Shown: positions 1-64,000 of the stretch, piece after piece | Position numbering within the stretch: the first letter of the stretch is position 1 | Layout: each line of letters starts with the position of its first letter | Origin: SAR202 cluster bacterium bin22 | GTDB lineage: Bacteria; Chloroflexota; Dehalococcoidia; Lucifugimonadales; UBA3495 | Length of the DNA stretch: 64,000 nt | Reading direction: 5' to 3' | NCBI GenBank assembly: GCA_002238505.1 | Contig: MPMM01000001.1 | Location: 682,001-746,000 of the forward strand | Position numbers and translations under genes: made by a program | Notes under the pieces: model-generated | Databases searched by the model: none | What the model was told of the DNA's origin: nothing | The model's input: only the letters and a program-made list of their open reading frames with translations

Positions 1-1
1 C

Positions 2-1762
2 AACTTGTTGCTCGAAAGGGACGTCCACTACGTCGTTACTGATGATACTTTCATCCTGCTCGACCAGAACAGCGGGCGTACCAGGCCCGACAACACCTAC
101 CGGTTTGGCTTGCAGCAGGCGGTGGAAGCCCGTGAAGGTGTCACCGTATATCCCGACTGTGAAACCCTGGCCCAGATTTCGGTCCAGGACTTCGCCAGCC
201 GCTACCAGTTTCTCGCCGGCATCACCGGGACTGCCATCGCTGCCGCCGATGAGTTCAAGCGTCGCTATTCCCTGGGCTGCACCACAATTCAACCCTCCCA
301 GCCGTCCCATCGCGTGGACCTGCCCTCCCGCATATTTTCGTCCGAAAAAGAAAAAATCGAAGCCATAGTCGAAGAAGTCTCCTGGTGCCGCCGCATCGGC
401 CGCCCCGTCCTGGTGGGAACCGGCTCAGTCAACTATTCCATAAAGCTGAGCAGGGCCCTCGCCGATGCCGGCATCGGCCACCGGGTCCTCAACGCTGTTC
501 GGTCCCACGAGGAAGCGGACATCGTCCGCAATGCCGGCGTCTTGTCCGCAGTTACCGTGGCCACCAACATGGCAGGCAGGGGAACCGATATTGTTCTTGA
601 CCCAGACTTGAACGACAAACTCCTAAACCGCTGGTCTGCCTTTGTAACGGAAGAGGCCGCAGCTGATCGATTGCCCTTGAGAATAAAGTGCGGGTCTGGG
701 GCAGAAGCCGACCTTCTTGCAGCAGCTTTGGCCGATTCCCCTGGCATATCAGCCTCCAGAAGCGTTTCAAATCACGAGAATGTCATCTTCGTAACCACAG
801 CGCCCTGCGAACCGGCTTACGGAATCAGCGCCGGCGCATTTGAAAGAGAATTTGGCCTGGGTCTCCACGTCATCAGCGCCGAGTTCAATCGTTTCCCCCG
901 GGTGGCCCTGCAATTGAAGGGGCGCAGCGGGCGCCAGGGCCTTTTCGGCTCCACGCGTTCCATGCTGTCCTGGGAAGATTCCGCCCTCTTGTCCCTGGGC
1001 CAGTCCCGCCCTGCCCTCCGGCAATGTCAACAGGAAGATTCCGGCGGACGCATCTGTTGGGAAGGCCGGGCTGTCGAGAATTACATCCAAAAGCGGCAAG
1101 AAAATGCCGAGCAGGAAGCGGCCCAGCGCAGAAGTGTCGCCGGCGACTTTGCCTCCCTCATCGATGCCCAAAGCGCGGCCTTCTACCGAATTCGGCAGGA
1201 CTTCCTCGCGGGTCCATCTGTCCTGGCTCGGTTGCCTGACCTTCTGCTGAAGCGCGCTTCACGCCTGGTACTGGAACACTTCCCAAACCTTGACGCCGCC
1301 AACTATCACCAGGGCTTTAAGGATATGGAAAGGGAGGCCGCGCAGCGTTACGGGGTCGATCTGAGTGTCTTGTATGGGGTTTCCCTGTCCGATGTGCCCG
1401 ACGAAATAGCCGCCAGAATGCGGCAGGCCCTGGTACTGTTGGAGCAGAATTACGGCCGCAGAGAGCTCGACTCGCTGGCCCGGACCTTGTGCATCGAAAC
1501 TTGCGATGAGTTCTGGCGCCAACACCTGGCCGACCTGCACCAGTCCGTGTTCAGTTCAGTCCTGAACGGCTACGGTCACAAGTCCGCGGTGGCCGATTAC
1601 ATCATCCACGCGGCCGACCTTTGGGAGAGTTTCAGCGACGACCTTTGGGACACTGTTTGTTCCAGGTTGTTGACCCTTCCCTTACCCGCAGTCTCCCGGT
1701 CAATCGGCGCGCCCCAAGTGTGCGAGGAGATGCATCAGGTCTTGCTCTCCCTCATCAGGTGA
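2..1762 (+). CDS. Divergent SecA-like translocase ATPase, 5' partial
   Basis: The reading frame is open from the window edge, so the N-terminal part with the Walker A/DEAD motor half lies upstream. The visible 585 residues match the second half of SecA. Counting from the TTG at 5, they show the TGTA stretch near 74-77, ATNMAGRGTDIVL at 186-198 and the arginine-finger motif GRSGRQG at 306-312, followed by a helical C-terminal region. Differences from housekeeping SecA are clear. The usual DEFTGR signature is replaced by LDQNSGR, about 85 residues are inserted between the NMAGRGTD and GRSGRQG motifs, and there is no C-terminal cysteine-rich zinc tail. It is therefore probably an accessory SecA paralogue rather than the essential SecA. 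A lipoprotein and an acidic unknown protein follow on the same strand, which suggests a dedicated substrate or partner. The gene ends in TGA. Confidence 0.8.
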   Translation, partial: NLLLERDVHYVVTDDTFILLDQNSGRTRPDNTYRFGLQQAVEAREGVTVYPDCETLAQISVQDFASRYQFLAGITGTAIAAADEFKRRYSLGCTTIQPSQPSHRVDLPSRIFSSEKEKIEAIVEEVSWCRRIGRPVLVGTGSVNYSIKLSRALADAGIGHRVLNAVRSHEEADIVRNAGVLSAVTVATNMAGRGTDIVLDPDLNDKLLNRWSAFVTEEAAADRLPLRIKCGSGAEADLLAAALADSPGISASRSVSNHENVIFVTTAPCEPAYGISAGAFEREFGLGLHVISAEFNRFPRVALQLKGRSGRQGLFGSTRSMLSWEDSALLSLGQSRPALRQCQQEDSGGRICWEGRAVENYIQKRQENAEQEAAQRRSVAGDFASLIDAQSAAFYRIRQDFLAGPSVLARLPDLLLKRASRLVLEHFPNLDAANYHQGFKDMEREAAQRYGVDLSVLYGVSLSDVPDEIAARMRQALVLLEQNYGRRELDSLARTLCIETCDEFWRQHLADLHQSVFSSVLNGYGHKSAVADYIIHAADLWESFSDDLWDTVCSRLLTLPLPAVSRSIGAPQVCEEMHQVLLSLIR

Positions 1763-1852
1763 TAATTAAGACAGGGCTGAGGCGAAAGAAAACCGTTTTC
1801 TGCGCCGCGTCCGATTTCACGATCCCCAGTATTCCACCGGCAAGGAGTTGAA

Positions 1853-2677
1853 ATGGCCATAAGAATGAAGAGAGCGAGCGCCGCGCTGTTTGCCGGCACC
1901 ATGCTGGCGGGGTCGCCTTTGATATCCGCGTGTAGCACTGGCCCCACCTACGACACCTGGGCTGCCACTGATGGCGCCGCCGGCCGCATAAACCTGGACG
2001 ATGTTCAAGAAGCATTCAAGGATGCCAGCAGCGCCACCGAGTTCGAAGACCGCGTCAACGAAATCTACGAGGGCGACGGCATAATCCTGATTCGGTCTCT
2101 CCAGGATGGGGACCGCCTGACCCTGGAAGGCTGGGAAGACCTGAATAATGACTCTCAGATTGATGATGCCCGGGATGATTTGCTATTCACTATCGTCAAT
2201 CAAAACGACCAGAACGAGCTTCGGGGCCACCATGCCAATAGTTACTACCACAGCAGTTTTGGCGGGGGCGGCTTTCTGTTCGGCTATATGCTGGGCAGCG
2301 CCCTTATGCCCGGTCCATACTTCTACTCAACCCCGGCCACCCGTGGGTCCTCCATCCGGCAGACCCGCTCTTCCTATCGCCAGTCCAGCCGGTACGGAAC
2401 CCAGGCAGCCCGCAACAGCAGGTACGCAACGCAGCAGCGAGGCTTCGCCGGCTCCCGGTATCAGGACTCAGGCCGAAATCTCAGTTCCAACCGGCAAAGC
2501 TTCCAGCAGACCCAGCGTTCGTCTGGCGCCTTTCGTTCCAGCAGTTCCCTTTCCCGGTCCAGGGGAACCTCGGGCTTCGGCTCTTCCGGCTTTCGCTCCA
2601 GGAGCGGCAGTTTCAGCGGCGGCGGCGGCCACCAGAATCTGACCGGGAGGCGAGGCGCAACTCCTGATGGAAGGTGA
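1853..2677 (+). CDS. Gly/Ser/Arg-rich lipoprotein
   Basis: This 274-residue protein starts with a basic n-region and hydrophobic stretch ending in a lipobox (ISAC, Cys27), so it should be lipidated and anchored outside the membrane. Residues 45-110 are acidic, with an Asp/Asn-rich segment resembling a calcium loop. Residues 120-150 hold a GGGGFLFGYMLG stretch. The remaining half is low-complexity Ser/Arg/Gln/Gly, ending in GGGG. The layout resembles the YgiB/YjfM (DUF1190) type: lipobox, short central segment with a GYM motif, disordered Ser-rich tail. This is a resemblance of architecture only. AGGAG lies just upstream of the ATG. It follows the SecA-like gene by 90 nt and overlaps the next gene by 11 nt, so the three probably form one operon. 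Confidence 0.6.
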   Translation: MAIRMKRASAALFAGTMLAGSPLISACSTGPTYDTWAATDGAAGRINLDDVQEAFKDASSATEFEDRVNEIYEGDGIILIRSLQDGDRLTLEGWEDLNNDSQIDDARDDLLFTIVNQNDQNELRGHHANSYYHSSFGGGGFLFGYMLGSALMPGPYFYSTPATRGSSIRQTRSSYRQSSRYGTQAARNSRYATQQRGFAGSRYQDSGRNLSSNRQSFQQTQRSSGAFRSSSSLSRSRGTSGFGSSGFRSRSGSFSGGGGHQNLTGRRGATPDGR

Positions 2678-3695
2678 CCCTCTGCTACTCAGCCTGGAAC
2701 TTGCGGGCTTGCCCCAGGATGCTGTCCTGGAGTTTGACCTGCCGGCTGCTGATTCCGGCATTACCGTAGGTGCATTTCTTGATGAGGTTTTCCCCCCCGA
2801 CGAGGCCGCCCAGCAGGATCTGGAAGAGTCCTTCGATTTGCAGACTAACCCCGACCTGCAGGAAATCTATGCGGAATTCCTGGCAGTCGTGCAGCAGTTT
2901 CGCAACGACCTGTGCTCTCTCACGGTTAGCGCACCCTCCGGCCAGGTCATGTCCCCCGACGACCTGTTGGATGATCTCCTGTCCTCGGCTCCCCCCGGTA
3001 GCCCCACTCGCCTTTCCCTCTTCTTGACCGCCGATTACGACGCCCTGGAATATGCCGGGGCCCAGGGCTACGACGCTGGCGTGCCGGACCTTCTCCATTG
3101 GTTGCGGGTATGCGTGGCCCTGTACTTCATTGAAAAGCACGAGTCGCCCCTGCCGGCACAGGAAAGCCTCAACCAATGCCAGCCCCTGGCCTCCGCAGTA
3201 GATGAGATCCTTTCCCGTGGGCTTGTGGAAGTGGGGAATGAAACTTCTGGACCTGTTATCACGCCCGACGGCCGCAGGTTCATCGGCAACCTCTTGTCCG
3301 AAACCGAGCAGTTGGTCGATGCCTTTGACCTCTTCAAGGACGTCTATTGGGATGAGGATTCAGGCCAGGCCCTGTTTGGAACCGGGCAGGGAGATGATTT
3401 GCGGGTCGAGGTGTTCATTGCCGAATCCATAGACCCTGTGCGGGCCGTCTTCCTGCTTCGCCTTTACGACGGCACGCTGGACGAATTTGTTGGCTGCTGG
3501 TTGGAGGTTGCTGGAGACCTCGACTTTTTCAACACCTTGCTTCTGCCGGTGGTTGACCGGAGCGTTACTGAGGAGAGCCTGCTTGAGGAAATCCTGGAAC
3601 AGGGTATGGACTTGCTCGAGTCAGAACGTCAAGAATTCAGGGAAGAAGAAACTTACAGAAGAGCCGCCTCCAGCCATCTTTCGGCCGACGGCTAG
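2667..3695 (+). CDS. Acidic protein of unknown function
   Basis: This 342-residue protein is not recognised. It has no signal peptide or membrane segment and is strongly acidic throughout (many Asp/Glu pairs, runs such as DDLLDDLL near 97-104). It looks cytoplasmic and mainly helical. A Leu/Val-rich central part around residues 140-210 could be a winged-helix-like fold, but no motif proves this. The ATG lies inside the end of the lipoprotein gene (11-nt overlap, different frame), which suggests translational coupling. Its place behind a SecA-like ATPase and a lipoprotein makes a role in handling or docking an exported partner possible; this is inference from position only. Confidence 0.5.
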   Translation: MEGDPLLLSLELAGLPQDAVLEFDLPAADSGITVGAFLDEVFPPDEAAQQDLEESFDLQTNPDLQEIYAEFLAVVQQFRNDLCSLTVSAPSGQVMSPDDLLDDLLSSAPPGSPTRLSLFLTADYDALEYAGAQGYDAGVPDLLHWLRVCVALYFIEKHESPLPAQESLNQCQPLASAVDEILSRGLVEVGNETSGPVITPDGRRFIGNLLSETEQLVDAFDLFKDVYWDEDSGQALFGTGQGDDLRVEVFIAESIDPVRAVFLLRLYDGTLDEFVGCWLEVAGDLDFFNTLLLPVVDRSVTEESLLEEILEQGMDLLESERQEFREEETYRRAASSHLSADG

Positions 3696-3740
3696 TTAGT
3701 TGCCCGGCAATGGAAGCCTCTTCCAGATCTCTTCCCCTTG

Positions 3741-3805
3741 ACGGCGTCGTCAAAAGCCGAGTTTCGTCTTTCCGGCGAAAGCCGGAATCCAGAACCGTCA
3801 TGTAA
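3741..3805. repeat. Dispersed palindromic repeat (GAAA-capped hairpin), copy A
   Basis: The element reads GGCGTCGTCAA, a short spacer, then TTCCGGC-GAAA-GCCGGAA (hairpin 3770-3787) and ATCCAGA. The same block recurs at 5931-5983, 6038-6090 and 12361-12413. In the copies at 5.8-6.1 kb the stem is ATTCTGGC/GCCAGAAT, so stem positions change in compensating pairs while the GAAA loop stays fixed. It resembles REP-type or non-autonomous MITE-like elements. Confidence 0.7.
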
Positions 3806-3901
3806 ATGGGTGATATGCTCCGCGATATACCGGGACTCTGGTATATCGCCTGTTTATACCTGATACCTGACCGGCAGTAATGGCTAATTTGACGACACCC
3901 C

Positions 3902-4804
3902 CTAAATGGCAAAGAATAGAATCAGGGACGAACTGATCACTACCGTGCTCTCCACCACTGCCACCCCAATGTTGGTGCCTTCCTTCAATTGCTCCGCGAC
4001 CTTCACTCTGGGCAGCAACAGCAGGTCCACAATCAGTCGCAGAATATAGAGCAGCACAAAACCTATGACGGCGAAAACCACGAATTCGGTGATGCTGGCT
4101 TGCCAGCTTACGAAATCGCCGGAAAGAGCCTTCAGCATTACCAGCCCAATGGCTATCAGGTTGCCCCCGAAAGCCACACCCACCGCCGCGTTATCCTTCT
4201 CAATCTCCTCGTGTATGTCAAACGATGTGGTTAAACCATAGAAAAGGGCGAATAACACCAGGACAATCAGGCCCAGGCCCAGGAAGACGAGGGTGGCTAC
4301 TGCTTCAAATACCTCGCTCCCACCCCCGGTCCCGGAAAGGGAGCCGGCAATCATCAGGCCAGTTGCCACGCTGATTCCAAACTCGGCGGCCCCGGTCCCC
4401 ACGTTCTGGTCCTCAACTATTTCCTTTTCCACGTTGAACTTGTACAGCACCAGTTTGTCCATCACCAGGCGCAACACGTTCAGGGCGACAATGCCCCCCA
4501 GCGAATAGAGGAACACCTTGAGAACATCCATTCCGAACTGGGCGTCAAATCCCAGCCCAGGATCCACCAGCGCCAGGTGGGCTGGCTGATACACTGCCCC
4601 TACAAAAACCAGCACAACGCCAAACAGGTACCCCGACAGGCGCAGGGATTCCGCCAGGTTCTGCTTCTGGACTATTTCCTCGTCCTCCTTGAGGGTCGTA
4701 ATAGCGCTCCTGACCAGCTTGGCCAGCAGTACCACCACAACTCCCAGGACTACATAAACAAGCCCCCGGGGGAAGAACATCAATGAGTCAATCAATGCGT
4801 CCAT
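3902..4804 (-). CDS. DUF350 family membrane protein, two DUF350 units
   Basis: This 300-residue integral membrane protein has about eight hydrophobic segments. They are arranged as two repeats of the four-helix DUF350 unit (roughly residues 1-145 and 146-300). Charged loops such as TTLKEDEEIVQKQN separate the helices. DUF350 proteins (E. coli YjfL is a member) are inner-membrane proteins of unknown biochemical activity. They recur next to PspA homologues, DUF4178 or DUF2491 proteins and polyamine genes. Here it follows the DUF4178 gene on the same strand with a gap of 17 nt, so the two are likely co-transcribed, and PspA is nearby on the opposite strand. A role in membrane-stress or permeability control is inferred from this context. 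Confidence 0.8.
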   Translation of the reverse strand: MDALIDSLMFFPRGLVYVVLGVVVVLLAKLVRSAITTLKEDEEIVQKQNLAESLRLSGYLFGVVLVFVGAVYQPAHLALVDPGLGFDAQFGMDVLKVFLYSLGGIVALNVLRLVMDKLVLYKFNVEKEIVEDQNVGTGAAEFGISVATGLMIAGSLSGTGGGSEVFEAVATLVFLGLGLIVLVLFALFYGLTTSFDIHEEIEKDNAAVGVAFGGNLIAIGLVMLKALSGDFVSWQASITEFVVFAVIGFVLLYILRLIVDLLLLPRVKVAEQLKEGTNIGVAVVESTVVISSSLILFFAI

Positions 4805-4821
4805 AATATCTACTGGCTCCT

Positions 4822-5412
4822 TTACCCGGGCCGTTCCCCCGGATAGAGCTGGATGTTTTCTTCCGAAATGATATCGGCGAAATGAGCCTCAAAGGGCGTT
4901 CCTTCGAACTTGGTGATCGCCAGAATCCTGCTTTCGTCCTCGGCCAGGAACTCCCACATGTAAAACCCTTCACCATCAGTGGGCCGGTTGTCCTTGAAGT
5001 AGAAGGCCTCGAAGCTGTTGCGGTACATAAACCGCAGCCCTTCAAATTCTATCGACCGGTCTATTGACCTGCGCTCGTCCATCTCCATCAGGGCGGAATC
5101 CGCCAGGCCGATGGCTTCCAGCCCCACCGGTCTGCGGTTGTCCGTGGCCGTAACGAACAGGCTTGGGCCGTCCTCCGACCATTCCAGCCATATGCGCGCC
5201 TCGGCATCGGACACCACAAGCTCGTACCAGACCATCCCGCTACCGCCGTAACGGTGCACGCTTTCAACTACAAAGTAACTGTCTTCGTAGTCCAGAGCCC
5301 ACCCCTTTATGGTTACGACATCGCCTGGCCTGGCGTCCCTCAAGCTGGTTTGCGCCCGGTTTCCGGTGGGCGCCGGCCTCTTTTTACCCCTGCCAAATAG
5401 CGACCGAAGCAT
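4822..5412 (-). CDS. DUF4178 domain protein
   Basis: This 196-residue soluble protein has a basic N-terminal tail (RGKKRPAPTGNR) followed by a beta-rich DUF4178 domain from about residue 27 to the end. The start GDVVTIKGWALDYEDSYFV and the aromatic pairs in the strands (WYEL, WLEW, FYMWEF) are typical of the family. DUF4178 proteins are uncharacterised but recur with DUF350 membrane proteins, PspA homologues and polyamine synthesis or ligation genes. It is the first gene of a probable two-gene operon with the DUF350 gene. It likely acts at the cytoplasmic face of the membrane with that partner; this is inferred from association only. Confidence 0.75.
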   Translation of the reverse strand: MLRSLFGRGKKRPAPTGNRAQTSLRDARPGDVVTIKGWALDYEDSYFVVESVHRYGGSGMVWYELVVSDAEARIWLEWSEDGPSLFVTATDNRRPVGLEAIGLADSALMEMDERRSIDRSIEFEGLRFMYRNSFEAFYFKDNRPTDGEGFYMWEFLAEDESRILAITKFEGTPFEAHFADIISEENIQLYPGERPG

Positions 5413-5680
5413 GGTTGGTATTTTTTCTCCTGCGGATTGGGTCGTCTGCAGCGAAGACTGGCTTCACCGCTTGTGGCGTTAACCGGAGCCTGCCAAGGCC
5501 GCACTCCCTCCGCGCAATTGCAATATTGGTTAGACAACATCATAGCACGGGCCCCGTTAGTTGCGAGTTCAGGGCGCAAACAGGCAAATCCTTCTTTCGC
5601 ACCTTCAAACCTGTTGGCGTATTGAACCAAAGCCACAGCCAAACCTACTTCGAGGGTACCTAGCATTGAAGTAGATGTAG

Positions 5681-5700
5681 GGGCGCACGGCCGTGCGCCC
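5681..5700. repeat. 20-nt perfect palindrome
   Basis: GGGCGCACGG followed by its exact reverse complement. It can form a ten-pair stem with no loop and sits behind GTAGG. There is no T-run on either side, so it is more likely a dispersed palindromic element or a binding site than a terminator. Confidence 0.5.
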
Positions 5701-5845
5701 ATGTGCCCAAACGTCCTTACCCTTGGTTCGGTACTTCACCAGCATTCAATCGATGGATTGGGGTATAACCGTCTTTCCTGCAAGGTATTGAAGGGTAGGG
5801 GCCTAACCGTCATCCCGGCGAGGAATTAATGGGTTGAGGCCAGCT

Positions 5846-6140
5846 CGTCATTCTGGCGAAAGCCAGAATCCAGAGCCCCTTAAGTACCTTGCTGTTGACC
5901 CTTCGCAACCTGCCTGTATTCCGGCTAGGGGGCGTCGTCAATAGCCGAGTTCCGTCATTCTGGCGAAAGCCAGAATCCAGAGCCAATAAAGTACCATGCA
6001 GCTAACCTTTCGCAACCTGTCTGTATTCCGGCTAGGGGGCGTCGTCAAAAGCCGACTTTCGTCATTCTGGCGAAAGCCAGAATCCAGAGCCTCTTAAGTA
6101 ACATGCACTTAACCTTTCGCAACCTGTCTGTATTCCGGAC
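5846..6140. repeat. 107-bp tandem repeat array with GAAA-capped hairpins
   Basis: The hairpin ATTCTGGC-GAAA-GCCAGAAT occurs at 5850-5869, 5957-5976 and 6064-6083. The spacing is exactly 107 bp both times. Between hairpins the unit contains CTTTCGCAACCTGTCTGTATTCCG and then CTAGGGGGCGTCGTCAA with few differences. The first unit lacks its 5' part and the last runs into a related hairpin (6132-6152). The long identical units without unique spacers exclude a CRISPR array. Confidence 0.85.
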
Positions 6141-6152
6141 CAAGGCCGGAAT
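6132..6152. repeat. Related hairpin with inverted ATTCCGG arms
   Basis: ATTCCGG, seven bases, then CCGGAAT. It closes the tandem array, replacing the GGCGTCGTC block at the point where the next repeat unit would begin, and is followed by GAC as in many REP-like elements. Confidence 0.5.
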
Positions 6153-6249
6153 GACGATTCAGATTTAGCAGTCATCATTTCAAACCTGTTGGCCCCCTAA
6201 GTTAGAAGTGGAATTCCCCAAATGCGATTACCCTGGGCTTACCCTGCCC

Positions 6250-6278
6250 TTGACCCTTTATGGCGGGAAATGTATTGT
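6250..6278 (+). promoter_or_regulatory. Probable sigma-70 promoter of the pspA unit
   Basis: TTGACC at 6250-6255 and TATTGT at 6273-6278 are separated by 17 nt. They lie 77 nt upstream of the small membrane protein gene that precedes pspA. No sigma-54 (GG-N10-GC) promoter, as used by enterobacterial psp, was noticed. Confidence 0.4.
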
Positions 6279-6355
6279 GGAATTGAGCAGCTTGGGTAAG
6301 CTGTACATTGCTTCACCCATCTGATGCCTGCACAACCAAATAGGCGGTGGCCTTT

Positions 6356-6526
6356 ATGAATTCATTCGGCGGCATACTCGCTGCCATTTTCTTGTTGATT
6401 ATCGGGGTGCTCCTGATAACCGGAATTCTCAATTTCCTGCTGTGGATACTCGGCGCGGTCTGTATCGTGCTTGGCATTATTGTAGGGGCCATGGCTCTTT
6501 TTGGCGGCAGGAAAAACAGTTTTTGA
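6356..6526 (+). CDS. Small membrane protein upstream of pspA
   Basis: This is an ATG-to-TGA frame of 56 codons. The product is almost entirely hydrophobic: two membrane segments (about residues 7-28 and 30-50) separated by a short Asn/Trp turn, and a basic tail (GGRKNSF). A purine-rich GGCGGTGG lies eight bases before the ATG. It lies 100 nt upstream of pspA on the same strand and behind the probable promoter. The family is not recognised. By analogy with small inner-membrane partners of PspA (PspB/PspC or PspG type), it could be a membrane anchor or sensor, but there is no sequence similarity that I can point to. Confidence 0.55.
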   Translation: MNSFGGILAAIFLLIIGVLLITGILNFLLWILGAVCIVLGIIVGAMALFGGRKNSF

Positions 6527-6626
6527 CTTGCGTCCCTGAAGTTCCTGGCTTCTCGGTCCCTTCTCGAGACCCCTTGAGTCTCAATGACCAGGACTCCCCA
6601 ATTCATCCAGACCGGAGGTCCCACCC

Positions 6627-7415
6627 ATGGGAATGTTCTCAAGGATGTCCACAATAGTTAAATCCAAGATGAACCGTATCCTGGACTCGGCGGAAGACCC
6701 CAGGGAAACCCTCGATTACTCCTACGAAAAACAGCTGGAAATGCTGCAGAACGTCAAGCGCGGCGTGGTCGAAATGGTTACCGCCAAGCGTCGCATCCAG
6801 CAGCAGGCCGCCAAGGTCCGCGAGAACGTCACGCGTCTCGAGCGGCAGGCCAAACAGGCCCTTGACGCCGACCGGGAAGACCTGGCCCGCCTTGCCCTCC
6901 AACGAAAACAGAACGCCCTCATAGAACTTCAAGGCCTTGACGAGCAGATTGAAGGGATGGAACAGGAACAGCAGAAGCTCACCATCGCCGAACAGAGGTT
7001 GCAGGCCAAGGTCGACGCCTTCCGCAACAAGAAAGAAATCATCAAGGCCCAATACACGGCCGCCCAGGCTCAAGTAAGAATCGGTTCCGCCCTTGGAGGA
7101 ATCTCCGAGGAAATGAGCGACGTCTCCCTGGCAGTGCAGCGAGCGGAAAATAAGACCGACCAGATGCGGGCCAAGGCCGGCGCCATCGACGAACTCGTCG
7201 AAACCGGTGTTCTCGACGACATCACCGGCCCCCAGGACGACATTGAGCGGGAACTTTCCCAGATTTCCATTTCCCAGGGTGTCGAGGAAGAACTCGCCGC
7301 CCTCAAGGGTGGCAGTGGCGGTGGCGGCTCCGCAACCAGGGCGCTTCCGGCCTCCTCGTCCGCCGTGGACGCCGAACTGGATGCCCTGAGAAACCAGGGC
7401 TCCGGACAATCATAG
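6627..7415 (+). CDS. pspA: PspA/IM30 family membrane-stress protein
   Basis: This 262-residue protein starts with the typical amphipathic helix and the sequence DPRETLDYSYEKQLEML. A long charged coiled coil follows (about residues 28-190), then a flexible Gly/Ser-rich linker (near 225-235) and a short C-terminal helix. PspA/IM30/Vipp1 proteins are ESCRT-III-like. They polymerise on damaged cytoplasmic membrane and limit proton leakage. The length and start fit the family, and GGAGGT lies seven bases before the ATG. It is followed by pspAA 34 nt downstream. Together with DUF350, DUF4178 and a polyamine gene nearby, it forms the kind of neighbourhood reported for PspA outside enterobacteria. 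Confidence 0.93.
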   Translation: MGMFSRMSTIVKSKMNRILDSAEDPRETLDYSYEKQLEMLQNVKRGVVEMVTAKRRIQQQAAKVRENVTRLERQAKQALDADREDLARLALQRKQNALIELQGLDEQIEGMEQEQQKLTIAEQRLQAKVDAFRNKKEIIKAQYTAAQAQVRIGSALGGISEEMSDVSLAVQRAENKTDQMRAKAGAIDELVETGVLDDITGPQDDIERELSQISISQGVEEELAALKGGSGGGGSATRALPASSSAVDAELDALRNQGSGQS

Positions 7416-7449
7416 GGTCAGGTGGCATAACAATGCAGGTGGCAGGACA

Positions 7450-7728
7450 ATGATCGTAAGAATCTTGGGAGAAGGCCAGTTCAATTTGCCCGGCGCGGCA
7501 ATCGACGAACTCAACGAAATTGACAACCGTATAACCGAAGCGGTGGAGGCGGAAGATCGTTCCGCTCTCACTGCTCTTCTTCAGGAAATGGAAACCCTGG
7601 TCCGGGACAGAGGGGAACCCGTACCCATCGATGAACTGGTGGAGTCAGACTTGATTCTGCCCGAAACCGACCTCACCCTGGAAGAGGCCGAAAGCATATT
7701 TGTCGGCGAAGGTCTGCTCCCGGGTTAG
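7450..7728 (+). CDS. pspAA: PspA-associated protein PspAA
   Basis: This 92-residue protein shows the whole PspAA domain. It has MIVRILGEGQFNL at the N-terminus, a central helix with alternating Glu/Asp, then VPIDELVESDLILPETD and the ending EEAESIFVGEGLLPG. The domain is found directly behind PspA in actinobacteria, Chloroflexota and archaea and is thought to bind PspA or link it to other partners; its activity is not known. The gene is in the same unit as pspA and is followed by a strong terminator, which marks the end of the operon. Confidence 0.88.
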   Translation: MIVRILGEGQFNLPGAAIDELNEIDNRITEAVEAEDRSALTALLQEMETLVRDRGEPVPIDELVESDLILPETDLTLEEAESIFVGEGLLPG

Positions 7729-7751
7729 CAGGCGCTCTTTACCGGATTGCC

Positions 7752-7783
7752 AGAGGGGACGCAAACACGTCCCCTCTTTCTTG
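7752..7783 (+). terminator. Rho-independent terminator after pspAA
   Basis: AGAGGGGACG and CGTCCCCTCT form a ten-pair stem around the loop CAAACA, followed by TTCTTG. It lies 24 nt after the pspAA stop codon and shortly before the end of the convergent DUF3326 gene. Confidence 0.8.
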
Positions 7784-7808
7784 TTTCCGCATCGCAGTCC
7801 AGGCAACC

Positions 7809-9125
7809 TTACTGTGGCGGCTCAAACACCGGCGCCGGCCGAATCGGACGCCGCACCGACGCGGGATCTATCCCCGCCCGCATTGCCGACATCACCCCGG
7901 CGGCCTCCCAGTAATTCTCCACCACGTAGAATTGCCCCGGCTGCCACGGCAACATGCCCAGGTCGTTTCGCATCAGGTTCCGGTTCTCTCTGACGGCGAT
8001 TACCTTGATGCCCTGCTCCAGCGCCGCCAGTACCGGCAACCCTACGCACCCGTCCGGAATCACCAGGCAGGCAATATCTGACGCCCCAATCACTCCAGGA
8101 TGCGCCAGGGCGGCAGGGTCGCTCGTTAGCGCGGGACTCTGCTGCAACCCCTTCAGAATGCACTGAATCAACGCCAGCGAAACTCCCTCCGCGGCCATTC
8201 TGGGGTCAATAATTCCTGGGTCGGCGTTTGCTATCGCCTGGGTCTCCAGCATGGGCGCATGGGCGGAAGGCATATCCAGCATCGCGGAAACAGCGTGAGT
8301 CAGCATTGCTTCAACTCCGCCCCACGGATTTACCATTTCCCCATTGCTGTCAAAATAATCCGCGTGGAAACCCTCCGGAACGTTTATCTGGGACGAAATG
8401 GCGACCGCATCAAACTGTCCCTTGTGCTCCTCGAGGGCGTCCAGAACGTGCTCCAGTCCCCGCACCCTGCCGGCCGCCCGTCCGGAACCCACGTAGGCCG
8501 ATGCCATCTCGAACTCGGGCCCAAGTCTGACCATCGCCGGCACAGTCAGGCCATAAGTCGCCCGTGCAGCGTTCACCGAGTTTATTGCGGCGTTCAAAAA
8601 CAGTTCGTCGTCGTGGTGACCCAGCAGTACCATCACCCGGTTATTGCGGGTTCGCTGCAGTCCCACCGCGCCCATCAGCAGCCTCGAGATGATACTGCCC
8701 TCCACGTAAAGCGCGTTGCGCGGAATGTCTATGATGTCCGAGGCATTAACCACGTTGGGGTGGGTGATCAGCGTGTCACAGGCCGCGGACAGGAGCTTCG
8801 CTACCGGTGTTGCATCCCCCGCGTGGCCGCCTATTTCCGCCCCAATTCCCGTGGGCACCAGCAGCACGCAATTAAATTCCCCTGCATTCTCAAAGGGGCG
8901 GCGGTTGAACTGGAAAATGGAAGATTTCGGCGGGTCGGCCCACTCCGACAGCACACTGACGTCGCAGTTGAACGCACTGCCGGAGGACGAAGTCACGGCC
9001 AGCCTCACGGCCCATTCACCACTGGCAAGCTGCCGGCCGACGCCCTCCTCCAGTTCCGCCAATGCGGCCCCGGACCGGACATCTACGGGGATGGTCAGTT
9101 CCCTTTCAGTAAGGATGGCTGGCAT
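7809..9125 (-). CDS. DUF3326 family protein
   Basis: This 438-residue protein belongs to the uncharacterised DUF3326 family. The hallmark motifs are visible: PTGIGAEIGGHAGD at 91-104 and LITHPNVVNASD at 119-130, followed by a Rossmann-like C-terminal half with several Gly-rich turns. There is no signal peptide or membrane segment, so it should be cytoplasmic. Its start overlaps the end of the carboxynorspermidine decarboxylase gene by 20 nt, so the two are probably translationally coupled and may share a pathway. It is the last gene of a likely four-gene unit (MBL hydrolase, NIPSNAP, decarboxylase, DUF3326). The substrate is unknown. Confidence 0.8.
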   Translation of the reverse strand: MPAILTERELTIPVDVRSGAALAELEEGVGRQLASGEWAVRLAVTSSSGSAFNCDVSVLSEWADPPKSSIFQFNRRPFENAGEFNCVLLVPTGIGAEIGGHAGDATPVAKLLSAACDTLITHPNVVNASDIIDIPRNALYVEGSIISRLLMGAVGLQRTRNNRVMVLLGHHDDELFLNAAINSVNAARATYGLTVPAMVRLGPEFEMASAYVGSGRAAGRVRGLEHVLDALEEHKGQFDAVAISSQINVPEGFHADYFDSNGEMVNPWGGVEAMLTHAVSAMLDMPSAHAPMLETQAIANADPGIIDPRMAAEGVSLALIQCILKGLQQSPALTSDPAALAHPGVIGASDIACLVIPDGCVGLPVLAALEQGIKVIAVRENRNLMRNDLGMLPWQPGQFYVVENYWEAAGVMSAMRAGIDPASVRRPIRPAPVFEPPQ

Positions 9126-10314
9126 TGGTCTTCCACCGCGCGGCGTAGTCTTCGTAGTCGAACTCCCTCAACAGCTTAAGCTCGCCTTCCGGACTGACCG
9201 AATACAGCGTGGGCAGGTTTACACCGTTGAAGGTATGGGCCTTGGTCAGGGTATAGGAACCGGCATTCTTGAACACCACCCTGTCCCCCGCTTCCATCGG
9301 GCGGTCAAAGCTGTACTCCCCGAATACATCCCCGGCCAGGCAAGTGCATCCGGCCAGCAGGTACTCCCACTCGCCATCCTCACGATGGCCCTCCACATCG
9401 GGCTCAAAGTCAAACTCCAGCAATTCAGTCATGTGGTTGACTGTGGCATCCAGTACCGCAACCCGCTTGCCCCCGCTGTCGAAAATATCCAGCACCGTGC
9501 TGACCATATGCCCTGCGGACCGAACGTAGGCCGCCCCCGGCTCAAGGAAAACTTCCAGCCCATATTCCCCGCGCAGGTGTTCGATGGCCATTCGCAGGGG
9601 GGTCAGCGCTACTCCTTCGGGGAAAAGGTAGCCCCCGCCCAGGTTAATCCACGACGCCTGCTCTAGCAGAACCGGCAGCTTCCGTTCGAGACAATCCACG
9701 GTTCGTAACAGTTCAAGAAAGTCGGTGGATTCACAGTTTGTATGGACCAGCATGCCTTCCAGTTTCCCGCCGACCACTCCTTCCAGGTTGTCCATTCCGG
9801 AAAGCAGGTCAACCGGAACCCCCAGCTTCGAGTTTTCCCGGCACGGGTCATACCGCTCGTCGTCAAGAAAGGAAATGCCAGGATTCACCCTCAGGCCCAG
9901 GCTGGCGCGGCCTTCAAAGCAAGACCCCACGCTGTTCCACTGGCTCAGGCTGTTGAAAGAAACGTAATCGCACAGATCAGCCAGTTCGAAAGCATCCCGG
10001 GGCCTGATGCCCGGGCTGGTAAAGTGGATGGAAGTGGACTGCCCCACTACCGAACGGGCCAGCCTGGCTTCAAATGCCGAACTAACGGCAAATCCGCTCA
10101 GCCAGGGGTTCATCAGTTCCAGCAGCGGGGGCAGGGGCAGGGGTTTAACCGAGTATAGCATCCGGCAACCCGTTTCTCTCTGCAGGGAACCGGCAAGTTC
10201 CAGTACCCGCAATACCTCTCCCTCATCGTACACAAGGGCGGGCGTTTCCACGGCATCGATCAGGCTGCTGAAATGCATCAGGCGGATAGCCAGAAACGGT
10301 CCCGAACTTCCCAC
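9106..10314 (-). CDS. nspC: Carboxynorspermidine decarboxylase-like PLP enzyme
   Basis: This is a fold-type III PLP decarboxylase of 402 residues (390 if the internal ATG at 10278 is used, which would bring it nearer the usual length). Lys57 in YSVKP is the expected Schiff-base lysine. NPGIS (144-148) and YDPCRENSKLG (155-165) are the NspC-type substrate loop. GGGY (226-229) and EPG (258-260) bind the phosphate, and CLAGD (325-329) carries the second-subunit catalytic Cys. NspC removes CO2 from carboxynorspermidine or carboxyspermidine, the last step of the alternative polyamine route. The partner carboxy(nor)spermidine dehydrogenase is not in the window. Its position near PspA, DUF350 and DUF4178 fits the known link of those families with polyamines. 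A diaminopimelate decarboxylase is less likely because of the YDPC motif. Confidence 0.8.
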   Translation of the reverse strand: MGSSGPFLAIRLMHFSSLIDAVETPALVYDEGEVLRVLELAGSLQRETGCRMLYSVKPLPLPPLLELMNPWLSGFAVSSAFEARLARSVVGQSTSIHFTSPGIRPRDAFELADLCDYVSFNSLSQWNSVGSCFEGRASLGLRVNPGISFLDDERYDPCRENSKLGVPVDLLSGMDNLEGVVGGKLEGMLVHTNCESTDFLELLRTVDCLERKLPVLLEQASWINLGGGYLFPEGVALTPLRMAIEHLRGEYGLEVFLEPGAAYVRSAGHMVSTVLDIFDSGGKRVAVLDATVNHMTELLEFDFEPDVEGHREDGEWEYLLAGCTCLAGDVFGEYSFDRPMEAGDRVVFKNAGSYTLTKAHTFNGVNLPTLYSVSPEGELKLLREFDYEDYAARWKTNASHPY

Positions 10315-10358
10315 CCAGGCTGGCCGGCATCGGGAAGCGCGGGACCGAAAATCAGTGG

Positions 10359-10973
10359 CTAACGCATGGGGGAGAAGGAGGCGGGAATAAGGATCTTGTT
10401 TTCCTGGCGGATGCGGCCAGGCGCGCCTGACGGCCAGTTGGGAGTTCCGCTGGAGGCCTTGCGTATTTCGTCCCGGTGGTTCAGGTCCTTGTACGGCCAG
10501 ACATGCATCCAGCGATTCAGTCCTCCCAATTCAGAGTGCATGGCAGCCACGCAGGGCGAGAACTGTTCCCTCCAGGGAAGGGCCTTCTCCCAGCGGTTCA
10601 GCAGTTCGGGGATGGATCCGGGCTTGTAGGTGTAAACGCGCATTTCGTACACGTTGCCCAGTTCCTGTCCGCCACCCAGGGGACGCATAAATGTCGCCGG
10701 GTTCCAGATTTCTGACTCCATCGTCATAATCATGCTGGTGTCCCGGGGCGGCCAGTTGGGGTCCTTCGCGGCCTCGGCGCGAATCTTCTCCCGCTCCAGC
10801 AGGTCCTCATAACCCCAGACATGGACTACCTGGTTCAGGGTGCCGATGTCCGTGTGCCAGAAGGCGGCCAGCGGGGAGTATTTCTCCCGGTGGGGCAGCG
10901 CCTCGGCAAAGCTCGCTTCGAACTGGGGCACCGTGCCGGGTTCCAGCGTGTAGGTACGTACTTCGTAAATCAT
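10359..10973 (-). CDS. Tandem NIPSNAP domain protein
   Basis: The 204 residues contain two copies of the ferredoxin-like NIPSNAP domain. The first (1-100) begins MIYEVRTYTLEPGTVPQF and the second (about 107-204) begins VYEMRVYTYKPGSIPEL. Both contain an HVWGYEDL/HVWPYKDL core followed by an R-rich helix and a PNWP motif. Bacterial NIPSNAP proteins are small dimeric alpha-beta barrel proteins often found near degradative enzymes; their activity is mostly unknown. The gene lies 44 nt before the nspC-like gene and 90 nt behind the MBL-fold gene, in the same direction. Confidence 0.85.
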   Translation of the reverse strand: MIYEVRTYTLEPGTVPQFEASFAEALPHREKYSPLAAFWHTDIGTLNQVVHVWGYEDLLEREKIRAEAAKDPNWPPRDTSMIMTMESEIWNPATFMRPLGGGQELGNVYEMRVYTYKPGSIPELLNRWEKALPWREQFSPCVAAMHSELGGLNRWMHVWPYKDLNHRDEIRKASSGTPNWPSGAPGRIRQENKILIPASFSPMR

Positions 10974-11063
10974 AGCTTCTCCTGGTTTATTGGGACTCTT
11001 AATCCGGTGGGGCTGTCACCCCGTTGGGCCCGCCGCCTTGCGATTCATTCCGCTCCAGCCTCG

Positions 11064-11876
11064 CTAACTGGCAACCTGGACTCCCCGCCATTGCCTCCTG
11101 TCTCCCACCCTAACGAAGTGCCCGAATCCTGGGGCCGGAAAGTGCCCGGCGGAGACCAGGATGCCTTCGGCTTCCAGCATATCCAGCACCGAATGACGCG
11201 TACTGCGTGAGGTCTCAGGCTGGACATCAAAGATGGGGTTCCAGTCGGTATAGTGGGCCTGGGCCGGCGTATGGGCCACGTCTCCAAGAATATAACCCCG
11301 TTGGCCTTGGGATGCAATCACGATGGATACGTGACCGGGCGTATGGCCCGGCGTTGAAACCGTCGTCAGTTCATCCGTTATCTGGTAATCGTCTTCAATC
11401 AGGTCCATTATTTTCAGCTCATTCAGGGGCAGCACCTGGCTGGAAATATGGGGAGCGTTAGCCACCACCGATTCCTGGGTCCAGTGGTCCCAGTCCCGCC
11501 GGGGAATCAGGTAGCGGGCGTTGGGAAAGGTGGGCTGACCGTCCGTCAGGTTCCAGCCCACGTGGTCCGGATGCAGGTGGGTGAAGACCACCAGGTCCAC
11601 CGCATTGCGGTCCACACCCTTCTTTTCCATGTCGGTCAGCAGGGTGCCGTCGGGCGCCTGCAGTCCGGTATCTACAATTATCAGCTTGCCGCCGGAACGT
11701 ACCGCAGTAGTGCCGTATCTACTGCGAATCTGTTCGCCGCCGTCCAGCAGTTCGGGAAACTCCCTCCACTGCTCAATGGTAGTGTCCGGAAAGGGCATAA
11801 AGGGCGAGCGTATGGGCTCTCCATCGCTCAGGGAAACCAGTTCCACATTTCCGATGTTGATTGAATGGCCGGGCAT
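11064..11876 (-). CDS. MBL-fold metallohydrolase (lactonase-like)
   Basis: The 270 residues form a single metallo-beta-lactamase domain. The di-zinc ligands are present: HLHPDH at 100-105, His178 in TPGHTPGH, Asp199 in LGDVAH and a final His245. The pattern, with GTTAVRSGGKLIIVDTG before it, is closest to the AttM/AiiB-type N-acyl homoserine lactonase-like branch, but this branch contains many hydrolases of unknown substrate. There is no signal peptide, so it should be cytoplasmic. It is the first gene of the leftward unit that continues with NIPSNAP, the NspC-like decarboxylase and DUF3326. Confidence 0.8.
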   Translation of the reverse strand: MPGHSINIGNVELVSLSDGEPIRSPFMPFPDTTIEQWREFPELLDGGEQIRSRYGTTAVRSGGKLIIVDTGLQAPDGTLLTDMEKKGVDRNAVDLVVFTHLHPDHVGWNLTDGQPTFPNARYLIPRRDWDHWTQESVVANAPHISSQVLPLNELKIMDLIEDDYQITDELTTVSTPGHTPGHVSIVIASQGQRGYILGDVAHTPAQAHYTDWNPIFDVQPETSRSTRHSVLDMLEAEGILVSAGHFPAPGFGHFVRVGDRRQWRGVQVAS

Positions 11877-12100
11877 GAATTGCCTCCTTCACAACGCTGT
11901 CTGAGACGACGTCCCTTCGTCGACACCTGCCTGATGCGGTGCAGACGGGTCCGCCCTGTGGCGCGGGGTGCACGGCGTGAGCCAGGAAATTTGTCGCCTA
12001 TACTACCCCCACCGCCTGTGTTGGGCAACGGGCAATTGTCATCAATGCAAACCACACCCAGAGTTAAGACAAACCACACCCTGAACTCCCGCTGTCAATC

Positions 12101-12300
12101 CAAACCTGAAGTCATGTCGCCCTGAGCGCAGCCGAAGGGCCTGGAATCCCTCCCCAAGCCCAGGCCGCAGGTCCGAAAATTGTCTTTGTTCCGCTGTTAA
12201 GCCAAACCTGAAGTCATGTCGCCCTGAACGCAGCCGAAGGGCCTGAAATCCTTCCCCAAGTCCAGGCTGCGGGTCCGAAATTTAGCTTTGGGAAAAGAAT
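12101..12300. repeat. 103-bp tandem repeat, two copies
   Basis: The block starting AAACCTGAAGTCATGTCGCC recurs 103 bp later (12101 and 12204) with few differences. Each copy contains GCCCT-N12-AGGGC, which can form a hairpin, then AATCC(C/T)TCCCCAAG and GGTCCGAAA. A third, more diverged copy lies at about 34218-34300. It is non-coding and a dispersed family in this genome. Confidence 0.75.
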
Positions 12301-12360
12301 TTAGATTCTTCAATCCATTCGGAAGGACAATCTTGTTCATGCAGGCTTGCAATCCCTTAG

Positions 12361-12413
12361 GGGGCGTCGTCAACAGCCGAGTTTCGTCTTTCCGGCGAAA
12401 GCCGGAATCCAGA
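12361..12413. repeat. Dispersed palindromic repeat (GAAA-capped hairpin), copy at 12.4 kb
   Basis: GGGGCGTCGTCAA followed by the hairpin TTCCGGC-GAAA-GCCGGAA (12390-12407) and ATCCAGA. It is nearly identical to the element at 3741-3805, including the TTTCGTC just before the stem. Confidence 0.75.
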
Positions 12414-12563
12414 TCCGTGCAGCAACCCGCCCCAAAGCCGAACTACTGACATTTCCCTCTTTCGAACCAGGTTGACCATTGCCTACCATTAGACAAACTG
12501 GGAAAGGGACTGACTTCGAAAATCACGTTAGCAATCGCATTTCAGCTTTGGGGCAAGCCCGTC

Positions 12564-12583
12564 GTTCTCGCCAGCGCGAGAAC
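12564..12583. repeat. Hairpin GTTCTCGC-CAGC-GCGAGAAC
   Basis: A perfect eight-pair stem with a four-base loop, flanked by GTC and CTCGAACCTGG. The layout (GTC, palindrome, C, short tail) matches the GAAA-capped elements with different stem letters, so it may be a diverged member of the same class. Confidence 0.5.
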
Positions 12584-12919
12584 CTCGAACCTGGAAAGTA
12601 TCACGGCTGACGTGAAATTCTCTAATTTCGGTAGCCAGGAAAAAACTGAGAGTCCATGCCTGCCGCTGCCACCATTGTCTGTCTGTTTCAAATGCCACCC
12701 GGAATGTAACGGGCCAACCCTGTCAAAAGCCTGTCATGCCCTTTCAAAATAGTGAAGGCTTCAGATACAAAATGCGAGGAAGTGACAGGAAATAACTGGA
12801 AAAATTTAATTCCTATACTGTACCTACAAACCGAGGCCTCTCAGTGCGGCCTCCCCGGGGCTTGTCCGTTCCTGGAAACCCCTGCCTGATATACTGGAAC
12901 AAAGGGAAATTGGAGGTCC

Positions 12920-14386
12920 ATGGCTATGCCCGTACGGACTGGTGAAGAATACCTGCAGGGTTTGAGGGAACGCCCCCCCGAGGTTTGGATCGGTGGCCAG
13001 AAGGTCAAGGACGTCACGGCCCATCCGGGGTTCGCCAACGGCGCCAGGTCCGTCGCCGCTCTCTACGATATGCAGAATGAGCCGGGCCTCCGGGATGAAA
13101 TGACTTTCCTTTCCCCCACATCAGGTGAAAGGGTCGGCCTGTCCTTCATCATGCCCGAAAATCTGGAAGACCTGGAACGTCGGCGTGGAATGTTCTACCG
13201 CTGGGCCAGCTGGCACGGCGGCATGATGGGACGTACGCCCGATTATATGAACGTTGCCTTCGTGGCGATGGCTTCGGCCGCTCCCTATTTCGATCAGGAC
13301 CGGGAAGGCTTTGGCGATAACGTTCGTAACTACTATGAACTCATCCGCGAGCAGGACCTGTGCCTCACTCACACCCTGGTTAATCCCCAGCGCAGTCGTT
13401 CGCCCCAGCGTTACATAACCGACTCCCTGGCCGAAGACGTGGCCCTCAAGGTCATCAAGGAAACCGACGCCGGCATCGTGGTTCGTGGGGCCCGGGTCCT
13501 GGCCACTCTGGGACCCCTTTCCGACGAAATCGCCGTTTATCCCTCCCGGTCCCACCATACGGCCGACAATGCCGAGCAGTACGCCGTGTCCTTCTCCATC
13601 CCCAGCAACACTCCCGGCCTGCGCTATATTTGCCGGGAGAGTTTCGACTACGGCCGCCCTGCCTTCGACCATCCTCTGGGATCTCGCTTCGAGGAAATGG
13701 ACGCGGTGGCCATTTTCGACAATGTGCTGGTTCCCTGGGAAAGGGTTTTCTTGATGGGCAGCGTGGAAAGCTGCAATAACATGACCAACCGGACCGGCTG
13801 GATTTTTCACAGCTTCCACCAGGTAGTTACCCGCCTCGTTGCCAAGACCGAGTTTCTGTTGGGCACGGCCTCGTTGATGGTGGAAACCCTGGGGTCAGGG
13901 GAACAACCCCACGTCCAGGAACGCATCGCCGAGATGGTGATGCATCTGGAAATCATCAAGGCCCTGCTGCGGACTGCCGAAGTTGACGCCGCCCCGGACG
14001 AATGGGGACTGCTGACGCCATCCAGATTTCCCTTGACCGTTGCCGAGAACATGTACGCCCGGAGCTTCTACCCGCGTATGGTGGAAATTATGCAGTTGCT
14101 GGGTTCCAGCAGCCTGATGGCCCTGCCCGGCGAGGCCGACTTCGACTCCGAAATCGGCCCGGATCTGCAACACTACCTGGCGACCGATACCGCATCCGCC
14201 ATGGACCGCACAAAGCTGTTCCACCTGGCCTGGGACATATCCTGCAGCGCCTTCGGTTCCCGCAGCCTGCACTACGAACGTTTCTTCGCCGGTGACCTGG
14301 TTCGCAACGCCCAGATAATGTATGCCACCTACGACCGCTCGCCTATGATGGACGCCGTTCGCCGATTCCTGGAACGGGAATCTTGA
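12920..14386 (+). CDS. HpaB-type 4-hydroxyphenylacetate 3-monooxygenase family protein
   Basis: This 488-residue protein matches the HpaB family over its full length. The N-terminus MPVRTGEEYLQGLRERP, the PDYMNV segment, the conserved HTLVNPQ and the FAD-loop region around FDNVLVPWERVFL are all visible. Members are either flavin-dependent phenol monooxygenases that take reduced FAD from a separate reductase, or 4-hydroxybutyryl-CoA dehydratases. The dehydratase cluster-binding cysteines are not evident, so a monooxygenase is favoured. No reductase gene is adjacent. GGAGG at 12912-12916 is only 3 nt from the first ATG but 9 nt from the ATG at 12926, so translation may start at 12926. The substrate is probably an aromatic compound. 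Confidence 0.85.
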   Translation: MAMPVRTGEEYLQGLRERPPEVWIGGQKVKDVTAHPGFANGARSVAALYDMQNEPGLRDEMTFLSPTSGERVGLSFIMPENLEDLERRRGMFYRWASWHGGMMGRTPDYMNVAFVAMASAAPYFDQDREGFGDNVRNYYELIREQDLCLTHTLVNPQRSRSPQRYITDSLAEDVALKVIKETDAGIVVRGARVLATLGPLSDEIAVYPSRSHHTADNAEQYAVSFSIPSNTPGLRYICRESFDYGRPAFDHPLGSRFEEMDAVAIFDNVLVPWERVFLMGSVESCNNMTNRTGWIFHSFHQVVTRLVAKTEFLLGTASLMVETLGSGEQPHVQERIAEMVMHLEIIKALLRTAEVDAAPDEWGLLTPSRFPLTVAENMYARSFYPRMVEIMQLLGSSSLMALPGEADFDSEIGPDLQHYLATDTASAMDRTKLFHLAWDISCSAFGSRSLHYERFFAGDLVRNAQIMYATYDRSPMMDAVRRFLERES

Positions 14387-14453
14387 CGCCTCCCCCAACC
14401 ATCCTGAAGGTCCGCGCCCGCAAACCCGTCCTGCCGGTGGCGGGACGCCGACC

Positions 14454-15161
14454 TCAGGAATCAGCGCCTTCCAGCAACGATCTGGCCTGCTGAAATATGG
14501 CGTCAAACATTTCCGTTGTCAGCTTGCCTGTCTGCGTGTTCTGGCGGCTGGGATGGTATGAAGAGATAAGGGTTACTCCTTCCTCCAGTACCGTGGCCGC
14601 ACCATGCCCGAACTTTGGTAATGGCCTCGGATTGACCCGACCGTCCACGGCCCGGGTCTGCAGGAAGGCATCGAAGGCAAACTTGCCCAGGGCCACCACT
14701 ACCTCAACCCCCTTCAGGAGTTCCAATTCCCTCACCAGGAAGGGCTGGCACGCCGCCTTCTCCGCCGGGACGGGCTTGTTATCCGGCGGCGCGCACCGCA
14801 CAGCGTTGGTAACGTAAGCGTCGGTAAGAACCAGGCCATCATCCATCGATTGGGAAGTGGGCTGGTTGGCGAACCCGGCGCGGTACAGGGCCCCATAAAG
14901 CCAGTCGCCGCTGGGGTCACCCGTGAAAGAACGACCGGTCCGGTTGCCGCCGTGGGCTGCTGGGGCCAGGCCCATTATCAGCATTCGGGCCTTAAAGTCA
15001 CCAAAGGGGGGAACCGGCTTGCCCCAATACTCCTGGTCACGGAACCGGGCGACCTTGTCCCTGGCGACCTTCTCCCGGTGGGCCACCAGTCGGGGACACC
15101 GGCTGCACTCAACTATCTGCTCGTGAAGGGCTCCAAGGGCCCTGACCTGGTTCAATGTCAT
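14454..15161 (-). CDS. udgB: Type-5 uracil-DNA glycosylase
   Basis: The 235 residues fit the family 5 (UDGb) uracil-DNA glycosylases. Motif A is GLAPAAHGGNRTGRSFTGD (64-82) and motif B is HPSRQN (203-208). Four cysteines (19, 22, 123 and 138) are placed to hold a 4Fe-4S cluster. The enzyme removes uracil and other deaminated bases such as hypoxanthine from DNA; family 5 lacks the polar catalytic residue of other UDGs, as here, where Ala replaces it in motif A. It is the last gene of a leftward unit behind the LLM flavoenzyme gene (39-nt gap), probably by chance of position rather than shared function. Confidence 0.9.
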   Translation of the reverse strand: MTLNQVRALGALHEQIVECSRCPRLVAHREKVARDKVARFRDQEYWGKPVPPFGDFKARMLIMGLAPAAHGGNRTGRSFTGDPSGDWLYGALYRAGFANQPTSQSMDDGLVLTDAYVTNAVRCAPPDNKPVPAEKAACQPFLVRELELLKGVEVVVALGKFAFDAFLQTRAVDGRVNPRPLPKFGHGAATVLEEGVTLISSYHPSRQNTQTGKLTTEMFDAIFQQARSLLEGADS

Positions 15162-15200
15162 TCACCCGCGCGGGCCAACACTCAAGCCAGGAACCGCCAC

Positions 15201-16283
15201 CTACCCGGCGGTCGCGGTAGTGAAGTGGGGCATAACCTGCTCGGCGAAAAGCTGGAGGGAATGCATGGTTTGCTCGGTGGTCAGGGAGCCAAAGAAAAAG
15301 GAACCCACAAAGTAGTTGGACCCGGTAGTGTCCAGGTGTTCCTTCAGCGTCCGGGTAACCGTCTCCGGCGAGCCAACTATGTGCAGCCCGTCGGCCAGCC
15401 GCCCTTCAAAATCGGCCAGGTAATCCGTCCGGCCGCTGTCATCACCGTTGAGTATGCGCAGATGATTGAAATTGGCAATGAAGTCGGCAAAAGCCTCCTT
15501 CGCTTCCTTCAGGGCCATCTCATCCGTGTCAGCCAGGTAAATGTGCCTGGTGATGCCAAACTTCGGGTCTTGTTCGTTCCCGTTGAGGCGGTCCTGCCGG
15601 TCCAGGTTTTCCTGGTAAACACCCTTATAAAGTTCGATGTGCTCCCGCATAACTTCCATTGGCGGGTAATGGGTGACGGTGCTGATACCCTCGGCGGCAA
15701 TCCAGCGGATCGAGTCCGGATTGGCCGTGGGATACCACAGCGGCGGATAGGGCTGCTGCCACGGCCGTACGGGAAGGGTCACGTCCTTAAAGGTATAGTG
15801 CTCTCCCTCAAAATCGACCTTTCCCGTCTTGAGCCCCATCAGGAGTATGTCCAGGGCTTCCTGAAACATGGACCGCGACTGGTCCACAGAGATGCCAAAG
15901 AAGTCCAGCTCGTATGCCGATATCCCTCGCCCTATTCCAACTTCCAGCCTGCCCCGGCTCAGGTTGTCCAGCATGCATATTTCTTCTGCCAGCCGAAGGG
16001 GATTGTAGAAGGGAAGGGGGTACACCAGCGGCCCCATGCGCAGGTTCCTCGTGCTTTGAAAGGCCGCGGACAGGAAGACGCTGGGCGATGGCGCCATGCC
16101 CAAAGGAGTTCCCTGGTGTTCTGCCATGTGGTAGCAGTAGAAGCCTGCCCGGTCAGCATACTCAAGAAACTTCAGCCGTTGTTCGTACAGGTCGGCAGTG
16201 GCGCCCCCATTGGAATCAATCCAGTCGAAAATGCCAAACTTCACCGGGGCGTTACCGCTTTCGCTTGCCAGGCTTCCTACCAT
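15201..16283 (-). CDS. LLM-class flavin-dependent oxidoreductase
   Basis: This 360-residue protein is a luciferase-like (beta/alpha)8-barrel monooxygenase. The N-terminal KFGIFDWID strand, the AEHQ segment, GPLVYPLPFYNPLRLAEEI and LSRGRLEVGIGRG are family hallmarks. It should use reduced FMN or F420, and the sequence does not decide which. It lies between the ThDP-enzyme gene (42 nt upstream) and the uracil-DNA glycosylase gene, all on the minus strand. Expanded families of such enzymes are a known trait of SAR202-type Chloroflexota, where a role in attacking recalcitrant organic compounds has been proposed. The substrate here is unknown. Confidence 0.88.
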   Translation of the reverse strand: MVGSLASESGNAPVKFGIFDWIDSNGGATADLYEQRLKFLEYADRAGFYCYHMAEHQGTPLGMAPSPSVFLSAAFQSTRNLRMGPLVYPLPFYNPLRLAEEICMLDNLSRGRLEVGIGRGISAYELDFFGISVDQSRSMFQEALDILLMGLKTGKVDFEGEHYTFKDVTLPVRPWQQPYPPLWYPTANPDSIRWIAAEGISTVTHYPPMEVMREHIELYKGVYQENLDRQDRLNGNEQDPKFGITRHIYLADTDEMALKEAKEAFADFIANFNHLRILNGDDSGRTDYLADFEGRLADGLHIVGSPETVTRTLKEHLDTTGSNYFVGSFFFGSLTTEQTMHSLQLFAEQVMPHFTTATAG

Positions 16284-16325
16284 AAAATCCCCTGCACTGA
16301 GGCTTCCGACATCTGGTCTGGTTCC

Positions 16326-17924
16326 CTACTCAAAGGGTGTGGGCATGGCCTGGACCGGCACTTCTATCAAAGTCGGCGCATCAATTGCCAGGGCTTCCTG
16401 CAAAGCCGGCCCCAGCTTGTCGGGTTCAACCCGCACTCCCCTGGCTCCGTAAGCCTCTGCCAGTTTCACGAAATCGGGGTTATGAAGCGCCGCCCCGTAA
16501 ACCCGTCCCTCAAACCGGTTTACCTGGTCCCGAAGCACGTTCCCATAAGCGTTGTCGTTAAACACGACGACTACTGCATTTATGCCGTACTGCACCGCCG
16601 TCGCCAGTTCCTGAGAATTGAACAGGAACCCGCCGTCGCCGGACACCGCCACCACCGCCTTGTCAGGCTGGGCTACCTTGGCGCCCAAAGCCACGGGATA
16701 AGCGTAGCCCAGGTTGCCGGCGTAGGAAGACGTCACAAAGGTACGGGGTTCATAGACCGGGTAAAAGGCGCGGCTATAGTAGCCAATCTGGGTCATTCCC
16801 GATATCAATATGCCGTCATCGGGCATGACCTCTCGAATAGTGGCAGTGAGCGACTCCTGCGGTTCCACCCGGACTGCTGAATTGGCCCGACGCTGGCGGA
16901 GGGCGGCAAACTCGGAAGCCCTGCTTTCCCGGGCGGGCGTCAACTGCGACACCTGTTCGTAGAGGCTCTCCAGGGCCAGCCGGGCGTCACCGTGAATGCC
17001 AAAGGTGTTCTCGTAGTTCCGGCCCAATTCCTCCGGGTCAATGTCAATCTGGACAATGCGCTGACCTCCCAGCCAAGCCGGGTTGGCCATGCGGGTTCCC
17101 ACCGCCAGAATTGCGTCAAAATTGGGTTCTTCCCTGGCCACGGGGTCATTGCGAAGGCGGTGCGCGCCCAGGGACAGGGGATTGCGGTCGGAAATGGCTC
17201 CCTTCCCCTCGGGAGACGTAATTATGGGGGCCTGCAGATGTTCGGCCACGCGAAGCAATGCCTCCTGTGCCCCCGAGGAAATTACGCCGCCGCCTGCCCA
17301 TATCAATGGATTGGCTGCCTCCGCCATGATCTGAGCCCCGGTGCGGATAGCCTCGGTGTCCGCTACTGGCCGGGGATATTCCTCCGGCTCCCGCAGTTCA
17401 ACGTCGGCCATGTCCGCCAGCGTCTCCGGCGGAATCTCGATCTCTACCGGACGGGGCCGCCCAGTCTTCAGGTGATAGAACGCCTCGTGGACCGCGTCGG
17501 GAATCTCTGCCGGGTCCAATATTCGCTTCGCCCACTTGGTAACCGGGCGGATGGTGTCCTGCTGGTCGTTGACCTCGTGGAGAATTCCGCGATCGGACCC
17601 AATCAGGTCCCGCTCAATCTGCCCTGAAACTACCAGAATCGGGGAAGAAGCGGCGAATGCGGTGCCAATTCCGGCCGAGGCGTTTTGGAGACCGGGCCCC
17701 GGCACCATCATGGCAGTGCCGATTCCGCCGCCGGCCCGCGCGTACCCGTCGGCCATGTAAGTGGTTGCCTGCTCGTGGCGGGTGGTGATGAACCGGATCC
17801 CTGGCTCCCCCTGCAGTCCGTCCAGAGCGTGATAGAGCTGCACACCCGGCAACCCGAAAATAACCCGTACTCCCTCCAGGTACAGTGATTTGGCCAACGC
17901 CTGTCCACCCGTCATTCTTGGCAT
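16326..17924 (-). CDS. ThDP-dependent acetolactate synthase-like enzyme
   Basis: The 532 residues show the three-domain layout of the AHAS/benzoylformate decarboxylase superfamily. An N-terminal Pyr domain carries the catalytic Glu in RHEQATTYMADGYAR (near residue 51), followed by a central transhydrogenase-like domain. A C-terminal PP domain has the GDGGF...NDN thiamine diphosphate/Mg motif. It is not the biosynthetic ilvB, which lies at 50.9 kb with its regulatory subunit. Substrate likely an alpha-keto acid or acyl-CoA. It is the first gene of a leftward unit with LLM and udgB and is divergent from the NMT1/THI5-like gene. Confidence 0.87.
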   Translation of the reverse strand: MPRMTGGQALAKSLYLEGVRVIFGLPGVQLYHALDGLQGEPGIRFITTRHEQATTYMADGYARAGGGIGTAMMVPGPGLQNASAGIGTAFAASSPILVVSGQIERDLIGSDRGILHEVNDQQDTIRPVTKWAKRILDPAEIPDAVHEAFYHLKTGRPRPVEIEIPPETLADMADVELREPEEYPRPVADTEAIRTGAQIMAEAANPLIWAGGGVISSGAQEALLRVAEHLQAPIITSPEGKGAISDRNPLSLGAHRLRNDPVAREEPNFDAILAVGTRMANPAWLGGQRIVQIDIDPEELGRNYENTFGIHGDARLALESLYEQVSQLTPARESRASEFAALRQRRANSAVRVEPQESLTATIREVMPDDGILISGMTQIGYYSRAFYPVYEPRTFVTSSYAGNLGYAYPVALGAKVAQPDKAVVAVSGDGGFLFNSQELATAVQYGINAVVVVFNDNAYGNVLRDQVNRFEGRVYGAALHNPDFVKLAEAYGARGVRVEPDKLGPALQEALAIDAPTLIEVPVQAMPTPFE

Positions 17925-18085
17925 GTTTTTCCCCTTGATAAACAGCAGGTCGCCGAATCGCGGAACTGCTTCTCAACCGCGTGGCGCCCGTCTGCGATGT
18001 TGAGGCGGATTGTAGTTGGGGTTATCTGGAGCGTCAAGTTGACCTGTAGCTGATTCAAGCTAAGGATTGGTTGGTTGGCGCTATG

Positions 18086-18115
18086 TTGGACGCCTGTCAC
18101 GCCTTTTGCTACACT
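18086..18115 (+). promoter_or_regulatory. Probable promoter of the NMT1/THI5-like gene
   Basis: TTGGAC at 18086-18091 and TACACT at 18110-18115 with an 18-nt spacer, 57 nt before the ATG. Its presence supports the view that the gene behind it, despite the in-frame TGA, is expressed. Confidence 0.4.
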
Positions 18116-18172
18116 TGCCGTCAACAGCAATCTCCAACGGGTATAGTCCCCAGCTGATGGAGGGTCAGACTA

Positions 18173-19093
18173 ATGAAGAAAGTGGTCAGCGAAATCAACG
18201 GAGCCATTTTCAGTTTGCCCTGGTTGGTAGCCAGGGATGAAGGGCTGTTCGAGGCGGAAGGCATTGAAATGGAGTTTGTCACCGCCGTCAGCAGCGGCCA
18301 GGTGACCCACACCGAAAACCCGGAAGAAGTTAACCCGGTATTGGGACACGTGGCTTTCGAGGACGCTAAAGTCTCCATTTACCGCGCTTGAGAAGAGGGT
18401 CAGGTCCGTCGGGCCTATGAAAGCAAGCAGGGCGCCAGGATTATTGCTCTTCGCTCTGCCGTAGCAAGCCAGGCCATCCTGGTGCGCGGTGACTCCCCCC
18501 ACTATTATCCCGGAACGCTGGGCAACCGGCCGGTGGCCGTCCAGTTCCACGCCGGCTCCCACTACGTGGCCTTGAGGCTGTTGTCCGGGTACCTGCCCGA
18601 AGAAAAACTCAAGCTGGTCCACTACGGTTCTCCCCAGTATCGATTTGAAGCCCTGATGAATGGTGAAGTGGATGCCGCGGCCCTGATGGAACCCTGGATT
18701 ACCCTCGCGGAAAAACTGGGCTGCCGTCCTGTCTGCGAAGGCCATTACCTGGGCGCCGAAAACGCCAGCGACAACATGGATGAGGAGACCTTCTCGGCCA
18801 TCAACCGCGCAGTGGTGAAGGCCGTGGACATCATCAACGCCGACAAGCGCAAGTACCTCCATTATCTCATCGACGAGCCCAGGTTTGCGTCAGTGGCGGT
18901 CAAATACGGAAGTATCACTCCCGAAGACTTCCACCTGTCCAGAATCCGTTACTCGTACAACACTCCCTACAATGACGAAATCATCGAGGACACCTATCAC
19001 TGGATGGTTAAGTGGGGTCTGCTGACCGATGCGGCCTGCGCCGCGGATCTGGTGGACAATCGCATTGCGGAGCCCGCGCCGGCAGACGATTAG
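18173..19093 (+). CDS. NMT1/THI5-like protein with in-frame TGA at codon 73 (candidate selenoprotein)
   Basis: The frame from ATG 18173 to TAG 19093 gives 306 residues, with one internal TGA at 18389-18391. Both halves are in the same frame and of normal composition. The product is a periplasmic-binding-protein-fold protein of the NMT1/THI5-like group: LPWLVARDEGLFEAEG, FHAGSHYVALRL, EPWITLAEKLGC and INADKRKYLHYLI are typical. The flanks read SIYRA-TGA-EEGQVRRAYESK. Related proteins, as I recall them, have YRACEWGQ here, so the TGA stands at a Cys. The hairpin AGGTCC-GTC-GGGCCT (18402-18416) lies ten bases after the TGA. GGAGGG precedes the ATG by eight bases. There is no signal peptide and no transporter gene nearby, so it may be a cytosolic binding protein or enzyme. 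Alternatives are a nonsense mutation or sequencing error. Confidence 0.7.
18402..18416 (+). promoter_or_regulatory. SECIS-like hairpin after the in-frame TGA
   Basis: AGGTCC and GGGCCT pair as RNA in six pairs (one G-U) around the loop GUC, which begins with G. The loop starts 17 nt after the TGA, within the range described for bacterial SECIS elements (loop about 16-37 nt away, G among the first two loop bases). The stem is short and the lower part is not well paired. Confidence 0.4.
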
Positions 19094-19119
19094 ACCTCTC
19101 AACCCTTTCGCGATAGCTC

Positions 19120-19154
19120 AGCCGGCCATGGAGACTCTGTGGCCGGCTTTGTTT
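19120..19154 (+). terminator. Terminator after the NMT1/THI5-like gene
   Basis: AGCCGGCCA and TGGCCGGCT form a nine-pair stem around eleven bases, followed by TTGTTTAAT. It lies 26 nt after the TAG that ends the read-through frame, not after the internal TGA, so it supports the long gene model. Confidence 0.75.
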
Positions 19155-19205
19155 AATCCTGGCTGATTGAGGACATTTCACTCTCGCTCGTATTGGCAGG
19201 TGGTT

Positions 19206-20807
19206 ATGAAATACGACGTAGTAATCGTAGGCGCTGGTTCCGCCGGGTGTGTCCTGGCAGCTCGCCTTTCCGAAGATGCCCGCAGGTCTGTACTGCTGCT
19301 GGAGACCGGCCCCGACTACCCCGATTTTGAACGGCTTCCCGAGGGCTTGAAGTATGGGTTCGCTGCGGCTCCCGTTCCGCCGGACTTCCGGACTCCCAGC
19401 GGCCACCCGACCTGGTTGACCTCCGATTCCCACAACTGGCAATTTACCGCCACCAGCACCCCTCTGGCGCCGCCCATGTTCGTGCCCAGGGGCAAGGTCA
19501 CTGGCGGTTCCAGCGCCATCAACTCGTCGGCCTTCTATCGCGGCACGCCCGAGGACTTCGACGCCTGGGCCGCCAGGGGCAACGACGCCTGGAGCTATGA
19601 ACAGGTCCTGCCCTTTTTCAGAAAACTGGAGAACGACGCTGACCAACGCGACGACTTTCACGGCACCGAAGGTCCTATACTTGTCCACCACTCCAATGCA
19701 GAAAGCTGGCATCCGACTCAAAAGGCCTTCTACGCTGCCTGCGTAGCCAGCGACCATCCCCCCACCGATGATCACAACAATCCCGACTCCGCGGGCATTG
19801 GCCCTGGTATTTCCAATAACCATCAAGGTGTGCGGTTCAGCACGGCCCTGGGCTATCTGGATGAAACTCGGCACCGCCTGAACCTTACCGTTAAGTCCGG
19901 TTGCCACGTGAAGCGCATCCTGTTTGAGGGCAAGCGTGCCGTTGGCCTGGAGGTCGAGTCCGGCGGCCAGATCTACACCGTGGAAGGTGAGGAGATCGTG
20001 CTCTCCGCCGGCGCCGTAGGGTCGCCCCACTTGTTGCTCCTGTCTGGAGTAGGACCGGAGGCCCAGCTTGTCGAGCAAGGCATTCCGCTGGTACATGTCC
20101 TTCAGGGAGTTGGCCGAAACCTGAAAGATCACCCCAAGATTTACATAACCTGGTCAATCGCCGCCGACTATCCTCCACAGGGCAGGGCCGCCCCCGGTGG
20201 TACGGCATTGCGCTTGACCGCGCCGGGCTCGAATCTCAGGAACGACCTGAGCATCAGCCTGGCCTGCTTCGTGCCGCCCCGTACCCACGAGATCAGCCCG
20301 GTCCTCCCGCAGGGGGAAGAAGTCCCCCGTTTTGTGGAGATGATGGTGGCGCTCTTGCTTCCGGTTAGCCAGGGAGAGTTGAGCTTGGCTTCCTCGGACT
20401 ACCGGGTTCAGCCCCGCATGCATTACAACTACCTGGCCGACTCCTTTGACCGGGACCGACTGCGGTCAGGAGTCAGGTTGGCCATGGGACTGGCCCAAAG
20501 GCCTGAGCTGGCAGAATACATGGGAGACCTCATCGACCCCAATGTAGAAGATCTGGCCACCGATGAAGCCCTGGACCGCTGGTTGCTGCGCGAAGCCACC
20601 ACCTATTCTCACATTTCCTGTACCTGTCGCATGGGGCCCGACGGTGACGCAATGGCGGTGGTCAACCAGTTTGGCAGGGTTTACGGACTGGAAGGGCTAC
20701 GAATCGTGGATGCCTCGATAATGCCCGACCTGGTTCGCGCTCCCATCAACCCCGCGGTAATCATGCTGGCGGAAAAAATCGCCGACGCCATGAAGTCCGG
20801 GCGGTAA
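19206..20807 (+). CDS. GMC-family FAD-dependent oxidoreductase
   Basis: The 533-residue product is a glucose-methanol-choline oxidoreductase. The dinucleotide-binding motif VIVGAGSAGCVLAARL is at residues 6-21. PRGKVTGGSSAINS near 98-111 is the FAD-covering loop (PROSITE GMC-1). The GMC-2 motif GAVGSPHLLLLSGVGP lies near 271-286. The C-terminal SHISCTCRMG carries the catalytic His and PINPAV the second active-site residue (Asn). Members oxidise alcohols, and choline dehydrogenase is the best known; the substrate cannot be told here. The longer frame begins at 19167, but the ATG at 19206 directly precedes the FAD motif as in relatives. It is transcribed alone. Confidence 0.9.
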   Translation: MKYDVVIVGAGSAGCVLAARLSEDARRSVLLLETGPDYPDFERLPEGLKYGFAAAPVPPDFRTPSGHPTWLTSDSHNWQFTATSTPLAPPMFVPRGKVTGGSSAINSSAFYRGTPEDFDAWAARGNDAWSYEQVLPFFRKLENDADQRDDFHGTEGPILVHHSNAESWHPTQKAFYAACVASDHPPTDDHNNPDSAGIGPGISNNHQGVRFSTALGYLDETRHRLNLTVKSGCHVKRILFEGKRAVGLEVESGGQIYTVEGEEIVLSAGAVGSPHLLLLSGVGPEAQLVEQGIPLVHVLQGVGRNLKDHPKIYITWSIAADYPPQGRAAPGGTALRLTAPGSNLRNDLSISLACFVPPRTHEISPVLPQGEEVPRFVEMMVALLLPVSQGELSLASSDYRVQPRMHYNYLADSFDRDRLRSGVRLAMGLAQRPELAEYMGDLIDPNVEDLATDEALDRWLLREATTYSHISCTCRMGPDGDAMAVVNQFGRVYGLEGLRIVDASIMPDLVRAPINPAVIMLAEKIADAMKSGR

Positions 20808-20860
20808 CACTTCCCTCCCTCTGCAGGGGGCCCATTCCTCAGCACCCTTCTTTATCCTGC

Positions 20861-20866
20861 TATAAT
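20861..20866 (+). promoter_or_regulatory. -10 box (TATAAT) upstream of the PAC2 gene
   Basis: A perfect TATAAT, 71 nt before the ATG of the PAC2-family gene and 53 nt after the GMC stop. The -35 region is poor (CTCAGC at the 17-nt position), so the call is tentative. Confidence 0.3.
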
Positions 20867-20937
20867 TGGTGTGTTTTAAATCGTCCCCGTTTATCTGAAC
20901 CTGAAACATTCTAAGACTCTAACAGGAGGAACACCGA

Positions 20938-21891
20938 ATGGCCGATGAGTTGTTGGTCCTCCACGAGAAGCCCGAGGCGAAATACATGATCGCCGGCTGG
21001 CGCCGACAATGGTCCAACGGCGGCAGGATTTCCAGTGGCCTGCCCCGATATCTGATCGAAAAACTTGGTGCACGCCGCATTGGACGTCTGGGCGACCAGG
21101 TTTCCACCCTTTGCTACCCTTTCCAGGTTGCCGGCACTCACGATACCTTCCGTCCCGGCGCTGCCTTCCAGGATGGCCTTCCCTCCACTCAAATGAACAG
21201 GGAGAACGAGTTTTACGACGCCGGCAACGGACTGATCATTTTCCTGGGCGAGGAACCCTGGAGTCGCATTGATATTTATGGTCAGGGCTTCTTTGAGGCC
21301 GTCCGCGAGCTTGGTATCGAGCAGACAGTGGCGGTGGAAGGCGTCAATGGTCCAGCGCCCCCCGAATTGGAGCGCCGCATTAACTGCGTTTATAGCCGCC
21401 CTGAAATGAAGGAAACGCTGGACAGGTACAGCGTGTTAATGTCCAGCCGCGGTTCAGAAGGCCGCCGCGGTCCAACCATTGGTATGGCCATGGTGTCGCT
21501 GGCTCATTTTGACTATCCGGAAGTGCAGATGTTTCGCCTGGGAGCCATGGCCCCCATGTACCCCTTTGTCGTCTCCAACAACGAACAACTGGGCATCTTC
21601 CGGGATCATCGCTCCTTCTACGACATCATGCGCCGGCTCAAGTCGCTCTTCAAGCTGGACATTGACCTGAGCGAGTTGCTGGCTCTGGCTGAAACCGAGT
21701 CCAGGGAATTACAGGCTAACCTGGACCGCATCGCCGAGAATAACGCTGAGGCCAAGCGCATTATCGAGCAGGTCCGCGCGGACTATGACGTCACACCCTA
21801 TGTTGAACCGGTGGACTTGGATCCTGCCCTGGACCGTACGCTGGAGGACATCCTGCTAGGTATGTCCGACCCTCCGGAAGGGCAGCAATAG
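20938..21891 (+). CDS. PAC2 family protein
   Basis: The 317 residues match the PAC2 (proteasome assembly chaperone 2-like) family found in archaea, actinobacteria and Chloroflexota. It opens with a short strand and AKYMIAGWRRQWSNGGR. The core has VYSRPEMKE and GPTIGMAMVSLAHFDYPEV, and the C-terminal third is a charged helical hairpin (about 235-290). The bacterial members are of unknown function. Some sit near ATP-grasp or proteasome genes, but none are seen here. The start follows GGAGGA by seven bases. A strong hairpin terminator follows, so it is probably a single-gene unit. Confidence 0.8.
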   Translation: MADELLVLHEKPEAKYMIAGWRRQWSNGGRISSGLPRYLIEKLGARRIGRLGDQVSTLCYPFQVAGTHDTFRPGAAFQDGLPSTQMNRENEFYDAGNGLIIFLGEEPWSRIDIYGQGFFEAVRELGIEQTVAVEGVNGPAPPELERRINCVYSRPEMKETLDRYSVLMSSRGSEGRRGPTIGMAMVSLAHFDYPEVQMFRLGAMAPMYPFVVSNNEQLGIFRDHRSFYDIMRRLKSLFKLDIDLSELLALAETESRELQANLDRIAENNAEAKRIIEQVRADYDVTPYVEPVDLDPALDRTLEDILLGMSDPPEGQQ

Positions 21892-21921
21892 CGGCTGGGG
21901 GTTCCGGCGTAGCAAAATTTC

Positions 21922-21950
21922 AGGGGGCGGGTAATTCACCCGTCCCCTTT
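21922..21950 (+). terminator. Terminator after the PAC2 gene
   Basis: AGGGGGCGGGT and ACCCGTCCCCT pair (one G-U) around AATTC, followed by TTTCATTG. It separates the PAC2 gene from the convergent M24 gene. Confidence 0.75.
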
Positions 21951-21980
21951 CATTGTTCCGCAGGAAATTGACTTTCGTCC

Positions 21981-23273
21981 CTATCCGGCGTGGGCTGCCG
22001 GCATGGCGGGCCGGTTCCGGTGAGACTGGCTGTCTCGGGTGGTGTTCAGCGGCCCGTTGGCTGAATAGTACTTTACGCCCGCCACTATCAATTCTTCCGC
22101 CGGAAAACGGGTAATCACTTGGGGACCGTCGGCAGTCACGACCACCTCTTCCTCGATGCGCGCCGCAGACCACCCGTCCGCCGCCGGCCAGAAGGTCTCC
22201 AGGGCAAACACCATCCCCTCCTCAATCGGCTGCGGATGCTCCAGCGAGAACAGTCGGCTGAATATGGGCGCCTCCCAGATGTTTAGCCCCACGCCATGGC
22301 CATACTGCAACGCAAAGGCCGCTTCTTCATTTGCGAACCCGAATTCCTCGGCCTTGGGCCAGTTCTGGACAATGTCCGCGGTCGTAATGCCAGGTTTTAC
22401 CGCGTCAATGGAAATGTCGAGAATCTCCCGGCATTTCTTGTATGCGTCAATCTGGGCCTGGGATGCACTGCCGATAGCCAGGGTGCGGTAGTAGCAGGTC
22501 CGGTAGCCCATGTAGCTGTGCAGAATGTCGAAGTAAACCTGGTCGCCGGGTCGCAGTATCCGGTCCGCAAACAGGTGGGGATGTGGGCTGGTCCGCTCCC
22601 CGCCGATGGCGTTTACCCCCTCAACGAACTCCGATCCCAGTTCGTACAGCACCTTGTTCACCAGGGCCACCCCGTCATTCTCCCGCACGCCGGCCCGCAG
22701 TTCCTGGTAAAGCACATCGTAAGCCGCGTCCACCATGGCGCAGGCCGTGTTGAGCAGCGTAATCTCGTCCTGGGTCTTGATGCGGCGCGCCTCCAGCATT
22801 ATTTGCTGGCCGTCCACCACGTTGATTCCTTCTTTCTGAAGCGCGAACAGCACCACCGGTTCAACAACGTCCACCCCGATTGGTTCGTTCAACAGGCCTC
22901 GCAGTTCCAGTTCCGCCTTGATCTTCTTTGCCACGTCCTCAGCCAGGTTTGCCGAGGGCGGAGTGGCGCCCCTGAGGGTGGAAATACCGGCGCGGGAGCG
23001 CTCGCCCAGCCAGGGACAGTAAAGCTGGTGGTGCCGGGCCGCCGAGCCAAAGTCCCACAAAATCGGTTCATCGTCCTGGGGCAGGAGGCAGAAGCGCACC
23101 AGCTTGTCCTGGGCCCAGGTACCGATGATAGTGGCGGTCAGGTACCTGATGTTGTTCATATCAAACGAAAGGATGGCTCCCAGGTCCGACTTCTTCAGAA
23201 GCCCCTTTATTCTGTCCAGTCGCTGGGTTCGGAGGCGCTCAAAGTTAACCCGCTCCTCCCAGTCAACGTTCAT
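21981..23273 (-). CDS. M24 (creatinase/DddP-like) family protein
   Basis: This is a pita-bread-fold M24 protein of about 430 residues, counted from the ATG at 23273. The frame extends to a GTG at 23345, but MNVDWEERVNFERL is the usual start of the DddP-like branch. It has a creatinase-type N-terminal domain and a C-terminal catalytic domain. Candidate metal ligands are Asp249 (YFDIL), His326 (GHGVGL), Glu359 (ALETF) and Glu375. The second Asp of the D-x10-D pair is replaced by Cys260 in GYRTCYYRT. Aminopeptidase P activity is therefore doubtful; a lyase or hydrolase acting without the full metal pair, as in creatinase, is possible. It is convergent with PAC2 and divergent from the RidA gene. 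Confidence 0.82.
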   Translation of the reverse strand: MNVDWEERVNFERLRTQRLDRIKGLLKKSDLGAILSFDMNNIRYLTATIIGTWAQDKLVRFCLLPQDDEPILWDFGSAARHHQLYCPWLGERSRAGISTLRGATPPSANLAEDVAKKIKAELELRGLLNEPIGVDVVEPVVLFALQKEGINVVDGQQIMLEARRIKTQDEITLLNTACAMVDAAYDVLYQELRAGVRENDGVALVNKVLYELGSEFVEGVNAIGGERTSPHPHLFADRILRPGDQVYFDILHSYMGYRTCYYRTLAIGSASQAQIDAYKKCREILDISIDAVKPGITTADIVQNWPKAEEFGFANEEAAFALQYGHGVGLNIWEAPIFSRLFSLEHPQPIEEGMVFALETFWPAADGWSAARIEEEVVVTADGPQVITRFPAEELIVAGVKYYSANGPLNTTRDSQSHRNRPAMPAAHAG

Positions 23274-23519
23274 TGTTCCGAAGCTCTTGATTTGCGTCAC
23301 AATTCTCACCCAAAAGGTAGTCTTGATTTCTTCCCGCAGGCACACCGGCAGGCGAAGTCCGGGGCTTGCGGAAGTTTAGTTGGGCAGGTTCAGGCTGTCA
23401 ACCGAACGACTGTTAACTGAGACACTCGTTCCTGGCATCGATAGGAGTCGCAACCAGATGTTTCTGCGGAGCTTATTCGACTGCTGCTTACCCCTGAAGT
23501 GCGCCACCTGCTTCTCGAC

Positions 23520-23525
23520 TATAAT
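23520..23525 (+). promoter_or_regulatory. -10 box (TATAAT) upstream of the RidA gene
   Basis: A perfect TATAAT 52 nt before the RidA start. A matching -35 box at the right distance is not clear (CTGAAG at 23494-23499 has a 20-nt spacer). Confidence 0.35.
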
Positions 23526-23577
23526 GGGACGCAGCGCCTCAACCCCTAATACCACCCCATTACCCGGAATTGGAGGA

Positions 23578-24012
23578 ATGACCTTGCCCAGCAGAATCGA
23601 AGTCATCCACACCGCCGACCGCGATCCCTCGGTCAACCTGCCCTATGCCCCCGCCGTCAAGGTGACCGGCGGATCGCTTCTCTTCCTCGCCGGCGTCAAC
23701 GCCGCCAAGGTGTATCACAGCCACCCCCACATCGAATCGGAATTCGATGACATTCCCAGTGACATGGAAGGCCAGACCCGTATGGCCCTGGAAAACGTGA
23801 GGAAAGGCCTCGAAGCCTGCGGAGCCACCTTCAGCGACGTCGTGCAGGTAACCCGTTACATCACCAACGTGGACGAGCAGGACCAGATGAACGAGGTCTG
23901 GTGGGAGTATTTTGGCGACCATCGCCCCGGTACGGCCACCATTGAAGTTTCCCGCCTTGCCACCCACGAAAAGCTCAAGGTAGAACTGGCGGCCATCGCC
24001 GTCGTGGATTAG
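23578..24012 (+). CDS. RidA/YjgF family protein
   Basis: The 144-residue product has the chorismate-mutase-like fold of RidA. The run ends with VTRYITNVDEQDQM, RPGTATIEVSRLA and KVELAAIAVVD, including the arginine that holds the substrate carboxylate in RidA. RidA deaminates reactive enamines/imines released by PLP enzymes; many homologues in catabolic regions have other or unknown roles. GGAGG (23572-23576) is only one base from the ATG but seven bases from the TTG at 23584, so the true start may be TTG two codons later. The open frame reaches back to 23380, but that part has no RidA similarity. Confidence 0.85.
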   Translation: MTLPSRIEVIHTADRDPSVNLPYAPAVKVTGGSLLFLAGVNAAKVYHSHPHIESEFDDIPSDMEGQTRMALENVRKGLEACGATFSDVVQVTRYITNVDEQDQMNEVWWEYFGDHRPGTATIEVSRLATHEKLKVELAAIAVVD

Positions 24013-24018
24013 ACCGGG

Positions 24019-24049
24019 AACAGGGGCTGGCTACAAACCGGCCCCTGTT
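24019..24049 (+). terminator. Hairpin after the RidA gene
   Basis: AACAGGGGCTGG and CCGGCCCCTGTT pair over twelve positions (one G-U) around seven bases. There is no T-run on the plus strand, so it may act with Rho or only protect the mRNA end. Confidence 0.5.
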
Positions 24050-24120
24050 AAGACTACCCGTGGACGGAACCTCTTGCGAATGCGCGGTCCGAACAACGTT
24101 AGCTTTTGCTACGTTACTGT

Positions 24121-25809
24121 TTAGAAATCCTGTTCCTGGTACACAATCCTGCCGCCAAGCATGGTCAGCAGGGAGCGGACTTCGGGTATTTCCGGTTCTG
24201 GGATTTCCAGCAGGTCGTGGGACAGCACCGCCAGGTCGGCCAGCTTGCCCGGTTCCAAAGCGCCCCTCTCTCCCTCGTCAAAGGAGTACCGTGCCCCACC
24301 TTCCGTAAAGGCCCGCAGTGCCTCCAGTCGGCTCAGGCATTGGCCGGGTCCCAATACCCGGTCCGTAACCCTTTCCCGGCGAGCTACCGCCGCCCACAGC
24401 GTGGCAAAGGGATTGTACGGCTTGTTGTCGGTGCCGAAGCTGAAGTCCACTCCCATCTCCAGATACCTGCGGTGCGCCACCGCAGTCTCCGCCAGATCGG
24501 GATTGTCCAGGTAAGGCGTGCCCCGCAGCCACAACTCCGTCAACGGTATGGTTTCCACCAGCAACCCCATGTCCCGGATTCGGGTCAATTGCTGGTCGGA
24601 GGTCTGGAGCACGTGGGCCAGGGTCCACCGCCGACCCTTCAAGGGAAACTCCCGGTCAACGTCCTCAAAAACCCTCAGTACCTCTTCCAGGGGCTCCCGC
24701 ACCAGCGTGTTAACGCGGATATTGTTCCGGGCAGCCAGCATCACTGTCTCGGCGAAAAGCTCCGGAGAATGGTAGCTCTGGATAAATCCGGCCCAACCGG
24801 TGTACGGCAGCAGCGAAGACCGCGCTTCGGCGGTGTAGCGGTTGCCACCGTATTGTATGAAATAGCCGCTGGTCCGCAGGAATTCGTCTCCGAAGCCCGG
24901 GCCGGAAAAGGAGTGCCCCCATGATTCCATCTCCTGTGCGGCGTCTTCCGCCGTTTGCCAGTGGGGACTGATAGTAAGGTTCGCCCGGACTGTCATTTCG
25001 CCCGCTTCCCAAACGGTCTTGTAGGCCTGCAGCACCTCCGGGGCGACCCCGTGACCCTCGTAAGTGCCCGTAGTCCCCACCGAGTTGTACAGGCGCATCG
25101 ACTCTTTCAGCGCATCTACTCTCTGCTGGACCGTGAATCGTGGCACTCCTCGCATCAGGGTAAATTCCACCGATGGATAGCGTCCTGTATCGACAAATAC
25201 GCCCGTTGGCTCCCCTTTCGAGTCCACCTCAATTGCAACGCTGGAATCCGGGGATCGGGTGTTCCGGTCTATCCCCGACAGTTGTAAGGCCGCGCTGTTG
25301 GCTATGGACACTGCAGGCGGTACGTTCCACGGTGTCCAGATGCCTTTGATGTAAACCGGATTGTCGGGCGCCGCCTCGTCCAGGTCATGCCGGTCAGGGA
25401 AGCGGCCTTCCGCCAGTGATTGGGGCATATCCGAGTAGTTAGGCGGGTCTCCAATGGGCATGGTCACCACCCATTCCCCGGGAGCTTTGTCCGCCGCCAG
25501 TTCCTTTATCCTCTGCTTAATGTCCTTGATCGACCTCAGGCCGGCAAGCGACGGGTATATGGACTTCAAGCCCTCCCGGTCCATATGCGCATGAATATCC
25601 ACGATCCCCGGAATGACGGTGCGCCCTCGAAGGTCAAACGTTTTGGTCCCCGGGCCGGCCAGGGGCAGAATGTCTGAATCGTTCCCCACTGCGACTATGT
25701 GGCTGCCCCGGACAGCCACCGCTTGCCGTATGGAGTCCCGTGCATCAACAGTAAGGATCTTCCCGTTGTGGATAACTATGTCCACGGTTCCCTCGTTCGT
25801 GGCGACCAT
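24121..25809 (-). CDS. YtcJ-like amidohydrolase
   Basis: The 562 residues fit the Amidohydrolase_3 (YtcJ) group. They show an N-terminal beta sandwich with NGKILTVDARDSIRQAVAV, the metal motif HAH in VDIHAHMDREG (near 87-89), a later His in WTLAHVLQTS and an Asp in FGTDNKPYNP. The C-terminal EGERGALEPGKLADLAVLS closes the sandwich. These are zinc-dependent cytosolic hydrolases acting on N-acyl or cyclic amide-type substrates; the specific substrate is not predictable. A second member of the group is at 45.8 kb. It is convergent with RidA and transcribed away from the cupin gene. Confidence 0.87.
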   Translation of the reverse strand: MVATNEGTVDIVIHNGKILTVDARDSIRQAVAVRGSHIVAVGNDSDILPLAGPGTKTFDLRGRTVIPGIVDIHAHMDREGLKSIYPSLAGLRSIKDIKQRIKELAADKAPGEWVVTMPIGDPPNYSDMPQSLAEGRFPDRHDLDEAAPDNPVYIKGIWTPWNVPPAVSIANSAALQLSGIDRNTRSPDSSVAIEVDSKGEPTGVFVDTGRYPSVEFTLMRGVPRFTVQQRVDALKESMRLYNSVGTTGTYEGHGVAPEVLQAYKTVWEAGEMTVRANLTISPHWQTAEDAAQEMESWGHSFSGPGFGDEFLRTSGYFIQYGGNRYTAEARSSLLPYTGWAGFIQSYHSPELFAETVMLAARNNIRVNTLVREPLEEVLRVFEDVDREFPLKGRRWTLAHVLQTSDQQLTRIRDMGLLVETIPLTELWLRGTPYLDNPDLAETAVAHRRYLEMGVDFSFGTDNKPYNPFATLWAAVARRERVTDRVLGPGQCLSRLEALRAFTEGGARYSFDEGERGALEPGKLADLAVLSHDLLEIPEPEIPEVRSLLTMLGGRIVYQEQDF

Positions 25810-25917
25810 GGAATGACCTCCCGCGTCCCTTCTCTCTCCCGCAGTCTTCGAATACCACGGAAGACGTTTCAGTAGAATTCGTACCGAAACCGGAAAGACT
25901 ATACACTATCTTCCAAA

Positions 25918-25946
25918 TTGACACCCTCATAGCGCCCAATTAAAAT
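25918..25946 (+). promoter_or_regulatory. Sigma-70 promoter of the cupin dioxygenase-like gene
   Basis: TTGACA (25918-25923), a 17-nt spacer and TAAAAT (25941-25946), 39 nt before the ATG. The match to the consensus is very good. Confidence 0.65.
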
Positions 25947-25985
25947 CAGGCAAGGCAATGAGCTTCAGAAATCAGGAGTAAGAAC

Positions 25986-27062
25986 ATGACTCAGTTACTG
26001 GGAAGGGTCAGCCCTGAAGAGGAAGAACAGTTTTACGCGGGAACCGAAGCGGCCGGCCTGCGAGCGGCCTGGATGGGTCGCCGGCTGGAGCGGAAACCCC
26101 AGGTCGTCCCCTTTGCCTGGCGCTGGAACGATGCTCAGCCCCTGGTCTTGCGCAGTGGCGACATCGTAACCCCTGACCGAGACGTTGAAAGGCGGGTGCT
26201 CCGGTTGGCCAACCCTGGCCTGGACCACGGCACCACCCACACCATTTCAGCAGCATTGCAGCTTCTGCTGCCCGGGGAAAATGCCCCGGCCCACCGCCAC
26301 ACTCCTACCGCCATCCGTTGGGTGCTGCAGGGCACTGGCGCCTATACCACGGTGGAAGGCGACAAGTGCTACATGGAGCCCGGCGACCTGGTTTTGACGC
26401 CCTCATGGACCTGGCACGACCACAATAATGAAGGCGACGTGCCCATGATCTGGCTGGATGGCCTGGACACTCCCCTGGTTAACAACCTGGAAGCCACTTT
26501 CTACGAGCAGTTCCCCGAAGACCAGCAGCCCATAGTTGGCGTGGGTGAATCGGAGCGCAAGTATGCCTCCGGCGCCCTTCGTCCGGCATGGGAAGACCAC
26601 AACATCCCTTATTCTCCCCTCTGGCACTATAAGTGGGAGCGGTCCCACGCCGCCCTGCAGAGCCTGGCCGAAACCGACTGCAGTCCCTTTGACGACGTGG
26701 CCATGGAGTTTTCCGACCCTGCCACCGGCGGCCCGGTGCTGCGGACTATGGCCTGCTGGATTCAGATGATCCGTCCTGGTATCAATACCAAGGCCCACCG
26801 GCATACCACCAGCGCCGTTTACCAGGTGTTCCGTGGCAAGGGACACAGCGTCATCAACGGGCAGCGGTTCGACTGGGGCGAAGGCGATTTCCTGGTGGTA
26901 CCGTCCTGGTCCTGGCACGAACACGCCAACGACTCTGACGAAGAGGCCATTCTTTTCTCAATCCAGGACATTCCGGTCATGAAGGCCCTGTCCCTTTACC
27001 GCGAGGAACCCTACGCTGAGAACGCTGGCCACCAGCCCATAACCTCGGTGTTCGAAGGCTAA
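25986..27062 (+). CDS. Bicupin, gentisate 1,2-dioxygenase-like
   Basis: The 358 residues hold two cupin domains (about 90-160 and 255-330). Each has the HRHT...G metal motif and a second part around PSWTWHDH or PSWSWHEH. The layout and length match gentisate/salicylate 1,2-dioxygenases, iron(II) enzymes that open the ring of 2,5-dihydroxybenzoate-type substrates. Both cupins keep their histidines, whereas in typical gentisate dioxygenases only the first binds iron. AGGAGT precedes the ATG. It faces the LigB-like gene convergently with a strong hairpin between. A role in aromatic ring cleavage fits the neighbours, but another keto-acid or diketone dioxygenase is possible. Confidence 0.83.
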   Translation: MTQLLGRVSPEEEEQFYAGTEAAGLRAAWMGRRLERKPQVVPFAWRWNDAQPLVLRSGDIVTPDRDVERRVLRLANPGLDHGTTHTISAALQLLLPGENAPAHRHTPTAIRWVLQGTGAYTTVEGDKCYMEPGDLVLTPSWTWHDHNNEGDVPMIWLDGLDTPLVNNLEATFYEQFPEDQQPIVGVGESERKYASGALRPAWEDHNIPYSPLWHYKWERSHAALQSLAETDCSPFDDVAMEFSDPATGGPVLRTMACWIQMIRPGINTKAHRHTTSAVYQVFRGKGHSVINGQRFDWGEGDFLVVPSWSWHEHANDSDEEAILFSIQDIPVMKALSLYREEPYAENAGHQPITSVFEG

Positions 27063-27267
27063 GGGCCACTTCCAAATCCCTTTCCCCTCGACGGGGGAGC
27101 CTAGCAAGGAAGTGACTTCTGGCTGAACGTTACTTGTACTGGAGCTAAATGTAGCCGGCAATTCGATTAACGAAACTGCCTGAAGCGCTGGAGTATCTAC
27201 CGAAACCCTTGAGGGACGAGCCATCATCCGTCCCTCTGCATTTGCAGAAACTTGGGGCAAACCAAAA

Positions 27268-27290
27268 GGGGCAGGCCGCCGGCCTGCCCC
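27268..27290 (-). terminator. Terminator between the cupin and LigB-like genes
   Basis: GGGGCAGGCC and GGCCTGCCCC form a ten-pair perfect stem with loop GCC. Read on the minus strand it is followed by TTTTGG, so it best serves the LigB-like gene, and may also stop transcripts from the cupin gene. Confidence 0.7.
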
Positions 27291-27319
27291 TCACTTCTGT
27301 TGTCCTTGTCCCAGGAAAG

Positions 27320-28369
27320 CTACGGCTTGAACAGGGCCACGCACTTGTTGGAATTGAAGATGTAAGTCTCGACGTAGTCGATTACTTCCGTCTTGTAGTC
27401 CAGTTCCTGCATCGCCCCGGCAATGCACATCCAGTTCAGCAACTCCTGCTGGCCGGCGTCCTCAATCTGTTCGGTGGAAATCCGGCTCCAGGCGTCATAG
27501 TCGCTGTCTTTCAGTTCCTCGAATCGGGCCCGGTCCGAGGGGACATCCGGGTACAAGCGGTGGTTCTTTTCCGTCAGGAAAGCGTGGGACCAGCTTGAAG
27601 ACGCGATCAGCGCCACCCGGTAGGGGCTTTCCTTGAGCGCTCGCGCTACCGCCGCGCCCACTTCCATGCAGCGCTTGGGCGAAGGACCGGGCGGGTCAAA
27701 TTCCTCTTCGTACTGGACCGCTCCGCCCCGGTTCCGCACCACCCGGCTGCCGTAGCAGTTGACCAGGAAGGGCACCACCGGATAATCGAAGCCCTTGCGG
27801 TCGTAGTCCAGGTAAAGCAGGGTATTCAGGATGGCATGGCCCAGGCCTCCCTTCTCGTGCAGCGGCTTGTAGGAGTAGGACATGTCGATGCCCTGCTCAA
27901 TCATACCCCTGACCATAGACCGGGCTGCGGTGCGATGCCCCCGGTACTTGAATGTAGTTTCCCCAGGCTCGTCCCATACGTTGGTGCGGGTCCCGCCATC
28001 CTTCGTCAGGAAAGGCTGGCATTCCATCTCGTCATAAGCCAACACGCAGAAAGGCGGGATAATGTCTTCTTTGAAGTTCTCGTACTGGTCGTCACCCCAG
28101 ATCACAACGAAGTCCGGGTTAAATGCGTCCAGTTCCTCGCGCAGCTTGCGGAAGCCGTCAACGATTCTCGCCCTCGCCTTCTTGGCCGACTCCAGTCCCT
28201 CGTCCTCGCCGTATTCTATCCGCATGGGTTCCGGCCAGTTGGTGGGGATTTTAAGCTCCGGCGGCAGGTTGGGATTTCGCAGACTGCGGGTAATGGAAAA
28301 GTCCTTTTCTTCATCGGGCTTGATGAAGGAAGGGGAATGGGTAAGCCCAAGGCCCAGAATCTCTGCCAT
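27320..28369 (-). CDS. LigB-type (class III) extradiol dioxygenase family protein
   Basis: The 349-residue protein begins MAEILGLGLTHSPSF, with the metal-ligand His11 typical of the LigB catalytic subunit. VVIWGDDQYENF, HEKGGLGHAI and ALIASSSWSHAFL supply the other characteristic segments. Class III enzymes use non-heme Fe(II) to open catechol-type rings (protocatechuate 4,5- or homoprotocatechuate 2,3-cleavage); some members act on non-aromatic substrates. No LigA-like small subunit is adjacent. Facing the gentisate-dioxygenase-like gene and near a CoA-transferase/MaoC set, it most probably belongs to an aromatic degradation route. Confidence 0.82.
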   Translation of the reverse strand: MAEILGLGLTHSPSFIKPDEEKDFSITRSLRNPNLPPELKIPTNWPEPMRIEYGEDEGLESAKKARARIVDGFRKLREELDAFNPDFVVIWGDDQYENFKEDIIPPFCVLAYDEMECQPFLTKDGGTRTNVWDEPGETTFKYRGHRTAARSMVRGMIEQGIDMSYSYKPLHEKGGLGHAILNTLLYLDYDRKGFDYPVVPFLVNCYGSRVVRNRGGAVQYEEEFDPPGPSPKRCMEVGAAVARALKESPYRVALIASSSWSHAFLTEKNHRLYPDVPSDRARFEELKDSDYDAWSRISTEQIEDAGQQELLNWMCIAGAMQELDYKTEVIDYVETYIFNSNKCVALFKP

Positions 28370-28562
28370 TACTTTCCTCCTGATACTGGTCAGTTTCTAC
28401 CGATTTCAACCAACTATACGCTCTTACCTGAAGATTGTGTAGCCTTTGTGGCGCTAGTTGCTGGTGCATCGGCATCTGGAAACCGCACACCCTTGCCAGA
28501 GCTACAGCGTGACGCTATTATCCGACAAAACAGCTACGCAGCGCGGCTCGAGAGGTGCAGCA

Positions 28563-30239
28563 ATGCCAAGAATGACCGGAGCCCGATTCCTGGTCGAAAC
28601 CATGAAGGCCTACGGTGTGACCCACGCCTTTTATATGCCCATGGTAGTAACCCGTGCCCTGGTGGAAATGGAACAGGTGGGAATTGCCCGAATAATGGCC
28701 CACAGCGAGAAGGCAGCCGCCTACATGGCCGACGGTTACGCCAGGGCGGCAAAGCGGCCCGCCGTCTGTATGGCCCAGAACGTGGGTGCGGCTAATCTGG
28801 CTGCCGGCCTGCAGGATCCCTTCTTGGGCGGCTCTCCCGTAGTGGCTCTTACCGGGCGCGGCGACCCCTCCCAGCAGAACCGCAACTACTACCAGGAAGT
28901 GGACCACGTCCAGCCCTTCAATGCTGTCACCAAGTTTAATGCCCTCGTGGATAACCCTGTCGAGTTTCCCAGGCTGCTGCGGCAGGCCTTCCGAGAGGCA
29001 ACCTCCGGCGCCCCTGGTCCCACTCATTTGGACTTTCAGGGTTCCACGGGCGCATTGATTATGGATGTGGAAGCCGATCTGAATGTGGTTGTGGAATCGC
29101 CTTTCACCCATGTTCCGCCCTTCCGAGGCGAACCGGAGACCGACATGGTTCGGGATGCGGCGAGAGCCCTGACTGAGGCCCGCCGTCCTGTCATAGTGGC
29201 CGGCGGTGGCGTCTGTTCCTCCGGCGCCCAGCAGGAGGTGGTTGAACTGGCCGAAATGCTGTCTATTCCGGTGGCCACCTCCCTCAACGCCAAGGGCTCA
29301 ATTCCCGACGACCATCCTCTCTCGGTGGGCGTCTGCGGCACTTACTCCCGCTGGTGCGCCAATCGGGTCGTCTCCGAGGCGGACCTGGTGTTCTTCATCG
29401 GCAGCCACACCGGCAGCCAGGTAACCACCGAATGGCAGATACCCAGGGAGGGAACGCCCGTAATTCAGCTCGACATCGACCCCATTGAACTTGGGCGCAG
29501 CTATCCAATCCAAGTAGGGCTGCAGGGCGATGCCAGGGCCTCGCTCCGCAAGCTGATTGAGCATCTGGAACCCATCGGCAGCCGGGCCGAGTGGGTGGGA
29601 AGGGCGCAGGCGCTGGTCCAGGAATGGCGTGACGAAGTCGCTCCTTTAGCCAATTCCGATGCTTCTCCCATCCGGCCTGAACGCCTCTGCAAGGAAATTT
29701 CTGAATTCCTCCCCGACGACGGAGTCTTGCTCTCCGACACCGGCCACTCTGGAATCTGGACCGGCACCATGATTGACCTCTACAAGCCAACCCAGACCTT
29801 TCTCCGCTGTGCGGGGTCCCTCGGTTGGGCATTCCCCGCCGCCCTGGGCGCCAAGTGTGCCGTCCCAGACCGTCCCGTAGTCTGCTTCACCGGCGATGGC
29901 GGCTTCTGGTACCACCTGAGCGAGATGGAAACCGCCGTACGCTACGGCATCAACACTGTCACGGTTATCAACAACAACCACTCCCTCAACCAGGAAAAGC
30001 AGGGCAACGAACGGGCCTACGAAAGTGTGGGAGTAACCGGAAACATCGACGAACTATGGGTCTTCCCCGACACCGACTTTGCCAAGCTGGCAGAGGACAT
30101 GGGCGGATTCGGAATTCGGGTAGAGCGGCCCGAGGACTTGCAGGACGCCATGACCGAGGCTGCCAACTCCGGCAAGCCGGCGGTGGTGGACGTTGTAACC
30201 GATATTGAAGGCATTGCTCCCAGGGCCTGGGTAGGTTAG
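28563..30239 (+). CDS. ThDP-dependent enzyme (acetolactate synthase-like)
   Basis: The 558-residue product starts at the ATG at 28563 (GAGGTG just upstream); the open frame extends back to 28458 without family similarity. It has the Pyr domain with the catalytic Glu in HSEKAAAYMADGYARA and a central domain with the GGGVCSSGAQ turn. The PP domain has GDGGFWYHLSEMETAVRY and the NNNHS end of the thiamine-diphosphate motif. It is a paralogue of the gene at 16.3-17.9 kb and distinct from ilvB. It starts a run of same-strand genes (MaoC, two CoA-transferases), which suggests a role in making or cleaving an acyl-CoA, for instance like oxalyl-CoA decarboxylase. Confidence 0.87.
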   Translation: MPRMTGARFLVETMKAYGVTHAFYMPMVVTRALVEMEQVGIARIMAHSEKAAAYMADGYARAAKRPAVCMAQNVGAANLAAGLQDPFLGGSPVVALTGRGDPSQQNRNYYQEVDHVQPFNAVTKFNALVDNPVEFPRLLRQAFREATSGAPGPTHLDFQGSTGALIMDVEADLNVVVESPFTHVPPFRGEPETDMVRDAARALTEARRPVIVAGGGVCSSGAQQEVVELAEMLSIPVATSLNAKGSIPDDHPLSVGVCGTYSRWCANRVVSEADLVFFIGSHTGSQVTTEWQIPREGTPVIQLDIDPIELGRSYPIQVGLQGDARASLRKLIEHLEPIGSRAEWVGRAQALVQEWRDEVAPLANSDASPIRPERLCKEISEFLPDDGVLLSDTGHSGIWTGTMIDLYKPTQTFLRCAGSLGWAFPAALGAKCAVPDRPVVCFTGDGGFWYHLSEMETAVRYGINTVTVINNNHSLNQEKQGNERAYESVGVTGNIDELWVFPDTDFAKLAEDMGGFGIRVERPEDLQDAMTEAANSGKPAVVDVVTDIEGIAPRAWVG

Positions 30240-30286
30240 CCCCCCTGTCCCCGCGAGCAACTCAAGCCAGGCGAAGGAAAATTCAG

Positions 30287-31360
30287 ATGCCCGAATCCCT
30301 TATCACCAATGAAGTCCGTGCCCTGATCGGCTCCGAAACTCCGCCCGAGCGGAACCGTTTCCCCATTAGCGACGAAATGGCTTTCGACGTGGCCGACGCC
30401 ATCGAAGACGGCAATCCCCTCTACCGGGACGCCGACTACGCCGCTCGCTCCAGGTTTGCCGGAATTCTGTGCCCGCCCCTGGCCACCTGGAAGGATATCG
30501 CCCCGCCCATCGGCTACTTTGGCGCCGGCCAGGAGTCTCACTTCCAGGTCCCCCTGCCCTTCAACAGCTACGGTCTCAACGGCGGCAGCGACTGGCAGTT
30601 CCTTCGTCCAGCCTATTCGGGTTCCTGGGTCACCCGCCAGTTCAAAGTCCTGGACATTTTCGAAAAGCAGGGCCGTTCCGGTTTGCTGGTCTTCGTCGTG
30701 CGCGAGGAGACCCAGACAAACCAGCTGGGTCAAGTGCTCAGTCTGGCCAAGCGGGTCAGCATTCACCGCAGCCTGCCGGACCAGTCCTCCACCGCTTCCT
30801 CTTCTTCCGGGGAGGAACATCAACTGGCCACCGTGCCCGTCGCCCCTCCTGAAGCCGACGTAATCCTGGCAAAGCCCGAACCGGTTGTGGCGGAACAGAG
30901 GTACTTTGAGGATGTTACAGTGGGTGACCGCCTCCCACCCGTGGTAAAGGGCCCCATGACCACCTCCCACCTGGTGCGCTGGGCGGCCGCAAACGGCAAT
31001 TACGCCCGCATCCACTGGGACCTCCCCTTTGCCCAGATGGAACAGGGCCTCCCCAACGTGGTGGTCAACGGGTCCCTCAAGAACCAGTATCTGGGGCAAC
31101 TGATGATCGACTTTGCCGGTGAAGAAGGCTGGTTCAAACGCTTCTTCGTCCAGCACCGGGGCATGGACTATCCGGGTGATGTGTTAACCGCTTCCGGTGT
31201 GGTTTCTGGCAAACAGGAAGCAGGTGAATTTGGAGTAATTGACTGCGTGGTGGAATTGACCAACAGCCGTGGCCAGCAGACGGCGGCCGGTGAAGCCTCC
31301 GTCATTCTCCCGCGACGGGGCCAGACTTTGCCCCTCATCTGGCCCGAGGAGTCCTGGTAA
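30287..31360 (+). CDS. MaoC-like dehydratase, double hotdog
   Basis: The 357 residues contain two hotdog folds. The N-terminal one (about 1-155) is like the FAS1-type dehydratase half, with the dipped segment AARSRFAGILCPPLA. The C-terminal one (about 205-350) is MaoC-like. A Pro/Ser/Glu-rich linker joins them. The C-terminal half keeps the hydratase segment around WAAANGNYARIHWD (Asp/Asn-x4-His-type site). Such proteins hydrate or dehydrate 2-enoyl-CoA or mesaconyl-CoA type substrates. It lies 47 nt after the ThDP-enzyme gene and directly (2 nt) before the CoA-transferase gene, so the three form an operon for acyl-CoA metabolism. Confidence 0.82.
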   Translation: MPESLITNEVRALIGSETPPERNRFPISDEMAFDVADAIEDGNPLYRDADYAARSRFAGILCPPLATWKDIAPPIGYFGAGQESHFQVPLPFNSYGLNGGSDWQFLRPAYSGSWVTRQFKVLDIFEKQGRSGLLVFVVREETQTNQLGQVLSLAKRVSIHRSLPDQSSTASSSSGEEHQLATVPVAPPEADVILAKPEPVVAEQRYFEDVTVGDRLPPVVKGPMTTSHLVRWAAANGNYARIHWDLPFAQMEQGLPNVVVNGSLKNQYLGQLMIDFAGEEGWFKRFFVQHRGMDYPGDVLTASGVVSGKQEAGEFGVIDCVVELTNSRGQQTAAGEASVILPRRGQTLPLIWPEESW

Positions 31361-31362
31361 CC

Positions 31363-32638
31363 GTGCAACTGCTCAACGGTGTCCGGGTGCTCGAATTAGG
31401 TGGCCATACCTCCGCCCCCTTTTGCGCCCGGCTGCTGGCCGACTACGGGGCCGACGTCATCAAGGTGGAACTTCCAGGCGTCGGAGACCCCGCCCGCCCC
31501 CCCGGTCGCCCGCCGGCGGCGGCCCCCGGGGGGGCCCGCGGTCAAGAAGGGGGCCCCCCGGGGCGCCGGCCCCCCCCCCCGCCGCAAGGGTCCCTTTGCC
31601 GGCGACGACCCCCATCCCGAAAAAAGTCTCCCCTTCCTCTACTTGAACACCAACAAGCGGGGTATTACCCTCGACATCGAAAGCCCGACGGGCAGGGGCA
31701 TCCTGGACCGCGTGCTGGCCGAAACCGACGTCCTGGTGGAAAACTTTTCCCCCGCCGAGAGGGAACGCCTGTCCCTCGATATCGAGTCCCTGTCAACCTC
31801 CAATCCAGGCCTGGTTTCCGTTTCCATCACTCCCTTCGGCTTGACCGGCCCCCGCCGGGACTCTCCCGCCGAAGACATCGAAGTATTTGCCTGGAGCGGT
31901 CACCTGTACCACTCTGGAGACTCGGACCGGGAACCCCTGCATAATGCTCTGGAACAGGCTTGGTACGTGGCCGGCGTCAACGCCGCCACCGCCGCTACCA
32001 CTGCCTTCTTCCACCGACTGTTCACCGGCAGGGGGCAGCAGGTTGAAGTATCGGCATCGGAATGCCTGGCCTCTCATATGGTCCAGGCTATCCCCTATTC
32101 TAACTACATGGGCGCCATTAAGGGCCGCCGTCCCATCCGAGGCTCGGGCTTTGAAGAGTTGATGCCGGCCAGGGATGGCTACGTTGTCCCGTCCGTGCAG
32201 GGTTCGCAACCGTGGTCCGTAGTGGCCGATTTGATTGGACTTGAAGAGCTCAAGTCCGACAAATTCTCCAGCGGTTCGGGCCGCATTGAGCACGGTGAGG
32301 AACTCAAGGAACTCGTCACCCAGGGCCTGGCCCGGTGGGAGCGGAAACCCTTGTTCGAAGCCTCCGGCCAGCGTCGCCTGGTATTCGGCATGGCCCAGGA
32401 TTCAGGGGATCTATACGCCTGCCCGCATTTGCACGAAAGAGACTTCTTTGTCGAAGTGGACCACCCCGTGGCGGGAAGGGCCGAGTATGCTGGCATGGGG
32501 CCACGTCTTTCATCGGACGAATATGAGATAACTCAACCCGCGCCTGTCCTGGGTGAACATAACCGTGAGATTTACCTGGGCCGCCTCGGATTCAACGATC
32601 AGGACCTTGTATGCCTGAGGGCCGCCGGTGTCATTTGA
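31363..32638 (+). pseudogene. CaiB/BaiF-type CoA-transferase, reading frame broken by a G+C-rich insert
   Basis: It starts with GTG two bases after the MaoC stop and reads GVRVLELGGHTSAPFCARLLADYGADVIKVELPGVGDPAR, then loses the family pattern. At about 31586 the pattern resumes in another frame (KGPFAGDDPHPEKSLPFLY and on) to TGA 32638. About 88 bases (31498-31585) of nearly pure G/C lie between. Removing them restores a normal CoA-transferase of about 395 residues. Either the assembly is wrong here or the gene is damaged. The Asp that forms the acyl anhydride in this family is expected near 31960 but reads AWYVAGVNAA, so it seems absent even in the repaired protein. A non-catalytic or altered partner of the next CoA-transferase is possible. 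Confidence 0.75.
31498..31585. other. G+C-rich low-complexity insert
   Basis: Only about 6 of 88 bases are A or T. It contains runs of C (up to eleven) and G (up to seven) unlike anything else in the window. Its length is not a multiple of three, and both edges carry CGC next to the conserved codons. It looks like a sequencing or assembly artefact, or a young insertion. Confidence 0.6.
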
Positions 32639-32709
32639 TTGCCAAAGATCGGAAGTCAACCTTGAGTCCTTGCCCATGGCAGAACCACCACTTTTAACTG
32701 TGCGCAGGA

Positions 32710-34089
32710 ATGACTGACTTGCAGCGAGAATCCCCCCTTTCCGGCATACGCGTTGTGGACCTCAGCAGGGTGTTCGCCATGCCCTACGTGGGGGCATACC
32801 TGGCCGATATGGGCGCTGAAGTGATTAAGATCGACACCCACCACGCGGCATTCATCGACACCACCCGCACCCTGACCGGCCCTTATCCTGACAATGACCC
32901 CGGCAAGGAATTCTGGAACCGGGCCGGCACCTACCAAACCCTCAACCGGGGCAAGCGCAGCCTGACACTGGATTTGCGGTCTGAACCGGGAATGGCAATT
33001 CTCCTTGACCTCATTTCCATCAGTGACGTGGTTTTGGAGAATTTCACCCCCCGGGTTACGCGCCGCTTTGGCCTCGATTACCCCAGCCTGCAAACGGTGC
33101 GGCCGGACTTGGTTCTGGTATCCAACACCGGCTACGGGCATAGCGGCCCCTGGAGTGATTTTGGCGCCATGGCCTCAGCCCTTGAACCCACTCACGGCGC
33201 TGGCGCCTTCATGGGGTATCTTGAACCGGATGCGGAGGGGACTCTGGTCCCCAGCGAAACTCCCAACAAGATTGGCAACTCCTACACCGACTTCCTGGCC
33301 TGCTGGTCGGCGCAAATGGCGATTATGGCAGCCCTTTATCGTCGGGCGCTGACCGGACAGGGGACATGGATCGATCTGGCCATGTACCAGAATGGCGTCT
33401 CCTTCCTTGGCGAAGGTCTGCTGGACTATGCCTTCAACTGCCGAAGTACCCGCCGCCTTGGCAACCGTCACGAAAGCATGTCTCCCCAGGGCTGTTATCC
33501 CTGCCAGGGACAAGACCGCTGGGTTGTGCTGACTGTCCGCCACGACCAGGACTGGCAGGCTTTCTGCAATGCCTTGGGCCAAACGGATCTGGCCGCTGAT
33601 TCCCGTTTCGCTGACCCCATCAGTCGCCACCGGCACCAGGACCAGTTGGATAAAATCATCACTGCCTGGACTGGGTCGAAAACGCAGGAAGAGGTCGTGG
33701 CCATCCTGCAGTCCTATGGGATTCCGGCCGCTCCGGTCCTGGACGGAGAACAAATGCTTTCCGACCAGCAACTGCGCAGTCGTGGCCTTTTTGAAACCGT
33801 CGAACACCCGGAAAGCAGCGGTATTGGCCGCCGGGAATACCTTGGCCGAGGCTGGAAGCTGTCCGAAGCTGACGTTAGCATCCGGGGTCCGGCCCCTAAC
33901 CTGGGAGAGGCAAATGACTATGTGCTTGAAGAAGTACTCGGCCTCTCCGACTCGCAGGTTAAACCACTCAAGGGTGATGGGGTCATCGGGGAAGAACTGG
34001 CTGGGGGCAGCGCGCCCGGCGTTGTGCCCCTGCAGCGCCAGGCTGAGCTGGGCTGGATCGCCGATTACCGCGAGAATTTCTTGCCCTGA
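32710..34089 (+). CDS. CaiB/BaiF-type (family III) CoA-transferase
   Basis: The 459 residues show a complete class III CoA-transferase. It has GIRVVDLSRVFAMPYVGAYLADMGAEVIKID at the N-terminus (CoA-binding domain) and NRGKRSLTLDLRSEPG. The SYTDFLAC segment probably carries the catalytic Asp, then comes GTWIDLAMYQN. The C-terminal domain ends with ESSGIGRREYLG. These enzymes move CoA between carboxylic acids. A neighbouring homologue with a broken frame lies 71 nt upstream; two CoA-transferase genes side by side may encode a heteromer, as in succinyl-CoA:benzylsuccinate CoA-transferase. It ends in TGA. Confidence 0.88.
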   Translation: MTDLQRESPLSGIRVVDLSRVFAMPYVGAYLADMGAEVIKIDTHHAAFIDTTRTLTGPYPDNDPGKEFWNRAGTYQTLNRGKRSLTLDLRSEPGMAILLDLISISDVVLENFTPRVTRRFGLDYPSLQTVRPDLVLVSNTGYGHSGPWSDFGAMASALEPTHGAGAFMGYLEPDAEGTLVPSETPNKIGNSYTDFLACWSAQMAIMAALYRRALTGQGTWIDLAMYQNGVSFLGEGLLDYAFNCRSTRRLGNRHESMSPQGCYPCQGQDRWVVLTVRHDQDWQAFCNALGQTDLAADSRFADPISRHRHQDQLDKIITAWTGSKTQEEVVAILQSYGIPAAPVLDGEQMLSDQQLRSRGLFETVEHPESSGIGRREYLGRGWKLSEADVSIRGPAPNLGEANDYVLEEVLGLSDSQVKPLKGDGVIGEELAGGSAPGVVPLQRQAELGWIADYRENFLP

Positions 34090-34507
34090 TCGGGTTCTGA
34101 ACCGCGAAGAAAACCACGCATCAACCCCTTCCCCCACCAGCCACCTCAATTCGCACATCCCAGGTCATTCGCGCTCCGAACTGCTCGAACATTGCAAAAA
34201 CCCAATCGGCAACAGTACCACGTCGCCCTGGGGCCCGCCGAAGGGCCTGAAATCCTTCCTTCCTGTCCGGTTGCGGTTCCGAAAGTTGCTTTGCGGGATG
34301 GTGATCGGGCCCTTAATCCTTGCGAAACGACAATTTCCTTATAGCACGATAGCCCCGCACTAGTAGATCCCTTCTGCATCATCCGCGTTTCGGATGTTAT
34401 ACTCGGGATTACAGGCGGTAATGGCAACAACCCGGCAGCAATTTTCACTGTATTCGGGTACGATGCTGTAACTGGCAACACGATAAGGACCTGTCGGAGG
34501 GCGAAGG
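34090..34507. other. Intergenic region with a repeat copy and a -10 box
   Basis: No gene is seen in these 418 bases. They hold a diverged third copy of the 103-bp repeat (about 34218-34300) and a TATACT box at 34398-34403, about 105 nt before the DUF1800 gene, with no clear -35 box. Confidence 0.5.
34218..34300. repeat. Diverged third copy of the 103-bp repeat
   Basis: CGTCGCCCTG, GCCGAAGGGCCTGAAATCC and TTCCGAAA follow in the same order and nearly the same spacing as in the two copies at 12.1-12.3 kb. Confidence 0.6.
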
Positions 34508-35911
34508 ATGGCAAGCAAGGAATTGGCGCTAATGGCCCACCTGCTTCGCAGGGCCGGATTCGGCGCTACCCGCGATGAGCTGGATACCTACGTGTCTCAG
34601 GGCTATGAGGCCACGGTCGAGCAGCTTTTGCACCCCGACGCTTCCCCAGTAATGGATGAAGACCTCCTCCGCCGTTACCACATCGATCAGAACAGCCTGA
34701 TGCTCATCGAAAGCTCCCAGGCTTACTGGCTTTACCGCATAATCAACACCCACCGTCCGCTCGAAGAAAAGATGGCCCTCTTCTGGCACGGTCTCTTCGC
34801 CACCGCCTACGGCAAGCTGAACCACGCCAAGGCGGTGGTGAACCAGACCCACACGTTCCGCAGGAACGGCCTGGGCAAGTTCGCCGATATCCTGCTGGAG
34901 CTGTCCCGCGACCCGGCCATGATCTTCTGGCTGGACAACAAGGACAATCACAAGGACTCACCCAACGAGAACTACGGAAGGGAGCTCCTCGAACTGTTTT
35001 CGATGGGAATCGGCAACTATACCGAGGATGACGTCAAGGCCTGCGCCAGAGCTTTCACCGGCTGGACCATTGCCAACGCCGACTACATGAGCGTTCGCGC
35101 CTCCCGCGACTCCATCTGGCCCCACGGCCGCCTAGACTGGCAGTTCGTGTATCTCCCCGGGGACCATGATGACAGCGAGAAAACCTTCCTCGGCCACACC
35201 GGTCCCTTCAATGGCGAGGACGTCATAGACATAATCTGCCAGCAGCCAGCCACCGCCTGGTTTGTAGCCTCCAGGCTTTACGGTTTCTTTGTATCCGACA
35301 CCCCCGATGAAGCGTCCATCCAGTTCCTAGCGGACACGTTCACCGAGACCAATGGTGATATTCGGGAGGTAATGCGCGCCCTCTTCCTTTCCGACTTCTT
35401 CAAGGGCGAGTCCGCCAGGTTGGCCAGGGTAAAGAGCCCGACCGAACTGGTGGCCGGAACGGCAAGACTTGCTGGCAGCTACCAGTTCCCGGAGTGGGGC
35501 ATCGTAAACCTGGCCATGGATGTCAGCTTCATGGGCCAGGAGATCCTCAATCCCCCCACCGTTGAGGGTTGGCACACGGGCAGGGAATGGATTGATACTG
35601 GAAACCTGGTAGAACGGGTCAATTCCGCGGCCCTGGAGATGGGAGACCTGGCAAGGCCGGGTGTCCAGACAGTATTGCAGAGGGTCAGGGCCAGGGGAGG
35701 AACCCTCACTCCTGAGGAATGCGTTGACGCTTGCCTCGATGCCATAGGTCAGTTTGACGTTACCGAGGCTACCCGCGCCAGTCTGATTGGCCACGCCTCC
35801 CTTGGCGGGAATCTGGAGTTTGGCGAGCGAGGTTCTGCTGATTGCTCCGAGGAGCGGGTGGCGGAACTCTTGCAGTTGATTGTGGCTACTCGGGAATACC
35901 AGTTGGCCTAA
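34508..35911 (+). CDS. DUF1800 family protein
   Basis: The 467-residue protein has the full DUF1800 pattern. It shows AHLLRRAGFGATRDEL at the start, EKMALFWHGLFAT (with conserved His), FRRNGLGKFADILLELSRDPAM, LDNKDNHKDSPNENYGRELLELFSMG and the ending with NPPTVEGW. The function of DUF1800 proteins is unknown. They are usually paired with a DUF1501 protein and exported, but here there is no signal peptide and no DUF1501 gene. Instead an NHL beta-propeller gene follows 12 nt downstream. GGAGG precedes the ATG (CGGAGGGCGAAGG). Confidence 0.87.
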   Translation: MASKELALMAHLLRRAGFGATRDELDTYVSQGYEATVEQLLHPDASPVMDEDLLRRYHIDQNSLMLIESSQAYWLYRIINTHRPLEEKMALFWHGLFATAYGKLNHAKAVVNQTHTFRRNGLGKFADILLELSRDPAMIFWLDNKDNHKDSPNENYGRELLELFSMGIGNYTEDDVKACARAFTGWTIANADYMSVRASRDSIWPHGRLDWQFVYLPGDHDDSEKTFLGHTGPFNGEDVIDIICQQPATAWFVASRLYGFFVSDTPDEASIQFLADTFTETNGDIREVMRALFLSDFFKGESARLARVKSPTELVAGTARLAGSYQFPEWGIVNLAMDVSFMGQEILNPPTVEGWHTGREWIDTGNLVERVNSAALEMGDLARPGVQTVLQRVRARGGTLTPEECVDACLDAIGQFDVTEATRASLIGHASLGGNLEFGERGSADCSEERVAELLQLIVATREYQLA

Positions 35912-35923
35912 GGACGAAGCTCG

Positions 35924-36961
35924 ATGACTACCGCAACCGCTCTCCAGTACAGCCATACCCTTGGCTTCATGGCCAACCAGGGAAGGGGCTTCAATAATCC
36001 CGTTGACCTGGCTTTCGATTCCGATGGAATCATCTATGTCCTGAACCGGGCCGGCCCCGAAGTTGGTGTGAGAATCGCCTACAAGCGAATCACCCGTTGC
36101 ACTGCGGATGAACAGTATCTGGGTGAATTTGGCAGTGGCGGAACCGGCGATGGTGGCCTGTGGTGGCCCAGTTCCCTGGCCCTTGACCGAAAAGATCGCC
36201 TCTACATTGCCGACGAGGCCCTGAACCGGGTCAGTATCTTCGACCGGGAAGGCAATTACCTGGACAAGTGGGGCGCGGCCGGTTCGGCCTCCGGCCAGTT
36301 CAATCGCCCCTCCTTCATCGTATTTGATCTGGACGACAACCTGCTGATAGCCGACAGCCTTAACCACCGGGTCCAGAAATACTCCACTGACGGGACATTC
36401 CTGAGCCAGTGGGGCAGCTACGGTACAGACCCCGGCCGGTTCAATATGCCCTGGGGGCTGGCCGTTGACGAAGCGGGCAACGTGTTCGTCTCCGACTGGC
36501 GCAATGATCGGGTACAAAAATTCGATCTGGGCGGCGCCTTCGTCTTGGCCTTCGGCGAAACAGGAAGCGGAGAAGGGCAGTTCAACCGCCCCTCTGGACT
36601 GGCTGTGGACGGCAACGGCAATATAATCGTCGCTGACTGGGGCAACGAAAGAGTCCAGGTTTTCGATGCAGAAGGAAGGTTCCTGGCCTCGTATCGCGGC
36701 GAGTCCCGGGATTCTCAGTGGGCGCAGGACTACTTTGCCGCCAACCCGGATGAGGCCGCAGGACGCTGGTCGGCCGACCTCGAACCCGAAATAGAAGCCA
36801 GGCCCGAGTATTCCCAGCACCGGGGCTACGAGTGGGAGCGCTCGGCCAACGTCGAGAAACTCTTCTGGGGTCCCACCTCGGTAAAGCTCGGCCCCGATGG
36901 CCAGGTATTCATCGTTGATAGCCTGCGCCACCGCATCCAGATATACCGCCCCGAGACTTAA
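35924..36961 (+). CDS. NHL-repeat six-bladed beta-propeller
   Basis: The 345 residues contain six NHL-type repeats, each with a PSGLAVDGNGNIIVADWGNERVQ-like pattern (shared core: hydrophobic-Asp, NG-like turn, ADxxNxRVQ). They start near residues 26, 80, 127, 174, 220 and 308. Between blades five and six is a charged insertion (about 250-300) rich in Glu/Arg. No signal peptide is visible. NHL propellers bind proteins or nucleic acids or serve as lyases. It lies 12 nt after the DUF1800 gene, and that pair is probably co-expressed and functionally linked; the role is unknown. Confidence 0.85.
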   Translation: MTTATALQYSHTLGFMANQGRGFNNPVDLAFDSDGIIYVLNRAGPEVGVRIAYKRITRCTADEQYLGEFGSGGTGDGGLWWPSSLALDRKDRLYIADEALNRVSIFDREGNYLDKWGAAGSASGQFNRPSFIVFDLDDNLLIADSLNHRVQKYSTDGTFLSQWGSYGTDPGRFNMPWGLAVDEAGNVFVSDWRNDRVQKFDLGGAFVLAFGETGSGEGQFNRPSGLAVDGNGNIIVADWGNERVQVFDAEGRFLASYRGESRDSQWAQDYFAANPDEAAGRWSADLEPEIEARPEYSQHRGYEWERSANVEKLFWGPTSVKLGPDGQVFIVDSLRHRIQIYRPET

Positions 36962-37009
36962 CTCCCTGCCGGGTGAACTTGGCATGCTCGCCATTCCTGG
37001 AAGAGGAAA

Positions 37010-37032
37010 GGGGTAGCCTTGTCGACTACCCC
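37010..37032 (+). terminator. Hairpin after the NHL gene
   Basis: GGGGTAG and CTACCCC form a seven-pair stem around nine bases, 48 nt after the NHL stop. No T-run follows, so termination is possible but not certain. Confidence 0.4.
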
Positions 37033-37067
37033 CTGGAATATCTCCATGGAAACGGCGCGACAGCGCC

Positions 37068-37622
37068 CTAGATGGGAAGCAGTTTCTCGTCCCGGTCCGG
37101 CGGCAATTCCGTGTCAAAGGAATTGATGCAGAAGGCCAGCATGGCGTAATTGCCCATCACGATCGTTAGTTCGATGATGCCCTGCTTCCCGAACTGCTCG
37201 TGAGCAGCCTGCCATGCCCCCCGGCTGACGTGGTGCGTCCGGTAAAACTCCTGGCCATAGTTCACTACAGCCTCTTCATCGGGATCCAGGTCAATCAGCT
37301 CTTCCCCTTCCCTCAGGGCGTCCACCAGCTCGTCGGGCACGCCGGCGGTGCGCGCTGAAGCGGCGTGGGCATTCCATATGTGCTGGCAGTCAAACTCCCT
37401 GGCAGTAACCAGCATGGCCAGCTCCAGTATCTTGTCCGGAAGACTGGACTCGCGGCGCAAGTAATTGTTCAGCGAAGTCAACCGTTGGGCCGCCTCCGGT
37501 ACATGGATGTAAACCGAACCGGGTCCCCGGCTGGGAACTTCTCCTCCGCCCACCAGGGTGTCAAACAGGTCGCGCTGGTTCTCGGGAACATTGTCACGGG
37601 AAGCCAAAGGCAATCTGGGCAT
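37068..37622 (-). CDS. Carboxymuconolactone decarboxylase/AhpD-like protein
   Basis: The 184-residue helical protein contains the CMD domain. LELAMLVTAREFDCQHIWNAHAASARTAGVP (about 64-94) is the core, with the HxxxA helix typical of the family, followed by acidic and hydrophobic helices. AhpD members use a CxxC pair; here only one Cys (FDCQH) is at that place, so disulfide reductase activity is unlikely and a lactone decarboxylase-like role is more plausible. It lies 57 nt behind the RraA-like gene on the same strand and is probably co-transcribed with it. Confidence 0.85.
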   Translation of the reverse strand: MPRLPLASRDNVPENQRDLFDTLVGGGEVPSRGPGSVYIHVPEAAQRLTSLNNYLRRESSLPDKILELAMLVTAREFDCQHIWNAHAASARTAGVPDELVDALREGEELIDLDPDEEAVVNYGQEFYRTHHVSRGAWQAAHEQFGKQGIIELTIVMGNYAMLAFCINSFDTELPPDRDEKLLPI

Positions 37623-37679
37623 TATCTTTCCTCCGGTAAAGTTAGATGATCATAGAAAGGGTAGCTGCGCTCAAGGTCT

Positions 37680-38414
37680 CTAGCGTGCCTGCTGCTGTCG
37701 TGACTTGCCGGTCTTCTCCTCAAACAGCTTCCAGGTCAAATCGTTGAAGGGATAGTACTTCCCCGGGGAGCATCGCTCCACTTCCAGTTGAGCCTTGATC
37801 ACTCCTTCAACCTCTTCTCTTTCGTGGGCAATGGCTATAACCTGGTCAACCGCAGCCTGGGGAACCACCACTGCGCCGTCGTCGTCTCCTACGATTGCGT
37901 CCCCCGGCCGCACCAGGACGCCTCCGCACTGGATTGCGTCGTTCACCTGCCAGGGCCAGAACTCCGCTGGCCCTTGCTTGGCGGTGGTTGAGGCCGAATA
38001 GACCGGGAAGCCATACTCAATCAGGGAGTTGCTGTCCCGCACCGCGCCGTCGGTGACCAGCCCGCCTACGTTCCGCTGGTGGAGCCGCAGAAACTTGATG
38101 TCTCCCCCGATGGAGCTGTAGGTCCAACCCATGGCGTCAATGACAATTACCTCGCCGGGGCCGCACAGTTCATAAGCCACGTACTCGGCCGACTGGTCTC
38201 CTTTGGGTTTGTCCTGGGCCAGGTCCGGCCGGTGGGGTACAAACCGCAGAGTTACTGCCCGTCCTGCCATGCTCTGGCCTCGTTGCAGGGGCTTGGCGCC
38301 CTCAATGTAGCTCATGGGCCACCCCATAACCCACAGGCCGTCTATCAGCGTCTGGGTCGGTATGGCGCGCAAGACCTCCAGTGTTTCATCCGAAATGGGT
38401 TCGCGGGTTGTCAT
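37680..38414 (-). CDS. RraA-like protein (aldolase/decarboxylase type)
   Basis: The 244 residues match the RraA/HMG aldolase family. They show TQTLIDGLWVMG near 16-27, the substrate loop GEVIVIDAMGW (about 87-97) and the metal/substrate motif GGLVTDGAVRDSN (about 117-129), with the conserved Arg and Asp. PGDAIVGDDDGAVVVP follows. Members are either 4-hydroxy-4-methyl-2-oxoglutarate/oxaloacetate aldolases or the RNase E inhibitor RraA. In a catabolic setting, with an AhpD-like gene behind it, the aldolase role (last steps of aromatic ring degradation) is more likely. Confidence 0.87.
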   Translation of the reverse strand: MTTREPISDETLEVLRAIPTQTLIDGLWVMGWPMSYIEGAKPLQRGQSMAGRAVTLRFVPHRPDLAQDKPKGDQSAEYVAYELCGPGEVIVIDAMGWTYSSIGGDIKFLRLHQRNVGGLVTDGAVRDSNSLIEYGFPVYSASTTAKQGPAEFWPWQVNDAIQCGGVLVRPGDAIVGDDDGAVVVPQAAVDQVIAIAHEREEVEGVIKAQLEVERCSPGKYYPFNDLTWKLFEEKTGKSRQQQAR

Positions 38415-38486
38415 CTAGCACCTCTGGATAAAGTGGGTCTGCTGGTGGTTTGGCCAGTCTGCGCCAATTATAGCAGGCAAAAAGTT

Positions 38487-38511
38487 GGGGACGACCAAAA
38501 AAGTCGTCCCC
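38487..38511 (-). terminator. Terminator after the betaine-binding protein gene
   Basis: GGGGACGAC and GTCGTCCCC form a nine-pair stem with a seven-base loop. On the minus strand it is followed by AACTTTTTGCC. It lies 28 nt after the end of the binding-protein gene and closes the transporter operon. Confidence 0.8.
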
Positions 38512-38538
38512 GCAAGTGGCAAACCGGAAAGAGCGGTT

Positions 38539-39804
38539 CTAGCCTTCGGGCCAGCCGTCGGCGGACTCGCCGGCGCCCAGGGCGGCCGTGATGGATGCCT
38601 TGGCATCTTCAGTTACCCATTCGCCCCAGATTTCCGGGAAGCTGTTCAACCACCAAAGCGCAGTGGAATTTACGTCGGCATCAGGATTCTCGGCCTGCCA
38701 GCGAGCAGCCGTCTTGTAAACCTCGATGTTGTAGTCCCACTTGCGCAGCATTTCTACCACGTCCGGTGCTCGTCCAGCCAGATCCGGGTTAATGGCGATC
38801 AGTACTTCCGCATCTTCATAGGCGCAGGCTTTGTTGGTAAGCCAGCATTCATCACTGTATGCAGGCTCTTCCAACCTTACCAGATCAAGAATCAACGAAG
38901 GATCGTTGGTTCCCCACTGGTACCCCAGCCAGGGCTCTCCCTTTTCGTAGGCCCCGTATAGATCAGCATTCAGCGCTGCTCCGTCGCCGGGATTGACGAT
39001 TTCCACATGGTCATCCAATCCGTAGCCGGATACCTGTGCTGCGTTCACAACTTCGCAGGCCCAGCCAATGATGCAAGACACCAGTCGGGCCTTGTCTCCA
39101 GTCTCTGCTGACTTGAACAGGTCCTTGTACTGTGGGTCCCTCAAGTCATCAATATGGTCCAGTTCAGGATACTCTTCTTGAAGGTAGGCAGGGATTACGA
39201 AGGCAGACTGCCAGTCATTGCCCAGGCTCTTGCCAACCGAATAAACGGAACCATCCGCACGGGCCTCATTCCAGGCCTCGGTCTGGTTAGGCAGCCAGAT
39301 TTCCATTGTTACGTGCGTGTCGCCACGGAGCAGGCCCTGGAACAGAGGAAGGGTGGAACCGAAAGTTGCGCTGGTCGGATAGCCATAACCCTTTTCAACA
39401 ATGTATTGGGCAACTCGGTTTTGAAGCTGGGCGCTGGACCAGTTCAGGTCGCTGAAGGCAATTTCTTCTTTCGGGCCCTCAGGCGCCATGACCTCTACGA
39501 TCTTTTCGACCTCGACAACTCTCTCGACTTCGACCTCGACCGGAACTTCCCTCTCGACGACCCTCTCTACTTCTACCTGGACCTCGACGGGAACTTCCCT
39601 CTCGACGACCGTTTCGACTTCGACCGGGACTTCCCTCTCGACTTCGACTACTCTCTCGACTTCGACCTCGACGGGAACTTCCTTCTCTACCTCAACGACC
39701 CTCTCTACCTCAACGATTTGGGGCTCGGCCTGGCAAGCAACCAAAGCGAATATGGCAAACATGGCCGCCATAAGGATCAATAACCTGTACTTGGTAAGCA
39801 CCAT
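38539..39804 (-). CDS. opuAC: Glycine betaine/proline ABC transporter substrate-binding lipoprotein
   Basis: The 421-residue precursor has a signal peptide with lipobox LVAC (Cys24). Residues 31-105 are an unusual repeat of Val and Glu (units such as VEVERVVEVE and KEVPVEVE). The mature OpuAC-type domain follows from about 112: AFSDLNWSSAQLQNRVAQ, GDTHVTMEIWLPNQ, and the aromatic-rich GEPWLGYQW and TALWWLNSF segments that could form the cation cage. The Val/Glu stretch probably forms an extended spacer between the lipid anchor and the binding domain. It is the third gene of the transporter operon, 119 nt behind the permease gene. Confidence 0.9.
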   Translation of the reverse strand: MVLTKYRLLILMAAMFAIFALVACQAEPQIVEVERVVEVEKEVPVEVEVERVVEVEREVPVEVETVVEREVPVEVQVEVERVVEREVPVEVEVERVVEVEKIVEVMAPEGPKEEIAFSDLNWSSAQLQNRVAQYIVEKGYGYPTSATFGSTLPLFQGLLRGDTHVTMEIWLPNQTEAWNEARADGSVYSVGKSLGNDWQSAFVIPAYLQEEYPELDHIDDLRDPQYKDLFKSAETGDKARLVSCIIGWACEVVNAAQVSGYGLDDHVEIVNPGDGAALNADLYGAYEKGEPWLGYQWGTNDPSLILDLVRLEEPAYSDECWLTNKACAYEDAEVLIAINPDLAGRAPDVVEMLRKWDYNIEVYKTAARWQAENPDADVNSTALWWLNSFPEIWGEWVTEDAKASITAALGAGESADGWPEG

Positions 39805-39923
39805 CTAACCTCCTCAATTTTGGTCCAATATTGCGCGCATTCACCCGTAAGAAAATGCCCGCCAATCCTATCAGTGACTCCTTTCAGTGTCAAACTTTAG
39901 TAAAGAAACCGTGAAGCCCGACA

Positions 39924-41036
39924 TTAGCCAATCCCCATAGACTCCTGTCTGCTCCGCGCTGCGGATTGGGTGAGACGGTCGATTACAATCGCAAGGAAAA
40001 CGATGGCCAGTCCTGCTATGGCTCCATTTCCGGACTCGTTCTTTTGGAGTGCTCTGAGTACATTGTCTCCCAATCCACCTGCAGCCACCATGCTGGCAAT
40101 CGTCACCATAGCCAAAGCCATCATAGTAGTCTGGTTAATGCCTGCCATAATCGTAGGGAGGGCCATCGGAATCTGTACCTTGGTTAGCACCTGCATAGGA
40201 GAAGCCCCAAAGGAACGAGCAGCTTCCACCGTCTCAGGGGAAACCTGGCGTATCCCCAGGTTGGTCAATCGGATTACTGGGGGAACCGCGTAAATGATGG
40301 TCGCAAAGATACCAGCGGGCTTCCCCAATCCAAAAAACAATATGCCAGGCAGCAGGTAAACAAAGCTGGGCATGGTTTGCATTCCGTCCAGAATGGGACG
40401 AAGCAAATTGTCCGCAATGCGGCTTCGCGCTCCCAGGACACCCAGTGGCAAACCAATGGCCATGGCCACCGCCACCGCAACAACCATCAGGGCAATGGTG
40501 TCGATGGTGTTCTCCCACAGATCCATGAATCCGATGAAGAGCATCGCCAGCGCCGTAAAGATGGCCAGGCTCCAGCGGCCCATCGTGAATGCCAGTAAAG
40601 TCAACGCCAAAACCAGAACCGGCCAGGGTACCCACTTCAACACATCCTCAATATAAATGAGAGCGTAGGTGATTGCCGTTGCTATTCCATCGAACAGCCA
40701 TGCCCCAGATACTGTCATCCACTTGACGATGGAATCTATGGTGGAACCCGTTTGCTGCCTCAGGGTCCTTTCCAGAACGATGGTTGCGCCGCTGGCGGTT
40801 GGCACTTCGGACGTCGATACCGTCGTCGGATAAGTCATACCTGGACCCCACATGACCAGGCAAACCACGAGGGTCACACCGATTGCCCCCAGTGCCGCCA
40901 ACAACCGGAAGTAACCAGGTAGGCTGTTGACACTGGCTAGAAACGAACCTGAGCCCGCTCCCCGGGCGCCAGCCTGAGTAAGAGATTGGTTATCAGGGTC
41001 TGCCGCTTCCGAGTTGTTCCTGGTTAATAAGGCCAT
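39924..41036 (-). CDS. opuAB: Glycine betaine/proline ABC transporter permease
   Basis: The 370-residue membrane protein has one N-terminal helix (about 38-60), a periplasmic loop and a typical BPD-transport permease domain (about 115-360) with at least five helices. The EAA loop is visible as EAARSFGASPMQVLTKVQIPMALPTIMAG, the ProW signature that contacts the ATPase. GMQTMPSFVYLLPGILFFG is a further family stretch. It lies between the ATPase (101 nt upstream) and the binding protein in a ProV-ProW-ProX order. It should import betaine or a related osmolyte with the two neighbours. Confidence 0.9.
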   Translation of the reverse strand: MALLTRNNSEAADPDNQSLTQAGARGAGSGSFLASVNSLPGYFRLLAALGAIGVTLVVCLVMWGPGMTYPTTVSTSEVPTASGATIVLERTLRQQTGSTIDSIVKWMTVSGAWLFDGIATAITYALIYIEDVLKWVPWPVLVLALTLLAFTMGRWSLAIFTALAMLFIGFMDLWENTIDTIALMVVAVAVAMAIGLPLGVLGARSRIADNLLRPILDGMQTMPSFVYLLPGILFFGLGKPAGIFATIIYAVPPVIRLTNLGIRQVSPETVEAARSFGASPMQVLTKVQIPMALPTIMAGINQTTMMALAMVTIASMVAAGGLGDNVLRALQKNESGNGAIAGLAIVFLAIVIDRLTQSAARSRQESMGIG

Positions 41037-41137
41037 GGTTTTCTCCTGCCGAATCGGCCATGTCTTACAGCTTAGTTGCGGGCCGGCCGTGCAAAGGGTA
41101 AATACTAAAGGGCAGGTTTACTGAGATTGCACCTCCC

Positions 41138-42484
41138 CTAGTTTTCGTTAGACTCCTTGTCTGCTGCTATCGCAGCGTTCTCTGCCGCATTGGCGGCATA
41201 ATCGTTATCCACGGTGGTGGTCTCTGCCAGTGCTTCCGCCAGCGCACCCCGGTGCACTTCACCTACCAGCGCATTCTGCGAATCTACCACTGGAATAGGG
41301 TGGTCGCTGGACATGGCAATTGGTATCAATGAATCAAAGCTTGTGGAAGGCGAAACCGGAAGATATTCCCTTTCTACGTAGTCCCAGGCTTCGTCAAATC
41401 TCTTTACACCCGCCCGCAGAGCCCTTTCAGCGCTGGCAATTGTCAGCAGGCCTACATATTTTCCGCGACTGTCCACCACCCAACCTACGTCTCCGTCACT
41501 TTCCCCTATGGTGTGAAGGGCCGCCCGTGGACCCTGCCGGCCCATGACCGTGGCCTTGGGGGAGACCATCACCTTGGATGCTGTCAAAACGCTTTCCAGC
41601 CGGACGTCCTGGGTGAAGTCACCTACGTACTCGTCCTCCGGGCGCAGGACTATGTCCTCAGGGGAACCTATTTGCGCTACCGCGCCATCATGCATGATGG
41701 CGATGTGGTCTCCCAGCTTCAGCGCTTCATTTAGATCGTGTGTAATGAATACGATGGTCTTCTGAAGTTCGGTTTGCAGGTTTAGCAGTTCGTCCTGCAT
41801 TTGGCGGCGAATCAAGGGATCCAGGCCACTGAAGGGCTCGTCCATCAACAGGATATCCGTGTTCACCACCAGGGCCCGGGCCAGGCCCACCCGCTGCTGC
41901 ATACCGCCGGACAATTGCCGGGGGTAGGAATTTTCCCATCCGGCCAAGCCGACAATATCCAGGGTCTTTCGGGTTCGTTCGTACCGCTCTTCCTTGGTAA
42001 CCCCTTGAACCTCGAGCCCCCAGGATGCGTTGTCCAGTACGTTGCGATGGGGCATCAGCCCATAGTGTTGGAACACCATCGCAATCTTCGCGCGGCGGAA
42101 ATCAACAAGTTCCTTGTCGGTCATCTTGGTGATATCTTCACCGGCGATATTGATCTCGCCCGCGGTGGGGTCGATTAGCCGGAGCAAGCAACGAACGAGG
42201 GTGGACTTGCCGCTGCCCGACAGGCCCATTATTACGAAAGTCTCTCCCTTGCTTACCTCAAAATTCACGTCCCGAAGGCCGACCACGTTACCAAATTCGG
42301 ACTGGAAAAATGTCTTGTCTTTATCGGCGAATTCCGGTTGCAGCACGCGTTCCGGATTCCTGCCAAACACTTTCCAGAGGGACCTGACAAAAATATACGG
42401 GGCGGAACTACTGCTGCCATTTCCGCCCGCCACCTGCCTGTCCAGGTCTGAATTAACCAGTGAACCGTCTTCTTGTTGCTGCAT
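41138..42484 (-). CDS. opuAA: Glycine betaine/proline ABC transporter ATP-binding protein
   Basis: The 448 residues contain an ABC ATPase domain with Walker A GLSGSGKSTL (near 90), Q-loop FQHYGLMPH, signature LSGGMQQRVGLARAL, Walker B ILLMDEP and the His switch FITHDL. Two CBS-like segments follow (about 285-420). CBS domains of OpuA/ProV sense ionic strength or nucleotides. The last 25 residues are acidic and Ala/Asn-rich. It is the first gene of the leftward transporter operon; upstream is a long regulatory region. The product couples ATP hydrolysis to osmolyte uptake at the cytoplasmic membrane. Confidence 0.92.
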   Translation of the reverse strand: MQQQEDGSLVNSDLDRQVAGGNGSSSSAPYIFVRSLWKVFGRNPERVLQPEFADKDKTFFQSEFGNVVGLRDVNFEVSKGETFVIMGLSGSGKSTLVRCLLRLIDPTAGEINIAGEDITKMTDKELVDFRRAKIAMVFQHYGLMPHRNVLDNASWGLEVQGVTKEERYERTRKTLDIVGLAGWENSYPRQLSGGMQQRVGLARALVVNTDILLMDEPFSGLDPLIRRQMQDELLNLQTELQKTIVFITHDLNEALKLGDHIAIMHDGAVAQIGSPEDIVLRPEDEYVGDFTQDVRLESVLTASKVMVSPKATVMGRQGPRAALHTIGESDGDVGWVVDSRGKYVGLLTIASAERALRAGVKRFDEAWDYVEREYLPVSPSTSFDSLIPIAMSSDHPIPVVDSQNALVGEVHRGALAEALAETTTVDNDYAANAAENAAIAADKESNEN

Positions 42485-42779
42485 GATTAGCCCCTTTCGG
42501 TGTGCGTCAAAGGCAAAGATGATGGGGCGCCAAATACCACTGAGGCCGGAGAAATAAGAGAGTGTCGCAATGGGAGGGGAAACTGGCGGGATGCTTTAGT
42601 TGCAGGATTGGAGTCTGCTACCCATTCGGGATTCGGAGGAGTTTTACATAAAGTAGGGGAACATAAACTTTTGAAACTGTACGCGTCTTCGTGATGCGCG
42701 AAATTGTGCAGTTTTTCGGTTTGCGAACGGGAAAAATAGGCTGACATTGTCGATGTGTCCCTTCGCTTTCGCTGAGGAT

Positions 42780-42808
42780 ACCCTACGTTTCATCCCCTGT
42801 TTTGTCAA
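42780..42808 (-). promoter_or_regulatory. Possible promoter of the opuA operon
   Basis: On the minus strand, TTGACA (42808-42803), a 17-nt spacer and TAGGGT (42785-42780). The -35 box is perfect but the -10 box is weak, and the leader would be about 290 nt long. Confidence 0.3.
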
Positions 42809-42943
42809 CCCTGTGAGTTGTCGCTGCGGCGCCCTGTTGGCTTGGCCTGCAAGGCTGTTCATTGGCATTACCCTGGCTGCCCAATTCTTGGCACAGCAAT
42901 TGCCACATTGCACCCCCGCAACGGGCTCAATCTGCTTTGAGGT

Positions 42944-42971
42944 TTGCCAGCGTATTTCAATGGTGTAAGAT
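42944..42971 (+). promoter_or_regulatory. Possible promoter of tyrA
   Basis: TTGCCA (42944-42949), a 16-nt spacer and TAAGAT (42966-42971), 65 nt before the tyrA ATG. Confidence 0.4.
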
Positions 42972-43036
42972 AGAACTTCTTAGCATTGGTCAAGAGAATT
43001 GGCCCGGCTGAAGTCCGGCAATAAGAGGGAGGAAAA

Positions 43037-44050
43037 ATGCCGAAGATAGCTATAGTCGGCACCGGTCTGATTGGCACGTCGCTGGCCCTTGCCTTGCGCA
43101 ATTCCTCCCTGCTGGACCTGCAGCTGGTCGGAACCGATTCCAGCGGTGGCGCCCGATCTGGTGCACAAAAATCAGGGGCCTTTGACCACATGGAAAACCG
43201 CCTCTTGAACGCAGTCGAAGGCGCGGATATCGTGGTCCTGGCCACCCCCATAATTGCCATGAAGGAACTGCTGGAGGTGTTGGCATCCAATCTCCCAGAA
43301 GGGTGCGTTGTAACGGACGTGGGCAGTTCCAAGCAGACAGTGCTGGAATGGGCCGACCAGTATCTGCCCGAGAACGTTCACTTTGTCGGCGGGCATCCCA
43401 TGGCTGGCAGGGAAACCGCGGGCCCGGAGAACGCCGACCCCAACTTGTTCCGGGGTTCCACGTATTGCGTTATTCCCAGCGCCAAAGCCTCTGAGAGGGC
43501 GGCGGCCGAAATAACAACCATGGTAGAAGCCATCGAAGCTACCCCCTATTACATTAGCGCCGGTGAGCACGATAGTTTTGTGGCGGCTGTAAGCCACCTT
43601 CCCTTCCTGCTTTCGGTGGCGCTGGTGGGCTGCACTTCGGAAAGCCCCAACTGGGACGACATCGCTCGCGTGGCTTCCAGCGGTTACCACGACCTGACTC
43701 GCCTGGCTTCCGGTGACACTGTCATGCACCGGGATATTTGCGTTACCAACCCTGAGCCAATCGTGGCATGGATAGACTCCTTCATCAGGGAGCTGTACAA
43801 GGTCCGGCAACTTCTTGGGGATTCCGAGAATCTCGACCAGTCGGCGATTCTTGACCTGTTCGTTAAAGCCAGGGACGAGAGAAATAGATGGCTTGCCGGC
43901 GAGTTTGGGCCCCAGGCCCGGCAGTATAACCCGCACACCGAACTGCCCACCTTTGCCCAGAGCATGGGGGATATGTTCGTAGGACGAAGATTGCAAGACG
44001 TTCAGCGCAGGTTGTTTCGCGGCGGTCGGGATGAAGACCGCAGGCGCTGA
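43037..44050 (+). CDS. tyrA: Prephenate/arogenate dehydrogenase
   Basis: The 337-residue protein has the N-terminal NAD(P) motif IAIVGTGLIGTSLALAL and the TyrA signature segments VVLATPI, VVTDVGSSKQ and HFVGGHPMAGRE with the catalytic His. The helical dimerisation domain contains VAAVSHLPFLLSVAL. It oxidatively decarboxylates prephenate (or arogenate) in tyrosine synthesis. There is no fused chorismate mutase or ACT domain, so end-product control would be elsewhere. GAGGGAGGAAAA precedes the ATG. gmk follows 9 nt downstream, so they are probably co-transcribed. The gene ends in TGA. Confidence 0.92.
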   Translation: MPKIAIVGTGLIGTSLALALRNSSLLDLQLVGTDSSGGARSGAQKSGAFDHMENRLLNAVEGADIVVLATPIIAMKELLEVLASNLPEGCVVTDVGSSKQTVLEWADQYLPENVHFVGGHPMAGRETAGPENADPNLFRGSTYCVIPSAKASERAAAEITTMVEAIEATPYYISAGEHDSFVAAVSHLPFLLSVALVGCTSESPNWDDIARVASSGYHDLTRLASGDTVMHRDICVTNPEPIVAWIDSFIRELYKVRQLLGDSENLDQSAILDLFVKARDERNRWLAGEFGPQARQYNPHTELPTFAQSMGDMFVGRRLQDVQRRLFRGGRDEDRRR

Positions 44051-44059
44051 AGGTTAGGG

Positions 44060-44707
44060 ATGAGCCAGGAATTGGTGTGCCCTAGCCACGAAGATGCAAA
44101 GGTTGCTTCCCCTGAGCCACCGCTGCTGATTGTTCTCAGCGGGCCCTCGGGAGTTGGCAAGGACTCAGTAATCGAGGAACTGAAAAAAACGGAAGCAAAC
44201 CGGCACTTCGTAGTAACCGCCACTACCAGGTCTCCTCGACCCGGTGAGACCAACGGTGTTGATTACATCTTTCTGGATGAGTCCACCTTTCTTGAAATGA
44301 GGCAGAACCATCAGTTGCTGGAGTCTGCCCAGTATTCCGGCAGGTGGTATGGTGTACCCCGAAGCCAGGTCAGCGAGGCTCTTGAAGCGGGAAAGGATGT
44401 CTTCCTCAAGATAGAAGTGCAGGGAGCTGAAACCGTCCGGGGTTTGGCCCCGGAAGCCGTGCTAGTTTTTCTGGCGCCAGGCTCTTTTGAGGAACTGGCC
44501 CAAAGACTGGCCCAGCGCCGGACCGAAGATTCTTCGGAGTTGCAACGGCGCCTGGACATAGCGCGCAGGGAAATGGAACAGGTCTCCCGTTACGACTATT
44601 GCGTGGTAAATCGGGATGGATGTCTCGAACAGGCCGTATCTGACATTGAAGCCATAATCATCGCAGAAAAGTGCCGGGTTGAACCACGAAAGGTGCGCCT
44701 GGAATAA
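44060..44707 (+). CDS. gmk: Guanylate kinase
   Basis: The 215-residue protein has the P-loop LSGPSGVGKDSV, where Asp replaces the usual Ser/Thr after the Lys. The GMP-binding segment TTRSPRPGETNGVDYIF follows, then the YSGRWYGVP loop, FLKIEVQGA and LAQRRTEDSSELQRRL (lid). It phosphorylates GMP to GDP with ATP. About 25 extra residues precede the P-loop compared with the E. coli enzyme; an in-frame start nearer the P-loop is not evident. It lies between tyrA and lipA, all rightward, in a housekeeping cluster. Confidence 0.93.
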   Translation: MSQELVCPSHEDAKVASPEPPLLIVLSGPSGVGKDSVIEELKKTEANRHFVVTATTRSPRPGETNGVDYIFLDESTFLEMRQNHQLLESAQYSGRWYGVPRSQVSEALEAGKDVFLKIEVQGAETVRGLAPEAVLVFLAPGSFEELAQRLAQRRTEDSSELQRRLDIARREMEQVSRYDYCVVNRDGCLEQAVSDIEAIIIAEKCRVEPRKVRLE

Positions 44708-44760
44708 CCGGGTTTATAGACCGCCACGAATCTAGTAGCTCACCAGAGGAACCAAAGATA

Positions 44761-45669
44761 GTGAATTCCGATAAACCAGTCGCGACTGCTGTCCGCCCCA
44801 AGCTGCCTCCCTGGCTGAAGGTATCCATGCCGGGGAGTCCCCGTTACCTGGAACTAAAGCAGTTGATGCGTGGGCACCAGCTCAACACAGTGTGCGAAGA
44901 AGCTCACTGCCCCAACATTGGCGAGTGCTGGGGTAGGGGCACTGCGACCTTCATGATCCTCGGAGAAATCTGCACTCGCCGCTGCCACTACTGTGCCGTC
45001 ACCACCGGACGTCCCCAGGGGCTTGACTTGCAGGAACCCGGCCGCCTCGCGGAGACAGTCAAGAAAATGGGGCTGCGGTATTGCGTTATTACTTCGGTCA
45101 ACCGGGACGACCTGGCAGACGGCGGCGCGTTCATATTCGCGGCCTGCATCAACCGTATCCGGCAAGACTCACCCGACTGCAAGATAGAGGTCTTGATACC
45201 CGATTTTGCAGGTTCCCGGGATGCTTTGGCGAGGGTTATGGATGCTCGACCCGATGTATTGAACCACAATATTGAATCCACCAAGCGCGTTTTCCCCAGG
45301 GTCAGGCCCAAGGGCGACTACCGTCGTTCGCTCGATCTGCTGGCTGAAGCCAAGGACCTGGATTCATCCGCGGTAACCAAGTCCGGAATTATAGTCGGCA
45401 TGGGAGAAACTGTAGCTGAAGTGGTCGAGACCATGCAGGACTTAAGAGAGGTTGAGTGCGACCTCTTGACCATTGGTCAATACCTTCGTCCTTCTGCCAA
45501 ACACATTGCAATAGACCGTTTCTATCACCCCACCGAGTTTGCTGACCTGGCCCGAATTGGGGAAGAAATGGGCTTCAGGCACGTAGCTTCGGGCCCTCTA
45601 GTGCGTAGCTCCTATCATGCTGATGTCCAGCACGATGCCGCCGTGCTCAACGTGCAAAGCCCCAGTTGA
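44761..45669 (+). CDS. lipA: Lipoyl synthase
   Basis: The 302-residue radical-SAM enzyme starts with GTG. The auxiliary 4Fe-4S cluster is held by Cys45, Cys50 and Cys56 (CEEAHCPNIGEC). The radical-SAM cluster is held by Cys71, Cys75 and Cys78 (CTRRCHYC). The C-terminal RSSYHAD supplies the conserved Ser ligand. It inserts two sulfur atoms into protein-bound octanoate to make the lipoyl cofactor of 2-oxoacid dehydrogenases and the glycine cleavage system. It lies 53 nt behind gmk. The octanoyltransferase LipB is not in the window. It ends in TGA. Confidence 0.95.
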   Translation: MNSDKPVATAVRPKLPPWLKVSMPGSPRYLELKQLMRGHQLNTVCEEAHCPNIGECWGRGTATFMILGEICTRRCHYCAVTTGRPQGLDLQEPGRLAETVKKMGLRYCVITSVNRDDLADGGAFIFAACINRIRQDSPDCKIEVLIPDFAGSRDALARVMDARPDVLNHNIESTKRVFPRVRPKGDYRRSLDLLAEAKDLDSSAVTKSGIIVGMGETVAEVVETMQDLREVECDLLTIGQYLRPSAKHIAIDRFYHPTEFADLARIGEEMGFRHVASGPLVRSSYHADVQHDAAVLNVQSPS

Positions 45670-45774
45670 ACAGGCAGGCCAGGGTGCGCTTCTCACCCCG
45701 CCATCGCTGACTCCCCTTCAGGACCCTGGTTCCTGTGCAATCCCGACTAACTCATTGCGTCCCGACATAAAGCC

Positions 45775-47400
45775 ATGTCATTTAGCGCCAACCTGCTGCT
45801 GGTGAATGCCCGGGTCTTTACCATGGACCCCGGCAAGCCCCATGCCGAGGCGGTCGCCGTCAGTGGCGATCGTATAGTCAACGTTGGCAGCAATGAGGAC
45901 ATACTCGCCCTTCGTTCGCCTGAGTCAGAGGTCATCGACTGCCGCGCCCTGCCCCTGCTGCCCGGCATTAACGACGCTCATTGCCATGTTTTGACAACTG
46001 CATCCACCTTTTCGAGCGTAGATTGCGGCCCACCTGTGATTACTTCCATCGGCCAACTTCTCTCTGCCATTTCTGATCGTGCGGCTGGCACGCCGCCAGG
46101 ACAATGGGTCAGGGGCTTTGGCCTTGACCCGGATTCGTTGGAAGAGAGTCGCTTCCCCACCCGCTGGGAGTTGGACTCCATGGCTCCCAGCCACCCTGTC
46201 CGCATTAACCACTCCAGTGGCCATGCATGCGTGCTCAACAGCCTGGCCCTCGGCCTGGCCGGTATCGACGGGACGACGCCGGATCCGGTAGAAGGGGTGA
46301 TTGAACGTGAAGCCCATACCGGTGAGCCTACAGGAACGCTCTTTGAGGCCGCCTTATTCCTGAGGGAAAGGCTCGGCCCAACCCGAGACCAGCAAGAGCT
46401 GGCCAGCAGCGTCTCCCGCCTGAGCGACATGCTGCTGGCCTGCGGGATCACATCCGTACAGGATGCCGGTCCGGAAAACGCTATCCAGCAGTGGCAGACG
46501 TTTAAGACCCTGGTGGATGAGGGGGCATTCCGGCCCAGGGTCACCATGATGGCTGGCGCCCGTAACCTGGGCCAGTTTGATGAATCAGGCATGATATGGG
46601 GTACGGGCAGCGAAAAACTGAAATTGGGCCATGCCAAGATAATGTGCACGCTCACTACGGGGAGCTTGCTGCCTGCTTCCGAAGACCTGAACCAACTTGC
46701 GACGCTTGCCAAAGATATGGGCTTTCCCATCGCCATCCATGCAATTGAGCAGGAAGTGATTGAGGCTGTCCTGGCTTTACCCGAACTGTTTGAGACTCCC
46801 TCCCGCAAGCTTCCCACTCCTGGTGAGAGACCTGTTGCTCAACGAGTTCCCCGAAACCGGATAGAACATTGCGCAGAATGTCCGCCGACCCTCCTCGAGA
46901 AAGTCGCTCAATCAGGCGCCACAGTAGTTACCCAGCCGGGCTTCATTTACTGGCGGGGAGAAAACTACCTTCGACGTGTGGACCCAGCACTGATTCCCCA
47001 TTTGTATGACACCGGGTCCTTCCTGGACCGGCGCGTGCCCGTTGCTTTTGGTTCAGACTCGCCGGTGATAGATCCTTCGCCGTGGCCTGCCATTTATTGC
47101 GCGATAACCTCCTTGACTCAGCAAGGCAACCGGATTCCTCGCGCCAATTTCACCGGTGCACTCGCAGGAAACCAGAGGGCAGGCATCACCTTTCGGCAAG
47201 CCATTGAAGCCTATACCAGGGGAGCCGCCAGGGCTGAGGGTGCGGAAGCCAGTAAAGGGGCGATTCGCCAAGGGATGCTGGCCGATCTTACGGTGTTGGG
47301 CGCAGGCATAGAGGGGGAGTCACTTCACCAACTACCGCAAGCGAAGTCGGTATTGACGATTGTTGGAGGAGAGGTTCTGTGGCGCCAGGGTGCTATTTAG
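45775..47400 (+). CDS. YtcJ-like amidohydrolase
   Basis: The 541 residues belong to the same Amidohydrolase_3 group as the gene at 24.1 kb. NARVFTMDPGKPHAEAVAVSGDRI starts the beta sandwich and INDAHCHVLTTAS has the HCH metal pair (His64 and His66 region). The catalytic barrel includes IEHCAECPP and VAFGSDSPVIDPSPW with the metal Asp. The C-terminal KGAIRQGMLADLTVLG closes the sandwich. It is a likely zinc hydrolase of unknown substrate. It follows lipA on the same strand after 105 nt and is probably the end of that unit. Confidence 0.87.
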   Translation: MSFSANLLLVNARVFTMDPGKPHAEAVAVSGDRIVNVGSNEDILALRSPESEVIDCRALPLLPGINDAHCHVLTTASTFSSVDCGPPVITSIGQLLSAISDRAAGTPPGQWVRGFGLDPDSLEESRFPTRWELDSMAPSHPVRINHSSGHACVLNSLALGLAGIDGTTPDPVEGVIEREAHTGEPTGTLFEAALFLRERLGPTRDQQELASSVSRLSDMLLACGITSVQDAGPENAIQQWQTFKTLVDEGAFRPRVTMMAGARNLGQFDESGMIWGTGSEKLKLGHAKIMCTLTTGSLLPASEDLNQLATLAKDMGFPIAIHAIEQEVIEAVLALPELFETPSRKLPTPGERPVAQRVPRNRIEHCAECPPTLLEKVAQSGATVVTQPGFIYWRGENYLRRVDPALIPHLYDTGSFLDRRVPVAFGSDSPVIDPSPWPAIYCAITSLTQQGNRIPRANFTGALAGNQRAGITFRQAIEAYTRGAARAEGAEASKGAIRQGMLADLTVLGAGIEGESLHQLPQAKSVLTIVGGEVLWRQGAI

Positions 47401-47532
47401 GAGTTCCCGTGCTTCCGTCCGGAGCAAGCATGAGGGCCACATAGCGGTGGAGTCAGGCAGGGGGTTTGGCCCGCGCGGTCAAAGTTGATAAGTGAATCGC
47501 CCCCTATTACGAAGAAACGATCTGGCGCTCCT

Positions 47533-48516
47533 CTACCGACTGCGTTCCCTGACGTAGGCTGCCATCGATTCCAGTGAGTCGCGGCTTTCCACCTTCGGCA
47601 AACCCACCAGGGCCAGGATGGCCTGATCGCAGTACTCTCTGATCACCGCAAAACAGTCAGGAATAATGGAAGAATTGCGGATCATATCCAGCGCCTGTTC
47701 CAGTTTGCAGTCGTCCTCGGGTTCCTCGAAGAGAAGCGGAATTGGGTTGCTCCCAGGGAATTGTTCCATCAGCATAATGGTCGGCAGTGTCAGGACGCCC
47801 TGCTTCAGATCGTTGCCCACCGGCTTACCCAGTTCGGATTCGTCCCCCAGGATATCCAGAAGGTCGTCCACCACCTGGAAGGCCATTCCAATGTTGTACC
47901 CGTAACTGCTCAATGCCTGGACTTGCTCCTCGCCCGCGGCGCTCAATACTGCTCCGGTTTCCGACGCAGTACGGAACAGGGATGCCGTCTTTCGGTATAT
48001 CCGGTCGTAGTAGCGCTCCAGTTCCTGCTGGGGATTGAAGGTATTGAAATACTCAATCAACTCGCCGCTGGCCAGTTCCACAATGGTCTCGGCGAAACGC
48101 CGGACAACGCGGAGGTTGCCGGTATCGCACACCAGGGTTGCCGAAGTCGCGAACAGGTAGTCCCCAAGCAGTACCGCCACTTCCTTGCCCCAGCGGCCGC
48201 TCACCGAAGCCTGACCGCGGCGGGTATCTGCGTCGTCCACCGTGTCGTCGTGGATCAATGTGGCCAGGTGGAGCAGTTCCACTCCCGTCGCCATCTTTAT
48301 CGGATTGTCCGTGTCCGTGGGGAAAATGCTGGCGGACAGGAGGGTGAGAGCCGGCCGGACCCGCTTGCCGCCGTGGGACAGGGCGTGCTCCAGCAGGGGT
48401 TCCAGTTCTGGAATTGAGGTATTGGCCAGATCGTGGAGCCGGTCTTCAACGAGGGAAAGCTCTGCCAGGATGGGGGAGTAGATGCTGATTGCCCGGGTGT
48501 CCAGTCCCTGTACCAA
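47533..48516 (-). CDS. Polyprenyl diphosphate synthase
   Basis: The 327-residue all-helical protein has both Asp-rich motifs of trans-prenyltransferases. The FARM is LIHDDTVDDADTRRG (near 88-102) and the SARM is FQVVDDLLDILGDE (near 215-228); GGKRVRP lies near 50-56. Small residues before the FARM (LLHLATL) suggest a medium or long product (C35-C50), typical for the quinone side chain or undecaprenyl-like carriers. The gene lies 8 nt behind metG on the same strand, so the two are co-transcribed. Confidence 0.9.
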   Translation of the reverse strand: MVQGLDTRAISIYSPILAELSLVEDRLHDLANTSIPELEPLLEHALSHGGKRVRPALTLLSASIFPTDTDNPIKMATGVELLHLATLIHDDTVDDADTRRGQASVSGRWGKEVAVLLGDYLFATSATLVCDTGNLRVVRRFAETIVELASGELIEYFNTFNPQQELERYYDRIYRKTASLFRTASETGAVLSAAGEEQVQALSSYGYNIGMAFQVVDDLLDILGDESELGKPVGNDLKQGVLTLPTIMLMEQFPGSNPIPLLFEEPEDDCKLEQALDMIRNSSIIPDCFAVIREYCDQAILALVGLPKVESRDSLESMAAYVRERSR

Positions 48517-48524
48517 AACAGCCC

Positions 48525-50213
48525 CTAGTCCTCAGCCACGCCGAGCCGCCCGGTTTCCTGCTCAACAACTTCTGGGTCCAGTTTCACATAGAGGGGCGAC
48601 GGCTGGCGCAGGGTTGCTCCGCCCTGGATTGCGGCCACCAGGCTCTCGTAGTCCCAAAGTTCCTGTTCCACTTGCCCGTCAAAACCCAGGTATTCGTGAA
48701 CCTTTTGCGAGCTGAATGGCAGGAAAGGTGCCAGGACAACCTTGAGGCAGTTCAATATTTTCAGCGAAACGTTAAGTGTATTTGCAGCTTCGGCCCGGTC
48801 TTCCCGGATAGCGCGCCAGGGAGCCTTGGCGTCGAGGTACCGGTTGGCCTCTTGTGCCAGCCCAAAGGCCTGCCCGAGAGCCAGTTTGAAACGTGTATCG
48901 CCAAGGCTGTTGCCCACTTCATCCAGTGTGGCGCGAGCCGCCTCCAGCGCCTGCCGGTCAACCTCGTCTGCTTCGCCAGCCTGGGGGACCAAACCCTCGA
49001 AATTCCGGTAGGTGAAGGAAAGTACGCGATTAACCAGGTTGCCGTAGGTAGCCACCAGTTCCTCGTTGTTTCGCCGGACGAACTCTGACCAGGAAAAGTC
49101 AGCATCCCCGGTTTCCGGCATATTGATGGAAAGCAGATACCGCAGCGGGTCTGGTTCATAACGGTCCAGATAGTCGGGAACCCAGACCGCCCAGTTCTGG
49201 CTGGTGGAAAACTTGCGACTCTCCAGGCTGAGAAACTCGTTGGCTGGAACGTCGTAGGGCAGGTTCAATCCATTGCCGTAACCCATCAGCATGGCTGGCC
49301 AGATGATGCTGTGGAAGGGAATGTTGTCCTTGCCGATAAAATAATAGCTGCGGGTGTCGGGATCCTTCCAGAATTCCTCCCACTTGTCAGCTTCTCCGGA
49401 GTTTGCTGCCCACTCCACGGCGGCAGACAGGTAGCCAATTACGGCCTCGAACCAAACGTAAATGCGCTTCCCATCGTAACCTTCCAGAGGGATGGGCACC
49501 CCCCAGGTCAGGTCGCGGGTAATGGCCCGGTCCCTGAGACCGCTTTCCAGGAAGCTGATGGTCTGGTTGGATACGTTGGACCGCCAGTGAGGCTGTTCCC
49601 GGATCCACTCCAGGAGCTGGTCCTGGAACGCCGAAAGCTTCAGGAAGAAATGCTCCGACTCCCGAAATTCTGGCGATCCCCCGCAAAGAATGCAGAAGGC
49701 CTGCAACAATTCCTGGGGATCGAGGGTGTGCCCGCACTGGTCACACTGATCTCCCCTTGCTCTTTCGTAGCTGCAATGTGGACAGACGCCCTCGACGTAA
49801 CGGTCTGGCAGGAATCGCTGGCAGCCGGGACAATGGGCCAGCAGCATATTGTCAGTGTAAATGTAGCCCTGGTCCCGCAGCTGGTGAAAGATGTCGTGAA
49901 CCACCCGCTGGTGGTTTTCGGTGTTGGTATGGGTGAACAAGTCAAAGGAGATCCCCAGCTGTTGCCAGGTCTCCAGGAATTCGGCGTGATAGCGTTCCAC
50001 CACTTCAGCCGGAGTGATGCCCTCCTGGTCGGCGCGTATGGTTATCGGTGTGCCGTGAGTGTCGCTGCCCGACACCATCAGCACCTCATTACCGCGCATA
50101 CGATGGTAGCGGGCAAAAATGTCCGCTCCCAGGTAGCATCCCGCCAGGTGGCCCAGGTGCAGCGGCCCGTTGGCATAGGGCCAAGCAACGCCTATGAATA
50201 TTCGTTCGCTCAA
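48525..50213 (-). CDS. metG: Methionine-tRNA ligase
   Basis: The 562-residue class I synthetase has HLGH at 19-22 (HIGH motif) and the zinc-knuckle region with CPGC, CPHC, CDQC and CILC pairs (about 128-178), so up to two zinc sites. KFSTSQNWAVW stands in place of KMSKS near 335. An anticodon-binding helical domain follows. The KFSTS form is shared with other bacterial MetRS. No C-terminal tRNA-binding (EMAP-like) extension is present. It charges initiator and elongator tRNA-Met. It is the first gene of a leftward pair with the polyprenyl synthase. Confidence 0.95.
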   Translation of the reverse strand: MSERIFIGVAWPYANGPLHLGHLAGCYLGADIFARYHRMRGNEVLMVSGSDTHGTPITIRADQEGITPAEVVERYHAEFLETWQQLGISFDLFTHTNTENHQRVVHDIFHQLRDQGYIYTDNMLLAHCPGCQRFLPDRYVEGVCPHCSYERARGDQCDQCGHTLDPQELLQAFCILCGGSPEFRESEHFFLKLSAFQDQLLEWIREQPHWRSNVSNQTISFLESGLRDRAITRDLTWGVPIPLEGYDGKRIYVWFEAVIGYLSAAVEWAANSGEADKWEEFWKDPDTRSYYFIGKDNIPFHSIIWPAMLMGYGNGLNLPYDVPANEFLSLESRKFSTSQNWAVWVPDYLDRYEPDPLRYLLSINMPETGDADFSWSEFVRRNNEELVATYGNLVNRVLSFTYRNFEGLVPQAGEADEVDRQALEAARATLDEVGNSLGDTRFKLALGQAFGLAQEANRYLDAKAPWRAIREDRAEAANTLNVSLKILNCLKVVLAPFLPFSSQKVHEYLGFDGQVEQELWDYESLVAAIQGGATLRQPSPLYVKLDPEVVEQETGRLGVAED

Positions 50214-50548
50214 TTGAATTCCATTGGGATAACTCTATTCAGGTCAGCAAGGGTTAAATCTCCAGACCGACCCGCTGTCAACTCTAAAACAGAATAGCAC
50301 AATTCCCTTCTACCAGTAAGAAGATATTGCCCCTGCAAATCCGGGAAATTACGTCGCCGTGATGAGGTAACCTTGTGAATTCCGGACACTAAACTAACCG
50401 CTGGCGAAGTCCTGATGTGTCTTGACAACAGGACTGGAAACTATGGATAGAATTCGTTAAGCTTTTTTCGACTTCCTGTACATAGTGACATAATGTACTG
50501 AGGAATACATTAGTCTAGGAAATCCGAAAAAGTGTCCCATTTCACTTA
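50214..50548. other. Intergenic DNA between metG and the ilv promoter
   Basis: No gene or recognisable RNA is seen in this 335-base stretch. It should contain the leftward promoter of metG, but I see no clear -35/-10 pair. The G+C content falls noticeably towards its right end (around 50450-50540). Confidence 0.45.
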
Positions 50549-50577
50549 TTGACAGGGATTCGTCCTACTGCTAACAT
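50549..50577 (+). promoter_or_regulatory. Sigma-70 promoter of the T-box/ilv operon
   Basis: TTGACA (50549-50554), a 17-nt spacer and TAACAT (50572-50577). It lies just before the T-box leader. Confidence 0.65.
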
Positions 50578-50599
50578 TTCATCCGGCGATCTATACCGC

Positions 50600-50855
50600 T
50601 ATGAAAGGGAGTACTAAGAGTACCCTGTCCTCAGAGAGCCGGCGGCAGGTGAAAGTCCGGCGACAGAAGGGCTCCCAACTCGCCCTGGAGCGACCCGCCT
50701 GAACCACAGTAAGGCGCGGCGGCTAACCCCGTTAAAGGTTATTAAAAGCTGTTCCGGTTACTTATCCTGGCTGAAGGTCAGGCAACCGGAAAAGAAGGGT
50801 GGTACCGCGGGTTTTGCGATTGCAGCCCGTCCCTTCGGGGACGGGCCTTTTTTTA
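50600..50855 (+). ncRNA. T-box leader, probably leucine-specific, of ilvBNC-leuA
   Basis: The T-box sequence AAGGGTGGTACCGCGG is at 50795-50810; its TGGT can pair with the ACCA end of an uncharged tRNA. Stem I begins with AGAGAGCCGG (50633 on). The probable specifier is CTC (Leu) at 50679-50681 in the stretch CCAACTCGCCCTGGAGC; this codon assignment is less certain than the T-box itself. The competing terminator is GCCCGTCCC-TTCG-GGGACGGGC (50825-50846) with a run of seven T. Uncharged tRNA should stabilise the antiterminator and allow transcription of ilvB and the genes behind it. Confidence 0.9.
50825..50854 (+). terminator. T-box-controlled attenuator terminator
   Basis: A nine-pair stem (50825-50833 with 50838-50846) with a TTCG loop, followed by CTTTTTTT. 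It overlaps the 3' side of the T-box antiterminator and ends 22 nt before the ilvB start. Confidence 0.88.
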
Positions 50856-50876
50856 TTTATGGCGCTTGAGGCAAGA

Positions 50877-52571
50877 ATGGAATATACCGGCGCGGAAATC
50901 GTTTGTGAAAGCCTCCTCCAGGAGGGGGTGGAAGTTATCTTCGGGCTGCCCGGCGGGGCGGTCCTTCCCTTTTATGGGGCCCTGAGCGGCTATCCTCAGC
51001 TTCGCCACGTTTTGGTCCGGCACGAGCAGGCCGCGGCCATGGCCGCCGATGGCTACGCTCGCGTCACGGGCAAGGTGGGGGTCTGCACCGCCACTTCCGG
51101 CCCCGGCGCCACCAATCTGGTTACCGGAATCGCCGGCGCGATGATGGACTCCATACCCATGGTGGCCATCACCGGCCAGGTGCCCAAGCCCGCCATCGGG
51201 CGTGACGCCTTCCAAGAGACTGACATTACCGGCATCACTCTCCCCATAACCAAGCACAATATGCTGGTTATGGAGGTTGATGATATCGCTCCTGCCATCA
51301 AAGAAGCCTTTTACATCGCCCAGTCCGGCCGTCCCGGTCCGGTTCTCCTGGACATTCCCAAGGACGTGCTGGCCGGAGAGAAGCGCCCCTTCGTCTGGCC
51401 CGAGACCCTCAACCTCCAGGGCTATTATCCCCCTGGCGAGGCCGACGAAATCCAGTTGAACCAGGCTGTCGAGTTGATTAACCAGGCCGAGCGGCCGATC
51501 ATCCTGGCCGGTCACGGCGTCCTGATTTCTCACGCTTACTCGGAACTTCGCGAATTGGCAGAAAAGGCGCAGATACCGGTAATTACCACTCTGCTGGGCA
51601 TAAGTTCCTTCCCTACCGATCACTTCCTGCACACCGGAATGCCCGGCATGCATGGAATGGCCTACGCCAGCCTCGCCATCGACAAGGCAGACCTGCTGGT
51701 TTCCCTGGGCATGCGCTTTGATGACCGGGTTACCGGCCGGATCTCCGACTTCGCCCCCAATGCCCGCGTGGTGCACGTGGATGTGGACCCGTCTGAATTT
51801 CACAAGAACGTGAAAGCCACGGTGCCGGTGCTTGGCGACATCAGGAAGGTACTGAACCAGATGTTGCCCCTGGTAAACCGAAGGACTCATGTCGATTGGC
51901 TCCAATATATCGACACCCTGCGGGCGGAGCATCCATCTCTCTATATCCGTCAAACTGACGAACTGCTGCCCCAGTTCGTTATGAAGCAGCTTTCCGACGT
52001 AACCGAGGGCAACGCGATAATCGTTACCGGGGTAGGTCAGCACCAGATGTGGGCAGCCCAGCACTATGCCTACAAGAACCCCAACTCCCTGATTACCTCC
52101 GGTGGTCTTGGGGCCATGGGATTCGAGGTCCCCGCGGCACTGGGCGCCAAGGTTGGAAGTCCCGATAAGGTTGTCTGGTCCATTGCCGGTGACGGCGGGT
52201 TCCAGATGACTATGTGCGACCTGGCTACGGCGGTAGAAAACAATATCGACGTAAAGTTCGCTATTCTGAACAACGGTGTCCTGGGTATGGTTCACCAGTG
52301 GCAGGAGTTCTTCTACGACAAGGACTTCTTCGCCACCGTGTATTCCGGGAACCCGGACTTCGTGAAGCTGGCTGAAGCCTACGGCATCCCCGGTATCCGC
52401 GTTACTGACAAAACCCAGGTGGAAGCCGCCATCAGGCAGGCTATGGACACGCCGGGCCCAGTGGTCGTGGACTTTATCGTCAAGCGGGACGAGCAGGTCT
52501 ATCCCATGATTCCCGCCGGTGAATCGGTCAACGAAATGATGGAAGAACCTGTCCCTGAGAGGATTTTCTAA
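50877..52571 (+). CDS. ilvB: Acetolactate synthase, large subunit
   Basis: The 564-residue ThDP enzyme starts at the ATG at 50877 with GAGG five bases upstream; an ATG at 50859 lies closer to the attenuator and has no ribosome site. It has FGLPGGAVLPFYGAL, the catalytic Glu in RHEQAAAMAADGYAR, the FAD/central domain (GHGVLISHAY, MPGMHGMAYA) and the PP domain GDGGFQMTMCDLATAVENN with NNGVLGMVHQWQEFFY. It makes 2-acetolactate or 2-aceto-2-hydroxybutyrate, the first common step to valine, leucine and isoleucine. It is followed directly by ilvN and controlled by the T-box leader. Confidence 0.95.
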   Translation: MEYTGAEIVCESLLQEGVEVIFGLPGGAVLPFYGALSGYPQLRHVLVRHEQAAAMAADGYARVTGKVGVCTATSGPGATNLVTGIAGAMMDSIPMVAITGQVPKPAIGRDAFQETDITGITLPITKHNMLVMEVDDIAPAIKEAFYIAQSGRPGPVLLDIPKDVLAGEKRPFVWPETLNLQGYYPPGEADEIQLNQAVELINQAERPIILAGHGVLISHAYSELRELAEKAQIPVITTLLGISSFPTDHFLHTGMPGMHGMAYASLAIDKADLLVSLGMRFDDRVTGRISDFAPNARVVHVDVDPSEFHKNVKATVPVLGDIRKVLNQMLPLVNRRTHVDWLQYIDTLRAEHPSLYIRQTDELLPQFVMKQLSDVTEGNAIIVTGVGQHQMWAAQHYAYKNPNSLITSGGLGAMGFEVPAALGAKVGSPDKVVWSIAGDGGFQMTMCDLATAVENNIDVKFAILNNGVLGMVHQWQEFFYDKDFFATVYSGNPDFVKLAEAYGIPGIRVTDKTQVEAAIRQAMDTPGPVVVDFIVKRDEQVYPMIPAGESVNEMMEEPVPERIF

Positions 52572-53150
52572 ATGAATGGCAACGGTCGGCACCACACCAT
52601 TATTGCATTGGTTCACGACAGGCCGGGTGTCCTCACTCGGGTGGCCGGTTTGTTTCGGCGGCGTGGGTTTAATATTTCCAGCCTGGCGGTAGGCAACAGC
52701 GAACAGGAGGGCCTCTCCCGCATGACATTTGTGGTGGACGGTGACCAGTACACCGTCGACCAGGCTACCAGGCAACTTGACAAGCTGATCGAAGTAGTCA
52801 AGGTGGCCAATATTTCGGATGAAGAGATCGTCTCCCGGGAACTGGCCCTGATCAAGGTAAAGGTTACGCCGGAAACGCGGGGCGAAATCCTGGAAATGGT
52901 GCATCCCTTCCGGGCTGAGATTGTCGACGTAGGCGCCAGGTCGATGGTCATTGAAGTCACCGGCAGCGGCGACAAGATTCAGGCCCTCTACAGTCTGCTG
53001 GAACCCTTCGGTGTCCTGGAACTCATGCGCACCGGCCGGGTGGCCATGGTCCGCGGCCTTTCTGAAGGTCGGGTAAGTGACGAACTGGTGCTTGACTACC
53101 ACGGCGATCACCTGAAGGTGAACGAGGCCTACGAAGTGGGGTCCTATTAA
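52572..53150 (+). CDS. ilvN: Acetolactate synthase, small regulatory subunit
   Basis: The 192 residues begin with an ACT domain (HHTIIALVHDRPGVLTRVAGLF, about 5-75) and continue with the AHAS small-subunit C-terminal domain (about 85-165). The ACT domain binds valine and gives feedback inhibition and activation of IlvB. The ATG follows the ilvB stop codon directly with no gap, so translation is coupled. The C-terminal tail is longer than in E. coli IlvH and charged. Confidence 0.95.
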   Translation: MNGNGRHHTIIALVHDRPGVLTRVAGLFRRRGFNISSLAVGNSEQEGLSRMTFVVDGDQYTVDQATRQLDKLIEVVKVANISDEEIVSRELALIKVKVTPETRGEILEMVHPFRAEIVDVGARSMVIEVTGSGDKIQALYSLLEPFGVLELMRTGRVAMVRGLSEGRVSDELVLDYHGDHLKVNEAYEVGSY

Positions 53151-53224
53151 GGTTTAAGGTTGTAATCGAAGTGTCTCCGGACAGCGCCGGCGACAACAAA
53201 CAACAAGGAAGGAACAAATAGAAA

Positions 53225-54220
53225 ATGGTAAACGTTTACTACGATCAGGATGCAGACTTGGGGGTCTTGGAAGGCAAGATCGTCGGTATCATTGGCTATG
53301 GCAGCCAGGGCCATGCCCATGCCCTCAATCTCCGGGACAATGGGCAGAAGGTGATGGTAGGACTGTACTCCGGTAGCCGCAGCCGGGAAACGGCGGCCGC
53401 CGAGGGTCTGGCCGTGGCCGATGTGGCCGAAGTTGCGGCAGCCTCGGATGTGGTTATGGTCTTGATTCCTGACCACGTCCAGGGAGATACCTACAGGAAC
53501 GAGATTGCACCCCACATGTCGCCCGGGAAGGCCCTGATGGTTGCCCACGGCTTCAGCATCCACTACCGGGAAATTGTTCCCCCCGATAACGTGGACGTAA
53601 TGATGGTCGCTCCCAAGGCTCCCGGCCACCGCATGAGAGAACTCTTCACCGAGGGCGTTGGAGTCCCTGGTCTGCTGGCTGTCCACCAGGACGCAACCGG
53701 CAACGCCAAGCAGGTTGGCCTCGCATACGCCAAGGGCGTTGGTTGTACCGGCGCCGGGGTTCTTGAAACTACCATCAAGGACGAGACCGAGAGCGACCTG
53801 TTCGGTGAGCAAAGCATTCTCTGCGGCGGCGTAACGGCCTTGGTCAATGCCGCCTTCGAAACCCTGGTGGAAGCAGGCTACCCCCAGGAAATCGCCTACT
53901 TCGAGTGCCTGCACGAGTTAAAGATGATTGTGGACCTGATGTACCAGGGCGGCCACAACTACATGCACTTCTCAGTCAGCGACACCGCCGAATACGGCTC
54001 ACTGAGCCGCCGGGAACGGATCATTGACGAGCACGTCCGCGAGAATATGCGGGCGGTGCTGCGGGAAATCCAGGACGGGACTTTTGCCCGCGAATGGATC
54101 ACCGAAAACCACGAAGGGCGCCCCCGGTTCGGCCCCATGCGCGAAGCAGCGCAGACTGCGCCCATCGAAAACATCGGCAAGGAACTCAGGGCCATGATGC
54201 CCTGGATGGACCCCAAATAG
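53225..54220 (+). CDS. ilvC: Ketol-acid reductoisomerase (class I)
   Basis: The 331-residue length marks the short class I enzyme. [20 protein letters not shown] is the NADPH-binding motif. [14 protein letters not shown], the catalytic Asp/Glu of [13 protein letters not shown] and the [17 protein letters not shown] segment supply the Mg and substrate residues. It isomerises and reduces acetolactate to 2,3-dihydroxyisovalerate. AAGGAAGG precedes the ATG. It lies 74 nt behind ilvN in the T-box-controlled operon. Confidence 0.96.
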
Positions 54221-54325
54221 GTTGGACGCAGGCAGCGTCAATTGATTTCGGTTCCCAAGCGGCAGGGGGTCCGGACTGATAAGGCCACGCGGCATTCCGA
54301 GGATTCCCCGGCAGGAGGTACGAAT

Positions 54326-54433
54326 ATGAATGCGGAGGTAACTTGCACAGCAGTTCACCATCGCACGCTGGTCTTGGCTGGGCTGGCTGCGGTGGACTGC
54401 GGGGCCCTGGCCTCCCTTTCCATCTCAGGATGA
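54326..54433 (+). CDS. Possible 35-residue leader peptide before leuA
   Basis: A short ATG-to-TGA frame with a strong ribosome site (AGGAGG seven bases before the ATG). The peptide MNAEVTCTAVHHRTLVLAGL and on contains five Leu in 35 residues, too few for a classical leucine attenuator leader, and two neighbouring His. It lies between ilvC and leuA, 45 nt before the leuA ATG. It could be a coupled or regulatory small protein or just a chance frame behind a good ribosome site. Confidence 0.3.
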   Translation: MNAEVTCTAVHHRTLVLAGLAAVDCGALASLSISG

Positions 54434-54478
54434 GTTTCCCCTACGGCAAATTTACTGAAAACGAGGAAGGGTTAGGTT

Positions 54479-56038
<1,560 letters not shown>

Positions 56039-56067
56039 GTCAGGACGTCAAACCAGGGACAAGCAAA

Positions 56068-56102
56068 AGGGCGGGTGTTTCGGCACCCGCCCCTTCTCTT
56101 GT
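56068..56102 (+). terminator. Terminator after leuA
   Basis: GGGCGGGTG and CACCCGCCC form a nine-pair stem around TTTCGG, followed by CTTCTCTTGTC. It closes the ilv-leu operon before the convergent MBL gene. Confidence 0.78.
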
Positions 56103-56139
56103 CAAATTTTCGGGAACTTGAACCCTCAAATAGCCAAAC

Positions 56140-57138
56140 TCAGACCAGCTTCATCTGAAACCCGCCGTTGTCCTTAGACCCTTTTTTGCCGTCCAGATGC
56201 ACCGCCGGGTAGCCCAGCGTACGCAGGTGGGCGGCCAGGTCGGGGAAACCGTTCACGGTATAGACCTGCTTCGGGCTCACCTTCTTCACATACTCCACCA
56301 AGTCGTTAAAATCGGCGTGGTCACTGTAAGCCAGGCTGGCATCGCCCCTTCTTCCCCATCGGCGTCCGCCTCGACCCGATGCCCAACCTGTCAATTCCAT
56401 GTATCGCTTGCCAAACGCCAGATTCATCTCCCGCGACTTCTTATGCCCGGGCGGACACACCAGTACCTGGCCCTCTGACCAATGGCCGTTCAGGCAGGAA
56501 AACTCTCCGGGAAAAGTTACCCCCGCCTCCTGGTAGGTCTCCGCCACCTGGAAAATGCTGTCTTCCACCACCAGTTCAAAACCCTGGGACAATAGGTGAT
56601 GCATTATTTCCTGGGCCTTTCCCAGCCGCCACCCCTGGACCACCGGCCTCTCTCCCCTGGACAGCCACATACGCAGTGTCTGGCATGCGTTTTCCAGCAC
56701 CGTCTTCTCCGCTGGAAAGACATACTCCGGCTTGCCGTAAGTGGACTCTATGACCAGCGTATCGCACTCCACCGGAAGCAGTGGTTCATTGATTGGACTG
56801 GGTCGGGACTTGAAGTCGCCCGTGTAAAGCAGTCGCTCTCCTGTGCTCTTGCTGGTTATCAATGCCTGTGCGGAACCCAGGCAATGGCCGGCAGGATACA
56901 GGGTCAAGGCATACTCTCCCCGGTCCAGGGAGTCTCCATACTCCAGGGTGATGGGGTTGGAACGTTTGAGGTAGTCTGAGAGCAGCAATCGCGTATTCGG
57001 CGTCAGCACCGGTTCCGCGTGTCTGGCAGTATGGTCGGAGTGGGCGTGGGAGATAAGCCCAAATTCCCTCTTGCGCAGGGAGTCAAGCCATAGGTCCAGC
57101 TCGGGCAGATATACTCCCCGTTCAAAGGTCACTTCCAT
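56140..57138 (-). CDS. MBL-fold exonuclease-like protein (YSH1/ligase-associated type)
   Basis: The 332-residue protein has the metallo-beta-lactamase motif ISHAHSDHTARH (near 29-40). It also has AGHCLGSAQ and a metal Asp in YTGDFKSRP, the later Ser/Asp/His part (SYSDHADF near 278-285) and a beta-CASP-like middle section. It resembles COG1236 nucleases, including the DNA-ligase-associated exonuclease, more than RNase J because of its length. No DNA ligase gene is adjacent. The C-terminus is basic (DGKKGSKDNGG). It is transcribed leftward, convergent with leuA. Confidence 0.75.
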   Translation of the reverse strand: MEVTFERGVYLPELDLWLDSLRKREFGLISHAHSDHTARHAEPVLTPNTRLLLSDYLKRSNPITLEYGDSLDRGEYALTLYPAGHCLGSAQALITSKSTGERLLYTGDFKSRPSPINEPLLPVECDTLVIESTYGKPEYVFPAEKTVLENACQTLRMWLSRGERPVVQGWRLGKAQEIMHHLLSQGFELVVEDSIFQVAETYQEAGVTFPGEFSCLNGHWSEGQVLVCPPGHKKSREMNLAFGKRYMELTGWASGRGGRRWGRRGDASLAYSDHADFNDLVEYVKKVSPKQVYTVNGFPDLAAHLRTLGYPAVHLDGKKGSKDNGGFQMKLV

Positions 57139-57444
57139 TCCAGTAATTTACCACAGGGAAGTGTGCCGGCGCATAAATTCAGCTTGCCGGGCACGGCCCG
57201 GTTTAGCCCGTGCCGGTTTTGGCCTGAGGGTCGTGCAGGTCGATGTAACTGCCCAATCCTGCGTGTACAACCAGACCTTGCCCTCAACACTCCCAGATCT
57301 GTACTCCCGCAGCCTGCTGTCACCCATCCCTGCTGTTCTTGCCACGTTTGACACCCTTTGGCCCAATGCCTAGACTAGGGCCAATTTACTCCCCCGAATC
57401 TGACCACCCTTGAGATTACTCACGACCGTTGAAGGAGGCTTCCA
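57139..57444. other. Intergenic region with the molybdenum hydroxylase promoter
   Basis: No gene is seen in these 306 bases. The right part holds an excellent promoter (57348-57376). The left part should hold the leftward promoter of the MBL gene, which I cannot assign. Confidence 0.5.
57348..57376 (+). promoter_or_regulatory. Sigma-70 promoter of the molybdenum hydroxylase gene
   Basis: TTGACA (57348-57353), a 17-nt spacer and TAGACT (57371-57376), 68 nt before the ATG. Confidence 0.6.
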
Positions 57445-59727
57445 ATGACGACCACCACGTCTAACAACTACAACGTTGTAGGAACCCGTCCCGCGCGACA
57501 CGACGGATATGACAAGGTTACGGGAGCGGCACGTTTTGGCGCCGACCTGAACCTGCCCAATATGCTGCAGGGCAAGATCTTGCGCAGCCCCCACGCTCAC
57601 GCCCGTATCCGCAGCATCGATACCAGCAAGGCTGAGGCATTGCCCGGCGTTGTCGCCGTGGCCACTGCCAAGGACTTTGATATCGTCCAGCAGCGGCCGA
57701 AAATCGATTACGAAAACGCCAACCAGAATCCCCGGATCATAGCCGAAAACATCCTGGCAGACCGCAAGGTTCTCTACCGGGGACACGCGGTGGCCGCAGT
57801 TGCCGCAACAAGCCCTCACGTGGCCGAAGAAGCCCTGGCATTAATTGAAGTCGATTACGAGGTCCTGCCGGTTGTGCTCGACCTGCACGATGCCCTCAAG
57901 GAAGACGCCCCGCTGCTCCACGACGACATGACCACCCGCTTCCGTGTTGAGCGGTTCGGCCCGGGGGACGATACTGGTGAACGCAGCAACATTGCCGGAC
58001 ACCTGCAGCACAAGTTGGGTGACGTGGAAAAGGGTTTTGCCGAGGCCGATGTAATCGTCGAGCGCGAATATGAGACCCAGACGGTCCACCAGGGGTACAT
58101 TGAACCCCACGTGGCCACTTCCCAGTGGTCCACCGACGGCCGCCTGACGGTCTGGACCAGCACCCAGGGCGCCTTTGCCGTTCGGGCGACAACCGCCGCC
58201 ATCCTGGGCATGCCCGAGTCCATGGTGAAAGTCATTCCCATGGAAATCGGCGGCGGCTTTGGCGCCAAGGGCGTAACCTATTTGGCCCCGGTTACCGCCG
58301 TCCTGGCGAGGAAGACAGGCCGTCCCGTCAAGATCGCCATGAGCCGCAAAGAGGTCTTCGAAGGCAGCGGCCCCGCCTCGGCCACATTTATGCGCGTCAA
58401 GATTGGCGCCACGCGTGACGGCAAGATCACCGCCGGCCAGGTCTACATGGTGTACGAAGCCGGGGCCTTCCCCGGCGCACCCGTGGGCGGCGGCGCCATT
58501 ACTGGATTCGGCTCCTACAACATTGAAAACATCCTGGTGGACGGGTACGACGTGGTCTGTAACAAGCAGAAGGCCCAGTCCTACCGCGCCCCGGGACAGC
58601 CCCAGGCCAACTTCACCGTTGAGTGCGCAATGGACGAACTGGCTGACGAACTGGGCATGGATCCCATGGACCTGCGCCTGAAGAATTCCGTCAGCGAGGG
58701 CGACCGGATGCCCAACGGCGTCCCCCACTCTGTCTTTGGCTGCGTGGAACTGGAAGAGGCTATGAAGAACCACCCCCATTACACCGCGCCATTGGGCGGG
58801 CCCAACCGCGGCCGGGGTGTAGCGGTTGCCTTCCGTGCCCAGGGAGGTCAGACTTCCTCGGCGACCATCAACGTGAACAGCAACGGTACCATCAACCTGA
58901 TAACCGGCTCCGTGGACATCGGCGGTACCCGCACCGCCATCGCCATGCAGGCTGCCGAGGTTCTGGGTATCGCCTCCGATGACGTTTTCCCCTCCGTGGG
59001 AGATACGGACAGTGTGGGTTACACTGCCAACACAGGTGGCAGCCGCACAGCCTTTGACACCGGCCTGGCCGCCATTGCCGCCGCCGAGGAAGTCAAGGAG
59101 AAGATGAAGCACCGGGCTGCGCTGCTTTGGGAAGTGGAGGACGAGGATGTGGACTTCCAGGACGGCTCCTTCGTTTGCACCGAGACTGAAGACCGCCTTA
59201 CCTTCAAGGAACTGGCCGGCCGCCTGATGCGCACCGGCGGCCCGGTAACGGCGTCTTCCTCCGCCGCTTCCACTGGAGTTGGCCCCATCTTCGCCGGCAA
59301 CATCGTGGACGTGGAAGTGGACCCGGACACGGGCAAAGTTGACATAATCCGGTTCACCGCCTTCCTGGATGCGGGACAGGCAGTGCACCCCAGCTTTGTG
59401 GAAGGCCAAATCCAGGGCGCCACCGTTCAGGGCATTGGCTGGGCCCTCAACGAGGAGTACTTCTATACTCCTGACGGGACTATGGCCAACTCAAGCTTCC
59501 TGGACTACCGAATGCCTACCACCCTCGATATGCCCATGATTGACGCGGTAATCATTGAGGTTCCCAACCCCCGCCATCCCTTTGGCCTGCGCGGCGTGGG
59601 AGAGGGTCCCATCATTCCGCCGTTGGCTGCCGTGGCCAACGCTGTGTACCACGCCACCGGCGCCCGCGTCCGCAAGCTTCCTATCACTCCAGGCGCAGTT
59701 CTCGAGGCTATTGAAGAAAACAGCTAG
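57445..59727 (+). CDS. Xanthine dehydrogenase-family molybdopterin-binding subunit
   Basis: The 760 residues make up a large (MoCo) subunit of a molybdenum hydroxylase. They include the N-terminal ald_Xan_dh a/b hammerhead (RPARHDGYDKVTGAARFGAD, about 10-125), the GGGFGAKG motif (near 269-276) and SYRAPGQPQANFTVECAMDELA (near 379-400). GVGEGPIIPP with the catalytic Glu is near 727. These enzymes hydroxylate aldehydes, purines, CO or aromatic heterocycles. The iron-sulfur and FAD subunits, usually adjacent, are not present on either side, so they must be elsewhere or a different electron acceptor is used. It is a single-gene unit with its own promoter and terminator. Confidence 0.9.
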   Translation: MTTTTSNNYNVVGTRPARHDGYDKVTGAARFGADLNLPNMLQGKILRSPHAHARIRSIDTSKAEALPGVVAVATAKDFDIVQQRPKIDYENANQNPRIIAENILADRKVLYRGHAVAAVAATSPHVAEEALALIEVDYEVLPVVLDLHDALKEDAPLLHDDMTTRFRVERFGPGDDTGERSNIAGHLQHKLGDVEKGFAEADVIVEREYETQTVHQGYIEPHVATSQWSTDGRLTVWTSTQGAFAVRATTAAILGMPESMVKVIPMEIGGGFGAKGVTYLAPVTAVLARKTGRPVKIAMSRKEVFEGSGPASATFMRVKIGATRDGKITAGQVYMVYEAGAFPGAPVGGGAITGFGSYNIENILVDGYDVVCNKQKAQSYRAPGQPQANFTVECAMDELADELGMDPMDLRLKNSVSEGDRMPNGVPHSVFGCVELEEAMKNHPHYTAPLGGPNRGRGVAVAFRAQGGQTSSATINVNSNGTINLITGSVDIGGTRTAIAMQAAEVLGIASDDVFPSVGDTDSVGYTANTGGSRTAFDTGLAAIAAAEEVKEKMKHRAALLWEVEDEDVDFQDGSFVCTETEDRLTFKELAGRLMRTGGPVTASSSAASTGVGPIFAGNIVDVEVDPDTGKVDIIRFTAFLDAGQAVHPSFVEGQIQGATVQGIGWALNEEYFYTPDGTMANSSFLDYRMPTTLDMPMIDAVIIEVPNPRHPFGLRGVGEGPIIPPLAAVANAVYHATGARVRKLPITPGAVLEAIEENS

Positions 59728-59762
59728 AAGCTGCTTCAATTCGACTGGCTCAGGTAAAACAA

Positions 59763-59792
59763 AGGGGCGGGAGTGCACTCCCGCCCCTCTTT
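59763..59792 (+). terminator. Terminator after the molybdenum hydroxylase gene
   Basis: The 26-nt perfect palindrome AGGGGCGGGAGTG plus its complement (59763-59788), followed by CTTT on the plus strand and preceded by AAA, so it can stop transcripts from both sides. Confidence 0.78.
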
Positions 59793-59825
59793 GCGTCGCG
59801 TGAGGCTCTCTGCCAGAACTTGTGC

Positions 59826-60722
59826 CTAGCCCACGGCAGCCGGTTCCATCGCCTCAACCTTAGCAATGAACTCCAGCAGTTGGGAGGCGTAAAAGGTTGC
59901 CTTCATGTGGTAACGGTTGGTGGCGGCTATGCCCGGGAAGGTATGGTCGTGCTGGCCGACGATGTCCCACTCCTCGTGTGTCCATGCCGAAGGCCGCAGT
60001 TCCGAGTTGGGTATAAGCCTGTGCGCCGCTTCCGCAGCGGAGACGTGGTGTACCTCGTCGGGCGTGTTGCCTTCAAACATCACCACCGGGCACCGGATGG
60101 ACTTCAACTGCTCCTCTGTCAGGTCGCTGACCGGGTTTGGAACAGAGTAGGCATCCTGCCAGCGGCTCATCACCGAGATGAACTCCGACGGGTCCATTGA
60201 TAGCAGTTTCTCTTCGTTCGCCGGGTTGTCCGCAATCCGCTGGGCGAAGTATTCCGTTTCCGCCACGGCCTTCATGCCGCCCAACCTGGCCGCGTCAATA
60301 AACTGGCCGTAGTAATTGGGCGATGTGGCTGCGGCGCTGCTGGGACCTCCGCTAACTTCCCAGATAAACACCGCCTTGACTACCTCAGGGCGCCGGACGG
60401 TAATGGTCAGGCTCGTGCGCGAACCGGCTGACCCCCCCACGGCATAAGCGGGGGCCGCGTCCAATTGGAGCAGCAAGTCGGCCATTTCCTCCCCCCAGTG
60501 GTGCTGCTCGGAAAGTTCGCCGCCAATCAGGATATCCGACTTTCCGCAGTTGCGGCGGTCGTGCAGGATTACCCTGCATTGCGCGGAAAGCAGGGCGGCA
60601 ATGGGGCGGAGGCCATTTGTGTCGTTTCTGCCGCCTGGCGTAAGGATTACCGTCGGTCCGGTCTTGGGGCCGTGGTCTTCGTAGTACAGGTTAATTCCAT
60701 TGACGTTAGCGTATGGCATCAC
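59826..60722 (-). CDS. Alpha/beta-hydrolase
   Basis: The 298-residue protein has the alpha/beta-hydrolase pattern. It has the oxyanion stretch ILTPGGRND, the HDRRNCGKSD strand-turn, the nucleophile elbow GGSAGS (Ser98), the acid in a later strand (FEGNTPDE) and the C-terminal His in YHMKATF or in EEWDIVGQHDHTFPG. It is a cytosolic serine hydrolase (ester, lactone or C-C bond); the substrate is unknown. The neighbouring nitroreductase gene is upstream on the same strand with 31 nt between, so they are probably co-transcribed. Confidence 0.82.
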   Translation of the reverse strand: MMPYANVNGINLYYEDHGPKTGPTVILTPGGRNDTNGLRPIAALLSAQCRVILHDRRNCGKSDILIGGELSEQHHWGEEMADLLLQLDAAPAYAVGGSAGSRTSLTITVRRPEVVKAVFIWEVSGGPSSAAATSPNYYGQFIDAARLGGMKAVAETEYFAQRIADNPANEEKLLSMDPSEFISVMSRWQDAYSVPNPVSDLTEEQLKSIRCPVVMFEGNTPDEVHHVSAAEAAHRLIPNSELRPSAWTHEEWDIVGQHDHTFPGIAATNRYHMKATFYASQLLEFIAKVEAMEPAAVG

Positions 60723-60753
60723 ACTCCTCCAGTTAAAGCCTCAGGAACGATAA

Positions 60754-61281
60754 TCAGGCCGTTTCGTAGGGCGTCCCGAAATGGTTTCGGTGGGCAATCT
60801 CCGACATGGGCTTGCGGGGAACGCTGGCGCGGCCCGAAGGCTGGCCCGTCCGGTATCCGTAGGGCATCAGGGTAATCAGGTGGTAGTCATCCGGGATGCC
60901 CAGAATTTCCTTGACGCCCACCTGCTGTTCTTCAACCCGAACTCCCACAAAGCAGGTGCCCAGGCCCTCGTCCCACGCCACCAGTTCCATCTGCTGCAGG
61001 GCCCGGCCCGCATCCAACTGAGGCCTCGGGGCATCTGGCACCATCACGATGGCAATAACCAGGGGAGCGTCGGCGATAAACGGTCCCTGTGTGGCGACTT
61101 CCGCCAGCCTGGCAATGGTAGCCGGATCGGTCACTACCACAAAGTTCCACGGCTGGGAGTTACTGGAACTGGGGGACCACCGTCCGGCGCGCAATATCTT
61201 CATTATCACTGATTCAGGTACGGCGTCGGGTTTGTACTGGCGCACCGTCCGGCGGGTACGAATGGCTTCATATACTTCCAT
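60754..61281 (-). CDS. Nitroreductase family protein
   Basis: The 175-residue FMN protein starts with MEVYEAIRTRRTVRQYKPDAVP and contains AGRWSPSSSNSQPWNFVVV, the FMN phosphate site, with LGIPDDYHLITLMPYG near the C-terminus. Such proteins are dimers that use NAD(P)H to reduce nitro compounds, quinones or enones; some are dehalogenases. The length (175) is at the short end of the family. It is the first gene of a leftward pair with the alpha/beta-hydrolase gene, and divergent from the peroxiredoxin gene. Confidence 0.88.
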   Translation of the reverse strand: MEVYEAIRTRRTVRQYKPDAVPESVIMKILRAGRWSPSSSNSQPWNFVVVTDPATIARLAEVATQGPFIADAPLVIAIVMVPDAPRPQLDAGRALQQMELVAWDEGLGTCFVGVRVEEQQVGVKEILGIPDDYHLITLMPYGYRTGQPSGRASVPRKPMSEIAHRNHFGTPYETA

Positions 61282-61393
61282 GCTTTCCTCCTGGGAAAAG
61301 GCCTTGCTGCCCGTTTGGTCTGCATTATGGCACGGAGTTGGCGCAATGGGTAGCGACCCGCCTGCTCCCTACGGGAAGACACCAGACAGGACA

Positions 61394-61423
61394 TTACAAT
61401 GTGAGGATTGGATAGAGTATAAT
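61394..61423 (+). promoter_or_regulatory. Promoter of the peroxiredoxin gene
   Basis: TTACAA (61394-61399), an 18-nt spacer and a perfect TATAAT (61418-61423), 52 nt before the ATG. Confidence 0.55.
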
Positions 61424-61475
61424 CGGGTTGGTTTCCACTTTGGGGCCACGCTAAACCACAAGACAGAGGTGAAAT

Positions 61476-61940
61476 ATGCCAGCAGAAATTGGCGAAGTTG
61501 CGCCAGACTTTAAGCTCCCTTCCGTTAGCGAAGGCGACTTTACATTGAGCCAGTTCAAAGGCGAAAAGAGCGTCATTCTCTCCTTCCACGTCTTTGACTT
61601 TACAGCTGGTTGAACGACGCAAGCTACCTCCTTCCGGTCATTTAACGACCGGTTCCAGGAGTCGAATGCCCAGGTTCTGGGTATCAGCTGCGATCACATT
61701 GCTGCCCACCGTGCGTGGAGCACGGCCATGGGTGGCCTTCCCTACCCCGAGCTTTCCGACTGGCATCCCAAGGGAGAAGTTACCACGGCTTACGGCTTGT
61801 GGAACGAGGAACGGGGGGCCGGAACCCGCGCCGTAATCATTGTTGACAAGGACGGCGTTGTCCGATTTCGTCAGATCTACGCGCCTGGAACCCTGCCAGA
61901 GCCTGAGACAATCCTCGAGGAACTGTCCAGGATCGGCTAG
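61476..61940 (+). CDS. Peroxiredoxin with in-frame TGA at the peroxidatic position (candidate selenoprotein)
   Basis: The frame from ATG 61476 to TAG 61940 is 154 codons long with a single TGA at 61611-61613 (codon 46). The thioredoxin-fold pattern is complete: IGEVAPDFKLPSVSEG, the strand KSVILSFHVFDFTAG, then TGA, TTQATSFRSF, VLGISCDH, and RAVIIVDKDGVVRF near the end. Peroxiredoxins have TxxC here; Thr43-Ala-Gly-TGA keeps this spacing, so the TGA replaces the peroxidatic Cys. Cys72 could be the partner. The usual Pro39 is Val. AGAGGTG precedes the ATG. A hairpin follows the TGA (61634-61652). A peroxidase with selenocysteine is the simplest reading; a nonsense mutation or an error is the alternative. 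Confidence 0.78.
61628..61661 (+). promoter_or_regulatory. SECIS-like stem-loop after the TGA of the peroxiredoxin gene
   Basis: CCGGTC (61634-61639) and GACCGG (61647-61652) form a six-pair stem with loop ATTTAAC, and CTCC (61628-61631) pairs with GGAG (61658-61661) below an internal loop. The loop starts 27 nt after the TGA, within the bacterial SECIS range, but has no G in its first two bases, so the match is only partial. Confidence 0.35.
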
Positions 61941-61991
61941 TACAGTAAAGGCATGGATTGGGTCCACCCTGATAGGCGGACACAAAAGAAC

Positions 61992-62017
61992 GAGGGGTGA
62001 GATTTATCTCACCCCTC
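61992..62017. terminator. Bidirectional terminator between the peroxiredoxin and greA genes
   Basis: GAGGGGTGAGAT and ATCTCACCCCTC form a perfect twelve-pair stem with loop TT. It lies 51 nt after the peroxiredoxin TAG and 58 nt after the convergent greA-like gene, so it closes the full read-through gene. Confidence 0.75.
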
Positions 62018-62075
62018 TCCTGGTTTTCTGCCAAAGGGAATTTGCTGGCTGGATGTGCCTCGGTAAGAAACCTGT

Positions 62076-62960
62076 CTAGGCCCCTATTTTTTCTATCAGG
62101 TAGCTCAGGGTTCCCTTGGGCACGGTAATCTCCACAGTGTCGCCAACGGTCTTGTCCAGAAGGGCCTGGCCCACCGGCGAGACCGTAGAAATCTTGCCCG
62201 AGGATACGTTGGCTTCCCGCTTGTCCACCAGTGTGTAGTTGATTACCTTTCCGGACGTCACGTCTTTGATGGTGATGCTGCTTCCTACCACTGCCCGCTT
62301 GCCCGAGTTGGCTTCGGCCTCGCCTGAGAGAATCTGCGCGTTCGACACTTCAGATTCCAGCTCCCGAATTTTGGCCGCTACAAAGCCCTGGCGTTCCTTG
62401 GCGGCGTCCAGTGGCGCGTTCTCCCGGAAGTCCTTGCCTGCCATGGCTTCCTTTACTTCCTGGTCCGCCCTAACCTTTTCTACCTTGTACTTTTCAAGTT
62501 CTTCTACCAGCCGCTGGTAGCCTTCCTCGCTCAAGCGTGGGCCGTTCGCCTGGCCGTTGGCGGCAATGCCCTGCTTGCCGGTTCCCGTTCGCCGGGCCCG
62601 GCTGGCCCGCAGATGCACCGACAGGTTTACTTCCGTCCAGTCCTGCTTTCTGAGAAAAACCAGGAATTCCTTAACGGGGATAAGGCGTTTCTGGGCCTCG
62701 GCTCCCCGCTGGGAAAATTCCCGCGCGTACTCTTCTACCAAGCTGGGGGACAAGTCGTTTACCTTGCGGTCTCGCCCGTACCAGTCTATGAATCGGATAA
62801 TTTCCTGGTGCCCATCCATCGACTTCTTGGAGTTCTTGACATTCTTCTTTTCGATCACGAACAACCCAAGAGCGTCGTGCAAATTGTCGGGTATCACCCG
62901 TTCGGGGGTGGAAACCGAAGCAGTGGCTGTTTCGGTGGAAGCGTTGTTGGGCGTTACCAA
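62076..62960 (-). CDS. greA: GreA-type transcription elongation factor with an extra N-terminal domain
   Basis: The 294 residues are much longer than GreA (about 158). The C-terminal part (about 142-294) is a GreA. It has the coiled coil starting LSEEGYQRLVEELEKY, the tip region with the acidic/charged DFRENAPLDAAKERQG, and the FKBP-like domain VVGSSITIKDVTSGK with SPVGQALLDKTVGDTVEITVP. Residues 22-112 resemble the SAM-like core-binding domain of tyrosine recombinases (FIDWYGRDRKVNDLSPSLVEEYAREF). A basic Gly/Asn linker joins them. It should rescue backtracked RNA polymerase. The added helical domain could bind nucleic acid or a partner; its role is inferred only. Confidence 0.85.
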   Translation of the reverse strand: MVTPNNASTETATASVSTPERVIPDNLHDALGLFVIEKKNVKNSKKSMDGHQEIIRFIDWYGRDRKVNDLSPSLVEEYAREFSQRGAEAQKRLIPVKEFLVFLRKQDWTEVNLSVHLRASRARRTGTGKQGIAANGQANGPRLSEEGYQRLVEELEKYKVEKVRADQEVKEAMAGKDFRENAPLDAAKERQGFVAAKIRELESEVSNAQILSGEAEANSGKRAVVGSSITIKDVTSGKVINYTLVDKREANVSSGKISTVSPVGQALLDKTVGDTVEITVPKGTLSYLIEKIGA

Positions 62961-63476
62961 GGTAATTACCTCCTGAAAACTATTGCGGGCGCGGCCCCGC
63001 CATCCGAATGGTCTCTAAAAAGGACGCTTCGCGGCGCACGTAACCGTTGCCATTGCCCGAGGCACGATACTATCCGCAGGAGTTTCCGAGTGAATTGTTT
63101 CCGAGAGGGAGAAGGAAAAGAGAGTTCGAAGAAGAATAGTAGTGGAAGCCAAACCCGTAAACTGCCGGGTTGAACCAAAACGGCTGGCGCGGGAGTAGAT
63201 CTGCGGCATACTCAGCGACTTGCGCCAACCGGGTCGCTCAGGATGCGGAACTCTTCTCACTGCTCTAAATTCCTTACGGCGCAAGTAGCGCAAAACCTGG
63301 AAATGATGTGGCCGACTTAACAACCAATATGGTATCAGCTATTGGAAATGCTGGCAATTAAATTTCTTATGGCGCCGCCGTCAGGCCCCTTCAATGAGCC
63401 GGGTATTTGCGCTGCCGGTGTATACTAGCCTTGCGTTGCCCGGAGGGGCCAGGAATTGAACTCGAGAGGACACAAA
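62961..63476. other. Intergenic region between greA and the quinone oxidoreductase gene
   Basis: No gene or known RNA is seen in these 516 bases. A small hairpin (AACCCG, eight bases, CGGGTT; 63152-63171) and a TATACT box (63421-63426), 51 nt before the quinone oxidoreductase ATG, are the only features noted. Confidence 0.45.
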
Positions 63477-64000
63477 ATGAAGGCAATACAGATAGACGAA
63501 TTTGGCGGGCCGGAGGTAATGCAGTACCGGGAAGTCCCGGACATTTCTCCCGGCGACGCCGATGCCCTGGTAGAGATTCAGGCGGTTGGCGTCAACTTCA
63601 CCGACATTTACAGTCGGGCGGGAATAAACCCGGGCCCGCCCCTGCCCAGGACTATTGGCGTCGAAGGCGCCGGGGTGGTCAGGGCCGTCGGTTCCTCCGT
63701 TTCCGACCTGAAGGAAGGAGACGTGGTAGCCTACAGTAGCAGCCAGGGCTCTTATGCCGAGCAGGCTGTGGTAGCAGCTTCCCGACTGGTGAAAATGCCC
63801 GAAGGTTTGGGGGCCAGGGATGGCGCTGCCGCCATGCTGCAGGGGATGACCGCCCATTACTTGTGCCACTCCACCTACCCCGTTCAGGCCGGTGACAGGG
63901 TTCTTGTCCACGCTGGTGCCGGGGGCGTCGGTTTGCTCTTGATTCAGATGATCAAGAAACTGGGCGGGTATGTTTTCTCCACGGTTTCCACCGAGGAAAA
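63477..64000 (+). CDS. NADPH:quinone oxidoreductase-like (MDR family), 3' partial
   Basis: The first 174 residues are in the window. MKAIQIDEFGGPEVMQYREVP is the typical start of the zinc-free QOR/MDR family. The GroES-like domain includes VGVNFTDIYSRAG and TIGVEGAGVVRAVG. VHAGAGGVGLLLIQ (near 142-155) is the NADPH-binding motif. QOR-type enzymes reduce quinones or 2-enals with NADPH. GAGAGG lies upstream of the ATG. The C-terminal half is beyond the window. Confidence 0.88.
   Translation, partial: MKAIQIDEFGGPEVMQYREVPDISPGDADALVEIQAVGVNFTDIYSRAGINPGPPLPRTIGVEGAGVVRAVGSSVSDLKEGDVVAYSSSQGSYAEQAVVAASRLVKMPEGLGARDGAAAMLQGMTAHYLCHSTYPVQAGDRVLVHAGAGGVGLLLIQMIKKLGGYVFSTVSTEE

Follow-up and report, generated by a model that had tools for sequence, protein, structure and literature searches.

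Positions 18173-19093 of the forward strand of the analysed window (64,000 nt of SAR202 cluster bacterium bin22, MPMM01000001.1 positions 682,001-746,000; coordinates are window-based) encoded a cytosolic NMT1/THI5-like protein with a type II periplasmic-binding-protein fold, in which the in-frame TGA at codon 73 (18389-18391, +) is almost certainly read as selenocysteine (Sec), judging from sequence comparison. The initial annotation of this DNA had proposed a possible new selenoprotein with a TGA at a Cys position, and that proposal was supported by the homologues of the protein, by constraint on a hairpin downstream of the TGA and by the selenocysteine genes of the genome; none of the three conditions it had named as refuting (no Cys in homologues, no selenocysteine genes, a sequencing error) applied. 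Taken as a whole, our explanation is a selenoprotein whose family is missing from the current catalogue and which likely acts as a stand-alone enzyme with a selenolate in its ligand cleft, and we regard this as probable.

The frame 18173-19093 contained the single TGA and then stayed open to a TAG, giving 306 residues including Sec73, in agreement with the otherwise intact 307-codon frame described initially. A second in-frame TGA lay five codons upstream of the ATG at 18173. The ribosome-binding site assigned before the start was recognisable in the sequence (GGAGGG, 18159-18164, +, 8 nt before the ATG), but the promoter also placed there was not recovered, as a sigma-70 scan found none on the forward strand. 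The terminator claimed at 19120-19154 (+), after the distal stop, was present as a weak intrinsic-terminator-like hairpin (19120-19148) with a T-rich tail, though shuffled sequences yielded about as many such structures (expected 1.4). The window held 100 TGA-joined frames of a similar kind, among which 18173-19093 ranked 25th by length, so the read-through frame by itself is no evidence. What lifts this frame far above chance is conservation: 37 distinct genes have their TGA in this column, and other homologues have Cys there.

Among 39 related genomes, 19 matches (66-100% identity) carried exactly one TGA, at the same codon in all, and in 250 genomes of the order 35 TGA genes were found, every one belonging to a single family. 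Once matches from 84,980 scanned species genomes had been added, the Sec genes numbered 37 distinct sequences of 47-100% identity with the TGA at the same column. The genome of bin22 itself carried a second Sec paralogue (L029, C47:16110-17030), 69% identical, in which codon 73 was likewise TGA and the hairpin recurred. Hosts of the Sec genes were Chloroflexota (Dehalococcoidia, SAR202 and other MAGs), plus one record labelled Gemmatimonadetes; the gene in that record (L089) grouped within the Chloroflexota clade, which would fit a mislabelled or misbinned MAG, or a transfer. No relatives were found in viral contigs. The TGA aligned with an invariant Cys, encoded by TGC or TGT, in homologues of 43-51% identity from Actinobacteria, Cyanobacteria, Proteobacteria and other Chloroflexota, with Streptomyces, Pseudonocardia, Nocardiopsis, Nostoc, Rhizobiales and Bordetella among the hosts. 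Their motif was YRACEWGQ, the pattern given in the initial annotation, and column 73 held Cys or Sec, with no third residue among the sampled homologues. A single branch of the tree (support 92/70) separated all the Sec genes from the Cys forms, with the most distant rows among the latter, a topology that would fit replacement of Cys by Sec. Three very distant members (L165, L201 and L206; 33-36% identity), which came from other families and in one case from a genome outside the class of the window, also had a TGA at this column, so Sec may have been acquired, or retained, on more than one occasion in this protein family. After the TGA these three read ECG instead of EEG, which creates a UxC motif (UECG type). 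Each was able to form a hairpin with the loop CGUGUU, although the minimum-energy structures computed for the sequence around it were different ones. Values of dN/dS were alike on both sides of the TGA (0.139 upstream, 0.129 downstream), which argues that the downstream part is translated in frame.

The sequence after the TGA contained a putative SECIS upper stem-loop, AGGUCC-GUC-GGGCCU (18402-18416, +), lying within codons 77-81 plus one base, at SECIS distance and with G first in the loop, as had been noted from the sequence. With a 3-nt loop (GUC) located 16 nt after the TGA, a 6-bp stem and an MFE of -7.6 kcal/mol, the hairpin fell within published bSECIS limits (loop of 3-9 nt with an early G, stem of 4-16 bp, loop 16-37 nt after the UGA, MFE of at most -7.5 kcal/mol), at their edge. 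Its energy was ordinary compared to shuffles (z ~ 0), and hairpin energy was therefore rejected as evidence. Synonymous constraint on the element was strong: across the 37 Sec genes, codons 77-81 (CAG GTC CGT CGG GCC) varied less at synonymous positions than any other stretch of the protein (mean codon entropy 0.07 bits vs 1.02), and synonymous differences per site amounted to 0.023 in the stem codons but 0.63-0.66 elsewhere, a low value that none of 300 random sets reached. In a divergent SAR202 member (L132, 47% identity), GTC had become GTT and CGG had become CGA together, converting a C-G pair to U-A with the protein unchanged. For a longer stretch of L132 the computation slightly favoured another fold, so we take this single covariation as supporting the stem without proving it. 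Codons further out were constrained as well. The Ala72 codon (18386-18388, +) was GCT in 36/36 Ala codons before the TGA, whereas GCT made up 6.6% of other Ala codons in Sec-clade genes, and the Ser84 codon (AGC, 18422-18424, +) was AGY in 36/36 Ser codons, compared to 44% of Ser codons elsewhere in these genes. The two may represent the 5' and 3' sides of a lower SECIS stem flanking the UGA, or a context effect. RNAalifold also proposed an alternative hairpin in which the third base of Gly76 is paired; as all four letters occurred at that position, this hairpin was not adopted.

The selenocysteine genes that such a reading calls for were all found in the same genome: selA, selB, selD and one tRNA-Sec of standard long form with a UCA anticodon. 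The tRNA-Sec family search also matched ordinary tRNAs, and of its three best matches, which were checked with ARAGORN, one was a tRNA-Sec. The selD gene itself carried one TGA, as it did in 37/39 of the genomes searched.

An AlphaFold2 model of the protein (pLDDT 93.5, pTM 0.90) had a complete type II periplasmic-binding-protein fold, with structural matches to SsuA (Z 24), to CmpA/NrtA and the cytosolic regulatory domain of CmpC (Z 22), to TauA (Z 21.5), to Thi5 (Z ~21) and to DszB (Z ~16). In comparison with the Pfam models PF09084 and PF13379 of the NMT1/THI5-like superfamily, the window protein stayed below the curated cut-off (18 vs 24.7 bits), its Cys homologue in L106 was above the cut-off for both, and the modelled fold was in keeping with this superfamily. 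In the model, residue 73 was the last of strand 69-73, directly followed by helix 74-83. The ends of such strands in this fold face the cleft between the lobes, and Sec73 is expected to face the ligand cleft or pocket. Residue 73, Glu74 and Gly76 were invariant in Sec and Cys members, as were His126 and His130, whose loop aligned with a similar HY-containing loop of TauA. An internal Sec-Cys redox pair was considered and rejected, as the alignment of Sec and Cys members contained no second conserved Cys, although UxC occurred in the three distant Sec members.

The protein had been described as lacking both a signal peptide and transporter neighbours, and both points stood. The in-frame stop five codons upstream of the ATG, together with a first strand that begins at residue 2, makes a signal peptide impossible. 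A cognate permease was encoded beside none of 33 Sec loci, and no SsuC/TauC-type permease was seen in the genome of bin22, where betaine-type and other weak matches were the only ones; genomes of the same genus gave weaker permease matches only, and the match within the window was a ProW-type betaine permease. The window contained a betaine/choline-type ABC operon (38539-42484, -; ProX, ProW, ProV-like) with a permease weakly similar to the SaoP model. As the Sec genes were without permease neighbours and permease matches in the genus were weak, we favoured for the Sec form a role that is independent of a transporter and probably enzymatic, at about even probability, over a role as sensor or carrier, which is possible but less probable. 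No neighbouring genes were conserved across the Sec clade. Neighbours were rejected as a clue to the substrate, since the TPP enzyme, luciferase-like oxidoreductase and GMC oxidoreductase genes that surround it recurred in the nearest relatives only. Luciferase-like genes lay upstream in 9 other Sec loci, but as large expansions of luciferase-like enzymes are known from SAR202 genomes (PMC6946804, PMC5395668), we drew no link between them and the Sec gene. Elsewhere in the window were an HpaB-type 4-hydroxyphenylacetate 3-monooxygenase above the NCBIfam cut-off (12920-14386, +) and a T-box leader (50592-50837, +; Rfam RF00230, 107 bits) upstream of an ORF at 50799-52571.

The alternative that survived best accepts the selenocysteine but sees the product as a binding or sensor protein, a cytosolic uptake partner like the CmpC/NrtC regulatory domain, in which Sec or Cys would serve as a soft-metal or metabolite ligand. 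We hold this to be rather unlikely, although several observations speak for it. The cytosolic regulatory domain of CmpC was among the best structural matches, and metal-ligand roles have been suggested for Sec in SaoB and SaoC (PMC13188914). Cys homologues adjoined an ABC ATPase in 34/47 loci and a TauC-like permease in 28/47, and the operons examined also encoded a separate secreted NMT1-type binding protein, which indicates that the Cys homologue itself is probably not the transport protein even there. Sec loci had no such neighbours (0/33), however, and the best permease candidates of the genome itself were betaine-type or weak. Moreover, Sec is generally used at catalytic redox or nucleophilic sites, which fits less well with a ligand role. 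In 12 actinobacterial loci, a second cytosolic protein with the motif CEWGG was encoded beside the Cys homologue (L106:2322-3188 and 11 others); it lacked a signal peptide and shared an operon with the binding protein, the permease, the ATPase and the CEWGQ protein, and the CEWGG and CEWGQ proteins may work as a pair.

Other readings fared far worse. That the product is a divergent relative of SaoX, SaoB or BtuF, serving an ABC importer as a selenoprotein, is very improbable: these three are all substrate-binding-protein-like selenoproteins, as is the window protein, but an NCBIfam scan at E up to 1 returned SsuA-type models only, with the SaoX and SaoB models NF040735 and NF040727 unmatched, and the signal peptide and adjoining transporter genes were absent. 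Still less credible is decoding of the UGA outside the Sec system, by suppression or by insertion of Cys or Trp. A Cys-inserting UGA tRNA could also account for Cys in the homologues, but the complete Sec machinery of the genome, with its standard long tRNA-Sec (UCA), makes suppression or a changed code unlikely, and the hairpin was conserved with one TGA per gene, always in the same column. Least of all do we credit a real stop, with the gene being a pseudogene, the TGA a sequencing error, or the two halves separate short products. Although a shorter downstream frame starting at GTG 18482 was present and TGA-joined frames are frequent by chance, retention of the TGA across dozens of independent assemblies ruled out sequencing error and purifying selection was equal on both sides.

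We therefore return to the preferred reading, a selenoenzyme. On the ribosome, UGA codon 73 would be decoded as Sec under the direction of the hairpin starting 10 nt downstream and of the SelA, SelB, SelD and tRNA-Sec of the genome itself. The product would be a cytosolic, two-lobed protein with the fold of SsuA/TauA/THI5-type proteins, in which Sec73, in place of the invariant Cys, is modelled to end a central strand and cap the next helix, in a region that lines the ligand cleft in this fold. We postulate that a small metabolite, probably an anion, is enclosed by the protein and may then be attacked by the selenolate as a nucleophile. Whether the protein is a stand-alone enzyme with a cleft selenolate, and not part of a transporter, appears to us evenly poised on the present comparisons. 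More tentatively, it may represent a selenoenzyme built on the periplasmic-binding-protein (PBP) fold, derived from a Cys form in Dehalococcoidia, with Sec also in a few distant UECG lineages and a chemistry undescribed for the fold.

The family would add one more to the approximately 119 catalogued prokaryotic selenoprotein families, in a PBP-type fold whose previously known Sec proteins have all been described as components for transport or cobalamin binding. It would also give the abundant but little-studied marine and sponge-associated Chloroflexota, including SAR202, a selenium-dependent protein besides SelD. As Sec usually marks a reactive residue, its presence points to unrecognised chemistry in the widespread Cys family of Streptomyces, Nostoc and rhizobia, which databases name merely 'ABC transporter substrate-binding protein'. 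Standard gene calling would cut the Sec members at residue 72 or start inside them, which makes the family easy to overlook in protein databases.

Two proteins with the PBP fold, THI5/NMT1 (HMP-P synthase) and DszB (a desulfinase), are enzymes without a transport role; both share only ~12-18% identity with the Sec protein and carry their reactive residue in a different loop. The CCCFC iron motif of THI5, the enzyme to which the initial annotation had tentatively likened the product, was absent from the 18173-19093 protein, as was a Cys in the first strand-helix loop corresponding to Cys27 of DszB; residues 1-72 contained no Cys, and Sec lies in a later loop. SsuA and TauA were the best structural matches, but they are secreted and serve transporters, whereas the Sec protein is cytosolic and without a cognate permease. 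A review of May 2026 lists 119 prokaryotic selenoprotein families and subfamilies, with no NMT1/THI5 entry among them, and mentions unvalidated selenoprotein candidates from groundwater MAGs (PMC13188914), among which there may be an earlier, unnamed sighting of this Sec family. The nearest catalogue entries are SaoX, SaoB and BtuF, listed as substrate-binding-type selenoproteins (PMC13188914). The initial claim that no selenoprotein of this fold is known was thus too broad given these three entries, but it held in that none is described as NMT1/THI5-like and the SaoX and SaoB models were unmatched. They resemble the 18173-19093 protein in being substrate-binding-protein-like selenoproteins; it differs from them in lacking their listed Sec motifs (UxP, CUxxT and CxxU) and in not being secreted; for BtuF the comparison covered its listed cd01144 domain. 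The closest known relatives are the Cys-containing cytosolic YRACEWGQ proteins of Streptomyces, Nostoc and rhizobia, which belong to the same family over their full length, at 43-50% identity, and share the fold, the missing signal peptide and the motif around residue 73, but have Cys for Sec and carry Trp75, a position occupied by Glu in the main Sec clade, and are usually encoded beside ABC importer genes.
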